From positions 1-64,000 of the forward strand of contig NZ_JAGGNR010000018.1 of assembly GCF_018614975.1 (NCBI RefSeq): a DNA stretch of 64,000 nt, read 5' to 3'. Below are positions 1 to 64,000 of the stretch, one piece after another. The stretch is from Paenibacillus polymyxa. GTDB taxonomy: Bacteria > Bacillota > Bacilli > Paenibacillales > Paenibacillaceae. The translations under genes were made by a program, and so were the position numbers. The notes under the pieces are model-generated. The model did no database searches. It saw only the letters and a program-made list of their open reading frames with translations, and was not told the origin of the DNA. The first letter of the stretch is position 1. Each line of letters opens with the position of its first letter.

Positions 1-49
1 TACTATGAGGGGAGCATATCACTTCTTGTGCAGTTCTGGATATATAACG

Positions 50-391
50 TTATTTAATCTTCATCGCAAGTTCAATAATTTGAGCTCGCATATTTGGATC
101 ACTATTCAATCTCAGATACATATCGTCAATTGGTTGTCTGTTCTCACGGTACGTTTTCTCATGCTTCATCGTTGTGTGAGACCATTCAATCAATTCATTC
201 TCAGCCAGAACCAGATTGTTATACGCATCATGGAAGCCAGTGGACTGTACAAGCCCTTCCATAACTTCCTGAGAGATCTCCTGAGTCTTACGTGTATCTT
301 CCAACTTTTTCTCCAGAATGACTGCCTGCTTCTCAAACTGTGTCTTTGCCTTCATGTAGCCCAGCTGGGCTTTCGAATAAATCGGTTTCAT
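50..391 (-). CDS. Conserved hypothetical protein, coiled-coil-like (113 aa)
   Basis: I do not recognise this protein. It is 113 residues, hydrophilic and probably mostly alpha-helical: residues 8-40 are rich in Lys, Glu and Gln with heptad-like spacing (KAKTQFEKQAVILEKKLED), suggesting a short coiled coil. There is no signal peptide or membrane segment, so it is probably cytoplasmic. The ATG is preceded by an AGGGTG Shine-Dalgarno sequence about 10 nt upstream. It lies downstream of the SLH gene but is separated from it by a strong terminator at 531-570, so it is probably its own transcription unit. Its reality rests on the start signal and the absence of a better frame; function is unknown. 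Confidence 0.65.
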   Translation of the reverse strand: MKPIYSKAQLGYMKAKTQFEKQAVILEKKLEDTRKTQEISQEVMEGLVQSTGFHDAYNNLVLAENELIEWSHTTMKHEKTYRENRQPIDDMYLRLNSDPNMRAQIIELAMKIK

Positions 392-530
392 TAGCTAACT
401 TCACCCTCTAGATCATTGTGTATTTACCGTTATTGTATCTTAAACTCTAGCAAATTACAAAAATAGTTATTGGTAAAAATCAGTTTGCTTCTATTATAAA
501 AGTATTCTATGTCAATTCATTAAGGCTCAT

Positions 531-570
531 AAAAAGGACCTGCCCCTTTAGAGTAAGGGACAGGTCCTTC
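531..570 (-). terminator. Rho-independent terminator of the SLH protein gene
   Basis: A hairpin pairs AAGGACCTG...CCTT with AAGG...CAGGTCCTT. On the minus strand it is followed by a run of five T residues. It lies about 30 nt after the SLH gene stop. Confidence 0.9.
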
Positions 571-597
571 CTAAAATGCACCGTTGTATCAGTTGAA

Positions 598-3500
598 TTA
601 ACTTAAGGTTTTAGGGAATACTTTGGTGCTCTTCTTGAGCAACTCTACTGCAATTTTACCTGCTTCGGCACGGGTCAAATTCCCTTTTGGATTAAAAGCG
701 AACTGTGGCTTCTTCTGACCTGCAACTGTGACTGGAGATCCCTCCATAATTTTAGCCTTCGTCACCGCTTGTATCGCTGGTCTTGAATAAGCTTCCATGC
801 TTCCTGAGTCAATAAAGGATTTGGCCAATGCACCAGTTAACTTGCTGTCATTGCTGGCTAACTTTAACTCAAGCGCTCTCGCGATCATTACAGCTGCCTG
901 TTCACGTGTAAGAGGCTGATCTGGACCAAACACGCCATCTGACAGTCCAGTAACGATCCCTGCTCTGGCCGCTGTCTCAATGCTGTCATAGTCCCATGTA
1001 AATGAACTTGTTCCTGCTGCTACGTCCGTAAAGGTTCGATTACTATCAGATGTAATTGGCAAATTCAGACCTTTGACAAGAAGTGTAGCGAACTCCCCGC
1101 GTGAGGTTCTGTCATCTGTACCAAATTGTTCGAAACGAATAGGTGTCATGAACCCTTTGGCATACAATGCATTCAGAATATTTCTGGCCCAACCATGATT
1201 CGTAATATCATTATAGCTTCTTCTAAGTTTCATTACTTTATAATAGCCAAAGTCGTCAAATGGAACTGTGACTGTATGTTTCTTGGAGTCAACTTCGCCC
1301 CCAATACGTCTCCATTCTCGGTTTGGCGTATAATAGAATACCGAGATGGTTGAACCTGCATCGTCTACAACGTTAGGGTCATAAGCTATAGTCAGTGAAC
1401 CTCTTTGAGAAGGTTTGATCTTCCGCTCTGCGGGAATCTGCGGATCTCCGTACAGCGAGTTAACGGTGTATGGACCACTACCGTTTGTTGGCGCTTTGTA
1501 ATTACTTGTATCCCTTCCCGATTCTCCCATTCCACCACTAACCCAGTAAATATCAGAGATCGGACTGAAGTTTATTGCATCTCCTACTACAGCCGAGAAT
1601 CTTCTATAATACTCATCTGGTACAGTTATCACATTCGGATCGTTTGCATTTTGTTGAATCCCAACAAGACTTCCATAATCATTGCGTCGTTCAACGATCC
1701 CCGTTGCAGGGTCAGCGATACCGAACAAAAGTTTATTTTCAGGATAAAACTTCTTGATCCCTCGAGTATCCGTGCTCTCCATTATTGTTCCTTTTGGAAA
1801 ACTGAGCTCTACCTGCTTGTTGAATGCAGAATATTTGTTAGCCACCTTAGGAGCCATATATTGCGAGTCAACCCCTGCAGCATTCGTATAGAACACATTA
1901 ACGGTATCGTTCGTTGTTACACCATCACGATTAATCGTTATCTTGATCGCATTCGATTTATCTGGCTTAAGTCCAACGTAATCGAGCACAAAACGATCCG
2001 TTGCTGCACCTTGAAGTTTAGCTGCTGGTTGCTTATCAATGATAACCCCAGTAGCGCCCTCTGCCTCAATATCAAAATGAACAAAGTTCTTATTCACAAC
2101 AATTTGAGTTCCGGAATTGGCAACAGGAGATAAAATCCGATATCCTGTAACCTCTTTTACAATCTCTACCTTCTGACTTGTCTTCGCACCTGTTTTGTTG
2201 TAAAGATCCAGTGTATAGATATACGTTCCAGGTGTTTCTGCCTTCAAATTCTTCAAACGAACAACAAAGTCTTGTTGCCGTCCTGCTTTCTCAACGATAA
2301 CGGTTGGGTTGTTTGTAGCAAATTGATCATTCATTATTGGATTTACCCAAGTATCTGAAGCTCCATCCGGAATGTTAAGTTCAAATATATTTTGCGTTCC
2401 CATGTTGAGGCTCATTCTTGTTGCCCCAGCACCCCGAAGAACCAAGTCGAATGATTTCAAACTCGTTGTATACTTATTATCATTGAACACGAATTCAGGT
2501 GAAAGGTTAAATAACTCCCTTACCCATGGATCATTGGAGCTATAAGTATCCGTAGGGAATCTTGATGTATTGTTGCTTAGTGATGGTTGGAAATTATTAA
2601 TCGTCGAGATATTATTGTCATTGATGAAGATTCGGAGTTCTTTTGAAACTTCACTAATTTGTCCTTTAGTATCCTTTGCTGTACCCGTGAGTACAATTCT
2701 GTTTTCTCCGATATATAATGGACCTGTATCGCCATCCACTTTGATTTTCTTCGAAAAGCTTCCATCAGTTCCAAAACTCAAACTAAGTGGATACTCCTGC
2801 CCTGGTGCAGGCGTGTCACTTGTGGAATAGACCTTACGACCATTGGCGAATATTTCTCCTACAAAAAATGGACTGGTCAAGTTGTCAAAGTCAACATACC
2901 GACCTTCCAATGTAATCCCATCTGATGCAATGGAATTCATATCATAGGTCTGCCCATCAGTAAGATTATCTACAGAGATAAAGCTCTTGGAGGCATATGA
3001 AATGGTAACATTACGTCCTGTTGACGAATTATCAAAAGCGAATCGTACCATCTGGTTTCCACTTTTAAAACCAGTGATATGGTAAATCCGTTTGGTTGGA
3101 TCATCTTTCACAGCATTACCAATAAAGTCAATTGTTATATCACTTGTTCCCCGTGGAAGGTAACTAGCATTCAATCCAGCACTGCCAGGATCTCTGTTCG
3201 TCTCAACCAAGATGTAGAAGTCACTTGAATTGACACTCGCCCCATCAAGATTTACACCTTCTGGAACTGTTGTTGCATCAATCATATTAGTTTGATTGAA
3301 ATCCCGAATATATTTCAAGTTGCTAATACTGACTGCATTTTCTACATATTCCAGATTCATCGTTGTTCTTACACTCTCATCACCGTAATCTACAGTCAGG
3401 ATATGATTTTGCAGACGATCAATCATGCCATTGGTGTCCTTGAAGGGAATTGGATTGATATCAAAAGTGATAATAGTATATCCTGGAGTGTTCTGACCCA

Positions 3501-4527
3501 CACTCGGGATATCCTCAATGTCCATATTTTTAATGGCACCAGGTTCCAATGTCTCGTCTTCCAATCCAATCACTGGTGTAGGATTCCCAGCTTGCTCTGG
3601 AAGAATCAATTGAACATTAACATATGCATCAATTAGCTCTCCACCATATGTTGGTCGTACATTGGATAGCATGCTTTGCGGCAGACCTGCTCCTCCTTCT
3701 CTCAGATCAAGTGTAGAGAATGGACTTTGGTCGTTGTAATATAACAAGGAATAGTTAAAGACCTTCTTATCTGTTCCACCCTCAATTGTGATGGCCAAGT
3801 CATTATGTCCTGGCTTCAAATTTAACACCGGTGAGAAAAAGTTTCCATCCAGTTGCAAGCCAGTAGGCAACGCAGTGCCGTTATTCAGTGACACCGTAAC
3901 TCTTTTCGAATTCTGAGCAACCCCCGTAATGGTTACATCACCAGTATTAACAACGACTTGAGCGCCTTCATTCAGATTTAAATTATCTGAGCCACCAAGC
4001 ACTTGCAATTTGTCGATATACGGTACGGAGTCATATAGGATATAAAAGCTTTCTGATCGTTCACTCGGCCCTTGGGAACCTGTGAATGTTACACGGTTCA
4101 TCCCCGGGAAAAGTGTAAGTGTTGACCTGAATCGATTATCTGGACGGTCGGGATCAACGGTCACAACACCTGGCGCAACACGTGTACTTTCTGGTACCCA
4201 TTTACCATTCTGAAGATTCATCAGTTGTACATTTACACCAAGTGTCGATCCTGTAACGTTGGTGAATGTACCCGCAACTACTTGTTCACTACTTGTAACG
4301 ATATAGGCACTATTACGAGATAGTTTATCCGCATCACTGGGAACAGAGTTATTCGGATCAGGGGCATCCATCGATAATCCTGCCGTACGCTTTAATTTTT
4401 CATTATCAGGAGTAAAGTAACTTGTCTGTCCCGCCGCCGATGCGACTGGTGCAAGGCCAGCTGGTATTAGAGATACAACCAGTGCCACCATCATCAGCCA
4501 GATTAACGGCTTCTTCGTACGCTGCAT
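598..4527 (-). CDS. Large S-layer homology (SLH) domain surface protein
   Basis: A 1309-residue exported surface protein. The N terminus has a classical signal peptide: basic MQRTKK, a hydrophobic stretch to about residue 25 and a likely cleavage after ASA near residue 31. The long middle part looks like repeated beta-sandwich (Ig-like or cadherin-like) adhesive domains, for example segments reading VTITGVAQNSKRVTVSLN. The last 200 residues carry three SLH modules (about 1115-1170, 1175-1235 and 1245-1300), with signatures such as FTDV...AARAGIVTGLSDGVFGPD and LTREQAAVMIARAL. SLH modules bind pyruvylated secondary cell-wall polymer, and csaB, the ketal-pyruvyl transferase for that polymer, lies 2.5 kb upstream. 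An AGGAGAG ribosome site precedes the ATG. It may be an adhesin or a minor S-layer-associated protein; no catalytic domain is visible. Confidence 0.88.
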   Translation of the reverse strand: MQRTKKPLIWLMMVALVVSLIPAGLAPVASAAGQTSYFTPDNEKLKRTAGLSMDAPDPNNSVPSDADKLSRNSAYIVTSSEQVVAGTFTNVTGSTLGVNVQLMNLQNGKWVPESTRVAPGVVTVDPDRPDNRFRSTLTLFPGMNRVTFTGSQGPSERSESFYILYDSVPYIDKLQVLGGSDNLNLNEGAQVVVNTGDVTITGVAQNSKRVTVSLNNGTALPTGLQLDGNFFSPVLNLKPGHNDLAITIEGGTDKKVFNYSLLYYNDQSPFSTLDLREGGAGLPQSMLSNVRPTYGGELIDAYVNVQLILPEQAGNPTPVIGLEDETLEPGAIKNMDIEDIPSVGQNTPGYTIITFDINPIPFKDTNGMIDRLQNHILTVDYGDESVRTTMNLEYVENAVSISNLKYIRDFNQTNMIDATTVPEGVNLDGASVNSSDFYILVETNRDPGSAGLNASYLPRGTSDITIDFIGNAVKDDPTKRIYHITGFKSGNQMVRFAFDNSSTGRNVTISYASKSFISVDNLTDGQTYDMNSIASDGITLEGRYVDFDNLTSPFFVGEIFANGRKVYSTSDTPAPGQEYPLSLSFGTDGSFSKKIKVDGDTGPLYIGENRIVLTGTAKDTKGQISEVSKELRIFINDNNISTINNFQPSLSNNTSRFPTDTYSSNDPWVRELFNLSPEFVFNDNKYTTSLKSFDLVLRGAGATRMSLNMGTQNIFELNIPDGASDTWVNPIMNDQFATNNPTVIVEKAGRQQDFVVRLKNLKAETPGTYIYTLDLYNKTGAKTSQKVEIVKEVTGYRILSPVANSGTQIVVNKNFVHFDIEAEGATGVIIDKQPAAKLQGAATDRFVLDYVGLKPDKSNAIKITINRDGVTTNDTVNVFYTNAAGVDSQYMAPKVANKYSAFNKQVELSFPKGTIMESTDTRGIKKFYPENKLLFGIADPATGIVERRNDYGSLVGIQQNANDPNVITVPDEYYRRFSAVVGDAINFSPISDIYWVSGGMGESGRDTSNYKAPTNGSGPYTVNSLYGDPQIPAERKIKPSQRGSLTIAYDPNVVDDAGSTISVFYYTPNREWRRIGGEVDSKKHTVTVPFDDFGYYKVMKLRRSYNDITNHGWARNILNALYAKGFMTPIRFEQFGTDDRTSRGEFATLLVKGLNLPITSDSNRTFTDVAAGTSSFTWDYDSIETAARAGIVTGLSDGVFGPDQPLTREQAAVMIARALELKLASNDSKLTGALAKSFIDSGSMEAYSRPAIQAVTKAKIMEGSPVTVAGQKKPQFAFNPKGNLTRAEAGKIAVELLKKSTKVFPKTLS

Positions 4528-4611
4528 TCAATCATCTCTCCTCTTTTTAAGTCAGTTAACTTTATATATCGGCAAAAGGTTCCAATTATTTAGTAAAAAT
4601 ATCAAAATAAA

Positions 4612-4641
4612 CAAAAAACCTTATCCACAAGGGATAAGGTT
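4612..4641 (-). terminator. Rho-independent terminator of tagO
   Basis: AACCTTATCC pairs with GGATAAGGTT around a short loop, followed on the minus strand by a T-run. It separates tagO from the SLH gene. Confidence 0.85.
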
Positions 4642-4690
4642 GGGTCTGGAATAATATTCAAGAATAGCTGTAACCATTACATTTATCTAT

Positions 4691-5818
4691 TTAAGATTTC
4701 GAACGGGTCTCCGGATTCAGCTTGACGCGCATACGCATCAGGAAGTTAATAACCGGTCTTCTTGTTTTGCTAACAAGCCCGATGACTTCTGCTCCCACCT
4801 GAAGGAAGAACATCATGATACAGATCACAACGAACGTTACCCAGTTCGCTTCGAACATGGCAGCGGAAGATTGGATAATCGCCAGAACTCCGAAGAATGC
4901 GGCAATTCCATAAATGATCAGCACCGTCTGACGGTGACTGAATCCAAGTTCACGCAAGCAGTGATGCAGGTGACCTTTATCCGGTGCGAAAATCGGTTTC
5001 CGTTGTACCGCACGACGAATGATCGCGAAGAAGGTATCCGAGAGCGGCACACCGATAATGATCAGCGGTGTAATGAAGGACACGATAGCAATTTGTTTGA
5101 ATCCCAGCATAGATAGCATTGCCAGAGAGAAACCAAGGAATAGTGATCCGGTATCCCCCATGAAGATCTTGGCTGGGTGGAAGTTGAAAAACAGGAATCC
5201 AATGATGCTACCCAATAACACAAGGCACATCAAAGCGATCATCATGTTCCCCATCAGGAAGGACATTACGGCAATGGTACCAATTGCAATACCAGATACA
5301 CCCGCTGCCAGACCATCCAGACCATCAATCAGGTTAATCGCATTGGTTACACCAACGATCCATAAGATCGTCAGCGGAATGGATACCCAGGCTTCCAGTG
5401 AAGAATAGGAATCCTGAAACGGAATATTAACGAAATCTACCCGGATATTAAATCCAAATACAACGACAGAAGCAGCAACGATCTGACCAAGCAACTTCAC
5501 TTTGGCTGACAGTTCAAACCGATCATCAAGTGCGCCGATCAGCACAATAATCGTTCCACCAATCAGAAACGCGCTGACAAAACTCATGTCCCGAGTTGTG
5601 AACCATGCCGATACAAACGGAAGCAATGCAGCAACGGTAATAATAAAGGCCAGGAATATCCCCAGACCACCAAGACGCGGCATGATTCGTGTGTGTACTT
5701 TACGTGCATTCGGCGTATCCATTGCGCCAATGCGGACTGCGAACTTTTTGACAAGTGGTGTCAGGGCAAGAGCCAGTCCCATTGACACGATAAATCCAAT
5801 GATAAAGATCGCTACCAT
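4691..5818 (-). CDS. tagO: Undecaprenyl-phosphate GlcNAc-1-phosphate transferase (TagO/WecA-MraY family)
   Basis: A 375-residue polytopic membrane enzyme of the glycosyltransferase 4 family. It transfers GlcNAc-1-phosphate from UDP-GlcNAc to undecaprenyl phosphate, the first membrane step of teichoic acid or secondary wall polymer synthesis. Visible motifs are RLGGLGIF (about residue 50), the Mg-binding NLIDGLDGLAAG, the cytoplasmic loop FMGDTGSLFLG, and a PDKGHLHHCL segment typical of the WecA/TagO branch rather than MraY. About ten hydrophobic helices are apparent. A GGGGG sequence lies 12 nt before the ATG, so the start is reasonable but not certain. With the TagA-type enzyme and csaB upstream it would build the polymer that anchors SLH proteins. 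Confidence 0.93.
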   Translation of the reverse strand: MVAIFIIGFIVSMGLALALTPLVKKFAVRIGAMDTPNARKVHTRIMPRLGGLGIFLAFIITVAALLPFVSAWFTTRDMSFVSAFLIGGTIIVLIGALDDRFELSAKVKLLGQIVAASVVVFGFNIRVDFVNIPFQDSYSSLEAWVSIPLTILWIVGVTNAINLIDGLDGLAAGVSGIAIGTIAVMSFLMGNMMIALMCLVLLGSIIGFLFFNFHPAKIFMGDTGSLFLGFSLAMLSMLGFKQIAIVSFITPLIIIGVPLSDTFFAIIRRAVQRKPIFAPDKGHLHHCLRELGFSHRQTVLIIYGIAAFFGVLAIIQSSAAMFEANWVTFVVICIMMFFLQVGAEVIGLVSKTRRPVINFLMRMRVKLNPETRSKS

Positions 5819-5930
5819 TTGAACATTCGACCCCCAATTATAATACCTGTACGAAATTATAAATCCCCTGATCTCTTTTTATATATGAAAATTATTGTTA
5901 GTCACTTTTGATGAAAAATGCAATTTGCAC

Positions 5931-6092
5931 CAGAACGGAGAGGGAGAAATAACCTGTAGAAGCGAAGCGTTCGCCTACAAACTTTCTGAAAGAAAGCTAC
6001 ATCGTAAGCATATGCTATCGCGGGATTTCAACCTTGCAAAGGTGGATAAAAGAAATCCAGAGATAACAGCGATCAAAAGGTTATTCTGACAT
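5931..6092 (-). repeat. Structured interspersed repeat, copy A
   Basis: Copy A of a dispersed intergenic element, read on the minus strand. The outer stem is AGAATAACCT pairing with AGGTTATTTCT. Inside it are GATCGCTGTTATC, a long inner hairpin ending in GAAATCC, and then GGCGAACGCTTCGCTTCT, which contains a small GCGAA/TTCGC hairpin. Unlike the other copies it has about 38 extra bases between the inner hairpin and the GCGAACGC block, which could form another arm (AGCTTTC/GAAAGTT). It fills most of the gap between tagA and tagO; I see no coding capacity there. Confidence 0.8.
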
Positions 6093-6232
6093 CGAAGTGG
6101 CCGTATGCAACAACTTCCGTTTTTCATGGAGTGGCACACATGTAATCCGGAATGAATTATACGCTTATCCCACCTAAATAGCCATCCTTAATTTCTAGCA
6201 TAAACAGGCATTTATCTTGCAATTACCTGTTT

Positions 6233-6997
6233 TTAACGGACTTTCGTCACGTTTTCTTTGTCACGCATCACCTTAACAGCGAATTTCGGAAGCGCAAGCA
6301 TCCGGCCAGCCCGGCTTGGTTCACGCAATAAGCGATAAAACCACTCCAGTCTTAACTTTTGGAACAGCATAGGCGCACGTTTGGTTTTACCCGAAATCAC
6401 ATCAAAGCTGCCGCCGACCCCCATAGTTACGGGAACCTGTAGTGCGTGTTTATGTTTGTGAATCCACGGTTCTTGGGTATCCGCCCCCCGTGCTACAAAC
6501 AACAGATCAGGTGATGCTTCCCGAATAGAAGCGATGACCTGTTCATCCTCAGCCGGACCAAAATAACCGTCGCGATAACCCACAATTCGAATCGCCCGAT
6601 ATTGCTGTTGTAACCGAGTTGCCGTTTCTTGAATCACCTCAGGGGTGGAACCAAGCAGATATACGCCCCATCGATAGTTTTCTCCAACACGCAGCAATTC
6701 ATGTAATAGCTCAAATCCCGGCACTCGCTCAGCTACAGGATCTCCACAATAGTTCGCAGCCCATACGACACCTGTTCCATCAGGAACAATCAATTCCGCA
6801 GCTTGCATGACTTCCATAATTGCGGGATCTTCCAATGCGGCCATAACCATAATCGGGTTGGCTGTGATGACCTGGTGTGGTTGCTTGGACAGCACAGCTT
6901 CCTGGAGAACCTTTACCGTTTCTTTCATCGTCAGTTTGGAAAAAGGAATGCCATAGATTGAAACGGTAGGTATTGATCCGGTCTGACTCATTTTCAT
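6233..6997 (-). CDS. tagA: WecG/TagA/CpsF-family glycosyltransferase
   Basis: A 254-residue GT26-family enzyme expected to add N-acetylmannosamine, or a related sugar, to undecaprenyl-PP-GlcNAc, the second step of linkage-unit synthesis. Family features are GTGVVWAANYCG (about residue 75), VGYRDGYFG, LFVARGADTQEPWI, and the conserved C-terminal MGVGGSFDVISGKTKRAP followed by the basic LEWFYRLLREPSR region used for membrane association. The wecB gene at 31.2 kb could supply UDP-ManNAc. The start is the ATG at 6997 or the in-frame ATG at 6991; an AAAGGA sequence serves either. It starts within 2 nt of the csaB stop, so the two are probably translated from one message. Confidence 0.9.
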   Translation of the reverse strand: MKMSQTGSIPTVSIYGIPFSKLTMKETVKVLQEAVLSKQPHQVITANPIMVMAALEDPAIMEVMQAAELIVPDGTGVVWAANYCGDPVAERVPGFELLHELLRVGENYRWGVYLLGSTPEVIQETATRLQQQYRAIRIVGYRDGYFGPAEDEQVIASIREASPDLLFVARGADTQEPWIHKHKHALQVPVTMGVGGSFDVISGKTKRAPMLFQKLRLEWFYRLLREPSRAGRMLALPKFAVKVMRDKENVTKVR

Positions 6998-6998
6998 C

Positions 6999-8180
6999 TC
7001 ATCCTTTGCGGCCTAAATAGTTAATAATCTGCTGTGCAGGTACTCTGGCTTCCTGCTTCAGTTCGGTGATGCCTTCTTCATGTTCCTTCAACCACTGTGA
7101 ACGTTGATCCAACAATCCAACGACAGTCTTGGCAAGTTTAACACCATCGAGTGAGCTCGTATTCCCTGCTGGTTCACTATCCAGACGAAGCAGGAATTGA
7201 TCAATTTTCGGATCATACGAGATGCCTACCGGAGGAACATATTGCGATGCCGCATAGATCAGACTGTGCAGACGCATACCAATCACCAGATCACACTTGC
7301 TGACTTCCTCCAGCATAAGCTGTGGGTCGGTCAGATCCTGTGTGATGCTAATCTCACTGCCTTTGCTGGTCACATCACCTAGCATTTCCATAAGGAATCG
7401 TGATGCCTGTTCATCTATCGGCAAATGAAATGGTAGAAAACGCAAGTGCACCGCTCTTTTGGAGCACAGCTTTTTCAATCCGGCTGCAATAGCCGTAAGT
7501 TCCTTCTTGTCCGACTCCCAAAAACGTACCGATACGCCGATCACAGGAAGCTTGGTATGTCCTCCAGATGAAGGTTCCACTCGATTAGCTTGAGTAGCAG
7601 CATTTGCTGAGACAGTACCTGCCCCACTCTCAACTTTTGCTTCAGGTAATGGCAAGCCCATTACCGGGTCGGGTACGACATGGATCTGATTCCACTGTAA
7701 CCCGAGCCCACGCAGGTAGTCTGCAGATTGTTCATCCCGAACGGATACATAGGTGCAGGCCTTGAAGACCGATTTGATCATTGGATCGAAAATTCTACGC
7801 TTCACAGGGCCAATACCCTGTGCATAGATAAACGTTGGCTTTTTCAACATCTGAGCCAGCTTGATTACACCCAGATAATAAGGAATGGATTTCAGTCCAG
7901 TTGCATCCTGCAACAGACTTCCTCCGCCACTGATTAACCCGTCGCTCTCCTTGAGTGCTTCACGGACTTCCTTCAATTTCATACGATGCACGGAGCGCAC
8001 ACCGTACATGGCGGTTGTCGACTCGGGATCACCCGAGAGAACAATAGGTTCAATGGTGATGTTCGACCTTTGGCTTTCCTCTTCCAGCGCTGTCAAAATC
8101 GACTTTAGCACCGCTTCGTCTCCGCTATTGCGGAATCCGTAATACCCCGAGATGACTAACTTTTGAGAAGTGGTGACCAT
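6999..8180 (-). CDS. csaB: Polysaccharide pyruvyl transferase CsaB
   Basis: A 393-residue enzyme that adds ketal-linked pyruvate from PEP to the secondary cell-wall polymer, the ligand bound by SLH modules. The N terminus LVISGYYGFRNSGDEAVL, the SGGGSLLQDATG motif and the C-terminal LVIGMRLHSLIYAAS segment match the CsaB/WcaK-type pyruvyl transferase family. I chose the ATG at 8180 (MVTTSQKLVISG) because GGAAGG lies at workable spacing; an upstream ATG at 8210 would push further into the preceding gene. The coding region still overlaps the end of the DUF5693 gene by about 25 nt, implying coupled translation. An unusual low-complexity insert near residues 185-205 (ESGAGTVSANAATQANR) looks like a linker. 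Confidence 0.93.
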   Translation of the reverse strand: MVTTSQKLVISGYYGFRNSGDEAVLKSILTALEEESQRSNITIEPIVLSGDPESTTAMYGVRSVHRMKLKEVREALKESDGLISGGGSLLQDATGLKSIPYYLGVIKLAQMLKKPTFIYAQGIGPVKRRIFDPMIKSVFKACTYVSVRDEQSADYLRGLGLQWNQIHVVPDPVMGLPLPEAKVESGAGTVSANAATQANRVEPSSGGHTKLPVIGVSVRFWESDKKELTAIAAGLKKLCSKRAVHLRFLPFHLPIDEQASRFLMEMLGDVTSKGSEISITQDLTDPQLMLEEVSKCDLVIGMRLHSLIYAASQYVPPVGISYDPKIDQFLLRLDSEPAGNTSSLDGVKLAKTVVGLLDQRSQWLKEHEEGITELKQEARVPAQQIINYLGRKG

Positions 8181-10177
8181 TTTTTCCAACATCCTTCCGC
8201 TACTTGCCACACACCCACAGCAATGATACCGAAGATTAAGCCAAGTCCCAATCCCATCACTCCACGAATGAGTGACAATACAGCCGGCGTATGGATATGC
8301 GCGAACGTATCCACCATGGACAACTGTCCAATCGCTGCAATAATGAGTACAAAGATGACTTTACGATATTTTAAAGCGGCGAACACGCCAACGATAAACA
8401 GCGGGTGTCCCAGCATAAATTCTTTGAATCTCGGACGTACACCGAACGTATCTTCCAGCGTGGTACGCAGGAACATCTCGAACGGCGTTACTGCACCCGA
8501 GTTGCCTGTGCGACTCAAGTAATAGTACCCAACCACGGCAGCAACAAGCCCCAAAACAACCATTAATACATTAATCGGTGTACGAAGCACTTCTTTAATT
8601 TTCTTCATCGAGAATGAACCCGAACCACGATAAAACACAATGTAAATCGCTACCAGCGCCATAGGTGCAAAGTGCAACAGACTCACGCCGCGGAACTGGT
8701 TAATCACCAGACTGTACGTAATACTGTTCAGCAACGCGATGACAAAAGGTACCGCCAGGAACGACAGAATCGAAGTTCTTACATATAAAACTAAGGTCTG
8801 TTTCAAACGACGACCCGCGGATGCGTCTGGTTGACGCTGTTGCTGATAGTTCACTGTACGAACGGCCAGCACCATCGCTATGGTCGGCGCGGCAATGGCC
8901 ACAAGCAAGGCAATTCCTTGCTCCAGCAGCGTTGGTTTCAAAAGGAACAATCCTGCACTGCCCACCAGAGCAACTACAAATGCGATCAAGGTCAGTAGTG
9001 GGATAAAATAAGAAATCATAAGTGCAATCATGGCAATTGCACCAACAAGAGCAACCAGCTTGGCATAACGCTGAATCGACGAATCCTTAACTGTAAATGC
9101 TTCAGCTTGTCCTAGTTCGAATCCATGCTTCGCCATGCGTTCTACCGCGTGACCCGGCTCACCCAAGCTGTTGATCAGATTCTCAATTGGATCTGTAATC
9201 ATGGCCTTGGCTGTATTCCGGCTTGGTGATGCATTCATATAGAGCATACGAATGTTGCGATCCTTGGTTGCGAGAACAAAACGGTCAGCAATCGTATCTA
9301 CGTCCAGATTGGCATCCCCATCACTAAGCGAGTACAGACGCGTAACGTTGTAATCCGTTTTATAAGCAAGGGTCTGGAATCCAGACTGCGGTTTCTTCAA
9401 GTTCTCGATGGCTGCAAGACCAATATTGTGCTTGTTCAGCAACTGTGCGAATTGGTCGAGACTCTTCATCTCTGCATTATCATTGTACCCTTTCACAGCA
9501 TCCCCATCAAACAAGATGCGCTTTACACCATTCTCTTCGAAGAAGGTAAGCAAGCGCTCCATCGATTCCTGGCTGTATGGCACACTGTCCGAGATCCGCG
9601 GCAAAATGTAGAACCCTTTATCACGCAGCATCTTCACGGCAACCGGATCGGGCTGCAAAGGCTGCATGTTGGCATTCTCCGGAGGAGTCTGCAATATTAA
9701 GCCGCTACGACCTTCATATTCCCATGGTACTACCGGAATATGCCGATCAGCGAACGTTTGTTCAATAATAGGGGTATACGTCTGTGCGTTTTCCTCTGAT
9801 GTAAATAACACATACGTGTAATTTGCGTTAGAAGGAATTACATCTTTGGTCAGGTTGGCAAGATCCTGGCCATTATATACCATTAGTCGGCGTGTCTTTC
9901 TCAGCTCGTCCAATGTACTTTCGAACACAGCCATGGTCGTTACGCCTGCGTCTTTTAGACGAGTCAATTGTTCATTCATGAAATCTTGCGGATGTGCCTG
10001 ATACGCGGAGATATCCAGCAGACCCCGATAGTTGAAGACAAGCTCTACCTTTTTGGCAGAAGATTCTGTCTGCACCCGATCACTGATTACAGGGATGGAC
10101 GCAACCAGACCGATAATAACGACGAGCCACAACCACTTCCGAGAAGCGTTATTCCAATAAAGCCATTTTTGACGCAC
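8156..10177 (-). CDS. DUF5693 family polytopic membrane protein
   Basis: A 673-residue membrane protein of unknown biochemical role. It starts with a basic segment and one transmembrane helix (WLWLVVIIGLVASIPVI), followed by an extracytoplasmic domain of roughly 330 residues. The C-terminal half has about ten hydrophobic helices. I place the start at a GTG (10177) with a strong GAGGAGG 8 nt upstream; the frame stays open upstream but without a start signal. It lies between pgcA and csaB and overlaps csaB, so a role in envelope polymer assembly, export or pyruvylation is likely by context only. The family assignment is from memory of its usual neighbourhood beside csaB in Paenibacillus. Confidence 0.8.
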   Translation of the reverse strand: MRQKWLYWNNASRKWLWLVVIIGLVASIPVISDRVQTESSAKKVELVFNYRGLLDISAYQAHPQDFMNEQLTRLKDAGVTTMAVFESTLDELRKTRRLMVYNGQDLANLTKDVIPSNANYTYVLFTSEENAQTYTPIIEQTFADRHIPVVPWEYEGRSGLILQTPPENANMQPLQPDPVAVKMLRDKGFYILPRISDSVPYSQESMERLLTFFEENGVKRILFDGDAVKGYNDNAEMKSLDQFAQLLNKHNIGLAAIENLKKPQSGFQTLAYKTDYNVTRLYSLSDGDANLDVDTIADRFVLATKDRNIRMLYMNASPSRNTAKAMITDPIENLINSLGEPGHAVERMAKHGFELGQAEAFTVKDSSIQRYAKLVALVGAIAMIALMISYFIPLLTLIAFVVALVGSAGLFLLKPTLLEQGIALLVAIAAPTIAMVLAVRTVNYQQQRQPDASAGRRLKQTLVLYVRTSILSFLAVPFVIALLNSITYSLVINQFRGVSLLHFAPMALVAIYIVFYRGSGSFSMKKIKEVLRTPINVLMVVLGLVAAVVGYYYLSRTGNSGAVTPFEMFLRTTLEDTFGVRPRFKEFMLGHPLFIVGVFAALKYRKVIFVLIIAAIGQLSMVDTFAHIHTPAVLSLIRGVMGLGLGLIFGIIAVGVWQVAEGCWKKWSPLLKS

Positions 10178-10329
10178 TACATGTACCTCCTCAAGTGTTG
10201 GAACCAAATGCACGTTCAGCTCAAGTAATTCGTTCATATACCATTCATACAATAGGTTACAAACAGCTTGTGTCAACAAGCCCTCTTATATGCTATATAG
10301 ACTGAACTAAAGCATTATTTACACTTGCC

Positions 10330-10460
10330 ACTTCGATGACAGAACAACCTTCCGATCGCTGTTATCCCCCGATTTTTTTGATTCAATTTTAATAAAGGTG
10401 AAAATCTGGTGATAAAGGCGAACACTTCACTTCTTTAGGTTATTTCTGCCCTCTACGTTC
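10330..10460 (+). repeat. Structured interspersed repeat, copy B
   Basis: Copy B of the dispersed element. The outer stem is CAGAACAACCT/AGGTTATTTCTG. After GATCGCTG comes an inner hairpin TTATCCCCCGATTTT/AAAATCTGGTGATAA, then GGCGAACACTTCACTTCT, a weakened version of the GCGAA/TTCGC hairpin. It lies between the pgcA terminator and the DUF5693 gene, in the opposite orientation to the genes. Confidence 0.8.
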
Positions 10461-10515
10461 TCGTGTAAATGTTCAGTTCAATTTATATAGATCCATCTGT
10501 AATATTATTTCAAAG

Positions 10516-10555
10516 AAAAACCCCTCCGCCAACCAACCTTACGGTGCGGAGAGGC
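10516..10555 (-). terminator. Rho-independent terminator of pgcA
   Basis: CCTCTCCGC pairs with GCGGAGGGG, followed on the minus strand by TTTTT, 35-70 nt after the pgcA stop. Confidence 0.9.
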
Positions 10556-10588
10556 CTTCTCATGTCCTAACTCTTTGTTGCATTTGTA

Positions 10589-12310
10589 TTATTGTGCGTC
10601 TACACGCGACATTACGGTGGTCACCAGGCGCTCGATCCGGCTTTCGGCATCTTCCAAACTCTCACCACGCACGGCGAAGTATACTTTGATCTTCGGCTCT
10701 GTTCCTGAAGGACGCAAGCAGAACCATGAACCGTCTGCCAAAATGAACTTCAGTACGTTCTCCTTCGGAAGACCGTCCAGACCAAGGGAATAGTCCAGTA
10801 CATCTTGTACAGCAATTCCCGCTACTTCTTGTGGCGGATTGGAACGCCAGTCCGTCATTTTCGCTTGAATCTGAGCTACGCCGTCTTTGCCTTTCAGCGT
10901 ACGGGACTCCAGCTTCTCCAGGAAATATCCGAATTGGTTGTACAGCTCTTGCAAGACATCATACAGCGTCTTGCCTTGGCTCTTATAATACGCTGCTGCT
11001 TCAGCAATCAGCATCGAGGCAAGGACAGCATCCTTGTCACGGGCATAGTTGCCTGAAAGGTAGCCATAACTCTCTTCATATCCGAACAAGAAGGTATGAC
11101 TGCCTGTTGCTTCGAACTGGTTCATTTTTTCACCGATATATTTGAAGCCTGTCAGTGTGTTCATCACTTCTGCACCGTAATGTTCAGCAATAACAGCACC
11201 CATCTCACTTGTTACGATCGTTTTGACAACCGCGCCGTTGCTCGGCAGTGTACCTGTCTCTTGCAGGCGACTGAGCAGGTAATGTACCATAATCGCACCA
11301 GACTGGTTACCGGACAAGACGAAATATTTGCCATCGTTGTCTTTCACAACAGCACCCATACGGTCGCCATCCGGGTCTGTTCCCATCAGAATGTCAGCGC
11401 CCACGGATTCGCCCAGCTTCATTGCAAGCGTAAACGCTTCGCGTTCTTCCGGGTTAGGAGATTTCACGGTAGAGAACTCCGCATCCGGCTGTTCCTGTTC
11501 TGCTACAATGTGCACTTGCTCGAATCCGATCTGCTCCAGCACGCGACGTACAGGGATGTTGCCTGTACCGTGAAGCGGTGTGAAGACGATTTTGAAATCA
11601 CGGCCTATGTCGGATTGGATCAGTTCGCGGCTCAGACTGCGGCTTGCTACGGTATCCACAAACGCTTGATCTTGGTCTTCACCCAGCCAGATCAGTAGCC
11701 CCTGTGCTTCTGCTTCTTCTTGCGTCAGCTTCTTCACGTCAGCAAGGGAAGGCACTTCCTGGATGTACTGAATGACTTTTTCCGCTTCATTCGGTACCAA
11801 TTGACCGCCCTCATGATTGTAGACTTTATATCCGTTGTATTCCGGTGGGTTGTGGCTCGCTGTTACAACGATTCCGCCAGTGGCCTTCTGATGACGCACT
11901 GCGAATGACAACTCAGGAGTTGAACGCAGGGATGGGAACAGCTTGGCTACAATGCCGTTTCCAGCCAGTACAAGCGCAGCATCCAGTGTGAATTCAGGTG
12001 AGAAATGACGGGAATCATGAGCAATGACAACAGAAGGTTTGCCTTCTTGGTCACCATGCTGCTCAAGCAAATAACGCGCAAATCCTTGCGTTGCCCGCCC
12101 AACGGTGTAACGGTTCATCCGGTTGCTTCCCGCACCAATGACTCCACGTAATCCTCCTGTACCAAACTCCAGGTTTCTGTAAAAACGTTCCTCCAGCTCT
12201 TTCGGCTGATCCTGCAAGTCACGAAGCTCCTGTTTCGTTGCTTCATCAATCGAAGCATCCTCCAACCATTGCTGCAACGTCTCTGCTGCTGCTGTGCTTA
12301 ACTGTTCCAT
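10589..12310 (-). CDS. pgcA: Phospho-sugar mutase, alpha-phosphoglucomutase type (PgcA)
   Basis: A 573-residue member of the alpha-D-phosphohexomutase family interconverting glucose-6-phosphate and glucose-1-phosphate for UDP-glucose and wall polymer synthesis. The catalytic serine loop is TASHNPPEYNGYKVYN (about residue 145). The Mg-binding loop DPDGDRMG and the sugar-binding GYEESYGYLSG follow in the expected order, and the C-terminal phosphate-binding loop is LRPSGTEPKIKVY. The length fits Bacillus PgcA (about 580) rather than GlmM (about 450). AAGGGG lies 9 nt before the ATG. Its place next to the tagO/csaB block suits a precursor-supply role. Confidence 0.93.
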   Translation of the reverse strand: MEQLSTAAAETLQQWLEDASIDEATKQELRDLQDQPKELEERFYRNLEFGTGGLRGVIGAGSNRMNRYTVGRATQGFARYLLEQHGDQEGKPSVVIAHDSRHFSPEFTLDAALVLAGNGIVAKLFPSLRSTPELSFAVRHQKATGGIVVTASHNPPEYNGYKVYNHEGGQLVPNEAEKVIQYIQEVPSLADVKKLTQEEAEAQGLLIWLGEDQDQAFVDTVASRSLSRELIQSDIGRDFKIVFTPLHGTGNIPVRRVLEQIGFEQVHIVAEQEQPDAEFSTVKSPNPEEREAFTLAMKLGESVGADILMGTDPDGDRMGAVVKDNDGKYFVLSGNQSGAIMVHYLLSRLQETGTLPSNGAVVKTIVTSEMGAVIAEHYGAEVMNTLTGFKYIGEKMNQFEATGSHTFLFGYEESYGYLSGNYARDKDAVLASMLIAEAAAYYKSQGKTLYDVLQELYNQFGYFLEKLESRTLKGKDGVAQIQAKMTDWRSNPPQEVAGIAVQDVLDYSLGLDGLPKENVLKFILADGSWFCLRPSGTEPKIKVYFAVRGESLEDAESRIERLVTTVMSRVDAQ

Positions 12311-12421
12311 TCCGATAAACCCCTTCCGTCTATATAAATTCAGGTGTGCTGAGTTACTTCAGCATCTTGCATCATTCGGTTCGTCTACGTTCCTGCATGA
12401 TGTCAATGCTCACGTATGTAA

Positions 12422-12853
12422 TCAGCTTGGGTCAGACAGTGCAAACATGATCTCGCCTTCAGCGACCACTTTGTCGTTCACTCGGGCAGTTGCTTTACCT
12501 TTACCAATAGAACCCTTGAGACGCGTAATCTCCACTTCCAGAATCAACGTATCTCCGGGCACAACTTGTCCACGGAATCGGAAGTTGTCCAGTCCCGCCA
12601 AAAAGCCGATTTTGCCTTTGTTGCCTTCCAAATTCAGAATGGCTACCGCACCAACCTGAGCCAGCGCTTCTGTAATCAGTACACCCGGCATTACCGGATA
12701 CTCTGGGAAATGACCAATGAAGAAAGGTTCGTTAATGGTTACATTTTTCAGACCAACGGCACGTTTGCCATCCTCAATCTCTAGAATCTTGTCCACTAGC
12801 AGAAACGGGGGGCGGTGCGGGATGATTTCTTGAATCTGTTTGATATCGAGCAC
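12422..12853 (-). CDS. fabZ: 3-hydroxyacyl-ACP dehydratase FabZ
   Basis: A 143-residue hot-dog-fold enzyme that dehydrates 3-hydroxyacyl-ACP in type II fatty acid synthesis. The N terminus [19 protein letters not shown] is characteristic. The catalytic His is in [15 protein letters not shown] and the catalytic Glu in [11 protein letters not shown] place the start at a GTG (12853) with GAGGAG 8 nt upstream; an upstream ATG at 12898 lacks a ribosome site and would add a 15-residue tail unlike the family. As in B. subtilis (ywpB) it lies next to the flhO-flhP genes. Confidence 0.95.
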
Positions 12854-12929
12854 AGTGTAATCTCCTCTCGGGATGTTTATATGAGCATTCTTCATCATGG
12901 ATTTTTCATGTGCGCATAGGTGACCGTTA

Positions 12930-13050
12930 CGGTTACGGATCGTTCTTTCGATCGCTGTTGTTTCCTAATGTTTCTGAATTATTTTTCAGATGGATAACAT
13001 TAGGAAACAAAGGCGAGCGCTTCGCTTCTTTCGAACGATTCCGTTCCCTT
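12930..13050 (+). repeat. Structured interspersed repeat, copy C (divergent stem)
   Basis: Copy C keeps the shared blocks (CGATCGCTGTT and GGCGAGCGCTTCGCTTCT), but its inner stem is completely different in sequence (TTTCCTAATGTT pairing with AACATTAGGAAA). Its outer stem is also different (ACGGATCGTTC pairing with GAACGATTCCGT). The fold is kept while the bases change. It lies upstream of fabZ in the 490-nt gap after the small membrane protein gene; I see no convincing gene in that gap. Confidence 0.8.
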
Positions 13051-13294
13051 CACTGACTTTAGTGCGGACATGGAAAACCTCATTATGATCAAGCCGAAGC
13101 TCATATAAATGGGTTTTTAATTTTTTTAATTTTGTATGGAAAGCATATTTTCGGTTAACACTAGTTATATCCTTCATGACTGCAGTAGTGAAGGTTAAGA
13201 TAAGGGGTCTCTCTTCGCGATGACGAATGTCTTTCGCAGGGGAGGCCTCTTTTGACGTCAAACGTCATCCATCATTATACTGTTTTCAACGTCA

Positions 13295-13327
13295 AAAAGA
13301 AAACTCCTGCCTGCGCAGGAGTTTTCG
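13295..13327 (-). terminator. Rho-independent terminator after the flhO-flhP-epuA genes
   Basis: GAAAACTCCTG pairs with CAGGAGTTTTC, followed on the minus strand by CTTTTTG. It lies 15 nt after the epuA-like stop. Confidence 0.9.
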
Positions 13328-13341
13328 CTTAACTCGTTACA

Positions 13342-13566
13342 TTATGGAGCGAACACCAGATTATATACATGTTCCCATGTACTCCATTGCCATACGGAAC
13401 CGATATCCTGTTTTCCCAGTACCACATATCCAGCTACCATTCCGCCAGCGAGGGCAAGAACAAGCAGGGCCGGGACCAGGAACCATCTTGCGATGCGCCA
13501 TCCACTCTTCTTCTTCTTGACTTCCTTTTTCTCTGGCTTACTGTTTTGCTGCTGTGTTTCTGTCAT
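13342..13566 (-). CDS. Small single-pass membrane protein, EpuA family ('RNA polymerase subunit beta' in databases)
   Basis: A 74-residue protein with a basic cytoplasmic N terminus (KPEKKEVKKKKSGWRIARW), one transmembrane helix (residues about 30-52, FLVPALLVLALAGGMVAGYVVLG) and a short outer tail. It matches my memory of the EpuA family, often labelled DNA-directed RNA polymerase subunit beta because of its usual neighbour; nothing here suggests polymerase activity. The ATG at 13566 has AAGGTG 6 nt upstream, better placed than the ATG three codons earlier. It follows flhP by 12 nt and shares its terminator, so it is in the flhP transcript. Confidence 0.75.
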   Translation of the reverse strand: MTETQQQNSKPEKKEVKKKKSGWRIARWFLVPALLVLALAGGMVAGYVVLGKQDIGSVWQWSTWEHVYNLVFAP

Positions 13567-13578
13567 CACATTCACCTT

Positions 13579-14418
13579 TTACGCTCTCATATTGTTGGCA
13601 AGACCCAACATGGAATCACTTGAAGTAAGCGCCTTTGCCGCCAGTTGATATGTTCGCTGTCCTTGCATAAGCAAAGACATCTCCTGTGTCAGATCCACAT
13701 TAGATTGCTCCAGAAATCCTGGACGGATCAAGGCAGCCGCTTGACGTGTAGCTGCATTAGCGCCAAATACATCATCCTCAGTTAATCCCGCATCCAGACC
13801 AAACAGGTTATCCGCATACTGTACCAGTCCCTCTGGGCGTTCAATGTCTACCACTTGCATCTGTGCTCCAATGGTTGCATTCGCCTCATTACCGCGTCGG
13901 ATTAACAGGTTGCCATTTTCATCAAAAGCAACTTTGCTATTATTCGGCGCCGTAATACGATTGCCTTGACGATCCAGGGCAAAGTGGCCTTCGCCATTAA
14001 CCATCACCATCATATCAGGTGAATTCGGAGTAGGTTTAGGTCTTGTATCCGGTACAAAATGAAATGCACCCTGACGTGTCCACATTTTCTCCCCATTCGC
14101 TTCAACTGCAAACATCGCATTTCCCTCAATGGCCAGATCGGTCGGAAGGCCCGTCTCGTTCATGGGGCCTTGAGACATATCCTTCGTTACATCTGCCAAA
14201 CGAGCACCAAAACCGAGGTTATATCCCATCGGTGTGGAACGTCCATCCAGTTTGTACTTGTCCGGTTGTTGTTGAACCCGGGTCAGCACATCCTCGAATG
14301 CCGCCTGCTTGCTCTTATAGCCTGCCGTATTCACGTTGGCAATATTATCGGAAATGACATCCAGACGCTGCTGTATGGCAGTCATGGACACCTTGGCACT
14401 AATCATGGAATTATTCAT
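13579..14418 (-). CDS. flhP: Flagellar hook-basal body protein FlhP (FlgG-like)
   Basis: A 279-residue rod/hook-type protein. The N terminus has the conserved basal-body rod motif (QQRLDVISDNIANVNTAGYKSKQAAFEDVL). The C terminus has the matching LEQSNVDLTQEMSLLMQGQRTYQLAAKAL helix, which assembles with the N-terminal helix into the tubular rod. In B. subtilis flhO and flhP encode distal rod proteins exported by the flagellar secretion apparatus, hence no signal peptide. GGAGGG lies 9 nt before the ATG. It is separated from flhO by an unusual 635-nt repeat-rich gap rather than by a few bases. Confidence 0.92.
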   Translation of the reverse strand: MNNSMISAKVSMTAIQQRLDVISDNIANVNTAGYKSKQAAFEDVLTRVQQQPDKYKLDGRSTPMGYNLGFGARLADVTKDMSQGPMNETGLPTDLAIEGNAMFAVEANGEKMWTRQGAFHFVPDTRPKPTPNSPDMMVMVNGEGHFALDRQGNRITAPNNSKVAFDENGNLLIRRGNEANATIGAQMQVVDIERPEGLVQYADNLFGLDAGLTEDDVFGANAATRQAAALIRPGFLEQSNVDLTQEMSLLMQGQRTYQLAAKALTSSDSMLGLANNMRA

Positions 14419-14450
14419 TGGTGGTTACCCTCCCTGTTTTCACCCTCCCA

Positions 14451-14640
14451 AACCCTCCCTAGCAGGGAGGGCCCCAGATGGCGCTGCCCTCTGGACTCCC
14501 GAAACAGGCGGAGTAGATAAGTGGGGTACGATCTTGCTAAGTGGCGGTGGTGTGTGCGCGCCGCGACTGCCGTGCTATGATTTCCGCCATAGTTTCACAT
14601 GGCTGAATCATAGCACGACACGCTCTTTATACGGCGTGTA
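14451..14640. repeat. Cluster of consecutive hairpins, with a 12-bp perfect palindrome
   Basis: Four hairpins lie in a row between flhO and flhP: CCCTCCC/GGGAGGG at about 14454-14470; CCAGA.GGC/GCC.TCTGG near 14473-14495; CGTGCTATGATT (14571-14582) with AATCATAGCACG (14606-14617) enclosing a nested GCCAT/ATGGC; and ACACGC/GCGTGT (14619-14640). None has a T-run. No gene is visible here. Confidence 0.75.
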
Positions 14641-15030
14641 GCTCCGCGTGGTCTCTCCTTGCTTTGCTCCGCAAAGGACTGTCGAGACCATCGCTTCGCT
14701 CAGGTACTGCCACGCATTCCTCGCATATGCTCGGTTGCGTCCAGGCTCTCGCGCTCCGCGTGGTCTCTCCCTGCTTTGCTCCGCAAAGGGCTGTCGTGAC
14801 CGTCGCTTCGCTCAGGTACTGCCACGCATTCCTCGCATATGCTCGGTTGCGTCCAGGCTCTCGCGCTCCGCGTGGTCTCTCCCTGCTTTGCTCCGCAAAG
14901 GACTGTCGTGACCGTCGCTGCGCTCAGGTACTGCCACGCATCCCTCGCATATGCTCGGTTGCGTCCAGGCTCTCGCGCTCCGCGTGAGCCTCTCTGCTTT
15001 GCTACGCAAAGGGCGTTTGGCTCCCCGATG
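14641..15030. repeat. 112-bp tandem repeat, 3 full units plus a partial fourth
   Basis: Units begin with GCTCCGCGTG at 14641, 14753, 14865 and 14977, exactly 112 nt apart, and differ by only a few substitutions. The fourth unit decays after about 50 nt. Each unit holds a perfect CTTTGC/GCAAAG hairpin and the landmarks CGCTCAGGTACTGCCACGCA and GCATATGCTCGGTTGCGTCC. Because 112 is not a multiple of three, the open frames across it are by-products of the repeat and not genes. It is more GC-rich than its flanks. Confidence 0.9.
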
Positions 15031-15054
15031 CGCGGTTATATTTAAACGTCGGCG

Positions 15055-15939
15055 TTATACACGCCCGACTTCATTGACGGCTTTGTCCAGACTGCGGTCG
15101 TAGAATTGTACGACCTTCTGGTTTGCTTCATACGCACGGAATGCGGCGTTCATATCAACCGTTGCCTGTGAAGCATCAACATTGGAACCTTCCAGGTATC
15201 CCTGACGGATCTGCACATTATCACCGGCAGCCATCATCCTAGCAGTTGCTCCATTTTCATCGTTGAGACTGAAATTGCCATCACCTCGACGAACCAGTTG
15301 ATTCGGCTGGTCAATGACACTAATGCCAAGAGTAACCCCTGTTGGTACACCCGTTGCTGCATCCACCAAACGGCCTTGCTCATCCACTTTAAATTGCTCT
15401 ACGGAACCTGTCAATACGACAGGTTGTCCATTATTATCCAACACTTGTGAACCTGTTGAACTCAGCAATTGTCCCGTTCCTGTAATCTCGAAGTGACCAT
15501 CACGTGTATATCCGGTGTTACCTTCTGCATCCTGAACTGTAAAATATGCCTGGGGCTGGTAAGTTACCGTGCCGTCGGCCCGTACAAATTTGCCTGATGC
15601 GTCAAACGGGACAGGTTGTCCAGTCTGCGGATCATTGACAGTCATATTGGATGAAATGGAAAAATCATTTTTCTGCCCAGTCTCCATAATGGTCCCCTGC
15701 AAATTCATGGACAAACTCTCTTCCGCGAACACCCCCGTGTTCAGCTTGCCCAGCCGCTTTGTCGGGAGATTTGCATCTCCGCCTACCAAGGTAATGAGCA
15801 TTTCCGGGAAGGAACGGCTTACGCTGTTCACCTGTTTGTATCCCGTGGTGTTCATATTTACGATATTCTGTGTTGCTGTGTCATGGCGGCGTTGTTGCGT
15901 AATCATTCCCGCAGTAGCGGTGTACAGACCTCTTAACAT
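15055..15939 (-). CDS. flhO: Flagellar hook-basal body protein FlhO (FlgG/FlgF-like)
   Basis: A 294-residue distal-rod protein homologous to flhP. The start MLRGLYTATAGMITQQRRHDT and NIVNMNTTGYKQVNSVSRSF form the rod-protein signature, and the C-terminal YLEGSNVDASQATVDMNAAFRAYEANQKVVQF is the partner helix. It is exported through the flagellar type III system. The ATG follows a GAGAGGGG ribosome site at 7 nt spacing. It lies 100 nt downstream of mbl, the order known from B. subtilis, which ties it to a conserved envelope/flagellar locus. Confidence 0.92.
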   Translation of the reverse strand: MLRGLYTATAGMITQQRRHDTATQNIVNMNTTGYKQVNSVSRSFPEMLITLVGGDANLPTKRLGKLNTGVFAEESLSMNLQGTIMETGQKNDFSISSNMTVNDPQTGQPVPFDASGKFVRADGTVTYQPQAYFTVQDAEGNTGYTRDGHFEITGTGQLLSSTGSQVLDNNGQPVVLTGSVEQFKVDEQGRLVDAATGVPTGVTLGISVIDQPNQLVRRGDGNFSLNDENGATARMMAAGDNVQIRQGYLEGSNVDASQATVDMNAAFRAYEANQKVVQFYDRSLDKAVNEVGRV

Positions 15940-16041
15940 GAATTAACCCCTCTCCTCAAGCGCTTGTCCTGCATCACAGGTTGGCTGCTTGTCCGTTCTG
16001 CTTGCCGAGCATGGCGAACCTTTGCTTTTTATATCGGCAGA

Positions 16042-17040
16042 TTAGAATTTTTTCTTAACCACCTGATCCAAATTATTAAGCATAATGCCTGTCCCCTTCA
16101 CGACACAGTGCATTGGATCTTCCGCAACCCATACCGGTACATGCAATTCATTGGACAAAAGCTCGTCCAGTCCGTTCAGCAGTGCTCCCCCGCCAGTCAA
16201 TACAACACCACGATCAATAATGTCTGCTGACAATTCCGGCGGTGTACGTTCCAATACTGACTTCGCTGCAACGATGATGGATTGCACGGAATCCCACAGT
16301 GCTTCCTGTACTTCTTTTCCCGATACCGTTACGGTAACTGGCAGACCGGATACCATATCACGTCCGCGAATATCCATCTCCGTTTGGCCTCCATCCGGAT
16401 GCACGGAACCAATCGCAATTTTGAGATCTTCAGCGGTCCGTTCGCCGATCATGAGCTTGTATTTGGCTTTGATAAACTTGATAATGGCTTCGTCGAACTT
16501 GTCCCCTGCAACTTTAATAGAAGAGGCGGTGACCACGTCGCCCATAGACAGAACTGCAACGTCAGTCGTACCGCCGCCGATATCCACGACCATATTGCCG
16601 CTCGGCTGAAAAATATCCATTCCCGCACCGATCGCTGCCGCTTTCGGCTCTTCTTCCAGAAACACTTCTTTGGCACCGCTGCGTTCTGCTGCCTCGCGGA
16701 TGGCCTTCTGCTCCACGGAAGTAATGTTCGTTGGTGCACAGATCAGAATTCGAGGGTGGCTGTACCAGCTTCTTGCACCCACACGATTAATGAAATGTCT
16801 GAGCATCGCTTCTGTAATCTCGAAGTCCGCAATAACGCCGTCACGCAGCGGTCTAATGGCAACAATGTTACCTGGAGTACGCCCCACCATACGACGCGCT
16901 TCTTCCCCAACAGCAAGGACACGCTTCGTATCTCTTTCAATGGTCACGACGGAAGGTTCGTCAAGAACAACCCCACTTCCTTTCACGTGAATAAGCACGT
17001 TCGCCGTGCCAAGATCAATACCGATATCCTTGCTAAACAT
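16042..17040 (-). CDS. mbl: Rod-shape-determining protein Mbl (MreB family actin)
   Basis: A 332-residue bacterial actin that polymerises under the membrane and guides the elongasome (with SEDS proteins such as the RodA paralogues at 39.5-42.3 kb). Phosphate-1 motif DIGIDLGTANVLIHVKGSG is at the N terminus. The phosphate-2 region VVDIGGGTTDVAVLS is near residue 160 and the adenosine motif VVLTGGGALLNGLD near 285. The short length and the position between spoIIID and flhO point to Mbl rather than MreB, which usually lies with mreCD. GGGGG lies 7 nt before the ATG. Confidence 0.95.
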   Translation of the reverse strand: MFSKDIGIDLGTANVLIHVKGSGVVLDEPSVVTIERDTKRVLAVGEEARRMVGRTPGNIVAIRPLRDGVIADFEITEAMLRHFINRVGARSWYSHPRILICAPTNITSVEQKAIREAAERSGAKEVFLEEEPKAAAIGAGMDIFQPSGNMVVDIGGGTTDVAVLSMGDVVTASSIKVAGDKFDEAIIKFIKAKYKLMIGERTAEDLKIAIGSVHPDGGQTEMDIRGRDMVSGLPVTVTVSGKEVQEALWDSVQSIIVAAKSVLERTPPELSADIIDRGVVLTGGGALLNGLDELLSNELHVPVWVAEDPMHCVVKGTGIMLNNLDQVVKKKF

Positions 17041-17259
17041 AAAAGAGCCCCCAAAGTGATATTATTTGGTCAGCGTATCCTGTGAAAAAGAGTCCCTTAT
17101 CACGTCACCGCTCGTTCGACAAAGTGCAACATATATATGTAAAAATCGGGCTGATAAGATGTCATAATTCGATCCTGTACCAGCTTTTAACATATCATAC
17201 TTCAGGGGAGGGATTCAATGCATGTGTGAGCTTTTTGGCCTACGTCTTTGAGAAGATGC

Positions 17260-17547
17260 TTACAATTTGGCGGAAGCCAACACCTCACGTTTCTTGCCAC
17301 TCGTTTTTTTGTATTTAATTTTGGTCGCTTCACCGCCCCGCAAATGGCGGATCGACTTGTGATACTCCAAAATGTGTTTCACCTGGTCAGCAAGATCAGG
17401 GTTGATTTCCGGCAGACGCTCCGTCAGATCCTTATGCACAGTACTCTTTGACACGCCGAATTCCTTGGCAATGGTACGGACCGTATTCCTCGTCTCAACA
17501 ATGCAGCGACCAATTTTGATGGTCCGTTCCTTGATGTAATCGTGCAC
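17260..17547 (-). CDS. spoIIID: Sporulation transcription factor SpoIIID
   Basis: A 95-residue mother-cell regulator that represses or activates many sigma-E genes and helps switch to sigma-K. The sequence is almost the textbook family sequence: MHDYIKERTIKIG, the helix-turn-helix VRTIAKEFGVSKSTVHKDL, then ERLPEINPDLADQVKHILEY and the basic HLRGGEATKIKYKK tail that contacts DNA. The start is a GTG (17547) with GGGAGG 7 nt upstream. A sigma-E-type promoter lies just upstream. Confidence 0.97.
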   Translation of the reverse strand: MHDYIKERTIKIGRCIVETRNTVRTIAKEFGVSKSTVHKDLTERLPEINPDLADQVKHILEYHKSIRHLRGGEATKIKYKKTSGKKREVLASAKL

Positions 17548-17582
17548 GCTCCCGCCTCCCTACTGTGTGGATAGTTTGGTAC

Positions 17583-17610
17583 ATTATATGAGGAGCATGC
17601 CTATATATTC
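17583..17610 (-). promoter_or_regulatory. Probable sigma-E promoter of spoIIID
   Basis: On the minus strand GAATATA and CATATAAT are separated by 13 nt, close to the sigma-E consensus (KMATATT, 13-14 nt, CATACANT). It is 36 nt upstream of the spoIIID GTG. Confidence 0.6.
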
Positions 17611-17662
17611 GCGGTTTAGAGGTGTGACAAGCTTCGAAGGTCCCATTATTTTCTGAAAAGCA

Positions 17663-17692
17663 CAAAAAGAGCAGAGGTTCAACCCCTCTGCC
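17663..17692 (-). terminator. Rho-independent terminator of spoIIQ
   Basis: GCAGAGG pairs with CCTCTGC, followed on the minus strand by TCTTTTTG. It lies 27 nt after the spoIIQ stop and separates it from spoIIID. Confidence 0.9.
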
Positions 17693-17718
17693 CATCATGT
17701 TGCTGCGGTAATAATCAT

Positions 17719-18459
17719 TTATTTTTCCGGAAGATATCCTTGCGGGTTAACTGGCTGTCCGTCTTCGTACACTTCAAAGTGAAGGTGGTTGCCAAGCGTT
17801 TTACCCAATTCATTGACGCCAGCGGATGCAATCGCATCTCCCTGTTTCACTTCGTCGTCCTGTTTCACTTTGACGTCTGCCAAGCTTTGGTATACCGTCT
17901 TCAGGTTATCGCTGTGTGTGATTTCCACAACCTGACCTGTGAGCGGATTTTGCTCAACCCGGGTAACTTTTCCGGCAAGCGCTGCTTTGACTTCAAACGT
18001 TTTATTATCCCCACGTGCCAGATCCACACCTGTGTTCGGGATGAATGTATCATTGTACTGCACCATCGCCGCTTCATGTTCCTCGGTTGAAGCTTCGCTA
18101 TCATAGAAAGGTTTTACTACCGAAATTTCGGACGGTACCGCTACCGGCCATACAAAATTCTCCGACTTTGCAACAACTTCCACACTTTCTTCTTCTCCGC
18201 CTACTGCTGTTCCTTCTGTACCCGTCGATACGCCTGTTTCTACTACCCCGCTAGCAGGGTCCGAGTTCAGCGTTTTGTCGCCTGTGCCCTGATAGACCCA
18301 CACTAAGGTTAGTATAATGCCTGCTGCTGCGATGTAGGCTGCCGGGAAGACCCAGCGTTTGGACATTGCTCTTTTCCATGAAGAGGGCTGACTAGCCGGT
18401 ACTCCTTGAGTTGTTTTAGGAGTTTCTTCTTGGACTGTTTTTTTGTTTTGTTCATTCAT
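17719..18459 (-). CDS. spoIIQ: Stage II sporulation protein SpoIIQ (LytM/M23 domain)
   Basis: A 246-residue forespore membrane protein that pairs with SpoIIIAH to form the channel between forespore and mother cell. It has a basic N terminus, one transmembrane helix (WVFPAAYIAAAGIILTLVWVY), an acidic linker and a C-terminal LytM-type domain ending in LGNHLHFEVYEDGQPVNP. The HxH pair of the M23 zinc site is kept, but the first ligand motif HxxxD reads NTGVD, with Asn for His, so it is probably not an active endopeptidase, as in B. subtilis. The ATG at 18459 has AGGTGAT upstream; a longer frame would run through the sigma-F promoter. It lies with spoIIID as in Bacillus. Confidence 0.92.
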   Translation of the reverse strand: MNEQNKKTVQEETPKTTQGVPASQPSSWKRAMSKRWVFPAAYIAAAGIILTLVWVYQGTGDKTLNSDPASGVVETGVSTGTEGTAVGGEEESVEVVAKSENFVWPVAVPSEISVVKPFYDSEASTEEHEAAMVQYNDTFIPNTGVDLARGDNKTFEVKAALAGKVTRVEQNPLTGQVVEITHSDNLKTVYQSLADVKVKQDDEVKQGDAIASAGVNELGKTLGNHLHFEVYEDGQPVNPQGYLPEK

Positions 18460-18477
18460 CTTGATCACCTCAGTAAC

Positions 18478-18506
18478 AAGTGTTACCGGGTGCAACTCTT
18501 TTATAC
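18478..18506 (-). promoter_or_regulatory. Sigma-F promoter of spoIIQ
   Basis: On the minus strand GTATA and GGTAACACTT are 14 nt apart, matching the sigma-F pattern (GYATA, about 15 nt, GGNNANANT). It is 18 nt upstream of the chosen start, consistent with forespore-specific expression. Confidence 0.8.
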
Positions 18507-18581
18507 ACGCGCGACTCTAATTATTTTCACGGAGGTTTCAGAGAGTGTTATATATGTTGAGGATGAGTGTTGGTACGTGCG

Positions 18582-18715
18582 CCGCTTCGGGGCCAGAAAA
18601 CCTTTCGACCAGCTGTTATCCCCGGATTTCCTGATTATATTCTCCCAAGGGAGAAATCCGGTGATAAAGGCGGACGCTTCGCTTCTACAGGTCTTTTCTG
18701 TCCCCTGCGCTCTGC
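18582..18715 (+). repeat. Structured interspersed repeat, copy D
   Basis: Copy D: outer stem CCAGAAAACC with GGTCTTTTCTG; inner hairpin TTATCCCCGGATTTC/GAAATCCGGTGATAA; then GGCGGACGCTTCGCTTCT, where a G-U pair keeps the small hairpin. It fills the gap between spoIID and the spoIIQ promoter; no convincing gene lies there. Confidence 0.8.
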
Positions 18716-18935
18716 ATACGCTAGCACTCTCCGCATATATAGCCAAGTCTTAAAACCTCCGGAAAGGGCGGTTGGTAAAAAGCGTGAATTGGCTTAATGA
18801 CCAATCCTTTCTCAGAAGTGAGTTTACTAGCAGAAGGCGAAATGATATAGGATGTGACTGGATACCGGCCGACTAAGGCTTTCCTGACGTCCTCATGCGT
18901 CAAAGCATTTATCTATCCATCCGTGTTCATCTCTC

Positions 18936-20276
18936 CTACTTCGCTGCCAGCATCTTGGATGCCTGTCCGAAGGAGATGCCGGTATAGTAGTGTTTGAGAA
19001 TCTGGGTGGCCGTGTGTCCCTCCTGCGCCATACCGTTTGCTCCCCATTGGCTCATGCCAACCCCATGACCGTACCCGTACGTTGTAATCTGGACCTCGTC
19101 ACCTGTGGTCTTCCAACTGAACTGGCTGGATCTTAATCCAAGCAGTTTACGCACCTCGGGTCCGCTGAATGTTTCACCTGCGATCTGCACTTCCTTAATC
19201 CGATGTCCTTTGGTTGTAGACAATACTTCCATCCACGATCCACCCTTCTGGGCGGTAACCGGAATGGCATCCAGGTTCAACTTCTGCAGAATCTCGTTAC
19301 GCTTCATGGTGACGGTCTGCTTGAATCCTGGTGCCAGGTTTTTGTCCCACGGACTGTCTACACTTTGCAGATACGGCACAGCGTTCCCCCACACATCCTC
19401 CGCATTCTCAGTATACCCATTACTTGTGGAAAAAAAGGACGCGGTGATTGCCTTGCCCTGATATGTCATCACCGTATCTCGACTTTCGCGTACAGCCTGT
19501 TGCAGCTTCTCCCATTCCTTCGCCTTTCCCAGACGCGTCCAATCCGCTTTCACCTGATCTGGCGGAATAAACACCTGATGGCTGACCGTATCCGTCACAT
19601 CCGCCGCACCCGATGGAACACCGCTTGTATCACTCACAGCTAACCTACGCACGATAAATGTGCGGGCTGCGATCGCCTGCGCCTTTAACGCCTCCAGTCT
19701 GAATTCCGCTGGCATCTCAGCTGCCACAACCCCGGTAACATAGTCTTCCAGTGGCAGATTCATCGTTGTGCCCGTTGCAGACAGGTATACGCGTACTTTG
19801 GGTTCAGGGTAGGTAACAGGAACGGCTGGCGCAGGGGCTGGGGTTCTTGTGCTGTTGGCATCTGTTGGAGCAGGGATCGGCTTTGGTGATTCGCTTGTCC
19901 GCGGCCATACCAGAATTACCGGAATCAGCAACGCCATTGCCAATAAGGCAGATACAGCGGCAGCCGGTTGCCATCGTGTCGTATTGCGTCCCCATCGGGG
20001 TTTTCGTCCAAATGTCCGCATTCGGCGACGCTTCACACGGCGGAACTGGTCCAGCTCAATAACAGGTATATGAATGTGCTCGGTTGTCTGTCGGTTCAGC
20101 TCATCTGTCGACACCTGTCCTGGATTGGATAATCTTGCAGGCTGTGATGGAACAGTCCTCAGGTTCAATGGGGCAGGCTTGTCTTTTCCTATTCCAGAAA
20201 CGGTATTTCCCTCCGCCTCTTGCATACCTGGACGAGGGACAAGGGGTACCTTTACCTGTACACGAGCTTCTTTCAT
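18936..20276 (-). CDS. spoIID: Stage II sporulation protein SpoIID (peptidoglycan lytic enzyme)
   Basis: A 446-residue mother-cell protein of the SpoIID/LytB family that cleaves denuded glycan strands during engulfment with SpoIIM and SpoIIP. A basic cytoplasmic region of about 115 residues precedes one transmembrane helix (AAVSALLAMALLIPVILVWP). A proline-rich linker and the SpoIID domain follow, with LEDYVTGVVAAEMPAEF (catalytic Glu), LKAQAIAARTF, and the C-terminal GYGHGVGMSQWGANGMA signature. It is longer than B. subtilis SpoIID (343 aa) because of the N-terminal extension. GGAGGG lies 10 nt before the ATG. The murA gene is upstream, as in Bacillus. Confidence 0.95.
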   Translation of the reverse strand: MKEARVQVKVPLVPRPGMQEAEGNTVSGIGKDKPAPLNLRTVPSQPARLSNPGQVSTDELNRQTTEHIHIPVIELDQFRRVKRRRMRTFGRKPRWGRNTTRWQPAAAVSALLAMALLIPVILVWPRTSESPKPIPAPTDANSTRTPAPAPAVPVTYPEPKVRVYLSATGTTMNLPLEDYVTGVVAAEMPAEFRLEALKAQAIAARTFIVRRLAVSDTSGVPSGAADVTDTVSHQVFIPPDQVKADWTRLGKAKEWEKLQQAVRESRDTVMTYQGKAITASFFSTSNGYTENAEDVWGNAVPYLQSVDSPWDKNLAPGFKQTVTMKRNEILQKLNLDAIPVTAQKGGSWMEVLSTTKGHRIKEVQIAGETFSGPEVRKLLGLRSSQFSWKTTGDEVQITTYGYGHGVGMSQWGANGMAQEGHTATQILKHYYTGISFGQASKMLAAK

Positions 20277-20620
20277 TCGAATATAACCCTCCGTTATCTA
20301 TGGCCGGTCATGTGCCGGTCGTGTTGTTCAAATCCATAGTTTAGGTTATGAGCTGGCTTGATCTGATAGAACCTGATTTAAGAGAAACGAGGCCCTTTTA
20401 ATTCTGTTAAATTTCCTGTTTTCTTTTGCTATGTACATCTTAGAAACGTTGATCTGTCGCTGAATACCGCTGGTTAGCTGGATCCGACACCCCATATAAG
20501 GTACGCTCTTTCATTTGGTTCAGAATCGGTACAGATTACGATGTTATGCTATACAAGTTAGGACCAGCTATTAATAGAATCAGGTATCAATTATCTCGTC
20601 GTCTTCTTAAAAGTAAACAC

Positions 20621-20650
20621 AAAAAAAGCCAAGCCAGATGGCTTAGCCTT
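20621..20650 (-). terminator. Rho-independent terminator of murA
   Basis: AGGCTAAGCCA pairs with TGGCTTGGCTT, with one mismatch, then seven T residues on the minus strand. The rest of the 470-nt gap between murA and spoIID (20277-20745) shows nothing else I can identify. Confidence 0.85.
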
Positions 20651-20745
20651 ATCATTTTTTACAATATACGTTCCTTCGCATTCATAATCCACACAACCGT
20701 GTGACTCACAATAGGGGGACCATATTTTTTCTATTCAATCCAGTG

Positions 20746-22092
20746 TTAAGCCAAAGTTGGTTGCACCTTAAACATCGGTACTTCTTTCTCCACTTTTTCA
20801 CTAGGTGCTTTGGTTGCTTCCAGCTTAGGCTCATCAACCGAAATCCGATAGATGTCAGCGCCAAGTCCATTAAGCTTCTCAGCGAGATGTACATAACCAC
20901 GGTCGATGTGATGAGTACCGCCCACTTCCGTTGTACCTTCAGCAACAAGACCTGCAATAATGAGTGCGGCACCCGCACGCAAATCGGTAGCCGTTACTTT
21001 GGCACCCTTCAGTTTGGCATTACCTGTGATGATGGACGAACGTCCTTCAACTTTGATCTCCGCATTCATCAATTGGAACTCATCCACATGCATGAATCGG
21101 TTTTCAAAAACAGTCTCTGTCACGACACTTGTTCCTTCAGATGCGAGCAAGAGTGCCATCATCTGGGATTGCATATCTGTCGGGAATCCTGGATAAGGTA
21201 ATGTTTTCACATCCACAGCCTTAAGAGGACGATCTGCGATTACACGCACGCCATTCTCATCCGGTTGGATTGTAACACCCATCTCTTCAAGCTTCGCGAT
21301 AACGGAGCCTAAATGATCAGAGATTGCACCTTCAATGTACACGTCACCACCGGAAATTGCAGCAGCAGCCATATACGTACCCGCTTCTACCCGATCCGGA
21401 ATAACGGTGTGTGTAACACCTGTCAGTTTCTCCACACCTTCAATGCGGATCACTCCAGTACCAGCACCACGTACGATGGCACCCATTCCATTCAGGAAGT
21501 TGGCAAGGTCCACAATCTCAGGTTCTTTTGCCGCGTTCTCCAGAACAGTTACACCTTCGGCCAATGTTGCTGCCATCATAATATTTTGAGTGGCACCTAC
21601 GGAAGCCACATCCAGATAAATTTTCGCGCCACGCAACCGTCCTTGGCTACGAGCTTCGATATAACCTTGGCCCAAGCTGATCTCTGCGCCCATGGCTTCA
21701 AAACCTTTCAAATGCTGATCAATAGGCCGTGTACCGATGGCACATCCTCCAGGAAGTGAGATTCTTGTATGACCCATTCGAGTCAACAAAGGCCCCATGA
21801 CCAGGAAAGACGCCCGCATTTTACTTACCCATTCATACGGGGCTTCACAGGAAGTAAGTTTCTCCGCATTTACGGTAATCACTTCGTCCCGGTATGTAAC
21901 TCCCGCTCCCAGCGATTCCAACACCTTGTTAATCGTCATCACATCGTCTAGAGGAGGTGCGTCAATAATAACGCTATGTCCTTCTTCCCCTAAGAGAGAG
22001 GCAGCGATGATCGGAAGAACAGAATTTTTAGCGCCGCTAACTTTGACACTTCCGGTCAACCTTTTGCCACCGCGGACGATAAATTTGCTCAT
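20746..22092 (-). CDS. murA: UDP-N-acetylglucosamine 1-carboxyvinyltransferase MurA
   Basis: A 448-residue enzyme transferring enolpyruvate from PEP to UDP-GlcNAc, the first committed step of peptidoglycan synthesis. The N-terminal [25 protein letters not shown] is typical. The PEP/fosfomycin-reactive Cys is in [18 protein letters not shown], and [13 protein letters not shown] and [11 protein letters not shown] are conserved EPSP-synthase-fold motifs. Relative to the usual length (about 420-435) it carries a C-terminal tail of about 25 residues rich in Lys and Glu ([17 protein letters not shown]). I use the second of two adjacent ATGs (22092), 8 nt after GGAGG. Its place beside ywzB and spoIID matches B. 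subtilis murAA. Confidence 0.96.
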
Positions 22093-22612
22093 CATGGTTC
22101 CCTCCGCGCTTTTATTCCCTTTTCTTCATTCCGGAATACGTAAGCCCCACTATGCTAGAAAGGACTGTTGCTATGTGTGGAATTTCGACATATTCTGGCA
22201 TATTGCCACAGATGTCTGTTCAGAAAAGAATTGGTTTTATAATCCATATCAATGATACCATATGCCGTGCATCTTGCTATTCAGCATGTAAAATTAGTGA
22301 CTTACAAGCCAGCAGAGCATCAGAACAGACAGAGTGGGATGGTTATTAGCCGGCATGAACCGGATATCCCGTTTATAACTACAAAATAAGTGAACAATTG
22401 TGAATTCCCTAACTTCCATCATAACATTGTTGAATTGTACGATACAAGCATTTTTACATAAAACATCTCAAATTCATCCAATTTTACGTCACATTTTTTT
22501 CTTAATTTCTTTACCGACAACTCATACTCTAATTGTTAACACAATTAATCGATGTTATTCGACAAAGAGCAGCTTGAAGAACCTAACAGATGATTAACCA
22601 ACCATCTCGACA

Positions 22613-22870
22613 TTAAAACAAATTACGCAACATTTGTGTCCAAGACAAGTAGTCAATGACAAAGCCAGCAACGGCATGCCCCAAAATAATGGCCAAGAGC
22701 AAATGCAACAGTCTTCCCTGAGCACCTCGTGGTTGCCTGATGATTAAATCCAGTTTGAGATTTGTCAAAGCCCACCAAGACAATGCAATACATAACAGGG
22801 AGACGATGATTGAGACCAAGCCATTGGTGCTTAACGCCTGGTTCACCTGATTCGTCAGATCAGTATCCAT
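22613..22870 (-). CDS. ywzB: DUF1146 family small membrane protein YwzB
   Basis: An 85-residue protein with two transmembrane helices (about residues 18-36, IIVSLLCIALSWWALTNL, and 52-75, LLHLLLAIILGHAVAGFVI) joined by a basic loop (RQPRGAQGR). YwzB is conserved between atpC and murA in Bacillales; its function is unknown. GGAGG precedes the ATG at 10 nt. Conserved position and topology are the main support. Confidence 0.85.
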   Translation of the reverse strand: MDTDLTNQVNQALSTNGLVSIIVSLLCIALSWWALTNLKLDLIIRQPRGAQGRLLHLLLAIILGHAVAGFVIDYLSWTQMLRNLF

Positions 22871-23435
22871 ATATTCTTTACCTCCACATTTGTTGCAGCG
22901 ATCAGCATATCATATGCCCGGCACCCATAACTTGTTAGTATACTGGAATGTCTTGAGCATAACATACTGAGCGTACTGTCAGATTTACTCCTGCCAGGCA
23001 GGAATCTCCTGATGCCCAATCACCGAGCAGCAACAATGCGGCTGTGCATGACTATGGAATCTACTACGCAGCTTCCTGCTTCTGCTGACTCTATGGAATA
23101 TAGGCTCTTTCATCATACATTGTCAATTACATTGATTTCCACTTCTAAAATATTTTAATTTTAAAATGCCGGGATTTTGTGACTAAAACGACATAAAAGA
23201 GCGCTATTTCGATATCGATTCTGTCATTTCCTCGGAAATAATTTAAATTTATTCATGAAAAAAATGGTTCTCTTAGTGGTAAATACGCCCACTACTTTAG
23301 TCCTACATTCTATTCAAATCCTCAACATCGGTGAATAATTCGCTTAAAATACTTCTGTTTACTGAAGGGGGTTAGGATGTAATTTGTGGTCAGCCATTTT
23401 GATATATTCGATAAAACAATTCTATCAAACAAACT
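22871..23435. other. 565-nt intergenic region without a recognisable gene
   Basis: Between ywzB and the atp terminator I see only a small perfect hairpin TCCTGCC/GGCAGGA near 22990 and AT-rich sequence. No open frame has a convincing ribosome site. The gap between murA and ywzB (22093-22612) is similarly empty. Confidence 0.5.
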
Positions 23436-23468
23436 CAAAAAAGCCCGGCAGACTACGCCGCCGGGCTT
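23436..23468 (-). terminator. Rho-independent terminator of the ATP synthase operon
   Basis: AAGCCCGGC pairs with GCCGGGCTT, then TTTTTT on the minus strand, 12 nt after the atpC stop. Confidence 0.93.
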
Positions 23469-23479
23469 CCAAGAACCGT

Positions 23480-23884
23480 TTATTTGCCGAACACATTAAT
23501 CCGGTTAACCGCTTTTTGCAGCGCAATTTCTGCACGACGGTGATCAAAGTGGTCCTGATTGCTTTGGCTTGCAAGCCGACGTTCTGCCCGCTCTTTCGCC
23601 GCACGCGCACGATCCACATCAATGTTTTCCGGGAATTCAGCACTCTCTGCAAGTACAACAACCTTATCTTTACGAACTTCGATAAACCCGCCACCGATAG
23701 CAACTCGTTTATTTTCTTTTCCGTTATGGATATAGATCGGTGCAATCTGCAAAGGTGTAACCATAGGAATATGACCAGGCAGAATGCCCAGCTCCCCTTC
23801 AATACCACGAGCTGTAATGCTATCCACTTGTTCTGAATATACCAGACGCTCGGGTGTTACAATCTCCAACAAAAAGGTGCTCAA
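23480..23884 (-). CDS. atpC: ATP synthase F1 subunit epsilon
   Basis: A 134-residue rotor-stalk subunit that couples F1 to the c-ring and can inhibit ATP hydrolysis. The N-terminal beta-sandwich holds the family motif GELGILPGHIPMVTPLQI, and the C-terminal helical hairpin is rich in Ala and Arg (DRARAAKERAERRL). I place the start at a TTG (23884): AGGAGG is 7 nt upstream, whereas the ATG two codons earlier is only 1 nt from it. The resulting STFLLEIVTPERLVYS matches family N termini and the length fits B. subtilis (132). Confidence 0.93.
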   Translation of the reverse strand: MSTFLLEIVTPERLVYSEQVDSITARGIEGELGILPGHIPMVTPLQIAPIYIHNGKENKRVAIGGGFIEVRKDKVVVLAESAEFPENIDVDRARAAKERAERRLASQSNQDHFDHRRAEIALQKAVNRINVFGK

Positions 23885-23944
23885 TTCCATCCCTCCTGAA
23901 ACTATCCGAAGGATAGCCCACATAAGGACAATCCTGGATTCAGA

Positions 23945-25363
<1,419 letters not shown>

Positions 25364-25443
25364 CTACAAGCCTGCTACTTTTGCAAAAATAATGTACCGT
25401 TCGTTTATCTTTGCTCTGCAAGCCTTCATTAATAAAAAAACGG

Positions 25444-26316
25444 TTAGCCTTGTGCTGCGTTGGCACCTGCCACAATTTCCGTAATCTCCTGCGTAATCGC
25501 CGCTTGACGGGCACGGTTGTATGTCAATGACAAGTCGTTAATGAGTTTGGATGCATTTTTGGTTGCATTACCCATTGCCGTCATTTTCGCACCCAGCTCA
25601 CTTGCCTTACCGTTCAGAAGTGCACCATAGATCAGCGTTTCCGCGTAACGCGGAAGCAAAACCTCCAGTACAGCCTCAGCAGACGGCTCGTATTCGTAGC
25701 TTGCCGTTGGTCCTTCCGCAGCAGTTACCTCAGGTGTTTCCATCGGAAGAAGTTTTTCTACCGTAGGAATCTGGGTCAACGCATTCACAAAGCGGTTATA
25801 ACAAATGTACAATTCATCAAATTCAGCCAGTTCAAACCCATGAACAGCTTCGTGTGCGATGGATTTGATATCTGCAAATGAAGGCGAATCCGACAGATCC
25901 GTAGTTGTGGATGCCATCGCCATTTCACGACGTCTGAAGTAATCGCGTCCTTTACGTCCAATGACGAACAATTCGTAGTCATCCTGGGAGTTGTGGCGCT
26001 CTTTGAGCGTCTGATTAACCTGACGCAAAACGTTCGCATTGTATCCACCTGCAAGACCACGGTCCGATGTAATGATCAGGTAAGCTGTCTTTTTGACCGG
26101 ACGGCTCTCCAGCATCGGATGCTGTATACCTTGCGTGCTTGATGCAATACTAGCTACAACTTCTTTCAGTTTCTCCGAATAAGGACGGGCTGCTTCCGCT
26201 TTTTCCTGCGCCTTACGCAGTTTTGCAGCAGCTACCATCTCCATTGCTTTGGTGATCTGCTTGGTGCTTTGTACGCTTTTAATTTGCCGCTTAATTTCGC
26301 GCATGCCTTTTGCCAT
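25444..26316 (-). CDS. atpG: ATP synthase F1 subunit gamma
   Basis: A 290-residue central rotor shaft. The N-terminal coiled-coil helix MREIKRQIKSVQSTKQITKAMEMVAAAKLRKA and the C-terminal helix MGNATKNASKLINDLSLTYNRARQAAITQEITEIVAGA are diagnostic, and TSDRGLAGGYNANV is the conserved central motif. The ATG at 26316 follows AAGGTGGTG. Upstream, between atpA and atpG, lies an unusual hairpin array. Confidence 0.97.
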   Translation of the reverse strand: MAKGMREIKRQIKSVQSTKQITKAMEMVAAAKLRKAQEKAEAARPYSEKLKEVVASIASSTQGIQHPMLESRPVKKTAYLIITSDRGLAGGYNANVLRQVNQTLKERHNSQDDYELFVIGRKGRDYFRRREMAMASTTTDLSDSPSFADIKSIAHEAVHGFELAEFDELYICYNRFVNALTQIPTVEKLLPMETPEVTAAEGPTASYEYEPSAEAVLEVLLPRYAETLIYGALLNGKASELGAKMTAMGNATKNASKLINDLSLTYNRARQAAITQEITEIVAGANAAQG

Positions 26317-26332
26317 GATTTCACCACCTTCA

Positions 26333-26470
26333 AGTTTTGACGTAGTCAAAACTACTTCGTAAGCCTAACCCTGACTTTGACGGAGTCAAAGTTACTTCGT
26401 AAGCATCACCACTAGTTTTGACAAGGTCAAAACTACATCGTAAGCATCATCTTTTTTGACAGAGTCAAAG
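26333..26470. repeat. Four-unit hairpin array (period about 40 nt) between atpA and atpG
   Basis: Four tandem units each carry a short inverted repeat: AGTTTTGAC/GTCAAAACT (26333-26353), ACTTTGAC/GTCAAAGT (26374-26392), AGTTTTGAC/GTCAAAACT (26414-26434) and TTTGAC/GTCAAA (26455-26469). The first three are followed by ACTTCGTAAGC or ACATCGTAAGC. The second unit differs from the first at paired positions so that pairing is kept. They lie inside the operon, so the transcript would carry four stem-loops just upstream of atpG. Confidence 0.88.
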
Positions 26471-26526
26471 TATTACATGCAGACATGCGGAATCGGTTAG
26501 ACAACTCCGCACCTGCAATCATTTAT

Positions 26527-28047
<1,521 letters not shown>

Positions 28048-28057
28048 TCACCCCAAT

Positions 28058-28606
28058 CTACTGTACTCGTCTGTTAAAAGACTGCTCAAGACGTTCGAGC
28101 TTGCCAGCCAAGCTGCCGTCATAGATCGTATCGCCAATGGCGACTTTCAATCCGCCCAGCAGAGTCGGATCAACAATGTTCTCGATACGAATCTTTTTAT
28201 TCACACGGCCACCGAATTCACGGGCTACCGCTTCTTTTTCTTCATCATTCAATGCATAAGTCGAGTAGACACGGGCATCAGCGATGCCGAGTGACTCACC
28301 TTGGATCTTCCGATAATCATTCAGCAAATCTCCCAGCAATTCAACGCGTCCGCGTTCAATCATCAACAAGACAGTGCGGATGACAGGCTCGGATACCTTA
28401 CCATCAAGACTTGAGTGAAGCACCTTCTGTTTGGCTTCATCAGAAATGTTAGGGGATACGATAAATTTCTCAATATCAGCATCTCCGGTCAATGCACTGA
28501 CTACTGCAACCAGTTCCTGTTCAACCTCAAGCACCTGCTGTTGCTGAAGAGCAACTTCGAACAATGCTTTCGCATAACGCTTGGCAACAATCGTATCGCG
28601 GCTCAT
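28058..28606 (-). CDS. atpH: ATP synthase F1 subunit delta
   Basis: A 182-residue peripheral-stalk subunit (OSCP family) joining the b dimer to the top of F1. The N-terminal VAKRYAKALFEVALQQQ and the C-terminal KIRIENIVDPTLLGGLKVAIGDTIYDGSLAGKLERL are characteristic. AGGAGG precedes the ATG, which overlaps the atpF stop in the sequence ATGA, so translation is coupled. Confidence 0.96.
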   Translation of the reverse strand: MSRDTIVAKRYAKALFEVALQQQQVLEVEQELVAVVSALTGDADIEKFIVSPNISDEAKQKVLHSSLDGKVSEPVIRTVLLMIERGRVELLGDLLNDYRKIQGESLGIADARVYSTYALNDEEKEAVAREFGGRVNKKIRIENIVDPTLLGGLKVAIGDTIYDGSLAGKLERLEQSFNRRVQ

Positions 28607-29091
28607 TGTCGGCCTCCTACCTCATTGAGGTATTGGTTCACAAGTTCTTCTTGTGCAGGACCGTTCTCAACTTCTTTTTTGATCAACTTGGATGCAATCC
28701 GAACGGAAGCGGTACCCAGTTCGCTGCGAAGCGCTGCGACTGCTTTGTTCTTCTCGCTCTCGATTTCGCGTACTGCATCGTCTTTCAGACGATTAGCTTC
28801 TGCTTTCGCATCAGCCAGAATCGATTCAGCTTGTTTGCCACCCGTTTGTTTGGATTGTTCAATGATGTCGTAAGCATCCTGGCGCGCTTGCTCAAGAGCT
28901 TGTTTTTGTTCCTCCACATAGGCGATGGCCTGTTCCCGGGTCTGTGCAGCCTCATTCATCTGCGTCAACACGAGTTCACGACGTTTTTCCATAATGGAGA
29001 ACAAAGGACCGAAAGCATAACGGCTAAGCAGCCAATATAAAATTGCGAATGCAACAATCGCAAGAAGCGTATTTTCCCATATGAAACTCAA
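28603..29091 (-). CDS. atpF: ATP synthase F0 subunit b
   Basis: A 162-residue peripheral stalk subunit: one N-terminal membrane helix (WENTLLAIVAFAILYWLLSRYAF) followed by a long charged helix (EKRRELVLTQMNEAAQTREQ and onward) that dimerises along F1. The start is placed at a TTG (29091), 8 nt after AAGGAG; an upstream ATG lacks a ribosome site and would add residues before the membrane helix. It ends by overlapping atpH. Confidence 0.93.
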   Translation of the reverse strand: MSFIWENTLLAIVAFAILYWLLSRYAFGPLFSIMEKRRELVLTQMNEAAQTREQAIAYVEEQKQALEQARQDAYDIIEQSKQTGGKQAESILADAKAEANRLKDDAVREIESEKNKAVAALRSELGTASVRIASKLIKKEVENGPAQEELVNQYLNEVGGRQ

Positions 29092-29206
29092 TCTGTTCAC
29101 TCCTTCCTGGAGGTATCCTTGGAACATTCATCTGCAGGTAGCAGACATTACCTAAAAAGAAGGCGCGGATGGCTATGGCCTTCCCCGCCAAACCTTTAAA
29201 ATTTAA

Positions 29207-29473
<267 letters not shown>

Positions 29474-29509
29474 TCAGCCTGGTGAAGAAATCTTCGTAAG
29501 GCTTGAAAC

Positions 29510-30328
29510 TTAATGCTCGTCGTGCGTCTCGATGCTCTGTGAAATGTATACCATCATCAAGATAACAAACACAAATGCCTGGATCGCGCCGATAAAGATA
29601 CTAAAGCCTTGCCACACCACTAGTAGCGGAATCGCTGCAATGGCACCAAACACTTTGAATGTGGTCAGTTTCAGGATCGTTGCGATCAGAACCTCACCCG
29701 CGAAGATATTCGCGAATAGACGCATACCGTGTGTCAACAGCTTGGATGCCGTCTCAATCAAGTTGATTGGCAAGAACAAGGCGAATGGCTTCAGGTAATG
29801 CTGGAGATATCCTCTGGTGTTACCGAACAATCCGAGTCCATGAGATACAAGGAACGCTACGAGAGCAAGTCCCATCGTTACAGACAAATCGGCTGTCGGT
29901 GATTTCCACCAGGCCAGTTCAACGTGTGGATGTGCTTCCGGGTCCTTGGCATGCGCTTCTTCAAACGCCTCCACCGCTGTAACAATCGGCTGACCGAACA
30001 CTTGCGCTTGTTCAGCGCTGTCCACTGCAGTTACCGCTTGGAACGGAAGTCCGAGCATGTTTCCTACAAAAATGAACATGATCATGGAAAGAGCAAGAGA
30101 GATAAAATGTTTACCTTTCTTCATATCCATTGTACTGGAAATCAGATTGCGGACGAATTCTACTGCCCACTCCATAAAATTTTGCAGCTTGCCGGGGTTT
30201 TCAACGGATAGTCTTCGTGTGGCCAGTACAGCAAAAATAAAAACAAGGGCACCTGTGACTACCAGCATCAACACAACCGATAGATCCAGTCGAAATCCGC
30301 CAAGCATAATAATTGGAGCTTCATGCAT
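29510..30328 (-). CDS. atpB: ATP synthase F0 subunit a
   Basis: A 272-residue membrane stator forming the two proton half-channels beside the c-ring. The essential Arg lies in the helix HGMRLFANIFAGEVLIATIL, and the C-terminal helix QAFVFVILMMVYISQSIE follows as in the family. It has about five to six membrane helices. The loop near residues 115-145 (EAFEEAHAKDPEAHPHVE) is longer and more acidic than I would expect. The ATG at 30328 follows AAGGGGTGAG; an earlier in-frame start has no signal. Confidence 0.96.
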   Translation of the reverse strand: MHEAPIIMLGGFRLDLSVVLMLVVTGALVFIFAVLATRRLSVENPGKLQNFMEWAVEFVRNLISSTMDMKKGKHFISLALSMIMFIFVGNMLGLPFQAVTAVDSAEQAQVFGQPIVTAVEAFEEAHAKDPEAHPHVELAWWKSPTADLSVTMGLALVAFLVSHGLGLFGNTRGYLQHYLKPFALFLPINLIETASKLLTHGMRLFANIFAGEVLIATILKLTTFKVFGAIAAIPLLVVWQGFSIFIGAIQAFVFVILMMVYISQSIETHDEH

Positions 30329-30373
30329 ATTTTTCTCACCCCTTTCTCGACTTGAAAGCTGCAGCACCTAACA

Positions 30374-30751
30374 TCATTCTGCTCTGCGGGAATGGACAAT
30401 CCCTATAATCAGTAAGGAATATTGTGCAATGACGAGACCGCCTGCAACCGCATATGTATTGAAGTACTGCGGAAAGCGCATCGATATGAATATACCGAGC
30501 ACAGCGAGTGCCGCTCTTGTCAAAAATCCCAGGTTCACACGCTTCAAGTTACCTTCTGCCGCATCATCAGACATTTTCCTTACTTTGTAGCCCAAGTAAA
30601 ATGCATTGATCCAGCTAATTCCTGTACCCAGGGCCAGTCCCAAAGCAATTGTCTCCACACGTGGCATAAAGGCCGCTGCGAGAAAACAAATCATAAGAAA
30701 GTACATGATGAAAACAGTCATCGATCTGCGGTATCTGGTTAGTTCACTCAT
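30374..30751 (-). CDS. atpI: ATP synthase subunit I (AtpI)
   Basis: A 125-residue protein with four hydrophobic helices, expected to assist c-ring assembly or Mg import as proposed for AtpI. Its segment LALGTGISWINAFYLGYKVRKMSDDA is typical of the family. GGGGG lies upstream of the GTGATG start; I use the ATG. Its start overlaps the end of the atpZ-like gene by 8 nt. Confidence 0.88.
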   Translation of the reverse strand: MSELTRYRRSMTVFIMYFLMICFLAAAFMPRVETIALGLALGTGISWINAFYLGYKVRKMSDDAAEGNLKRVNLGFLTRAALAVLGIFISMRFPQYFNTYAVAGGLVIAQYSLLIIGIVHSRRAE

Positions 30752-30998
30752 CACTTTCCCCCATGACTTTTTTCGCGATAAAGTAGATGCTTACACCGCC
30801 TGCCGCAAGAAAAAAGAGAACGCTTACGGCGATCCATATTCCGTTACCTCCGATGGTCTTGTCCAACCAGGAGCCAGCGTAATATCCGGCAACAGCGAGA
30901 ATGGCAATCTCGATCCCAAAAGCTGTCACGAGTCCCATCGCTTTCCACACATTATCGTCATGGTTACGGGATGAATTTGGTTTGTTCGAATCGGCCAT
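30744..30998 (-). CDS. atpZ: AtpZ/AtpI family small membrane protein
   Basis: An 84-residue protein with a polar N terminus (ADSNKPNSSRNHDDNVWKAM) and two transmembrane helices separated by GSWLDKTIGGNGIW, the pattern of the AtpZ (putative F0F1 subunit) family. AtpZ with AtpI has been implicated in divalent-cation transport for the ATPase. It is the first gene of the operon. The ATG at 30998 is chosen although AAGGG is 11 nt away; a GTG four codons earlier is too close to it. Confidence 0.85.
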   Translation of the reverse strand: MADSNKPNSSRNHDDNVWKAMGLVTAFGIEIAILAVAGYYAGSWLDKTIGGNGIWIAVSVLFFLAAGGVSIYFIAKKVMGESDE

Positions 30999-31027
30999 TT
31001 TCCACGCCACCCTTGCAATCCCAGTTA

Positions 31028-31057
31028 ATTTTACTGAATGATGAGAGCCTTTGTCAA
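31028..31057 (-). promoter_or_regulatory. Sigma-A promoter of the ATP synthase operon
   Basis: On the minus strand TTGACA and TAAAAT are separated by 18 nt. It lies about 30 nt upstream of the first atp gene. It is the best housekeeping promoter I found in the window. Confidence 0.85.
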
Positions 31058-31183
31058 TTGAATGATTTTAGCGTTTTAAAGGGGAAAACGACGGGAATAC
31101 AGACCCTCAAAGCCCATAAACCCGCGTAAACCGTACAGTTTAACTGTATGCTTGCCCTTTATAAATCCGTCAGAAAAAATGTA

Positions 31184-32341
31184 TTATTTTTTGAATTTTC
31201 TGTGAAATGATTCCGGACGCTCACTATTTACACCGAAATGGTGCAAAATCGCATTGACAATTCTTTCAGAAGCATGTCCATCACCGTATGGATTGGCAGC
31301 CTGACTCATGCTTGCATACAATGTTTTGTCTGTAAGCAGAGCTTTGGTCCGTTCATACACACGTTCCTCTTCGGTACCTACCAATTCTAGCGTTCCGGCT
31401 TCAATACCTTCCGGGCGTTCTGTTGTATCGCGCAATACGAGCACAGGCACACCAAACGAAGGCGCTTCTTCCTGCAAACCGCCTGAATCGGTCAAAATCA
31501 AGTGAGTGTGCGGGTAAAAGTTATGCAAATCCACCACGTCTAGTGGATCAATTAATTGAATACGGGGATGATTCCCCAAAATCGCGTGAGCCGGCTCCTT
31601 CACAGCAGGACTTGGATGCACCGGGTACACGATGGCAATATCTTCGAATTCGTCGGCAATCCGTTTGACGGCCTGGAAAATGTTGCGGTGAGGCTCGCCT
31701 TGAGATTCACGGCGATGAGCTGTCATCAGCACAAGGCGTTTGCCTTGGGCCCAATCAAGTACCGGGTGTGTGTAGTCCTCCCGTACTGTATATTGAAACA
31801 CATCTGTTACCGTGTTGCCTGTGACGTACGTACTAGACTCTGATTTATTTTCTTTGGCAAGATTGGAAGAAGACCAATCCGTAGGCGCAAAGTGTAGATC
31901 AGCCAGTACTCCCGTCAGCTGACGATTCATCTCTTCTGGATATGGAGACAGCTTGTTCCACGTCCGCAGCCCCGCTTCCACATGTCCTACCTGGATCTGT
32001 TGCAAGAATGCTGCGTAGCTCGCTACAAAGGTAGTTAATGTATCCCCGTGAACCAGTACAATATCCGGCTTAGCCTCGGCTAACACCGGCTCCAGACCGC
32101 CAAGCACACGAATTGTGATTTCATTCAATGTCTGACGGTCCTTCATCACATCCAGATCATAATCGGGATGAATGTCGAAAACTTCAAGTACCTGATCCAA
32201 CATCTGGCGATGTTGCGCAGTTACGCAAACAATAGATTCAATAGACTCAGGGTGTTTCTGCAATTCCAAAATAAGCGGAGCCATCTTGATGGCTTCCGGA
32301 CGCACCCCGAAGATCGTCATGACTTTAATTTTGTTGGACAT
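31184..32341 (-). CDS. wecB: UDP-N-acetylglucosamine 2-epimerase (non-hydrolysing)
   Basis: A 385-residue enzyme interconverting UDP-GlcNAc and UDP-ManNAc, supplying ManNAc for the wall-polymer linkage unit made by the TagO and TagA homologues at 4.7-7 kb. Family motifs are FGVRPEAIKMAPL at the N terminus, VHGDTLTTFVASYAAF, VGHVEAGLRTWNKLSPYPEEMNR and the C-terminal ILTDSGGLQEEAPSFGVPVLVLRDTTERPE. AAAAGGGG lies 10 nt before the ATG. In B. subtilis the equivalent (mnaA) also lies near upp and the atp operon. Confidence 0.95.
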   Translation of the reverse strand: MSNKIKVMTIFGVRPEAIKMAPLILELQKHPESIESIVCVTAQHRQMLDQVLEVFDIHPDYDLDVMKDRQTLNEITIRVLGGLEPVLAEAKPDIVLVHGDTLTTFVASYAAFLQQIQVGHVEAGLRTWNKLSPYPEEMNRQLTGVLADLHFAPTDWSSSNLAKENKSESSTYVTGNTVTDVFQYTVREDYTHPVLDWAQGKRLVLMTAHRRESQGEPHRNIFQAVKRIADEFEDIAIVYPVHPSPAVKEPAHAILGNHPRIQLIDPLDVVDLHNFYPHTHLILTDSGGLQEEAPSFGVPVLVLRDTTERPEGIEAGTLELVGTEEERVYERTKALLTDKTLYASMSQAANPYGDGHASERIVNAILHHFGVNSERPESFHRKFKK

Positions 32342-32391
32342 TCGAGCAAAGCCCCTTTTCTATAAGTTCCGATTACAAGCATGCGATATGC

Positions 32392-33021
32392 TTATTTAGT
32401 GCCGTATAGACGGTCTCCTGCATCTCCAAGCCCTGGAACGATATAACCATGATCATCCAGACGGTCGTCCAATGCTGCTACATAGATATCCACATCGGGA
32501 TGTGCATCCTGCACAGCTTTTACGCCTTCCGGTGCTGCAACAAGGTTCATCATCTTGATTTGAGTACAACCGCGTTTTTTGAGCACGTCAATGGCTGCGA
32601 TAGCCGATCCGCCAGTCGCCAGCATCGGGTCAATCACAATGAGTTGACGTTCAGTCACGTCTGTAGGCAGTTTTGTGTAGTACTCCACCGGTTGCAGTGT
32701 TTCCGGGTCACGGAACAGACCAACATGTCCAACTTTTGCCGCTGGCAACAATTTCACAACGCCATCCAGCATTCCGAGTCCTGCGCGCAGAATCGGCACC
32801 AGTCCGAGCATACGTCCAGAGATGACTTTACCTTGTGTTGCAGCTACAGGTGTCTGTACATCAATCGTTTCCAGTTCAACATCTCTTGTAATCTCATAAG
32901 CCATCAACGTTGCTACTTCATCCACCAATTCACGAAAATCTTTCGTATTCGTACGCATGTCGCGTATAAACGTCAGTTTGTGTTGAATCAAAGGGTGATC
33001 ACATATTACTAATTTTCCCAT
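32392..33021 (-). CDS. upp: Uracil phosphoribosyltransferase
   Basis: A 209-residue salvage enzyme converting uracil and PRPP to UMP. The PRPP-binding motif [23 protein letters not shown] and the uracil-binding C-terminal loop [17 protein letters not shown] are complete; [13 protein letters not shown] is also conserved. The length is exactly that of B. subtilis Upp. GGAGGG precedes the ATG. Confidence 0.97.
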
Positions 33022-33176
33022 CTAATTTGTCCCTCCGGTAAGTTCTTCAAGTTCAGCATTTCCAAATATACCTAGCCACCATTCATGGGCTCGATAAATC
33101 CTGTATATTATATCATCACCAACAACGAATTACACCATCAAAGGGCACCCAATCATTACAGAATACCGAATCCTAT

Positions 33177-33218
33177 AAAAAAACAGGACCGGAAAATGAT
33201 CCATCCGGTCCTGTTTTG
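33177..33218 (-). terminator. Rho-independent terminator of glyA
   Basis: ACAGGACCGG pairs with CCGGTCCTGT, then a run of seven T residues on the minus strand. It lies about 235 nt after the glyA stop, beyond repeat copy E, so the glyA message would include that element. Confidence 0.88.
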
Positions 33219-33264
33219 CTCTTGCTGTTATGTCATTGAGAAAATGAAAATGATGAATACAATG

Positions 33265-33393
33265 GCACTCCGCCTACAGAATGATCCTTCGATCGCTGTT
33301 ATCCCCAGATTTTTTTATTCTCCTTTTAACAAGGGAAAAATCCGGGGATAAAGGCGAACGCTTCGCTTCTGCGGTCTCATTCTGTCTGCTTCG
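33265..33393 (+). repeat. Structured interspersed repeat, copy E (cleanest copy)
   Basis: Copy E: perfect outer stem ACAGAATGA/TCATTCTGT; then TTCGATCGCTG; inner hairpin TTATCCCCAGATTTTT/AAAAATCCGGGGATAA; then GGCGAACGCTTCGCTTCT with the GCGAA/TTCGC mini-hairpin. Together these could form a three-stem structure. It lies in the 3' untranslated region of glyA. Confidence 0.85.
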
Positions 33394-33450
33394 TTTTTTT
33401 GTATCCCATTTTAAGAACATCTCAAATACAAACACCATGAGCAAAGTTTT

Positions 33451-34698
33451 TTAGTATTTAAGGTCGGTATAGAGCGGGAATTGGTCTGTCAGTGCAGTCA
33501 CTTCTGCACGAGCTTCATCCAGCTTCGCTGTATCTTTAGGATTTTTCAGCGTTTTGGCAATGATTTTACCGATCGCTACCATCGCTTCTTCGTTCATGCC
33601 ACGGGAAGTTGCAGCAGGTGTACCAATTCGAATACCACTCGTTACAAACGGGCTTGTAGGGTCGAATGGAATTGCATTTTTGTTCACGGTAATGCCGATG
33701 GAATCAAGCACATGCTCAGCTTCCTTACCTGTAATGTTCACACTGCGTGTGTCGATCAGCATCAAGTGGTTATCTGTACCACCGGATACGATGTTCAATC
33801 CTTCAGCGATCAGTGTTTCAGCCAGAACCTGTGCGTTTTTCACAACGTTCTGTGCATATGTTTTGAATGAAGGTTGCAAAGCTTCTCCGAATGCTACCGC
33901 TTTGGAAGCGATCACGTGCATCAGAGGTCCACCTTGGGAACCAGGGAATACGGCTTTATCAATTGCTGCTGCCCACGCTTTGCGACACAGAATCATACCA
34001 CCACGAGGTCCACGCAGCGTTTTGTGTGTTGTTGTTGTTACGAAATGCGCATGTGGAACCGGGTTTGGATGCAAACCAGCAGCAACCAGTCCTGCGATAT
34101 GAGCCATGTCCACCATGAACAAAGCACCTACATCATTGGCGATGGAAGCCAGCTTTTCAAAATCAATGGTACGCGGATATGCACTTGCTCCTGCAACGAT
34201 CAGACGAGGGCGGTGTTTGAAAGCCGCTTTGCGCACTTCATCATAATCAATCAGGAATGTATCTTCCTGAACGCCGTATGCTACAAAGTTGTACAGCAAA
34301 CCGGATGCATTAACCGGGCTACCGTGTGTGAGGTGTCCACCATGGGCAAGGTTCATACCAAGTACAGTATCACCAGGTTTCAATGCTGCAAGATATACTG
34401 CCATGTTCGCTTGTGCACCGGAGTGAGGTTGAACATTCACGTGTTCCGCTCCGAACAACTCTTTTGCACGATCACGCGCGATGTCTTCAACGATGTCCAC
34501 ATGCTCACAACCGCCATAGTAACGTTTGCCTGGATATCCTTCAGCGTACTTGTTGGTCAGAACAGATCCCAGTGCTTCAATTACTGCTTCACTTACGATG
34601 TTCTCGGATGCAATCAGTTCAATGTTGTTCTGTTGACGTTTCAGTTCAAGATTCATCGCTTCCAGTACTGCCGGGTCATTCTTGCGCAATTGTTCCAT
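33451..34698 (-). CDS. glyA: Serine hydroxymethyltransferase
   Basis: A 415-residue PLP enzyme converting serine and tetrahydrofolate to glycine and methylene-THF. The PLP-lysine motif is [21 protein letters not shown]; the N-terminal [15 protein letters not shown] and [18 protein letters not shown] are also conserved. GGAGG lies upstream of the ATG. It is flanked by upp and ywlG as in B. subtilis. Confidence 0.98.
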
Positions 34699-34726
34699 GA
34701 TTAAATTCCTCCCAGTTTATAAAAAT

Positions 34727-35320
34727 TCACTCACAAAATGTCGAATCTGGTTGTTCTTCCATACGATACACCGCACGTTCGCCGCCAATCAACTTCGGGC
34801 GGGTCAACGCTGTGGTCACACGGGCATCTCCAACATAGCGAAGCGCTGTACGATAGGGTACGGCTACATGCCGGAGATGCATGCCAATCATCGTCTCCCC
34901 AATGTCCAGTCCCGCATGGGCCTGCACATGTTCAGCCAGGCATGGATCGGTCAGCGAACGATACGCTGCGGATGCCATGGAACCTCCGGCCTTGGGCACA
35001 GGTACTGCACCTACCTCAGTTAATCCAAGACGAGTCAGCACAGAACGTTCCATGACCAGCGCACGGTTCAGATGCTCACAACATTGGAATACCGTGTCAA
35101 AACCGAACTCCTCCTGCACCTCGCGTATACCCGCAAGAAGCTGCTGCGCCACTTCAATGGCACCACTCGTACCAATCCGCTCACCTGCGACTTCACTTGT
35201 GCTTGTACCGATCACAACGATCTGTCCAGGCCCAAGCTGCCCCGCAAGCGCCAGTTCATGCAGGATAGACGCGGTCTGTTCCTGCAATCCGGGTTGTTCC
35301 GAATCTAACTCTATAGTCAT
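34727..35320 (-). CDS. ywlG: UPF0340/DUF436 family protein YwlG
   Basis: A 197-residue protein of the UPF0340 family, known structurally but without an assigned function. Conserved segments are IVVIGTSTSEVAGERIGTSG, FQCCEHLNRALVMER (a Cys-Cys-Glu-His cluster) and VPKAGGSMASAAYRSL. The ATG at 35320 is preceded by GGAGG at 10 nt; starts further upstream lack a signal. It is linked to glyA and ywlE in the same order as in Bacillus. Confidence 0.9.
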   Translation of the reverse strand: MTIELDSEQPGLQEQTASILHELALAGQLGPGQIVVIGTSTSEVAGERIGTSGAIEVAQQLLAGIREVQEEFGFDTVFQCCEHLNRALVMERSVLTRLGLTEVGAVPVPKAGGSMASAAYRSLTDPCLAEHVQAHAGLDIGETMIGMHLRHVAVPYRTALRYVGDARVTTALTRPKLIGGERAVYRMEEQPDSTFCE

Positions 35321-35427
35321 CCTATCATCGCCTCCCGATAAAATCATGCCCGCTGTCTCTTGGCTGTCCTTCGTATTCTTGCACGGCATCTCAGGACCTA
35401 TTATAGCGAATATTCAGATGAAAGACG

Positions 35428-35468
35428 AAAAAAAGAGCAGTCTGCGGGTAACGCAGAATTGCTCTTTT
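35428..35468 (-). terminator. Rho-independent terminator of ywlE
   Basis: AAGAGCA.TTCTGCG pairs with CGCAGA.TGCTCTT around GTTACC, followed by a long T-run on the minus strand. The short frame that overlaps it (35391-35585) is not a gene. Confidence 0.9.
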
Positions 35469-35633
35469 GCCCAGGCGACCGGCCGTTTGTTCCGGTGCTC
35501 CATCGTGGTTATGCCCACTTCGTCGCCAGTTACACCGGATCCTTGTTTTCCCCTTCATCATAAAACAACCCGCAGCTAAAATCAACGGTTAATTTACATC
35601 ACATGTCCTATTTCTATAACCTGCCCCGCAGGA

Positions 35634-36212
35634 TCAGAACGTTCCCAGCTTATCCAAAAGCCGGTCCAATGCCGTCCGAATCTCAGCAGCAGCTATATTG
35701 TAATCATCACGACTTCCCCCAAACGGATCGGAGATGTCGAAACTTGGAATTCGTTGTCTAATCTCAATGGCTCGCTCACGCTCCGATGCCAGGATCTCTT
35801 GCCCAAGGGCACGTTTCATCTCAAGCGTCGCAAACAGGCTGTCCAACTCCTGAACATCACTTAATACCTGTTCATCATCCTCCACATATTCTTTCAATGT
35901 ATAGGTTTTGTGGACTGAATCGGGAAAAACCTGTATGACATGCTGCTTATGACTCCGTGTTAATGTAAGAACCAGATCGGCCCAACCTACCAGGTTAGAG
36001 CTAAGCTGTGTGGAATGAGGTGGACCTTCAACGTTATGATCTCTCAAAACCGCTTCAGCATGTCGGGAGATCGGCATACCCGACGTTGCTGCCACACCTG
36101 CGGAACGAACCTCTACCTGAATGCCGCGCTCCGATGCCAATTTTCGCAAAAGCCCCTCTGCCATGGGGCTGCGGCACGTATTTCCTGTACATACGAATAA
36201 AATATGTTTCAT
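35634..36212 (-). CDS. ywlE: Protein arginine phosphatase YwlE (low-molecular-weight PTP family)
   Basis: A 192-residue phosphatase. The P-loop is VCTGNTCRSPMAEGLL, with the nucleophilic Cys, the Arg and the Thr that in B. subtilis YwlE gives selectivity for phosphoarginine rather than phosphotyrosine. The general-acid Asp lies in SFDISDPFGGS. The protein is about 40 residues longer than Bacillus YwlE, with an insert near residues 95-130 (LKEYVEDDEQVLSDVQELD). YwlE removes marks made by the McsB kinase for ClpCP degradation. GGAGG lies upstream of the ATG. Confidence 0.92.
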   Translation of the reverse strand: MKHILFVCTGNTCRSPMAEGLLRKLASERGIQVEVRSAGVAATSGMPISRHAEAVLRDHNVEGPPHSTQLSSNLVGWADLVLTLTRSHKQHVIQVFPDSVHKTYTLKEYVEDDEQVLSDVQELDSLFATLEMKRALGQEILASERERAIEIRQRIPSFDISDPFGGSRDDYNIAAAEIRTALDRLLDKLGTF

Positions 36213-36270
36213 TGTGTTAGCCTCCCCATTTTACATATGATGCGAATGATATGATATCTCAAGTTTTATT

Positions 36271-36831
36271 TTAAAATATAAACAAAAGTCCAAATGCAAG
36301 CAAGATTGCGCCACCAATAGCTTCGCCGTAATCCCCGAGATTCTGGCTCACCCGACGCCCTAATAGAAGACCCATAACCGACATCACCCCGCCACAAATG
36401 CCAAAGGCAAGTACGGTTAAGATCAGATCACTGCTAAACATCCCTAAGGAAACACCAACGGAGAACGAATCCACACTTACACTGAGGGAGAACAAAACAA
36501 CGCCGAGCAGGGAACGGTGGTTCACCAGCTTGGTATCGCCTTCACGGAATGCATTCAGAATCATATGAGCACCCAGCAAAACAAGCAATCCACCTGCCGC
36601 ATACGTCGTAATGTCACCGAGTAGCGAGCTGACGTATTTGCCCATATACATGCCGATGAGTGGCATGATGATATGAAACAGTGCTGTTACTGTACTGATC
36701 CGCAATACATCCCGCAGTCGAATACCTTTCATGCCAATTCCGATTCCGAGCGAGAACGCATCAAGGCCCAGCGCAACAGCCATGATCAAAATGGTTACCA
36801 ACTGCCCTACATGGGCAGACACATCCCACAT
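36271..36831 (-). CDS. mntP: Manganese exporter MntP
   Basis: A 186-residue membrane protein with six hydrophobic helices that exports Mn(II). The characteristic acidic helices are LGLDAFSLGIGIGMKG (helix 1) and SLSVSVDSFSVGVSLGMF (helix 4), each with the metal-binding Asp. The ATG follows a GGGGG sequence. I looked for a yybP-ykoY manganese riboswitch in the 175 nt upstream and did not see one. Confidence 0.92.
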   Translation of the reverse strand: MWDVSAHVGQLVTILIMAVALGLDAFSLGIGIGMKGIRLRDVLRISTVTALFHIIMPLIGMYMGKYVSSLLGDITTYAAGGLLVLLGAHMILNAFREGDTKLVNHRSLLGVVLFSLSVSVDSFSVGVSLGMFSSDLILTVLAFGICGGVMSVMGLLLGRRVSQNLGDYGEAIGGAILLAFGLLFIF

Positions 36832-36975
36832 CCCTATACCCCCAAGTCACGTAAAGGTTCTTGTACACGATATGCGGACAAGGACCTAAACATGACCGAT
36901 GAAAGACAAACGGCGACGGATCTATGGTTGGATGCTGGCTTTATAGAATCTTGATTTTGTTTTGGAAAAAGAGTG

Positions 36976-37005
36976 ATTAGCTCTCCTGACTGTATGATCA
37001 GGAGA
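36976..37005 (-). terminator. Probable terminator after the Sua5-type gene
   Basis: CTCTCCTGA pairs with TCAGGAGAG immediately after the stop codon at 37008. Only a broken T-run (CTCTTTTTC, ten bases on) follows on the minus strand. Confidence 0.65.
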
Positions 37006-37007
37006 GG

Positions 37008-38246
37008 TTATAAGGGGCGCTGGTTGCCAACTTGTATGAGTTGGTTACCTGCAGCCTTGAGCAGCCGATTCATGACGGCTGCTCCCAGCCCTTCGCGTGA
37101 GCAGGCTTCCGCCACAATATATGTGGCGCCTTGCTCATCGCAGCTGCGCAGCGCGGCGTACAGCCTGCGCGCTGCTTCTTCCAGCTCGCTGGCGTCACCC
37201 AGCGAGAACACGGCATCGGCGCGGTACTGCTCCGCGTGCTCGGCGAACGCCAGCACCGCGGTGCGCTCTCCGCGCTGCGCCGCCTCTGCGAGGGCGGCGC
37301 TGATCCAGGCCGCCACCGCTGCGGGCGGCCCCTCCACCACGCACAGCGCCCCTGCGGGTGCGTAGTGCGTGTACTTCATGCCCGGCGAGCGCGGCGCCGG
37401 GCTGCCCACGCCATCGGCCCCCTCCGCGAGTAGCGCGGGGTCCGTGGCGACACAGGCGGCAACGGCGGACAGCTGTTCCGCCGTAATGCCGCCAGGGCGC
37501 AGGATGGTGACGGTACCGTCGTCACCGACCTGCACAACCGTGGACTCGACGCCCACCCCGGTGGGGCCGCCGTCCACAATGCCGCCGATGCGGCCATCCA
37601 GATCCTCGCGCACATGGGCCGCGAGTGTCGGGCTTGGCCGCCCGGAGCGGTTGGCGCTTGGCGCAGCCACAGGGCATGCCGCCGCCGCGATCAACTGCAA
37701 GGCAACCGGATGGTCCGGCATGCGCACGGCCACCGTGTCCAGACCGGCTGTGACACGCGGGGACACCGCCCCTGGCCTAATCGGCAGCACCAGCGTCAGT
37801 GGTCCCGGCCAGAAGGCCGCCATCAGCGCTTCGGCTGTTTCGTTCACTTCCGTGACCAGATTATCCAACTGGTCACGGTGCGCGATATGCACAATCAGTG
37901 GATTGTCGGAAGGTCGGCCTTTGGCGACAAATACAGCCTCCACGGCTGCTGTGCTACGCGCATCAGCACCCAGGCCATAGACCGTCTCGGTCGGAAAGGC
38001 TACCGTCTGACCGAGACGAATGCAGGCTGCGGCAGCCTGCAAGTCGGCGAGCGCCTGTTGATCGGCGCTCCCCTTTTTCACATCTAACATTTCAATATTA
38101 CCCAATCCGTGATCGTTCTCAGCGCTCACCAAGACGCGTACATCCCACATCTCGGTGACCAGTTCTCCCGGAGCTTTCGTATCACGTTCGTCTCTACCAT
38201 CCCTCATCTCAGAGGTGTGTTGCAATGGTTCGTTTTCTCTGCTCAT
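37008..38246 (-). CDS. ywlC: Threonylcarbamoyl-AMP synthase, long Sua5 type (YwlC)
   Basis: A 412-residue enzyme making threonylcarbamoyl-AMP from threonine, bicarbonate and ATP for the t6A37 tRNA modification. The YrdC domain spans about 75-270: TVAFPTETVYGLGADA, AKGRPSDNPLIVHI, FWPGPLTLVLP and CPVAAPSANRSGRPSPT. SPGMKYTHYAPAG then opens the C-terminal Sua5 domain. It is 66 residues longer than B. subtilis YwlC because of a poorly conserved N-terminal extension (MSRENEPLQHTSEMRDG). An ATG at residue 33 is an alternative start, but AGGA lies 10 nt before the one listed. The C-terminal half is strikingly GC-rich. Confidence 0.9.
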   Translation of the reverse strand: MSRENEPLQHTSEMRDGRDERDTKAPGELVTEMWDVRVLVSAENDHGLGNIEMLDVKKGSADQQALADLQAAAACIRLGQTVAFPTETVYGLGADARSTAAVEAVFVAKGRPSDNPLIVHIAHRDQLDNLVTEVNETAEALMAAFWPGPLTLVLPIRPGAVSPRVTAGLDTVAVRMPDHPVALQLIAAAACPVAAPSANRSGRPSPTLAAHVREDLDGRIGGIVDGGPTGVGVESTVVQVGDDGTVTILRPGGITAEQLSAVAACVATDPALLAEGADGVGSPAPRSPGMKYTHYAPAGALCVVEGPPAAVAAWISAALAEAAQRGERTAVLAFAEHAEQYRADAVFSLGDASELEEAARRLYAALRSCDEQGATYIVAEACSREGLGAAVMNRLLKAAGNQLIQVGNQRPL

Positions 38247-38301
38247 ATATCATCATTCCTAAACTTCAAGTAGGTTAGTTCATATCCATATTCAATATAA
38301 G

Positions 38302-38478
38302 AGGTTGTTCAAAAAGTACGCTTTTGATTACGATAGATGCCTAGCAGCATCATCAACGTCGAATATGAAATTCAGCCGAAATGTCCGTTGCTTACGTAGT
38401 TTGCCTACGCTCCGCTACTCCATTTCTAGCTTCATTCCATCTTCTTGGTACTGAAAACCAGACTTTTTGAACACGCAC
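38302..38478. mobile_element. MITE-like element with 12-bp terminal inverted repeats
   Basis: A segment of about 170 nt is bounded by TGTTCAAAAAGT (38306-38317) and its exact reverse complement (38462-38473). TATAAG occurs just outside both ends (38296-38301 and 38479-38484) and may be a target-site duplication. It has no coding capacity. It lies between spoIIR and the Sua5-type gene. Size, inverted ends and lack of coding suggest a non-autonomous transposable element; the parent transposase is not in this window. Confidence 0.65.
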
Positions 38479-38572
38479 TATAAGTAATTATAACATACCT
38501 GTCCCGCCTCGGATGCCCTTCACACTTCACTCCACGCATGAGTCTCACTATAACTTCGCTACCAATTCATAT

Positions 38573-38607
38573 CAAAAGGGCAGCTTCCAGAATCGAAGTC
38601 GCCCTTA
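38573..38607 (-). terminator. Rho-independent terminator of spoIIR
   Basis: AAGGGC.ACTTC pairs with GAAG.TGCCCTT, then TTTT on the minus strand, 20 nt after the spoIIR stop. Confidence 0.8.
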
Positions 38608-38627
38608 TTCATATTATAAATACGTTG

Positions 38628-39287
38628 TTATGCGAATAATCCAGTTATCCAACTCCACAGTTTCACAGCCATGTCCCACAGAAAGAATCTCGCCTCCGGT
38701 GTATCTCCCTGCACAGATGCCTCTGTATCTCCAGGTTCAGCTGCTGCCGCCGATACGGTTGAAGGTTTCGCCAGTGCATCCCCGGTCCCTGCATCAATGA
38801 AGCACAGCGGCGGGAACAACACACACCACCAGTTCTGACCTTTGCCTTCGCCCAGCGTGATTCGAACCGCTTCATAATCTCCGGCAGGATAGACGGTACC
38901 TCCATATAGTTTGGTCGGGAACGGAACAGAACCCAGTTCCACCTGATATGCATAATGCAAACCACGACTCGCCAGCTCTTCTCCTACTCTATTCTCAATC
39001 TCGGACAACTGCTCACGAATAACCTTGCGCGCTTCATCCAAACTTTGCGGATTCTCCAGTTTGGCTACCCACTCGCCCATCTGAGCAACGACAGCATCCC
39101 GAATCTCACGTTTCACCAATTGATCTCCCGGTGCATCCGAGTTTGCTAGAATACGCAAGCGAATCGATTGTTCCGGAATCTCTGTGGCCGCCACAGCTGC
39201 ATCCGTTTTCTGACCCTCCCACATCATGATCATCATCATAAGACATACAATAATAAGTCCGATTTGCTTTACAATTCGTCTGCTCAT
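38628..39287 (-). CDS. spoIIR: Stage II sporulation protein SpoIIR
   Basis: A 219-residue forespore-made signalling protein that crosses the septal space and triggers SpoIIGA to process pro-sigma-E. It has an N-terminal signal/anchor helix (QIGLIIVCLMMMIMMWE) and the SpoIIR core: IRLRILANSDAPGDQLVKREIRDAVVAQM, NRVGEELASRGLHYAYQVELG and PAGDYEAVRITLGEGKGQNWWCVLFPPLCF. GGGGGAG precedes the ATG and a sigma-F promoter lies just upstream. Confidence 0.95.
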   Translation of the reverse strand: MSRRIVKQIGLIIVCLMMMIMMWEGQKTDAAVAATEIPEQSIRLRILANSDAPGDQLVKREIRDAVVAQMGEWVAKLENPQSLDEARKVIREQLSEIENRVGEELASRGLHYAYQVELGSVPFPTKLYGGTVYPAGDYEAVRITLGEGKGQNWWCVLFPPLCFIDAGTGDALAKPSTVSAAAAEPGDTEASVQGDTPEARFFLWDMAVKLWSWITGLFA

Positions 39288-39342
39288 TCCGTTCTCCCCC
39301 TCGGCTCTCTGATCACGCTACCTGCAACTCTCTCATGTCTAT

Positions 39343-39371
39343 CAGTATGCCCCGGGGAGACAAAAGTAAAC
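39343..39371 (-). promoter_or_regulatory. Probable sigma-F promoter of spoIIR
   Basis: On the minus strand GTTTA and GGGCATACTG are 14 nt apart, agreeing with the GG..A.A.T sigma-F minus-10 pattern and the same spacing as the spoIIQ promoter. It is about 55 nt upstream of the start. Confidence 0.65.
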
Positions 39372-39545
39372 CTAGCATTTGCAATAAATCTACTATATTG
39401 ATTCTCTCATTCACACTTTCTCACCCATCATGTTAAAAAAGACTGATCTGCACCTGGTTACAGGGCAAATCAACCTCTTTATTCCTACGAACGATCACGT
39501 TATACGCTCCACCGCTTTACTTATCCACCTACACCGACTCAACAG

Positions 39546-40766
39546 TTACACAGCACTTTTCTCTTTCTTGAGCATATTCCATAAACGTTCCGACAGCCGA
39601 GGTTGCTGCTCCCCTATGAGAAGTTCATCCTCCTCTTCTTGTCCATACAACTTAATGCTCATGACTACACCGATACAAGCCATATTAATAAGCAAAGAGG
39701 TGCCGCCGTAACTGATGAACGGTAACGTAATACCTGTGAGTGGCATCAGTCCGAGGAACGCCCCCACGTTCTCAAATACCTGATACAACAACATTCCGAT
39801 AATACCTACAATGATGACGGGTCCCGCGCGATCTCTGCAAGTCAGAGCAATCCACACCATACGTTGAATCATAATAAAGTACAACAAAATCAGTACAGAT
39901 GCACCAACAAAGCCAAACTCCTCTGCGATTACAACAAAAATGGAATCAGAATACGTATAGGGAACTCGTCCACTCTGAACGGATGTTCCTTGCAAATAAC
40001 CTTTGCCGATGATGCCCCCTGAACCGATGGCTAAACCTGCATTTTTCGTATGCCAGGAAGCCTTGGAGGTAGCCTTTTCCGGTACAAGCCAGGGATCAAT
40101 CCGCTCTGCCCAATGCTCACGTTTTATCTTTTCAAGAAAGGTGAACACTTCATCATGGTAGAAGGTATAGGTTTTAACAAAGCCAAAAAACGCCACTCCC
40201 ACAATCGCGAGTGCAATCAATGCATGCTTCAGCCTCATATTCCCAATCCAGAATACCGCAGCCAGAATCACCACATACCCCAGCGCATTTCCCAGATCAT
40301 TCTGAGCCATAACAAGGGCAAACGGAATAAACGTCCAGCAGCCAATCGGCACAATATCTCTCCAAAATTTCAGCGTGCCTCGTTGTCTCTTCACAATTAA
40401 ATGGGCGAGGAACAGAATCAGAATCATCTTGAACAACTCTGCCGGTTGAAAAGAAAAGTTCTCGCCCAGCTTCAGCCAGCCATTAGCATTATTGATCGAA
40501 CTGCCCAAGACATTCGCAAGGATCAATAGGATGATCCCCAAGCCATACAAATAAAACGCATATTTCACGTATAACTTGTAATTCACAAGCCCGATCACTA
40601 GCACCGCAATGAACCCGGCTACATAGAAATAAATCGTTTTGACATGATGATTCGCCAGTTTGGCATCTGTCTGCGTTCCGCTATAAATCGCAAATACACT
40701 AATAATCATGAGCAACAGCATGACAAAAAGAATCACACCGTCCATCTTTTTCAACATTCTCACCAT
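39546..40766 (-). CDS. RodA/FtsW-type SEDS peptidoglycan polymerase, paralogue 1
   Basis: A 406-residue SEDS glycosyltransferase with about ten transmembrane helices. SEDS proteins polymerise lipid II with a class B PBP partner and are guided by Mbl/MreB. Conserved features are LGLMPLTGITLPFISYGGTSLLINM near the C terminus and the large loop with HWAERIDPWLVPEK. The start is chosen by alignment with paralogue 2 (MVRMLKKMDG against MLHKFKKIDY); other ATGs close by are possible. It lies 270 nt downstream of paralogue 2 with a weak hairpin between them. Context cannot distinguish elongation from sporulation roles. Confidence 0.88.
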   Translation of the reverse strand: MVRMLKKMDGVILFVMLLLMIISVFAIYSGTQTDAKLANHHVKTIYFYVAGFIAVLVIGLVNYKLYVKYAFYLYGLGIILLILANVLGSSINNANGWLKLGENFSFQPAELFKMILILFLAHLIVKRQRGTLKFWRDIVPIGCWTFIPFALVMAQNDLGNALGYVVILAAVFWIGNMRLKHALIALAIVGVAFFGFVKTYTFYHDEVFTFLEKIKREHWAERIDPWLVPEKATSKASWHTKNAGLAIGSGGIIGKGYLQGTSVQSGRVPYTYSDSIFVVIAEEFGFVGASVLILLYFIMIQRMVWIALTCRDRAGPVIIVGIIGMLLYQVFENVGAFLGLMPLTGITLPFISYGGTSLLINMACIGVVMSIKLYGQEEEDELLIGEQQPRLSERLWNMLKKEKSAV

Positions 40767-41037
40767 GACTCCGTCCATCCCCCTGAATCTAGCATTCTAT
40801 GATTTCCAATTGAACTCAATATTACCATTGTATATAATTGGATAATAAAAAGGAAATCAGGATTGCTTCAGGATGAATATTAAACAACTCCACGGCCTGT
40901 CTCCCACCGTACAAACACAATAAAACCCCGAAACATTCATCCCTAAGTGAGTGGGGCTGATCTGTTCCAGGGTTCTATAGTTATCTAACTTATATACATC
41001 AATCTAACGTGTTATTTCACAGTTTGATTCGAGAATG

Positions 41038-42258
41038 TTATTGTTCCTGCTGGGATGGCTTACGTCTTAGCAATTTCATCACCAGATCTGTAATACTCGG
41101 TTGTTCCGCAGAGCCAAGAATATCCTCATTCTCTTCCGTGTGGACCTTAATACTCATCACAAGACCCATGCTGATCATGTTGATCATAATGGAGGTACCA
41201 CCCGAACTGATAAACGGCAGCGTAATCCCTGTCAATGGCATCAGACCAATGAACGGACCAATATTGACAAAGATCTGGTAGAGCAGCATCGCTATAATCC
41301 CAACAATGAGATAAGGCCCCGCGCGATCCTTACACTCCAGTGCAATCAGCACCAGCCTGTGAATCAGGATAAAGTACAGGAGAAGCAGTACCGAGGCACC
41401 GATGAAACCAAATTCCTCCCCAATCTGCACAAAGATCGAGTCTGCATAGGCCAGCGGCACCCGATTCGACTGAATCGTTGTGCCTTCCAGATATCCTTTG
41501 CCCGTAATTCCGCCAGAACCAATCGCAAGCTTTGCATTATACGTCTGCCAGAGTACATCTCTTGAGGTCAGCTCTGGCACAAGCCAGGGATCAAAACGAT
41601 CCGCCCAGTGCGAACGTCCAATGTCATTCAGAAATTTAACAATCTCATCATGATAATGAATATATGCTTGTGTACCGCCGATAAAGGTAGCCACAGCAAT
41701 AATAAAACCAATGAGGGCATGTGTAAATTTAATGTTGCCAATCCATAAAAGGCCCACAAGAATGACAACATAACTTAACGCATTTCCCAAGTCATTTTGA
41801 AGTAATACGAGTAGTAACGGCGGCAGAACACAGAGTGAGATCGGAATAACATCACGTCCAAAATAGAGCGGGCGATTCTTCTTTCGGGCCAAAAAGGCCG
41901 ATAAAAACACAATCAGGCATAGCTTGAACAACTCAGCAGGCTGCAAACTGACCCCGAAGATGGACAGCCACCCTTTTGCACCATAATACTCTTTACCAAA
42001 GAACATTACGAAAATGAGCAGTAGCATACCTACGCCATAGATATATAAATAATTTTTGATTATAAATTTATAATTGATCATCGACATCCCAAAAAAGACG
42101 ATGAAGCCCAAAATATAAAAGATCACTGCACTTTTCGGGAGTCCCTCCAGCTTCGGACGACCAAACGTTGTACTGTAAATCGACAGAATACTGATAACCA
42201 TCAGAATAACCAATATAAACACAATAGAATAGTCTATCTTTTTAAATTTGTGCAGCAT
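41038..42258 (-). CDS. RodA/FtsW-type SEDS peptidoglycan polymerase, paralogue 2
   Basis: A 406-residue SEDS polymerase similar along its whole length to the next gene, sharing YFGRDVIPI, HWADRFDPWLVPE, AIGSGGITGKGYLEGTTIQS and IGLMPLTGITLPFISSGGTSIMINM. The ATG at 42258 has GGGGG 10 nt upstream; the frame opens six codons earlier. Two tandem copies of exactly the same length suggest a local duplication that has since diverged. Its charged C-terminal tail ends in LRRKPSQQEQ. It lies about 85 nt downstream of prmC. Confidence 0.88.
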   Translation of the reverse strand: MLHKFKKIDYSIVFILVILMVISILSIYSTTFGRPKLEGLPKSAVIFYILGFIVFFGMSMINYKFIIKNYLYIYGVGMLLLIFVMFFGKEYYGAKGWLSIFGVSLQPAELFKLCLIVFLSAFLARKKNRPLYFGRDVIPISLCVLPPLLLVLLQNDLGNALSYVVILVGLLWIGNIKFTHALIGFIIAVATFIGGTQAYIHYHDEIVKFLNDIGRSHWADRFDPWLVPELTSRDVLWQTYNAKLAIGSGGITGKGYLEGTTIQSNRVPLAYADSIFVQIGEEFGFIGASVLLLLYFILIHRLVLIALECKDRAGPYLIVGIIAMLLYQIFVNIGPFIGLMPLTGITLPFISSGGTSIMINMISMGLVMSIKVHTEENEDILGSAEQPSITDLVMKLLRRKPSQQEQ

Positions 42259-42343
42259 GTAATTATGTTCCCCCAAGCATTCAGAAATCTTCGGTATATC
42301 TCATTGTAGAGGATTTCACGGCAAAAAGAAAACCCGCGGAACC

Positions 42344-43249
42344 TTACATTTTCGTCACCTGTTCCGAAGTACGAACACCCAGGACATGCCGCTCGATTCC
42401 GGCAAGGTCCGGTACAATGATGATTTCCGGCCAATGTCCTGCCGCTTCAAGCAGAGCTGCGATGTCGCGAGCCTGCCCCTGGCCCAGCTCAAAACCAATG
42501 ATCTGCGGCGGCGCAGGCAGCAGAGCCAGTTGCTCTAGCATGATCCGGTACGGTGCAAGCCCGTCCGGACCGCCATCCAGTGCCATGCGCGGCTCATGAT
42601 CGCGCACCTCCTGCTGTAACCCGGCGATATCTGCCGCCGGGATGTACGGCGGGTTGGACACCAGAATGTCCACCCGTTCCCCGGCGAACGGGGCCAGCAG
42701 ATCGCCTTCACGGAAGTCGATCTGTACCCCGTTCGCGGCCGCGTTCCGCGCGGCCACTTGCAGGGCAGCCGCCGAGAGATCTCCGGCGCCGACCTGCCAG
42801 CGCGGGCGTAGTGAAGCCATCGTCACCGCGATGGCCCCACTGCCCGTGCCGATATCGACGGCGAGCGGAGCGCCGTCGGGAAACACGCGGTCGGCTTCGC
42901 GCAGCACAGCCTCGACCAACAGCTCGGTCTCCGGCCGCGGAATCAGCACGGCCGGCGTGACCTCGAACGGCAGCCCATAGAATTCCTGGCTGCCGATAAT
43001 GTATTGCGCCGGCTCACCCGCAGCCTTGCGCGTGACGGCGTCCTCCCAGCGGCTGCGATGCTCGCTGGGAAAGGGCTCTGGCTGCATCATGTAATACGCG
43101 GCGCCATAAACGCCGAGTACATGTTCCAGCAGCAGCCGGGCATTGTTTTGCGGCTCGTACACGCCGCACTTTTCCAAAAAAGAGGAAGCCTCCACGAAGG
43201 CTTCCCGACAGCTCTGTTCCGGCGTCATAACGAACTGCGCGCGGGACAC
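42344..43249 (-). CDS. prmC: Release factor glutamine methyltransferase PrmC (HemK)
   Basis: A 301-residue SAM-dependent methyltransferase modifying the Gln of the GGQ motif in release factors. SAM-binding VDIGTGSGAIAVTMA and catalytic VSNPPYIPAADIAGLQ are intact. The N-terminal substrate-binding helical domain spans about residues 1-90. The start is a GTG 3 nt after the prfA stop, with AGAGGAG inside the end of prfA, so enzyme and substrate are translationally coupled. The middle of the gene is GC-rich relative to its neighbours. Confidence 0.95.
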   Translation of the reverse strand: MSRAQFVMTPEQSCREAFVEASSFLEKCGVYEPQNNARLLLEHVLGVYGAAYYMMQPEPFPSEHRSRWEDAVTRKAAGEPAQYIIGSQEFYGLPFEVTPAVLIPRPETELLVEAVLREADRVFPDGAPLAVDIGTGSGAIAVTMASLRPRWQVGAGDLSAAALQVAARNAAANGVQIDFREGDLLAPFAGERVDILVSNPPYIPAADIAGLQQEVRDHEPRMALDGGPDGLAPYRIMLEQLALLPAPPQIIGFELGQGQARDIAALLEAAGHWPEIIIVPDLAGIERHVLGVRTSEQVTKM

Positions 43250-43252
43250 AGA

Positions 43253-44320
43253 TTATTCTCCTCTATCCATCAACTCAGTCTGCTGAGCAATCGTCAGTGC
43301 AGACAAGATATCTTCAATCTCCCCGTTCATGATCTGATCCAGCTTGTGCATTGTCAGACCGATACGGTGATCCGTCACACGGCTTTGCGGGAAGTTGTAC
43401 GTACGAATACGCTCACTGCGGTCACCCGTTCCTACTTTGCTCTTCCGCTCAACAGAGATCTTCGCTTCCTCTTCCATACGTTTCATATCGAAGATCCGTG
43501 TACGCAGAACCTGCAACGCTTTTTCCTTGTTGGAGTTCTGTGATTTTCCATCCTGACATGTCGCCACGATTCCCGTTGGAACGTGCGTTACCCGTACTGC
43601 CGATTTCGTGGTATTAACCGATTGTCCACCAGCACCACTCGAACAGAACGTATCGACGCGGATGTCTTTGTCATGAATTTCGATATCGAAATCTTCGGCT
43701 TCAGGCATAACCGCAACCGTTGAAGTTGACGTATGAATACGTCCGCCCGATTCGGTGGTTGGAATACGCTGCACACGGTGTGCGCCGCTTTCGTATTTCA
43801 TTTTGCTGTAAGCGCCACGTCCGTTGATCAGGAAAACAACCTCTTTGAATCCACCGAGATCATTTGTGTTAACGTCCATCAGCTCTACACGCCAGCCTTG
43901 TGCATCTGCATAACGTGTGTACATCCGGTACAGATCTGCTGCAAACAACGCTGCTTCATCTCCACCAGCCGCTCCGCGAATTTCCACGATAACATTCTTG
44001 TCATCATTTGGATCTTTCGGCAGCATAAGCACACGAATCAGATCATCCAGCTCCTTCTTGCGCGCACTCAGTTCCTCAATCTCCATTTTGACCATTTCGC
44101 GCATCTCATCATCCAGTTTCTCACCCTGCATTTCCTTCGCAGCTTCGAGATCCTGACTTACCTGTTTGTATTCATTGTACGCTTCATAAGTCGGTTGCAG
44201 ATCGGATTGTTCTTTGGAGTATTCCCGCAGCTTTTTGTTGTCACTTGCCACATCCGGGTCACACAAAAGCTCACTCAACTTGTCATAACGGTCGGCTAAC
44301 GCCTGTAATTTATCCAACAT
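43253..44320 (-). CDS. prfA: Peptide chain release factor 1
   Basis: A 355-residue RF1 recognising UAA and UAG. The peptidyl-tRNA hydrolysis loop [20 protein letters not shown] carries the GGQ motif, and [18 protein letters not shown] is the conserved domain 3 helix. GAGGTGA precedes the ATG. Its neighbour prmC encodes the enzyme that methylates this GGQ. Confidence 0.98.
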
Positions 44321-44785
44321 GTATAGTCACCTCACACATTATTTTGTCCATGCAAATATCGTTTTTAATAATTATTTCGGTTTCATTATTCATAACATCT
44401 ATAATCTATATTCCACAACGCACAGGATTCTCACCGAATCCCCTGACCGCAGCATGTATTCACATTCCTGTATGATCGACGTATAACATCGCTACAACGT
44501 CATCAAATCCTTTACTTTTAAAGTGAAATCAAGAAATCGTGTACCCTGTATGAAATCCGCTTCAGCTCATCTGTTCAAGCGCGAATTTTTACGTGGTATA
44601 CGACTCTTAATTATAGCATATTCTTATGCTCCTGAATAGTAACTGTTTACCGGACAATACAGCACTTCTAACAAGGCGAACATACGTCTGCGAATTCTTA
44701 ATCCAGGATTTCGTTGTTTTCCGTATAATTTCCTGCATATTACTGATAATACACATCAACACCAGATCATCAAAGGAGGATGTTC
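44321..44785. other. Divergent intergenic region between prfA and the ger operon
   Basis: About 465 nt that must hold the promoters of prfA and of the germination operon. I see a GTATA box near 44730 and AT-rich sequence, but no sigma-G promoter clear enough to call and no small gene with a good start signal. Confidence 0.4.
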
Positions 44786-46402
44786 ATGTCCTTGAGACGG
44801 TACTTTCGTTTGAAGAAAATACGTAAATCCAACGAAATCGGCTTCTCTATGGATGTTCAAGATGAAAATCATCCACTGGAGAAAGACTTGCAGCAAAAGC
44901 TGTTGCAAATCCAAAATGAGCTTGGTCACAGCTCGGACATCATTATCCGCACCTTCCAGTCACATCGCGATTCCAACGCTCACGTTGCAGTCGTCTACAT
45001 GGAGGGGTTGGCTGACAAAGAGAGAATTAATGATTTCATTGCCCAATCCTTATTGGTAGATGTGCCGTTCAGTGCTACTCTGCCCCTCGATACGGATACA
45101 AAGAGCCTCTTTGACTTTTTTAAGGACAGGGCATTGAGTGTGGGTGACATTCGTATTCATAACAATTGGAACAGCATGGTGAACTCTATCTTATCGGGGG
45201 ATCTAATCGTTCTTGTGGATGGATTCAGTAACTGCATCATAGCCAATCTTCGGAGCAGCAAGGAACGAAGTATCATGCCCCCCGAAACGGAGATCAATAT
45301 TCGCGGTCCAAAAGACAGCTTTACCGAATCCATTGCAACCAACATTTCGCTCATTCGCCGGCACTTAAAAACTCCGAATTTATGGCTGGAATCGATGAAT
45401 ATCGGTACGGTCTCCAACACCGAGGTAGCAATCATGTACCTGCAAAATGTTGCCGAGGAGCATCTTGTCGAAGAAGTGAAAGGACGCTTAAAGGACATCC
45501 ATATTGATGCCATTCTTGAATCTGGATATATTGAGGATCTGGTCAAGGACGATATCCTGTCCCCCTTTCCGACGGTATACAATACGGAACGGCCGGACGT
45601 CGTGGTTGGCAATCTGCTTGAGGGGCGAATCGCTGTACTGGTTGATGGCACGCCAAACACATTGATTTTGCCAACTACCTTTTCACAGTTTTTCAAAGCA
45701 GCAGAAGATTATTACCAACGATTCGATTTCACCACCTTTATGCGGGCCATTCGATATTTGAGCTTTTTTATTGTTATTCTTGTGCCCTCCATATATATTG
45801 CCGTCACAGCTTACCATCATGAGATGATTCCAACACTTCTGGCCATTAATCTGTTAGCACAGCGCGAGGGGGTTCCATTTCCTGTTGCGATTGAAGCACT
45901 GCTGATGGAGATAGCTTTTGAGATCATGCGCGAGGCTGGCACACGTATGCCCAGGGCTGTGGGACAAGCCGTATCGATTGTGGGTGCCGTCGTGCTGGGA
46001 CAAGCGGCCGTAGAAGCAGGCATCGTTACCGCCATGATGGTTATCATTGTTTCACTTACAGGCATCTCTAGTTTCGCTTTACCAGGCTACACCTTAACCA
46101 ACGCCGCCAGGCTAATCCGCTTTCCGCTGATGCTGGCTGCCTCCACATTGGGATTTTACGGGATCATCATCGCCATGATTATTCTGGTCGCTCACTTGAC
46201 CAGTTTAAAGTCTTTTGGCACGCCTTATATGTCTCCATTCTCTCCATTTGACTTGAAAGGTCAAAAGGATACCATTTGGCGAGCTCCGTTAAAGTCAGAA
46301 ATTACACGTCCTCAAACTTCGCACTCACAGCCCATATCCGAGTCTCATGCAAACGAGGACACCTCTTCTTCAAATAATCAACGAACACACCGGAAGGAAT
46401 GA
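44786..46402 (+). CDS. Spore germination receptor A subunit (GerA/GerBA family)
   Basis: A 538-residue inner-membrane germinant receptor subunit. The N-terminal soluble domain (about 1-290) has the family motifs VVYMEGLADKERINDFI and LVDGFSNCIIANLR. The C-terminal half has about five to six membrane helices beginning at RAIRYLSFFIVILVPSIYIAV and including EIMREAGTRMPRAVGQAVSIVGAVVLGQAAV, the most conserved GerA segment. The ATG at 44786 lies 6 nt after AAAGGAGG. It is the first gene of a four-gene plus-strand operon on an otherwise minus-strand locus. The germinant cannot be told from sequence. Confidence 0.94.
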   Translation: MSLRRYFRLKKIRKSNEIGFSMDVQDENHPLEKDLQQKLLQIQNELGHSSDIIIRTFQSHRDSNAHVAVVYMEGLADKERINDFIAQSLLVDVPFSATLPLDTDTKSLFDFFKDRALSVGDIRIHNNWNSMVNSILSGDLIVLVDGFSNCIIANLRSSKERSIMPPETEINIRGPKDSFTESIATNISLIRRHLKTPNLWLESMNIGTVSNTEVAIMYLQNVAEEHLVEEVKGRLKDIHIDAILESGYIEDLVKDDILSPFPTVYNTERPDVVVGNLLEGRIAVLVDGTPNTLILPTTFSQFFKAAEDYYQRFDFTTFMRAIRYLSFFIVILVPSIYIAVTAYHHEMIPTLLAINLLAQREGVPFPVAIEALLMEIAFEIMREAGTRMPRAVGQAVSIVGAVVLGQAAVEAGIVTAMMVIIVSLTGISSFALPGYTLTNAARLIRFPLMLAASTLGFYGIIIAMIILVAHLTSLKSFGTPYMSPFSPFDLKGQKDTIWRAPLKSEITRPQTSHSQPISESHANEDTSSSNNQRTHRKE

Positions 46403-46408
46403 ACAGCC

Positions 46409-47623
46409 GTGAACCTTAGATATAAGCTCCTGGTGTTATCCATTCTCTCCTTACTGCTTATGAGCGGATGCTGGAACTACCGCGAACTTAACGATTTGGC
46501 GTTCCCTTTGGCCATAGGTATTGATAGGGTGCCCGAAACTGATTTATATCACTTCTCGTTTCAGGTGGTTAATGCTCGGGCCATTGCCGGTAATAAATCA
46601 GGGGCTGTCGTCCCGGTTGTTGTATATTCCAGCGATGGACGTACTTTGCTGGAGGCTGCCCGCAAGGCATCCAAAAAAATTCCCCGACGGCTTAATGTCC
46701 AACATGTGAGTGATTTGATTATCGGCGAGGATCTGGCAAGAAATGGAATGGAGGAAATATTTGACTTCATGGAGCGGGATGCGGAACCTCGACTGAGGAC
46801 CCGTGTGTTTATCGCAAAAAACACGGATGCCGAATCGATTCTTAAAGCTCTCACCCCCATCGAAAGCATTCCGGCCAATGCTATGCTGGGAAAGCTAAAA
46901 ACAACGGCAAAAGTTTTTGGCGAAAACTACGAGGTCAGCATCGATGATGTCATTCGTGGTCTGCTGACTAAAGGAGGTGGACCCGTTGTCAACGGAATCA
47001 AACTTTCCGGCCAACAAGAGCTGGCAAAATACAAGTCGAGCCTGGAGCGGACCGATGTCCCTGCAGAGATTTCACTTGACGGCATAGGCCTCTTCAAAGA
47101 GGGTAAATTGATCGGCTGGCTCAATAATGGAGAGTCACGGGGAGTCGCTTGGATCAACAATAACATCAACTACACCATTGTCAGTCTCGATTGCCAAGAT
47201 CACAAGAACGGAATTGCCATTGATGTGTTCAACACGAAGACACGGATCAAGGCTGATTGGAGGGGAGGGCAGCCGATTGTACATATCGGGATTCGGGATG
47301 TTGGCATGGTGGGAGAGGTCATCTGTTCGTCATTTGATCCGTCCAGTTCAGCGGAGCTTCGCAAGCTCGAGCTTGAGTGGAATGAAAAGGTTAAAGAAGA
47401 GATTGTACAAGCCGTCAGAAAGGTGCAATCCATGAAAACGGATGTGCTCGGTTTTGGGGAAGCCATTGAACGGGCTAATCCCAAGGGCTGGAAGAAGATA
47501 GAGAAACAATGGGATACGTTATTCTCCACCTGTGAATTTGATGTAACTGTGGAGTCGAAGATCAGACGCACAGGCAAGATCACGAAGCCATATTTGCATG
47601 AGATTAAGAAAGAAGAGCAGTAA
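46409..47623 (+). CDS. Spore germination receptor C subunit, Ger(x)C lipoprotein
   Basis: A 404-residue lipoprotein. The signal peptide has a lipobox LLMSGCW with the acylated Cys at about residue 20, followed by the family hallmark WNYRELNDLAFPLAIGID. It is expected on the outer face of the spore inner membrane with the A and B subunits. The start is a GTG, 6 nt after the A-subunit stop, with AAGGA 10 nt upstream. Its end overlaps the longest frame of the next gene but not its chosen start. Confidence 0.94.
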   Translation: MNLRYKLLVLSILSLLLMSGCWNYRELNDLAFPLAIGIDRVPETDLYHFSFQVVNARAIAGNKSGAVVPVVVYSSDGRTLLEAARKASKKIPRRLNVQHVSDLIIGEDLARNGMEEIFDFMERDAEPRLRTRVFIAKNTDAESILKALTPIESIPANAMLGKLKTTAKVFGENYEVSIDDVIRGLLTKGGGPVVNGIKLSGQQELAKYKSSLERTDVPAEISLDGIGLFKEGKLIGWLNNGESRGVAWINNNINYTIVSLDCQDHKNGIAIDVFNTKTRIKADWRGGQPIVHIGIRDVGMVGEVICSSFDPSSSAELRKLELEWNEKVKEEIVQAVRKVQSMKTDVLGFGEAIERANPKGWKKIEKQWDTLFSTCEFDVTVESKIRRTGKITKPYLHEIKKEEQ

Positions 47624-47642
47624 GTACGGGGGTGATGACAGC

Positions 47643-48734
47643 GTGGAAAAAGCAAAACTCAGTCCAGGACAGTTATTTTCCTTAATCTTGCTATTTGATA
47701 CAGGGACCGCGATCATACGTGTTCTTGCGACCAAAGCAGAAAAAGATGCTTGGATCGCTATCCTTCTTGGATTGGTAGGAGGCATGCTCATCTTCTCCGT
47801 ATACATCTCCCTGTATCGGCTGTATCCCAAGCTCCCGCTCTCAGGATATATAAGAGCTATTTTGGGTCAAAAGCTTGGGTGGCTGCTGGGTGTACTATAC
47901 GTTCTTTTTTTCATTCATGGAGCGGCAAGAGATTTACGTGAAGGTTCGGATTTGCTGATCAGCTCCGTACTGGATCAGACGCCCGAGATCGTTGTCAGTG
48001 CAGTGATGATCCTGTCTATTGCCTATGTGCTGAACAAGGGCATTGAAGTGCTGGCTCGAACCGCCCTGATCTTTGCTTTTACCCTGGGAGCTTTGGCGGT
48101 GATCAGCAACCTGCTGATGTATTTCTCCGGAATCGTCGAGATGGATCATCTGCTTCCTGTATTGGGGAACGGCTGGCTTCCCGTACTGAATGTCACCTTG
48201 AAACAAACCATCCAGTTCCCGTATGAAGAATTGATTTGTTTTACAATGCTTTTGCCATATATGAATAATACCTCCGGGCGCGGAATACGGGCGGGGTTTG
48301 CCGCAGTGCTAACCAGCGGAATCCTGCTTTCCTACTCCAGCGCAACCAATATCGCAATTCTGGGAGCTCAAATAGCTGAACGGGCCACCTTTCCGCTTTT
48401 GTACACCATCAGCTTGATCAGCATCGGCGATTTTGTACAACGTCTGGACGTTTTTGTAGTGCTCACACTGATTGTCGGGGATTTTTTTAAAATCGCAATC
48501 TTTTTTTATGCAGGCATCATGGCTGCCACAGATCTGTTTCAGGTTCCGGACTATCGAAAGCTTGTGGTCCCGATCGGAGTGATTGTGTTGCTGATGTCAT
48601 TGGTGCTTTCAGGTAATTTTGCAGAACAGATCGAGGAAGGAGATATTTTGCTGTTTACTGTTTTTCTTACGTTTGGCTTGGGCATTCCTCTCGTCTTGTG
48701 GATGGTGGCCAAACTGGGCAAGCTCATGAAGTAA
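47643..48734 (+). CDS. Spore germination receptor B subunit (GerAB family), first copy
   Basis: A 363-residue polytopic protein of the amino acid/polyamine/organocation transporter fold, the subunit thought to bind the germinant. About ten membrane helices; family signatures include GAARDLREGSDLLISSVLDQTP, AYVLNKGIEVLARTA, PVLGNGWLPVL and the FPYEELICFTMLLP segment. The start is a GTG (47643) after GGGGGTGATGACAGC, 19 nt beyond the C-subunit stop. A second, similar B gene follows directly. Confidence 0.92.
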   Translation: MEKAKLSPGQLFSLILLFDTGTAIIRVLATKAEKDAWIAILLGLVGGMLIFSVYISLYRLYPKLPLSGYIRAILGQKLGWLLGVLYVLFFIHGAARDLREGSDLLISSVLDQTPEIVVSAVMILSIAYVLNKGIEVLARTALIFAFTLGALAVISNLLMYFSGIVEMDHLLPVLGNGWLPVLNVTLKQTIQFPYEELICFTMLLPYMNNTSGRGIRAGFAAVLTSGILLSYSSATNIAILGAQIAERATFPLLYTISLISIGDFVQRLDVFVVLTLIVGDFFKIAIFFYAGIMAATDLFQVPDYRKLVVPIGVIVLLMSLVLSGNFAEQIEEGDILLFTVFLTFGLGIPLVLWMVAKLGKLMK

Positions 48735-48758
48735 AGTGAATGACAGGGGGGACAGAAC

Positions 48759-49865
48759 GTGGACAAAGTAAAAATAAATTCTCAGCAATTGCTTGCTCTA
48801 ATGATACTGTTTAATATGGGAACAGCGCTTGTGGTCAGTCTGGGGACAAGTGCTGAAAGAGATGCCTGGCTGGCAAATCTGCTCGGAGCTGCTGGAGGAT
48901 TTCTCCTGTTCGGAGTATACGCGGCTCTTCACCTTCTTGCCCCGAACCTTCGGCTGACTGGCCATCTGAGGACGATGCTGGGCAGAAGAATTGGCTTTGT
49001 CGCAGGAATGTTGTACATTATCTTTTTTATGTACGGTGCTGCAAGGGATCTGCGAGACGCCGGTAATTTGCTCATCAATTCTGTCCTCGATCAAACTCCT
49101 CTTACTGTCGTGGAGGCAGTAATGATTCTGTCCGTTGCTTATGTCTTAAACAAAGGAATAGAAGTTTTGGCCCGGACAGCACAAATTTTCCTGGTCGTAT
49201 TACTGCTGACCGGTCTGCTCAGCATGTTTTTTTTACTCTGTTCTCGCCTGATTGAGACGGAGCGACTATTTCCCGTCCTTGGAAACGGCTGGAGCCCTGT
49301 TCTGATATCCGTTTTGCAGCAAACCTTCGAGTTTCCATATAGCGAATTAATCTGCTTCATGATGCTGCTGCCTTTGATCAATCAAACGAAAAAGGGGATT
49401 CGTTTCGGATTTGTCGCTGTGGTAATCAGTGGCATTGTTCTCACCATATCGAGTATGCTACAGATCACCATTCTCGGTACAGATATCACCTCACGCAGTA
49501 CATTCCCCTTGCTGTACATGATCAGTTTGATCGACATTGGTTCAATTGTGCAAAGGCTGGACGTTTTTGTTGTTCTGACCTTAATTATCGGGGTGTTTTT
49601 CAAGATTGCGATGTTTTATTATGCTTGCGTGAGCGCGATTACCGATATCTTCCACATTCAGGATGAGCGCAGGATGATTCTACCTGTTGGTCTCCTGATA
49701 TTACTGACTTCACTCGCAAGCGCCGGAAGTTTTCCAGAACATATTGAGGAGGGTAATCTAGCGCTACGAACGTTGTTTATCTTCATGGGGGTAGCGCTTC
49801 CTGTCCTGTTACTGATTTTTGGATGGATCAAGAAACGATTCAGATTAAATAGCACACCATCTTAA
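48759..49865 (+). CDS. Spore germination receptor B subunit (GerAB family), second copy
   Basis: A 368-residue paralogue of the preceding gene, matching it throughout (GAARDLRDAGNLLINSVLDQTP; AYVLNKGIEVLARTAQIF; PVLGNGWSPVL; FPYSELICFMMLLP), by eye about half identical. The start is a GTG with AGGGGGG at good spacing, 24 nt after the first B gene. Differences cluster in the membrane helices, where ligand specificity would lie. It could provide an alternative germinant sensor for the same A and C subunits. The reading frame is intact. Confidence 0.92.
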   Translation: MDKVKINSQQLLALMILFNMGTALVVSLGTSAERDAWLANLLGAAGGFLLFGVYAALHLLAPNLRLTGHLRTMLGRRIGFVAGMLYIIFFMYGAARDLRDAGNLLINSVLDQTPLTVVEAVMILSVAYVLNKGIEVLARTAQIFLVVLLLTGLLSMFFLLCSRLIETERLFPVLGNGWSPVLISVLQQTFEFPYSELICFMMLLPLINQTKKGIRFGFVAVVISGIVLTISSMLQITILGTDITSRSTFPLLYMISLIDIGSIVQRLDVFVVLTLIIGVFFKIAMFYYACVSAITDIFHIQDERRMILPVGLLILLTSLASAGSFPEHIEEGNLALRTLFIFMGVALPVLLLIFGWIKKRFRLNSTPS

Positions 49866-49881
49866 ATATTGAGGCTGAAGA

Positions 49882-50097
49882 TTATCTTTTGCTCAGATAG
49901 TTCTGGATAATCGGTTTGGCAATAACATAGAGTATAACGAGGACAAGTATGATCATCTCGTCCATCTTCATGAAGAGAAATGGGGAGGTAATATTATTAA
50001 AGGATACTGATAGAGGAAGTCCCACCAACAAATCCATCAGAACAACAAAAACGAGACTTAGAACTAAAAGCACCAATGAAATAACGAGCACTTGCAT
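49882..50097 (-). CDS. Small two-helix membrane protein, candidate germination D subunit
   Basis: A 71-residue protein with two transmembrane helices (about 3-27, LVISLVLLVLSLVFVVLMDLL, and 46-64, MIILVLVILYVIAKPIIQNYL) joined by a short polar loop. It converges on the second B gene with only 16 nt between stop codons. Small two-helix D proteins encoded next to gerA-type operons, sometimes in the opposite direction, are known to modulate germinant receptors in Bacillus; position and topology fit. GGAGG lies 8 nt before the ATG. The functional assignment is an inference from context. Confidence 0.6.
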   Translation of the reverse strand: MQVLVISLVLLVLSLVFVVLMDLLVGLPLSVSFNNITSPFLFMKMDEMIILVLVILYVIAKPIIQNYLSKR

Positions 50098-50211
50098 TCA
50101 GCCTGCCTCCAATACCGTTTCTTTTTTTGAAAACACTCCCATTAGTATGATAACCCTACCAGGATTTCATTCATTGTGGAGGGGCAGAAAGCCTGATTAT
50201 ATGGAAACGGC

Positions 50212-50244
50212 AAACACCCCCGAAAATTTTAATTCCGGGGGTTG
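50212..50244 (-). terminator. Probable terminator of ychF
   Basis: ACCCCCGGAATT pairs with AATTTTCGGGGGT, with a short, weak T-run (GTGTTTG) on the minus strand, about 60 nt after the ychF stop. Confidence 0.65.
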
Positions 50245-50303
50245 TACGGGAAGCAGCAAAAATGTAGCCGCGAGGCTAATGCGTCCCCGATACATGCCAC
50301 AAC

Positions 50304-51404
50304 TTATACGTTGAAACGGAAGTGCATAACGTCGCCGTCACTTACAACGTACTCTTTACCTTCAAGACGAAGTTGTCCGCGCTCTTTGGCACCGTTCATG
50401 GAACCCGCTGCAACCAGATCGTCGTAGGAAACCACTTCTGCACGGATGAATCCACGTTCGAAGTCGGTGTGAATGACACCCGCTGCGCCAGGCGCTTTGG
50501 TACCTTTGCGGATTGTCCACGCACGAACTTCCTGTACACCTGCTGTGAAGTATGTGTACAGACCGAGCAATTTGTAAGCCGCTTTGATCAACAGGTTCAG
50601 ACCGGAATCCTCGATACCGAGTTCTTCCAGGAACATTTGTTTATCTTCGCCTTCCAGCTCAGAAATCTCTTCTTCAACCTTCGCACTGATTGGCACCACT
50701 TCTGCATTCTCAGCAGCCGCGAATTCTCTTACTTTTTGCACGTAAGCATTGTTCGCCACGTCGCCGATTTCGTCCTCAGCTACATTGGCTGCGTACAGAA
50801 CAGGCTTCAGGGTCAGCAAGTGCAGATCGCGTATGATCAGAAGCTCGTCATCCGTAAGTTCCATGCTGCGTGCCGGCTTGTCATCGTACAGAACAGCCTT
50901 CACTTTCTCCAACACTTCTACTTCTTGAGAGGCAGACTTGTTACCGCCCTTCATGTTTTTCTTGGAGCGATCGATTTTCTTCTCAACACTCTCGATATCG
51001 GCCAAGATCAGCTCCAGATTGATCGTCTGGATGTCGCTCACCGGGTCAATTTTGCCATCGACGTGTGTAATGTTCTCATCTACAAAGCAACGTACCACGT
51101 GTACAATTGCATCTACTTCACGAATGTGGGCAAGGAACTTGTTACCAAGACCTTCGCCTTTGCTCGCACCACGAACCAGACCAGCGATATCTACAAACTC
51201 AAACGCCGTTGGTACTGTTTTCTTAGGTACAACAAGTTCTGTTAATTTGTCCAAACGCTCATCGGGTACTTCAACGATCCCCACGTTAGGGTCAATCGTA
51301 CAGAACGGATAGTTTGCCGATTCGGCACCTGCTTGTGTAATTGCGTTAAACAATGTAGATTTACCAACGTTAGGCAAACCCACGATTCCAGCTTTCAAAG
51401 CCAT
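50304..51404 (-). CDS. ychF: Ribosome-binding ATPase YchF (OLA1 family)
   Basis: A 366-residue Obg-type P-loop protein that prefers ATP. G1 is GIVGLPNVGKSTLFNAIT, switch I is NYPFCTIDPNVGIV, and G3 is VDIAGLVRGASKGEGLGNKFL. A coiled-coil insert spans about 130-190 and the TGS domain closes the protein (AWTIRKGTKAPGAAGVIHTDFERGFIRAEV). The G4 motif NVAED replaces the usual NKxD, as in YchF proteins that bind ATP. The ATG is preceded by a GAGGAG sequence. Confidence 0.96.
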   Translation of the reverse strand: MALKAGIVGLPNVGKSTLFNAITQAGAESANYPFCTIDPNVGIVEVPDERLDKLTELVVPKKTVPTAFEFVDIAGLVRGASKGEGLGNKFLAHIREVDAIVHVVRCFVDENITHVDGKIDPVSDIQTINLELILADIESVEKKIDRSKKNMKGGNKSASQEVEVLEKVKAVLYDDKPARSMELTDDELLIIRDLHLLTLKPVLYAANVAEDEIGDVANNAYVQKVREFAAAENAEVVPISAKVEEEISELEGEDKQMFLEELGIEDSGLNLLIKAAYKLLGLYTYFTAGVQEVRAWTIRKGTKAPGAAGVIHTDFERGFIRAEVVSYDDLVAAGSMNGAKERGQLRLEGKEYVVSDGDVMHFRFNV

Positions 51405-51596
51405 GTATATGACAACTCCTCATTGATTACTTGTTCGGTATGGATAATCCTATACATTATATATGACAAACCTCAAGGCATCAAGGAACTTCGCCAATTC
51501 GATTAGAGTCCCATACGCTTCCCGAAATCCCCGGTTACTGCGGATAATTCGTTTTGCGCAGATCTTAAGTTTTGCCTAGAATATCCCCTATTAGGT

Positions 51597-52067
51597 TTAC
51601 CCTTTGATTTCCTTGTACATGGTTAGATCCGTTACCTCATATCCCATCTTGCGATACAGGCTGCTCGCCCGCACATTATGTCCAAACACATGCAAACCAA
51701 TGCGATCCACGCCAAGACTCAAGGCCGTCTGTTCAAGCGCCTGCATCGTCTCTGTTCCGTATCCCTTACCCCGATGCGCTTCTTCAACGACAATATCCAG
51801 CAAAAAGGCATCCTTCCCGCGACGGTTATCCGTGATATTAAACCAGATATACCCCACATTGCCGTCCACAGGATGCACCAGATTGTAGAGATATGCTCCA
51901 GGTGTGTTCAGGCCTTCTGGCAGATAACGTTCATAAGATTCCTCCGCCAGTTGCTGTGCTTCTTCCTCAGCCCAGGTGCCCGCTTCTACTTTTTCCTGTG
52001 CAAAATCCTTAATCGATCGAATGCGAAAACTCGCATAATCTTCCTGATTCATTGGAGAAAGTTCCAA
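51597..52067 (-). CDS. GNAT family N-acetyltransferase
   Basis: A 156-residue acyl-CoA-dependent acetyltransferase. The CoA pyrophosphate-binding motif A is DIVVEEAHRGKGYGTETMQALEQTA, followed by GLHVFGHNVRASSLYRKMGYEV, typical of GNAT motif B. The substrate is unknown. The start is a TTG (52067) 9 nt after AGGAGG; an upstream ATG (52100) lacks a ribosome site and would add a basic KTTRKRRGNK tail. Confidence 0.9.
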   Translation of the reverse strand: MELSPMNQEDYASFRIRSIKDFAQEKVEAGTWAEEEAQQLAEESYERYLPEGLNTPGAYLYNLVHPVDGNVGYIWFNITDNRRGKDAFLLDIVVEEAHRGKGYGTETMQALEQTALSLGVDRIGLHVFGHNVRASSLYRKMGYEVTDLTMYKEIKG

Positions 52068-52282
52068 CTTATTTCCCCTCCTTTTTCGAGTGGTCTTCAT
52101 TATGTATGATCTCTGTACAGTCCTTTTTGCACTACTAGTATCTTATTGTATCCTGTTCTCCCGCTTAGCGCATGAAGTTATTCATACGATTTGAGCTTCA
52201 ATTTTCATATTTATCCATTTGATTCATAACTTTTGATCTCTTCCCATCGTTTATACCTCATGAAGGAAAGGAGTGGATCATA

Positions 52283-52717
52283 TTGAACACACATCGCCGA
52301 TTCTCTAAAAAGAAAATGATTATCTTGTCCGCCATCATACTCGGAATCGCCATCGTCGCTTTTATGAGCTTTCTGAATGCAATGGATCCCTTTCGACATT
52401 TAAGGATCACAATCCATAATCAGTCCGACTATGACCTCACCAATATTCAGGCTAGCCTGGTACAAGGCGACAACTCATTTAACAACAACGAGAGTGGCTC
52501 CACCTACATATTCGATAAGGATATTCTCAGCGGAGCAAACGTGAAATTCGCCCCGAAGCTGAAACTCTCCGGGGAGGGGGCCGTCTCCTTGGCGTTTACG
52601 GACAGCCGCGGAAAAACCTATACCAAAACGGTTTGCGGTTATACGGAATACTTGTCCGGCAACTCCTATGTTACTGTAACCAATGAGAATGTCACCGTGA
52701 AAGAGGAATGTATGTAA
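52283..52717 (+). CDS. Small membrane-anchored extracytoplasmic protein, function unknown
   Basis: I do not recognise this 144-residue protein. It has a basic N terminus (NTHRRFSKKK), one hydrophobic helix (MIILSAIILGIAIVAFMSFL) acting as signal or anchor, and an outside domain of about 110 residues. That domain opens with ITIHNQSDYDLTNIQASL and looks like a small beta-sandwich. It contains two Cys (near residue 117 and at the penultimate position) that could form a disulfide. The start is a TTG with AAGGAG 9 nt upstream. It converges on the Spo0E-like gene and shares its terminator region. Confidence 0.75.
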   Translation: MNTHRRFSKKKMIILSAIILGIAIVAFMSFLNAMDPFRHLRITIHNQSDYDLTNIQASLVQGDNSFNNNESGSTYIFDKDILSGANVKFAPKLKLSGEGAVSLAFTDSRGKTYTKTVCGYTEYLSGNSYVTVTNENVTVKEECM

Positions 52718-52746
52718 TAACGATACTTCGCTCTGTGGACTTATGT

Positions 52747-52823
52747 TAAAATATAGGGGCGAGCGACCCGCCAAAGTTTCTCGCCCAAAGTCGATTGAAT
52801 TATTCAATCGGCTTTTTTATTTT
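52747..52823 (+). terminator. Convergent terminator pair, possibly a small RNA
   Basis: Two hairpins lie between convergent genes: GGGCGAG/CTCGCCC (52757-52786) and GTCGATTGAAT/ATTCAATCGGC followed by TTTTTT on the plus strand (52789-52815). The second terminates the plus-strand gene; the first, read on the minus strand and followed by TATATTTT, probably terminates the Spo0E-like gene. An extended minus-10 (TGTTAAAAT, 52744-52752) just upstream leaves open a 65-nt RNA. Confidence 0.6.
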
Positions 52824-52970
52824 AACCTGATTGTATTGATTAATGAGATCATCCAGGACTATAGATTGCTGTATAACATGAGGATGAAGAAGATCTCCAT
52901 AGTCCACCTTGAGTTGATAGAGCTTTTGCCTCGCTGCTTCGATCTGCAACTTGAGCTTACCACAATCCAT
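52800..52970 (-). CDS. Spo0E-like aspartyl-phosphate phosphatase
   Basis: A 56-residue two-helix protein of the Spo0E family, which dephosphorylates Spo0A-P and so delays sporulation. The signature S-x-x-L-D-x-L-I is present as SIVLDDLINQY near the C terminus, preceded by a helix (LKLQIEAARQKLYQLK) and the loop GDLLHPHV. The ATG at 52970 follows GGGAGGGGTG; an upstream ATG at 52994 has no signal. Its position just downstream of a peptide-responsive regulator suggests, but does not prove, a shared role in developmental control. Confidence 0.85.
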   Translation of the reverse strand: MDCGKLKLQIEAARQKLYQLKVDYGDLLHPHVIQQSIVLDDLINQYNQVKIKKPIE

Positions 52971-53042
52971 ATTCACCCCTCCCTGTTGTAACATTCTAGT
53001 CCATTCTGCTAATTAGTAGGAAATCAGGCGAACTCCAACACG

Positions 53043-53093
53043 AAAAAGCTCCCTTCAGCGTAGACAATTCACTAATCTACTTGAGGGAGCTTC
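53043..53093 (-). terminator. Rho-independent terminator of the receptor-peptide operon
   Basis: AAGCTCCCT.AAGTAGA pairs with TCTAC..AAGGGAGCTT, then TTTCG on the minus strand, 35 nt after the peptide gene stop. Confidence 0.85.
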
Positions 53094-53127
53094 TCATATT
53101 AAAGGAGTTTCTTTTCAGAAATGTTGG

Positions 53128-53265
53128 TTAACTCCCTGTGCCGTGGCCATTGGTCTTTATGATTGCTGGACGTTCTATATCAAGGGAGATTGGTTGAATA
53201 GTAGGAATAATTACTCCTACGGCGATACTGCATGTAAATATAAATGTTGCCAATTTCATCTTCAT
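53128..53265 (-). CDS. Secreted quorum-sensing pro-peptide (AloP/AimP/Phr type)
   Basis: A 45-codon frame beginning 6 nt after the receptor stop. The N terminus is a signal peptide: MKMK, then LATFIFTCSIAVGVIIP (about residues 5-21). A short spacer and a polar C terminus ending in NGHGTGS follow. This is the layout of RRNPP signal precursors, where a 5-7-residue C-terminal fragment is released outside and re-imported. By analogy with Paenibacillus polymyxa Alo peptides (I recall SHGRGG) the mature form could be GHGTGS. GGGAGG, inside the last codons of the receptor, lies 11 nt before the ATG, implying coupled translation. A terminator follows. It has no other overlapping gene. Confidence 0.82.
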   Translation of the reverse strand: MKMKLATFIFTCSIAVGVIIPTIQPISLDIERPAIIKTNGHGTGS

Positions 53266-53271
53266 TCGTCT

Positions 53272-54615
53272 TCATACCTCCCGAATCAATTGTTTGTATC
53301 GTAGTTTAGCTTCTTCGACTGCACCATACCAAAATTCTTCAAATAATTTTATACATTCTAGAATACTATCTTTATTCTTAATTTTAATTGCAAAATCCAA
53401 ACCGTTAAGAATCAACTCAAATCCTCTGTTATAATCTTCATGTTTTAAATAGTATGTCCCTAGGCCCACAAGCAAAGTACCATATTGATCATTCGTATAT
53501 TGCTCGCTGATTTTTCCAATACGGCTACTCTGTTCCTGGTACATGAAATAAGCTTCATACGTTTCAAGAACTGAATCAATATTGATATCAAACCGATTTG
53601 CCGCATTCACAATTGCACATAAAGCAGGAAAGATCTCATTCTCTCTCTCAGAGATGTAATTCATATAACTTTGGATAACCTCTGTTTTACCTGACATTAG
53701 TTCATATAGATATCGGTTGCCTTCTGCCCATTCTTCGAATTGACGAATAACGACAGTTTCCTCTTCGCTCGGATCATTTACCCAACTATAGTCGGTGTAC
53801 AACGAAACATATTGAAGTGCTTTTTCATATTCTTCATAATAGAAACAAGCCTCTCCAAGCATCAAATATGCGTATGAAACGTAAAAAATATCCTGCTTTT
53901 TGAGTTTAGCTTCAGTTGCTCCAGATGTTTCCCTTAACTCATAATGAATCATTGCTTTTAACTTTAACTGATTAGCAAGACCCCTCACCTTATCCCATCG
54001 ACGCAAGGATGCATACACATTAATCAGGTCGTTCAGTCCATCCAACTGGTAAGGCTCGTCAAGCCGATCTACAAAAAACTCAAACTGCGTGGCAAGTGTA
54101 AGATTGCTCAACTGATCCTGGGAAAGCCCGATTGTGAACAAACGATACTGACTTAGAGCTAACCGTTCAGAATGCTGCATTTTCTCGCCCTCAGCTACAC
54201 AAAGGTACAGGGGCTTGGCCGCTTCAAGCCTCCCTTCATGATATAACTGTTCAGCCAATTCGAATAAAAGCGGTGCATAGGAAAGATTATCCATAATTAG
54301 ATTAACGGCTTCTTCCATATAATTGATCTTACCGAGTTCGGCACAACGGTATAAAAAAGGCCCAAGTCTTCGCCAATCCGGACTTGCATGTACAAAACAC
54401 TCATTTATGTATAATTCATAGAAGTAACCCTCTGTTAAACCCATCCCGGCAGTAAGTCGATCCAACTGCTGCATGCCAATAGGACGCAGCCCGTTCAGCG
54501 TGCCACTCAACGTCCCTGAATTAATTCCCGATATCTCAGAGAATTGATTGAGTGTCATATGGTTCGTTTTTAAGTAGTCTGCTAAATGATCACGTATTGT
54601 GGCTACTGAGTTCAA
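53272..54615 (-). CDS. RRNPP-family peptide receptor and transcription regulator (AloR/AimR-like)
   Basis: A 447-residue intracellular receptor. The N terminus is an Xre-type helix-turn-helix (about residues 5-60, with MTLNQFSEISGINSGTLSGTLNG), followed by about 380 residues of helical repeats of TPR type (for example YEEYEKALQYVSLYTDYS), the peptide-binding module of the RRNPP family. The start is a TTG (54615) with AAAGGTGG 7 nt upstream; the frame extends 11 codons further without a signal. It is directly followed by a secreted pro-peptide gene. In the related arbitrium and Alo systems, peptide binding alters DNA binding. The targets are not known; its own promoter region contains a near-palindrome. 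Confidence 0.85.
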   Translation of the reverse strand: MNSVATIRDHLADYLKTNHMTLNQFSEISGINSGTLSGTLNGLRPIGMQQLDRLTAGMGLTEGYFYELYINECFVHASPDWRRLGPFLYRCAELGKINYMEEAVNLIMDNLSYAPLLFELAEQLYHEGRLEAAKPLYLCVAEGEKMQHSERLALSQYRLFTIGLSQDQLSNLTLATQFEFFVDRLDEPYQLDGLNDLINVYASLRRWDKVRGLANQLKLKAMIHYELRETSGATEAKLKKQDIFYVSYAYLMLGEACFYYEEYEKALQYVSLYTDYSWVNDPSEEETVVIRQFEEWAEGNRYLYELMSGKTEVIQSYMNYISERENEIFPALCAIVNAANRFDINIDSVLETYEAYFMYQEQSSRIGKISEQYTNDQYGTLLVGLGTYYLKHEDYNRGFELILNGLDFAIKIKNKDSILECIKLFEEFWYGAVEEAKLRYKQLIREV

Positions 54616-54687
54616 AGGTACACCACCTTTCCAAACAAAATTAAGCAATGGTCAATTAAATAATACTATACACCTCAGTTAATTAGC

Positions 54688-54709
54688 AATATTTTACTTG
54701 TAAATATTT
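54688..54709. promoter_or_regulatory. Near-palindrome upstream of the receptor gene, candidate operator
   Basis: On the minus strand AAATATTTAC-AA-GTAAAATATT forms a two-fold symmetric site about 75 nt upstream of the receptor start, just before a likely promoter (TTGCTA, 18 nt, TATTAT). A dimeric helix-turn-helix regulator could bind here and autoregulate. The high AT content means chance is not excluded. Confidence 0.4.
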
Positions 54710-54796
54710 AACTATATATTCAATGGGTTAGATACCTTTTATCTTTTAGGAACTTAAGTTTTATCTACCTTGATATAATTTGATATATAGTGCAAA

Positions 54797-54828
54797 ACAA
54801 AAACCTGCCCAATTTAGTTGAGCAGGTC
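54797..54828 (-). terminator. Rho-independent terminator upstream of the receptor gene
   Basis: ACCTGCTCAA pairs with TTGGGCAGGT, with a T-run on the minus strand. It ends whatever is transcribed from the decayed region at 54.85-55.1 kb. Confidence 0.8.
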
Positions 54829-54851
54829 TTTGTGGAAAAATCACCATCAGT

Positions 54852-55095
54852 TTGATTCAAAATTTTATCATTTATGTTGTATTCCTCAGCCTACGAAATT
54901 AAGAACTTTTCTTGAATCCTGCTTTTCGAATACAATTTCGTTAAATGCCACTCCACTATCTACAATTTCTTTTAACGACTATCATGTTTTCTTGAATAGA
55001 ATAAACCTCTTGCTTCAATACTTCTTGATGTTCTGGATCACTATACAAGGTATTGAGTCTACTACTATCTATTTAAAAAGAGTTTTTTCAATCAT
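54852..55095 (-). pseudogene. Possible decayed gene, many in-frame stops
   Basis: One minus-strand frame starts at an ATG (55095) and, despite at least five stop codons, reads coherent segments: IVVDSIPCIVIQNIKKY and later EIVDSGVAFNEIVFEKQDSR, with KVLNFVG close behind. A terminator follows. It is AT-rich. I cannot name the family, and low-complexity chance similarity is possible, so this is a weak call. Confidence 0.25.
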
Positions 55096-55131
55096 ATCAA
55101 TTGACTTCTTACAAAAATATAGTTTTTAAGC

Positions 55132-55159
55132 AAAAGGCGTGTAGCTATCGCCACACGCC
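55132..55159 (-). terminator. Terminator-like hairpin after the solitary CRISPR repeat
   Basis: GGCGTGT pairs with ACACGCC (55136-55142 with 55153-55159), then TTTTGCTT on the minus strand. It begins 28 nt downstream of the repeat. Confidence 0.6.
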
Positions 55160-55186
55160 GAAAATATAATACCCAATAGTTCATTG

Positions 55187-55219
55187 ATTTCAATCCACGC
55201 ACTCCATACGGAGTGCGAC
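55187..55219 (-). CRISPR. Solitary type I-C CRISPR repeat (33 bp)
   Basis: On the minus strand the sequence starts GTCGCACTCC, continues GTATGGAGTGCG and ends TGGATTGAAAT, the classical type I-C repeat with its GCACTCC/GGAGTGC stem and the ATTGAAA 3' end. No second copy lies within several hundred bases on either side and there are no cas genes in the window. The bases beyond the repeat (CAATGAACTATTGGG...) take the place of a first spacer but run into a terminator-like hairpin instead of another repeat. Confidence 0.85.
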
Positions 55220-55297
55220 AGAGAAATTACGCGCAATAAAATCACATAAAACATAATCACACGCGTAACTGCGATACTTCGAACAAATAATACGTTC

Positions 55298-55327
55298 ATT
55301 ATATGCCACGCCAACGTATAATCTCAA
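55298..55327 (-). promoter_or_regulatory. Promoter reading into the solitary CRISPR repeat
   Basis: On the minus strand TTGAGA and TATAAT are 18 nt apart, with the repeat starting about 80 nt downstream, the layout of a CRISPR leader promoter. The sequence between is AT-rich. Confidence 0.65.
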
Positions 55328-55376
55328 CCTACCTGTTGCCAAATAGTCACGAAAACAACGTATTCGACAAATTTCG

Positions 55377-55422
55377 AGGTGCGAATCCCCCAGGGAAATC
55401 ATGTGAGCTTGGGGTTCGCACC
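55377..55422. repeat. Hairpin holding a 20-nt motif shared with the fni 3' region
   Basis: GGTGCGAATCCCC pairs with GGGGTTCGCACC (one bulged base) right after the SWIM gene stop. Its loop contains CCCCCAGGGAAATCATGTGA (55387-55406), repeated exactly at 59493-59512 after fni. There is no T-run. Confidence 0.65.
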
Positions 55423-55423
55423 G

Positions 55424-56386
55424 CTACAGACGTCTGCGACTCTTTTTAGGGACAGCATCAACTGCTACCTGATCCACCTCAGCCACGGCTTTGTTCTTCG
55501 GCGGTCTTCCTCGCCGTGGCTTCGCTACTTCACTCCCGGTAGCGGGTGCTTCCTTCGGAGCACTCGCCTTGGTTGTTGCTTTGTTGGCAACTGAACTTCG
55601 GCTCTTGGGGGCCTTCTTCACGGTTGCTTTGGTGGTAGAAGTGTCGACTTCTGCCCCCTGATCCAGATCAATACCAAATGTGCTACCCAGGTCACCATCA
55701 TCCACAACTCTTCTTCCACGGCGGCCGCTCTTGCCTATCATCTCTTGAGATTGTGCAGCAAGCGATGCCGATATAAGCTCGTCCATCTTCACATTGCGAA
55801 GCTGGAAGAATAGCGCCGAATCATGATCAAACCTTGCACCGATCCCATACAGCACAGCCGCTACATGCTTGCACATCACTGCATAATCCGGGCAACTGCA
55901 CGTGAAGCTAATGTCTTGGGGTGATGGAAACAAGCCCGTACCTTTGGTTGTGAACAACTCCGATAGTCCAGCCGGGAATTTGCCACCTGCAAGTTCCTGC
56001 AACGAATTGATTTTGCCCGCACATCCCTTGATGATCTGCTGCCACACGGAATCCGACAACGAACCTACGGTAACTTCTACCTTGTATGGCTTAGAGGAAC
56101 TTCCTTGAACGAGAGCGGCCACCTTATTATTAGCAATCTGTAAATCGAGCACTGAGCCGTGCCTCACATAGCTGCGCCCACGATCAATCCGATTGCTGTA
56201 ATCGGCATAGCTCTCCAGATTCGTACACCACGCCTTCCCCCACCAGGTTGTCGCAACGGAACGTCCCGTTATGACAACGGGCCATACGTTAGCATTTTTC
56301 TTTTGCAATTTTGCTGCAGCCGCTGCTGCTCTGCGCTTCTTCTCAGCAACGGGTATATATTCAGGGAAGCCATTATAGAAACCCAC
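55424..56386 (-). CDS. SWIM zinc-finger protein
   Basis: A 320-residue protein with a central SWIM zinc motif CxCx(n)CxH seen as FTCSCPDYAVMCKHVAAVLYGIG (about residues 155-178), a domain associated with nucleic-acid or protein binding. The N terminus contains ATTWWGKAWCTNLESYADYSNRIDRGRSY, typical of bacterial SWIM proteins encoded beside SNF2 helicases. The C-terminal 70 residues are basic and low-complexity with an AT-hook-like RRGRPPKNK. The start is a GTG with GGGAGG at 8 nt. It follows the SNF2 gene by 20 nt, so the two likely form a functional pair. Confidence 0.88.
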   Translation of the reverse strand: MGFYNGFPEYIPVAEKKRRAAAAAAKLQKKNANVWPVVITGRSVATTWWGKAWCTNLESYADYSNRIDRGRSYVRHGSVLDLQIANNKVAALVQGSSSKPYKVEVTVGSLSDSVWQQIIKGCAGKINSLQELAGGKFPAGLSELFTTKGTGLFPSPQDISFTCSCPDYAVMCKHVAAVLYGIGARFDHDSALFFQLRNVKMDELISASLAAQSQEMIGKSGRRGRRVVDDGDLGSTFGIDLDQGAEVDTSTTKATVKKAPKSRSSVANKATTKASAPKEAPATGSEVAKPRRGRPPKNKAVAEVDQVAVDAVPKKSRRRL

Positions 56387-56406
56387 TTCTCATCCCTCCC
56401 ACAGCG

Positions 56407-59103
56407 CTATTCTGTCAGCTTCATCAAATTCAGCAGTTGATCATTGTCCATTTCTGTGATCCAGCTTTCCTGGATGTCCGGCACGATTTCCTGTGATAGA
56501 CGTACCTTGTCTTCAATGATCTGATCGATTTTCTCCTCAATCGTCCCTTGTGTAATAAATTTGTGGACAATCACATTCTTCTGCTGACCAATCCGAAATG
56601 CCCGGTCTGTCGCCTGATTTTCCACCGCCGGATTCCACCATCTGTCGAAATGAACCACATGATTGGCCGCCGTCAAGTTCAGCCCCACTCCACCCGCTTT
56701 GATGGACAGCACCATAAACGGTACATATTCTTTGCCCTGAAAAGCTTCCACCAACTCTTGCCGCTTCCCAATCGGCGTTTCACCATGGAGAACCAGCCCT
56801 TTATGCTGAAAGATCGGCTCCAGAAACATCTGTAACGCTTCCGTCACTTCCTTGAATTGGGTAAAAATAAGCACCCGCTCCCGCTTCTCGTAGATCGTCT
56901 CGCAGATTTCGCGTAGCCGCGCAAACTTGCCGCTATCTGGTTCTGCATAGACCTGCTGACCCAAATACTGATCAGGGTGATTACAGATTTGCTTGAATTT
57001 CATTAACGCCGCCAGTACCAATCCTTTGCGCTGAATACCCTCTTCCGAAGCTGTAAGCTTCTCCTGCAATTCCTTGACAAGCTTGTTGTACAGGACAACC
57101 TGTTTTTTCGTAAGGGTCGCATACGTTTTCATCTCGATTTTGTCAGGCAGATCGGTAATAACCGTGCGATCTGTCTTTAACCGGCGCAAAATAAACGGAC
57201 TCACTGTCTGCCGCAGCCTGCCATAGCCATCGCTGGAATCGCGCAGTCCACGCGTGAAAGCACCGAATTCTTTTACCGTTCCGAGCAATCCCTTGTTGAG
57301 AAAATCAAACAGCGACCACAGATCGCCCAACCTGTTCTCGATTGGCGTACCTGTCATCGCGATACGATAGGAGGCTTGAATCTGCTTGACGAGTTTCGTC
57401 TGCTTTGTGCCTGGATTTTTGATCGCCTGGGCTTCGTCGAGGATAAGCATGTCCCACTCCTGCGTCCTCAGCCACTCATACTTCGCTAACATCCCGTACG
57501 TTGTAATGACAAGTTGAGTCCCCGCTCCAAGAGCAACGGCTTCCTGAATATCTTTGTTCTGCGATGAATGGCATACGTAATATTTCAGAGAAGGCGCGAA
57601 CTTGTCAATCTCTCGCATCCAGTTCCCGATCAGTGAAGCCGGGACGATGAGCAGTGCCCGCTCCTGCCGCACACTGCGGATATAGTTCAGAAGCGCAATA
57701 ATCTGTATCGTTTTGCCCAGACCCATATCATCGGCGAGACAAGCACCTAAGCCAAGGGTCTTCATCATATGCAACCAGGTTACCCCGCGTTCCTGATAAG
57801 TCCGTAAGCTTGCCTGAAAGTTCTCACCAACCCCGTCAAGAGCTCCAATCCGGTCTGGCTCTCGCAACCGCTCCATGACCGTTTCCAACCATTGCCCGTT
57901 CGTGACCTCAACCTCTACCTTGTCCGAATCCACTTGCAAAACACGTTCCGCATTCATATGCAGTTTCATGGCCTCAATGAGCGTTAATCCGGAGACACCT
58001 GCGGTTTTCTCCGCCTGTTCATAAGCAGTTAGCGCCTGTTGCAGACGTTTGTGATTAACCTCTACCCATTTGCCCTTGATCAGCGCCAACCCTTCTTGCT
58101 CCACTAGCAATTGCCGTATCTCTTCCGGGGAGAACGATTCATCTCCCAGCCACAGATCAGCCTGAAAGCTTAATAATTCTTCTGCACTCAGATGAGAAGG
58201 TTGCTTTTCTCCCACGCTAACATTGAGCTTGATGGCATTGGACTTACTGCGCCACCACTTTGGAATCCGGCACAACACGCCTGCATCTTCATAGAGCCCT
58301 ACTTCTCGCAAAAAGTCATATGCTTCTTCAGATGTCAGTCCAATTGCATAAAAAATATCGCCAGACTCCACCAGCTCGCTAATCAGCTCACTATGTTCTG
58401 CCGCACGATGTACCGTCGAGAGAAGTTCCAACAGCTTTCCGCTATTCTCTCCGTAATCCATCAATGCCTGCTTGAGTGGCAAATGTCTGGTTTTCCCTGC
58501 TTCCTGCTCTTCTGCTGCATAGGTAGATAAGAATGAAAAAGGAAATTCCTCCCCTTCCTTACTCTCCACAAGGTGAAAGTAGACACGTCCTGCCGGCTGA
58601 AAAGCAGATCCACTATCCGTGAACCATTGAGCCATGCTACCGTCATGTCGTTTCACACTCGCTGTAAAAGCACGATGCAGGCCCTGCCAAAGTTCTTCAA
58701 TAAAGCTTTCATCCAAATATTGCGATCCAATCAGATACGGGGCATCTGCCAGCCATTCCTGTACATTCTTTATCTCAAGTGCAAGGACAGTTGCATCACG
58801 CTTTCCTTCCAATTCAGGATGTAGCGCCATTCCTTTCAGGAACGCCATTCCAATACGCTGCATAAATCGGAGGGACTCCGACAATACCTCATTCCGCCGC
58901 TTCAAAGCCAGTTCTAGCAGGAATCCGTCCGGATCCTTGCGAAACAGCGTATACAGCTCATCTTGAAGTGCTTGCCCGCCGGGTTCAGTCTCGGATTGCC
59001 ATGGCCCCCCTTGCCAGTCCAGTTCATACTGCCCGTCCGGAAGCAGAACGGCAATAAGCTCTCTCCTGCCGGTAACCATAGCCGCCTTGTGTTGTCCCTG
59101 CAT
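56407..59103 (-). CDS. SNF2-family DEAD/DEAH helicase (Swi2/Snf2 ATPase)
   Basis: An 898-residue double-stranded DNA translocase. The C-terminal half has all SNF2 motifs: CLADDMGLGKTIQIIALL (Walker A), LILDEAQAIKNP (DEAQ), MTGTPIENRLGDLWSLFDFLN, FTQFKEVTEAL and the arginine-finger motif QATDRAFRIGQ. The N-terminal 430 residues match the bacterial SNF2-associated region, including LLSFQADLWLGDESFSPEEIRQLL. The ATG at 59103 has GGGAG 8 nt upstream. It is paired with a SWIM protein, as often seen; a role in chromosome remodelling or in recycling stalled RNA polymerase is inferred only. Confidence 0.93.
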   Translation of the reverse strand: MQGQHKAAMVTGRRELIAVLLPDGQYELDWQGGPWQSETEPGGQALQDELYTLFRKDPDGFLLELALKRRNEVLSESLRFMQRIGMAFLKGMALHPELEGKRDATVLALEIKNVQEWLADAPYLIGSQYLDESFIEELWQGLHRAFTASVKRHDGSMAQWFTDSGSAFQPAGRVYFHLVESKEGEEFPFSFLSTYAAEEQEAGKTRHLPLKQALMDYGENSGKLLELLSTVHRAAEHSELISELVESGDIFYAIGLTSEEAYDFLREVGLYEDAGVLCRIPKWWRSKSNAIKLNVSVGEKQPSHLSAEELLSFQADLWLGDESFSPEEIRQLLVEQEGLALIKGKWVEVNHKRLQQALTAYEQAEKTAGVSGLTLIEAMKLHMNAERVLQVDSDKVEVEVTNGQWLETVMERLREPDRIGALDGVGENFQASLRTYQERGVTWLHMMKTLGLGACLADDMGLGKTIQIIALLNYIRSVRQERALLIVPASLIGNWMREIDKFAPSLKYYVCHSSQNKDIQEAVALGAGTQLVITTYGMLAKYEWLRTQEWDMLILDEAQAIKNPGTKQTKLVKQIQASYRIAMTGTPIENRLGDLWSLFDFLNKGLLGTVKEFGAFTRGLRDSSDGYGRLRQTVSPFILRRLKTDRTVITDLPDKIEMKTYATLTKKQVVLYNKLVKELQEKLTASEEGIQRKGLVLAALMKFKQICNHPDQYLGQQVYAEPDSGKFARLREICETIYEKRERVLIFTQFKEVTEALQMFLEPIFQHKGLVLHGETPIGKRQELVEAFQGKEYVPFMVLSIKAGGVGLNLTAANHVVHFDRWWNPAVENQATDRAFRIGQQKNVIVHKFITQGTIEEKIDQIIEDKVRLSQEIVPDIQESWITEMDNDQLLNLMKLTE

Positions 59104-59279
59104 TGTTTTCACTCCCTTTATCATAACGAGCTTGTCTCTCTTCTCGTATATACACCGAATGATGATCTGTTAGACATGTAGTATCGTTCTCACTCTCTAT
59201 TTTTGCACAGTACCACCTGCGTTTCAATACATTCGCCACCCTATAAGAAGTGCAAGCAACAGCTCATGTGAGCTTGAGT

Positions 59280-59378
59280 TCACTCCACCAGACGTGACGT
59301 CTGCTTCAGATCCTCAATCCGCACTGCGCCAATACCAAACATGACTGTACGCAGCTCGAATTCGACCTGTTCCAGCGG
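59280..59378 (-). pseudogene. Duplicated 3' fragment of fni
   Basis: About 95 nt match the 3' end of the intact fni gene (59548 onward) at roughly 90% identity by eye. The fragment reads in frame [20 protein letters not shown], then [11 protein letters not shown] and a stop; the intact gene has Gly for that Val and ends with two further residues (PR). Upstream the similarity stops abruptly at a TAG. No ribosome site or start is present, so it is a remnant of duplication and not a gene. It lies about 270 nt downstream of the real 3' end. Confidence 0.85.
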
Positions 59379-59429
59379 CTAATATTTTAATCCCTTATAA
59401 TGGTGCCTTTTTACAAATATATACCTTTA

Positions 59430-59471
59430 CAAACCAAAAGCAGCTCCGGATTCGGAAGCTGCTTTTGGTTT
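59430..59471 (-). terminator. Rho-independent terminator of fni
   Basis: AACCAAAAGCAGCT.CCG pairs with CGG.AGCTGCTTTTGGTT, a very long perfect stem. It lies between the intact fni and its duplicated fragment. Confidence 0.85.
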
Positions 59472-59547
59472 CCTACCTTTTTTAAAGGGGTTCCCCCAGG
59501 GAAATCATGTGATTTTGAAGATCTCACCTTCATTTTAACTCTCGGCC

Positions 59548-60615
59548 CTAACGCGGTTCCACCAGACGTGACGTCTGCTTTAGATCTTCGATCCGCCCTG
59601 CGCCAATGCCAAACATCACGGTACGCAGCTCGAATTCGACCTGTTCCAGTCGCTCACTCAGTGCACCATCGGAAGCGACTGCCGATTCGAGCAGAGATCG
59701 ACCGAAACCGGCCAGATCTGCACCGAGCGCGAGGGCTTTGGCCGCATCCACGCCAGTGTACAGCCCACCACTGCCAATCAGGGCACCAGTAGAGTTCAGC
59801 GCTCGTACTTCCTGAATACACTCCGCTGTGGGAATGCCCCAGTCGGCAAAAGCTTCAGCTGCCGCCCGGCGTACGGGGTTATTGTTACGATATTTTTCCA
59901 CCTGTACCCAGCTTGTGCCACCTGCACCAGCCACATCGATAAACGCGACACCCGCTTCATATAGGCGTTGAGCCGTCACGCCATCGATGCCAAATCCTAC
60001 CTCTTTCACGCCAACAGGTACATCTAGCTCATGACACAAGTTTTCAATTCGCTGAAATAATCCGCTAAAGTTGGTGTTGCCTTCCGGCTGGAAAACTTCC
60101 TGCAACGTGTTCAGATGAAGCACAAGCATGTCCGCTCCCGCAATATCTACAGCACGCTGGAAATCAGCTGTTGTGAAACCATAGTTCAACTGTACCGCAC
60201 CCAGGTTGGCAATGACCGGGATGTCCGGTGCCCAGCGCCGCACATCGAAGGTACTCGCCAGTTCCGGCTGTTCTACGGCAGCACGGATCGAACCTACGCC
60301 GAGCGCCCAGCCTCTGGCGTTTGCTACTCGGGCGAGGCGCTCATTGATGGCGCCCGTTGTTTTGCTTCCACCCGTCATCGAACTGATGAGCAAGGGTGTG
60401 CGTACTTTTTTGCCAATAAACGAAGTCTCCAGATGCACCTCTTCAAAATCCAGTTCCGGCAGTGGGTGATGGCGAAAAGCATACCGCTCCATACCGCTGG
60501 TTACCCCTTCTCCTGCCACATTCTCCTCAAGACAGAGGCGCACGTGTTCCAGCTTCCGTTCTCCCGTAGCCACTTCGGGAAGCAGCCGTTCGCCGGCTCG
60601 CTCTTGTTCATTCAT
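59548..60615 (-). CDS. fni: Type 2 isopentenyl-diphosphate isomerase
   Basis: A 355-residue FMN- and NADPH-dependent enzyme interconverting IPP and DMAPP, the precursors of carotenoids, quinones and undecaprenol. Family features are [34 protein letters not shown]-type sequence ([20 protein letters not shown]), [11 protein letters not shown] and the flavin-binding C-terminal [33 protein letters not shown] lies 7 nt before the ATG. Its position next to carotenoid genes suggests it supplies that pathway. Confidence 0.96.
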
Positions 60616-60836
60616 GATGAGACCTCCTATGTGAGAATCGTGCGGATCGACAGGATAACCTGCCTGTTCCTAGCTTCTATGTATATAAGTCTTTTTGCAA
60701 AAGACAAAAACATTAATTCTAATAAGCATTGCAGCATAACTCTATCCAGTATAACGTTCCATTCCAGCTATGGAAAGGATGCCCCGACACCAAATGTCTC
60801 ACTTAAATCCCGGAGCACCACTATCTTAATGCCTAC

Positions 60837-62369
60837 TTATCTCAAAATTTGCGATGCCAACTGCTCACCAACAAGCTGTCCGGACAATGTCACAATTGGG
60901 GTTCCACCGCCTGGATGCGTTGTTCCGCCCACGTACCAGAGACCTTGTACATCTTTGCTTCGGTTGCCCGGTCGCATAAAGGTCTGTTTTACCGAATTGG
61001 AGGAGATGCCATAGATCGACCCTTGATGCGCCAAAGTATCCCGTTCGATATCTCGCGGCGTGTATCGGATCAGCACATCGGATTGGTTCAAACCGGTAAT
61101 TCCCCGCGCTGCCAATTGTTCCAGTACAAACGCACCGTAACGTTCCGTCTGTTGCTCCCAATTCCATGAATCCGACAAGTAGGGGGCATTAACCAGAATG
61201 AACAGATTGCTGGCTCCCGTCGGGGCCATACCTGCTTCCGAATAACCGGAGTAACAGATGTAGATCGTGGGGTCGTCGGGCATTTTACGGTCACGGAAAA
61301 TCTGGTCGAACTCCGGTTCATACCTTTCCGGGAAGAAAACCGTATGGTGCAACAGCGCATCATATTGTCTTCGCACACCTGCCAGCGTCACAAATCCCGA
61401 AATGGATGGCTCATACTTCCGTATGCGGGCATCGCTCATCTCTTTACGATGTTCCGGTGCGAGCAGCAGTCGATTCACGCTAAGTACATCGCCATTGGCA
61501 ACCACCTGATCGGCTTCCCGGAAGCCTTGATCGGTATCAACTCCAGCTACTTTGCCATTCCGAACAACAATCTGCCGGACCTCTGTGCCAGTAATGATCT
61601 GTACACCTTTTTCCCGAGCCAGCCGGGTCATTCCTTCGATCAGTTGATAGGTTCCGCCTTTTACCCCATAGATGCCGACTTCTGCTTCCACATGCCCCAT
61701 CATGGCAAAGATAGAAGGCGATTGATACGGCGATGATCCCACATAGGTTGCGTACCGTCCGAACATCGCCAGCGTATGCGGATGCTGGAAATACGAACGC
61801 AGCAACTTATCCAGCTTCACCGTTGGGCGTACGCGGAGCAGGCTGCGCAGCATCTGAAAATTGTATTTGTCAGAAGGAGACAGCAGCAACTTACCCAGGA
61901 AATGACGATTGGCTTCCGTATACAGTGCAGCAGACTCATCCATAAATGCCTCATAACGAGCCGCATCCTCCGGACTGTACGCCGCGATCTGCTCCTTCAT
62001 CCACCCGCGATTGCCTGACAAATCTACCACTGTGCCATCTGCGAATATATTACGCGTGCGCGGTTCTAACTGATATAGCTGTACGTAATCTTCCATCGCT
62101 ACACCCGCATAGTCGAAGACTGAACGAAAGGTTGATGGCATCGTGATCGTGCTCGGTCCCCGGTCAAAATGATACCCGTCCCGCTCAATCTGCTGCAACT
62201 TGCCACCTACGTGTTGTTGCCGTTCCAGAATGGTCACACGGACTCCAGCGGATGCAAGACGGATTGCACAAGACAACCCGCCGAATCCTGCACCGATAAT
62301 GATGACATCACATTTCGAATTACGACCGCTCAATTCACTAGTGATGTTACTTCTCACATGACCCTTCAA
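60837..62369 (-). CDS. Carotenoid desaturase/oxidase of the CrtI/CrtN/CrtP family
   Basis: A 510-residue FAD-dependent amine-oxidase-fold enzyme. The dinucleotide-binding motif VIIIGAGFGGLSCAIRLASAG is at about residue 24, and the C-terminal signature LWYVGGTTHPGGGTPIVTLSG is typical of phytoene and diapophytoene desaturases and of the CrtP oxidases derived from them. Sequence alone does not separate desaturase from oxidase; the neighbouring CrtQ-like glycosyltransferase and acyltransferase favour a staphyloxanthin-like C30 pathway. The start is a TTG overlapping the previous stop in TTGA, suggesting coupling; a GTG at residue 5 is an alternative. Confidence 0.88.
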   Translation of the reverse strand: MKGHVRSNITSELSGRNSKCDVIIIGAGFGGLSCAIRLASAGVRVTILERQQHVGGKLQQIERDGYHFDRGPSTITMPSTFRSVFDYAGVAMEDYVQLYQLEPRTRNIFADGTVVDLSGNRGWMKEQIAAYSPEDAARYEAFMDESAALYTEANRHFLGKLLLSPSDKYNFQMLRSLLRVRPTVKLDKLLRSYFQHPHTLAMFGRYATYVGSSPYQSPSIFAMMGHVEAEVGIYGVKGGTYQLIEGMTRLAREKGVQIITGTEVRQIVVRNGKVAGVDTDQGFREADQVVANGDVLSVNRLLLAPEHRKEMSDARIRKYEPSISGFVTLAGVRRQYDALLHHTVFFPERYEPEFDQIFRDRKMPDDPTIYICYSGYSEAGMAPTGASNLFILVNAPYLSDSWNWEQQTERYGAFVLEQLAARGITGLNQSDVLIRYTPRDIERDTLAHQGSIYGISSNSVKQTFMRPGNRSKDVQGLWYVGGTTHPGGGTPIVTLSGQLVGEQLASQILR

Positions 62370-63514
62370 TTGTACCGCCTACCTTTCCATACATACCCCT
62401 TGCCGGAGCGGCCTGCCTGCCAGGAAGCGAGTCCGATGGCGATGACACAGGCCATGCTGACCGGTTGCAGAAGGGCAAGCCACCAGGGTTGTCCGCCAGC
62501 ATGATCCGCTACTCTTTTCACAGCCATACCAAGTAATGTTCCTATCAATCCATACAGAATGGACACCGAACTCCCCGTCATGAGTCCAATAATCAAGCCC
62601 AGTGGAGGCACAATATACATCAGCGTATACATCAACATCGTGCCAAGCAGCAGTACATCTTTGCGCCCCATGCCTTCGTACATGTTTTTCTTGTATCCAT
62701 TCCATACTTCCGCCCCGTTCTGATACATGCGAGTATTCGTTACGTCATGCACGTCGGTCAGCATCACCGGATGACCTGCACGTTTGACTGCTTTGGCGAG
62801 ACTCATGTCATCCACCAGATGCCCTTGAATGGCAGCATGACCGCCGGATGCTTCGTAACTGGAGCGATGAATCAGCAAAAAAGCCCCCGTAGCGGCCACA
62901 AACATCGGACTGGATGATCTGCGTATCATAAAAATGGGCAGATGACTGATGATGGTGAAGACCATCATCGGTACAACAAGCTTTTCCATCCACGTCTTCG
63001 TTACTTGATAAGGAAAACCGGTTACCAGCCCCCCGCTCTGCTCACACCCTGCTGCCAGAGTCTGCCGAATGGCATTTGGCTCCAGACGCACATCCGCATC
63101 CACAAACATAAACCATTCTCCCTTGGCCTCCTGAACCAGCCTGTGACACGCATGAGATTTCCCCATCCAGCCCTCGGGAAGATCAGCGCCATGCAGCAGA
63201 CGCACACGTGCATCGCGATCCGCAATCGCTTGTACCATGGCCGCTGTCTCATCTTCGGAGCGATCATCCAGCACCAGCACTTCCATCCGGAATCCTGACG
63301 TATCGCTCGCGAGCACACTTTCAAGACATCCTTCAATATGTAGTCTTTCATTTCTGGCTGGAATAAGCACCGAGACCAGAAGGTCTGGTGGTTGTATCTT
63401 GTCTGCCCGGAATGAACGTACTTTGGGCAGACAGGAGACGTTCCATAGAGCGAACAGCAACTGGATACCCAATATACTTGTAAGCACAATCCAGAAGATT
63501 TCAGATGCATTCAT
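62366..63514 (-). CDS. Family 2 glycosyltransferase, CrtQ-like
   Basis: A 382-residue membrane-associated glycosyltransferase. An N-terminal transmembrane helix is followed by the GT-A fold: VSVLIPARNE, LVLDDRSEDETAAMV, FVDADVRLEPNAIRQTL (DXD-like) and VDDMSLAKAVKRAG. Several C-terminal membrane helices follow (LLGTMLMYTLMYIVPPLGLIIGL). This order resembles CrtQ, which glycosylates a carotenoid acid. It begins 2 nt after the acyltransferase stop and overlaps the CrtI-type gene, so the three are in one operon. Confidence 0.85.
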   Translation of the reverse strand: MNASEIFWIVLTSILGIQLLFALWNVSCLPKVRSFRADKIQPPDLLVSVLIPARNERLHIEGCLESVLASDTSGFRMEVLVLDDRSEDETAAMVQAIADRDARVRLLHGADLPEGWMGKSHACHRLVQEAKGEWFMFVDADVRLEPNAIRQTLAAGCEQSGGLVTGFPYQVTKTWMEKLVVPMMVFTIISHLPIFMIRRSSSPMFVAATGAFLLIHRSSYEASGGHAAIQGHLVDDMSLAKAVKRAGHPVMLTDVHDVTNTRMYQNGAEVWNGYKKNMYEGMGRKDVLLLGTMLMYTLMYIVPPLGLIIGLMTGSSVSILYGLIGTLLGMAVKRVADHAGGQPWWLALLQPVSMACVIAIGLASWQAGRSGKGYVWKGRRYN

Positions 63515-63515
63515 C

Positions 63516-64000
63516 CTAACGGTTCACCCGCTTTCGCGTGGCATCGTATTTTTCACTTGTTGAACGTACATGACGAATCAGTGGAAGCGCATCTGGCAAG
63601 CTCCCCTGCCCCATTCGTACAAGCTCTGATCTGTGATCGTCTAACTGCTGTTCCAGCAGATGGCCGAGTCTGGAGGCAATCTCTTCACTCTTCCACGCCT
63701 TCCAGTCTTCTATCACAGGCGGGCCAGCTTGCATCGATATTTCCGGTAAATCGTGCTGGACCATCCCATGGCACAAGGTTACCGGTACGGCGATGGCATT
63801 CGGGGAGCGACGAAGCAACAATCCGATGCCTGGACGAAACTGAATCGGTCTGGCCTCCTGATGCAGAATTTCTCCTTGCGGAAAAATCCAGACCCTTTTG
63901 CCCGAATCCAGCAGCTCACTGGTGTACTGTAGAGAGATCCGAATACCGGACGCACTCTCCTTATTGATCGAATACGCACCCAATTTACGAAAAAAAGCAT
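63516..64000 (-). CDS. Lysophospholipid/carotenoid acyltransferase (PlsC-like), 5' end beyond the window
   Basis: The C-terminal 161 codons of a 1-acyl-glycerol-phosphate acyltransferase-like protein; the 5' part, including the HX4D motif, lies outside the window. Visible are FFRKLGAYSINKES and VWIFPQGEILHQEARPIQFRPGIGLL, corresponding to PlsC motifs II and III (FPEG usually; here FPQG). In carotenoid clusters such enzymes esterify the sugar of the glycosylated carotenoid, the likely role here. Its end lies 2 nt from the glycosyltransferase start. Confidence 0.82.
   Translation of the reverse strand, partial: AFFRKLGAYSINKESASGIRISLQYTSELLDSGKRVWIFPQGEILHQEARPIQFRPGIGLLLRRSPNAIAVPVTLCHGMVQHDLPEISMQAGPPVIEDWKAWKSEEIASRLGHLLEQQLDDHRSELVRMGQGSLPDALPLIRHVRSTSEKYDATRKRVNR

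Follow-up and report, generated by a model that had tools for sequence, protein, structure and literature searches.

A four-part cassette in the window (the whole stretch of 64,000 nucleotides of Paenibacillus polymyxa DNA that was analysed) very probably is an Alo-type (AloR-AloP) RRNPP quorum-sensing pair that controls the adjoining spo0E gene. The cassette consists of an HTH-TPR regulator, a 45-codon frame, a terminator hairpin and a Spo0E-like gene with its own short promoter region.

The Alo family is already known. Alo systems of P. polymyxa, in which a receptor gene is followed by a peptide gene, were described in 2020 (Voichek et al. 2020, PMC7425212), and AloR is one of the known subfamilies listed by RRNPP_Detector (PMC10075063). 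What is new is a candidate signal, GHGTGS, with a family-wide HGxG core, and a block at the spo0E promoter that is conserved even without a peptide. Also new are lineages of peptide-less receptors that still lie before spo0E, and the loss, in the clade of the window, of the usual overlap of aloR and aloP.

Layout of the cassette

The features are listed in Table 1. A first-pass annotation of the letters had called an HTH-TPR receptor with a TTG start, a 45-codon follower in the same frame 6 nt on, and a ribosome site within the receptor's end. Its coordinates are right. The strand, which it did not state, is minus for the whole cassette.

Table 1. Features of the cassette and its flanks, in window coordinates.
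Feature	Position	Strand	Basis or remark
aloR, HTH-TPR peptide receptor/regulator	53272..54615	(-)	TTG start, 447 aa
aloP, 45-aa pro-peptide MKMKLATFIFTCSIAVGVIIPTIQPISLDIERPAIIKTNGHGTGS	53128..53265	(-)	ATG at 53265
Predicted mature-signal codons, GHGTGS	53131..53148	(-)	Register of SHGRGG in AloP13 and family alignment; inferred
Intrinsic terminator hairpin and T tract, 3' of aloP	about 53042..53095	(-)	Folding, z -5.1
Block TGTTGGAGTT...TTTCCTACTAATTAGCAGAATGG, candidate AloR operator over the spo0E -35 region	53001..53042	(-)	Conservation
spo0E promoter -10 element TAGAAT	52993..52998	(-)	No recognisable -35 hexamer
spo0E-like aspartyl-phosphate phosphatase gene	52800..52970	(-)	56 aa from ATG; PF09388 match
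aloR promoter-like site TTGCTA-18-TATTAT	54660..54689	(-)	9/12 matches; conserved in alignment
Conserved block ATATTTACAAGTAAAATATTG upstream of aloR, possible regulator site	54687..54707	(-)	Alignment

The Spo0E-like neighbour is a clear match to PF09388 (E 9e-13, 48.4 bits against a cut-off of 23). The terminator was found by folding a 93-nt stretch, with the z score taken against shuffles. Its stem and T tract are conserved in the 87-91% orthologues and in one further locus (L004). A simple terminator scan did not list it, because the loop is longer than that scan allows. An Rfam search of 52500-55400 gave no match.

Outside the cassette, at 55187-55219 on the minus strand, the window holds a single GTCGCACTCCGTATGGAGTGCGTGGATTGAAAT, which we take to resemble a type I-C CRISPR repeat. 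There is no second copy in the window, and one further copy, with 1 mismatch, lies at G000:C8:76229-76261. These look like solo repeats without an array.

The receptor

The most likely start of aloR is TTG 54615. It is preferred over the in-frame TTG 54648 because AAAGGTGG lies just 5' of it, at the right distance, and because the published AloR13 starts at the homologous codon. In every relative the region around this start is conserved. The promoter-like site further upstream is not enriched over shuffles. The block ATATTTACAAGTAAAATATTG next to it contains the dyad TTTAC-AA-GTAAA, adjoining the -35, and is present in most orthologues.

An N-terminal HTH and a C-terminal TPR-like superhelix are seen in the Pfam matches of members of the receptor alignment (HTH_26/HTH_3 and TPR_2) and in an AF2 model of the receptor that is all-helical and confident (pLDDT 89). 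Taken alone, the window receptor has Pfam TPR and HTH scores under the cut-off. In a PDB fold search PlcR (3u3w, E 3e-3) and RapF (3ulq, E 6e-3) ranked under generic eukaryotic TPR proteins, which dominate such a search because of the superhelix shape. A PDB sequence search gave no significant RRNPP match. An AF2 fold of a receptor-propeptide fusion, with the stop read through, was also tried and set aside: the peptide part has a pLDDT of 26-34 and no binding site can be read from it.

The pro-peptide

The peptide starts in the frame of the receptor, 6 nt past its stop, and GGGAGG lies within the final receptor codons. Its N terminus looks like a signal peptide, KMK followed by a hydrophobic stretch as judged by hydropathy only, and its C terminus is NGHGTGS. 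With the terminator, both ends had already been pointed out in the first-pass annotation. At 45 aa it is a short downstream frame, in the 32-50 aa range expected of Alo systems, with a hydrophobic, signal-like N terminus.

Among the 84 non-overlapping window frames of at least 120 codons, the receptor alone is followed by a frame of 30-60 aa that has a ribosome site, begins with charged residues and continues into a hydrophobic stretch. Markov sequences matched in composition give such a frame in 0.14% of cases.

In six close orthologues, the differences in aloP at codon positions 1, 2 and 3 number 52, 68 and 180. The dN/dS ratio in this set is 0.33 over the whole frame; it falls to 0.09 for the 7 C-terminal residues and reaches 0.53 for the linker. 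The two alternative frames give 1.09 and 0.92. AloP is therefore under purifying selection at the protein level, most of all at its C-terminal end, which is the part that counts most, and is not a product of chance.

This bears on two other readings of the frame. If it were a chance or decayed open frame, its loss beside several related receptors would be easy to understand. However, it is intact in all seven members of the nearest lineage, and likewise in Paenibacillus sp. OVF10 despite a broken receptor there, and its dN/dS of 0.33 stands against about 1 in other frames. The selection pattern already refutes this idea, which keeps practically no probability.

The frame could also be a small hydrophobic peptide with some other job, such as a membrane toxin, a bacteriocin or a modulator, next to an AloR that is an ordinary regulator. 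Small hydrophobic frames beside regulators are indeed common in toxin-antitoxin and bacteriocin loci. Yet what is selected most strongly here is the polar HGxG C terminus, and for the family the secretion of AloP fragments and the activity of a C-terminal hexapeptide have been published (PMC7425212). We consider this reading highly improbable.

For a pro-peptide of the Alo type, the mature signal would most likely be the C-terminal hexapeptide GHGTGS, because it is in register with SHGRGG of AloP13.

The first-pass annotation expected the peptide to be missed by annotation, which is true in part. NCBI annotates AloP on a P. polymyxa plasmid, but a P. xylanexedens plasmid (L118:3319-3447) carries an unannotated AloP-like frame ending MGHGVGWG, which overlaps the annotated AloR. 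On that plasmid a Spo0E-family gene lies about 1.7 kb beyond the AloP-like frame.

Relatives across Paenibacillus

A scan of species genomes found ten relatives of 63-93% identity, all in Paenibacillus. Across the genus, 66/75 genomes searched contain strong relatives, mostly several in each. The genome of the window itself has five full-length AloR copies, with peptide endings NGHGTGS, NDHGLGT, HHHGGGSL and MEHGWGT, and one copy without a peptide. It also has an additional partial receptor match with a nearby frame ending NHGSGY.

The proposed genus search for receptors with a small frame, C termini aligned, covered 102 AloR loci, some of them redundant between collections. A hydrophobic-start, signal-peptide-like frame with HG in its last 12 residues is present in 74/102. 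HGxG is found in 53/62 distinct peptides, against 1.5% after shuffling. HG served to pick among candidate frames, which shaped both of these counts; that choice does not account for the surplus of HGxG over HG by itself.

On the receptor tree, loci with like peptide endings group together: there are 24 changes against a shuffled mean of 38.7, a difference to which near-identical rows contribute. In the sub-clade of the window all seven receptors retain a peptide, with the ending NGHG[T/M]GS. Endings are of the form NSHG[L/F]G[S/G/T] in the sister clade and [N/A]DHG[L/F]G[T/S] in the paralogous clade.

In relatives, aloP overlaps aloR by 38 nt in another frame, whereas in the window clade there is the 6-nt gap. 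A stop in GTATGA makes the receptor of this clade 13 residues shorter, and with it the overlap is gone.

Some loci do not follow the common pattern. In four from the P. polymyxa group (L062, L063, L064 and L068), the peptide of the nearest receptor extends 10 residues beyond SHG[L/M]GG (WALSSPEPSA in L062). A mature signal would therefore need a second cut, or else the stop was lost. At an alo13-type locus (L055, genome G028), AloP ends GHGNGNYSTYGHGNGH, with two signal-like repeats per pro-peptide.

Two Brevibacillus phages also carry related genes. In phage Emery (gp60-gp61, L116:2402-3885) an AloR-like receptor is followed by a 43-aa hydrophobic-start frame that contains HGGIGW twice, possibly a phage-borne Alo-like signal. 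In phage SecTim467 (L115:2161-3892) an AloR-like protein (25.8% identity, E 9e-40) comes directly after a phage Spo0E-like gene, and the small frame annotated downstream of it does not begin with a hydrophobic stretch.

Receptors without a peptide

The peptide is lost in nine receptor rows, with four label changes on the tree; the losses make up separate peptide-less lineages. Orthologous receptors lacking the small frame had been named in advance as evidence against the pair. Some related receptors do lack it, in lineages apart, but all seven in the sub-clade of the window keep it.

Among peptide-less receptors in the 62-68% range with enough flanking sequence, spo0E is still downstream. In L008 and in L030/L113 a peptide-less aloR copy has a complete pair on one side and spo0E on the other. 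The order at L008:2893-6408 and in L113 is an aloR-aloP pair, the peptide-less aloR and spo0E; L008 adds a third, divergent aloR-aloP on the opposite strand.

Paenibacillus sp. OVF10 (CP094668.1; L009, L010) has the locus near both ends of a 7.24-Mb chromosome record. There the receptor reading is broken by indels or frameshifts, the aloP frame is intact, and small indels separate the two copies. Since the copies are near the record ends and the listed differences are small indels, the double locus is probably an unresolved overlap of a circular assembly, and the broken receptors an assembly or sequencing artefact.

Comparison with known systems

Of the known systems, Alo13 of P. polymyxa ATCC 842 is the nearest. 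Mass spectrometry has detected secreted fragments of P. polymyxa AloPs, and SHGRGG, the hexapeptide of Alo13, lowers spo0E by a factor of 4.5. When placed in B. subtilis, AloR13 activates the spo0E promoter, and the peptide shuts it off (PMC7425212). The combination of secretion, SHGRGG activity, and receptor activation with peptide shut-off of spo0E is published for Alo13 only (PMC7425212).

The alo13 locus was recognised as L054, where six published primers match exactly, five of them completely and Alo13_F over the 19 bases after the start codon. Its peptide ends SHGRGG.

Like the window, Alo13 has a full-length homologous receptor, a hydrophobic-start pro-peptide with a C-terminal [S/G]HGxG[G/S], and the order aloR-aloP-terminator-promoter-spo0E. 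The receptors share 32% identity over 456 columns (BLASTP, E 3e-84). With this homology and the conserved peptide frame and C terminus, the RRNPP/Alo reading of the first-pass annotation holds, and its hint at sporulation agrees with what was tested experimentally for Alo13.

There are also differences. In Alo13, aloP overlaps aloR by 50 nt, and the signal is SHGRGG instead of GHGTGS. The spo0E promoter block of the window shows no obvious resemblance to its counterpart at alo13. An AloR13 query against the window's own genome finds the window receptor, but its best match is another paralogue. The two receptors are in separate, well supported clades; the window pair is therefore a paralogous Alo system, of the NGHG[T/M]GS type, and not an orthologue of Alo13.

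The nearest P. polymyxa AloR, that of L062, is 46% identical to the window receptor. Its peptide contains SHGLGG and differs by the 10-residue tail; no spo0E was seen in the stretch examined. The arbitrium system AimR-AimP of Bacillus phages also has an HTH-TPR receptor, a secreted pro-peptide downstream and a peptide that lowers the next gene (comparison from PMC7425212). It differs in having another receptor subfamily and phage lysogeny as its target.

Probable control of spo0E

Of the loci with a peptide in the 63-91% clade, 13 run straight into spo0E; the others there reach a contig end or a second aloR copy first. The stretch that separates spo0E from the aloP terminator holds the block TGTTGGAGT...T..TTT...TAATTAGCAGAATG, ahead of a -10 (TARAAT) that has no recognisable -35. 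This block is conserved through the receptor clade, peptide-less receptors included. The mean major-base frequency is 0.85-0.91 in the block against 0.57 just upstream, and close relatedness of the sequences may account for part of this conservation. An insertion of about 100 nt in L005/L033 stops at its border.

An activator site would be expected to have this appearance, and AloR may bind there. A dyad in the block (CTAATTAG, or the arms TTGGA/TTCCTA) is not conserved in all orthologues and is not claimed. A regulon search of the window's own genome, allowing up to 3 mismatches, found the two conserved blocks, ATATTTACAAGTAAAATATTG and that of the spo0E promoter, once each and nowhere else.

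Given a paralogous receptor and an unlike promoter block, the direction of control could differ from that in Alo13. AloR could be a repressor, or its main targets could be its own operon or other alo genes, with spo0E a mere neighbour. A receptor only 32% identical to AloR13 leaves room for this, the conserved dyad block upstream of aloR could serve self-regulation, and in P. polymyxa the peptide lowers other alo genes too (PMC7425212). Against it, the same promoter block with spo0E downstream is found in the 13 peptide-bearing loci and in loci with a peptide-less receptor, and the promoter under the block lacks a -35, as activation would predict. We regard such an arrangement as unlikely.

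Proposed mechanism and meaning

In the preferred reading, that of an Alo pair controlling spo0E, the hydrophobic N terminus of AloP would serve for its export, and cleavage outside the cell would yield a hexapeptide from the C-terminal end, in all likelihood GHGTGS. This would re-enter through an oligopeptide permease and bind the TPR superhelix of AloR. Peptide-free AloR would bind the conserved block just upstream of spo0E and activate the weak, -35-less promoter; peptide-bound AloR would release the DNA. In B. subtilis, loss of Spo0E favours Spo0A phosphate and sporulation. A drop in Spo0E would thus favour Spo0A phosphate and entry into sporulation at high cell density. The gene content and order, the selection on the peptide, the homology to AloR13 and the conservation of the promoter block are shown here, whereas we infer that the pair acts as Alo13 does, which residues form the signal, and where AloR binds.

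A further suggestion is offered tentatively, as something we think may well turn out otherwise. In this Alo clade, receptors would bind the one conserved block over the -35-less spo0E promoter, and which signal each of them hears would depend on the residue that precedes HG (G, S or D). The peptide-less paralogues with the same block, some of them inserted between a pair and spo0E, would be eavesdroppers or constant activators. If true, these paralogues would tune the sporulation brake.

This finding carries spo0E-linked Alo systems past P. polymyxa into the P. pabuli/P. xylanivorans group, with a species that the list of 149 bacteria in PMC7425212 may already include. With a candidate signal, an HGxG core and a candidate operator, both density control of sporulation and the code between receptors and signals become testable.
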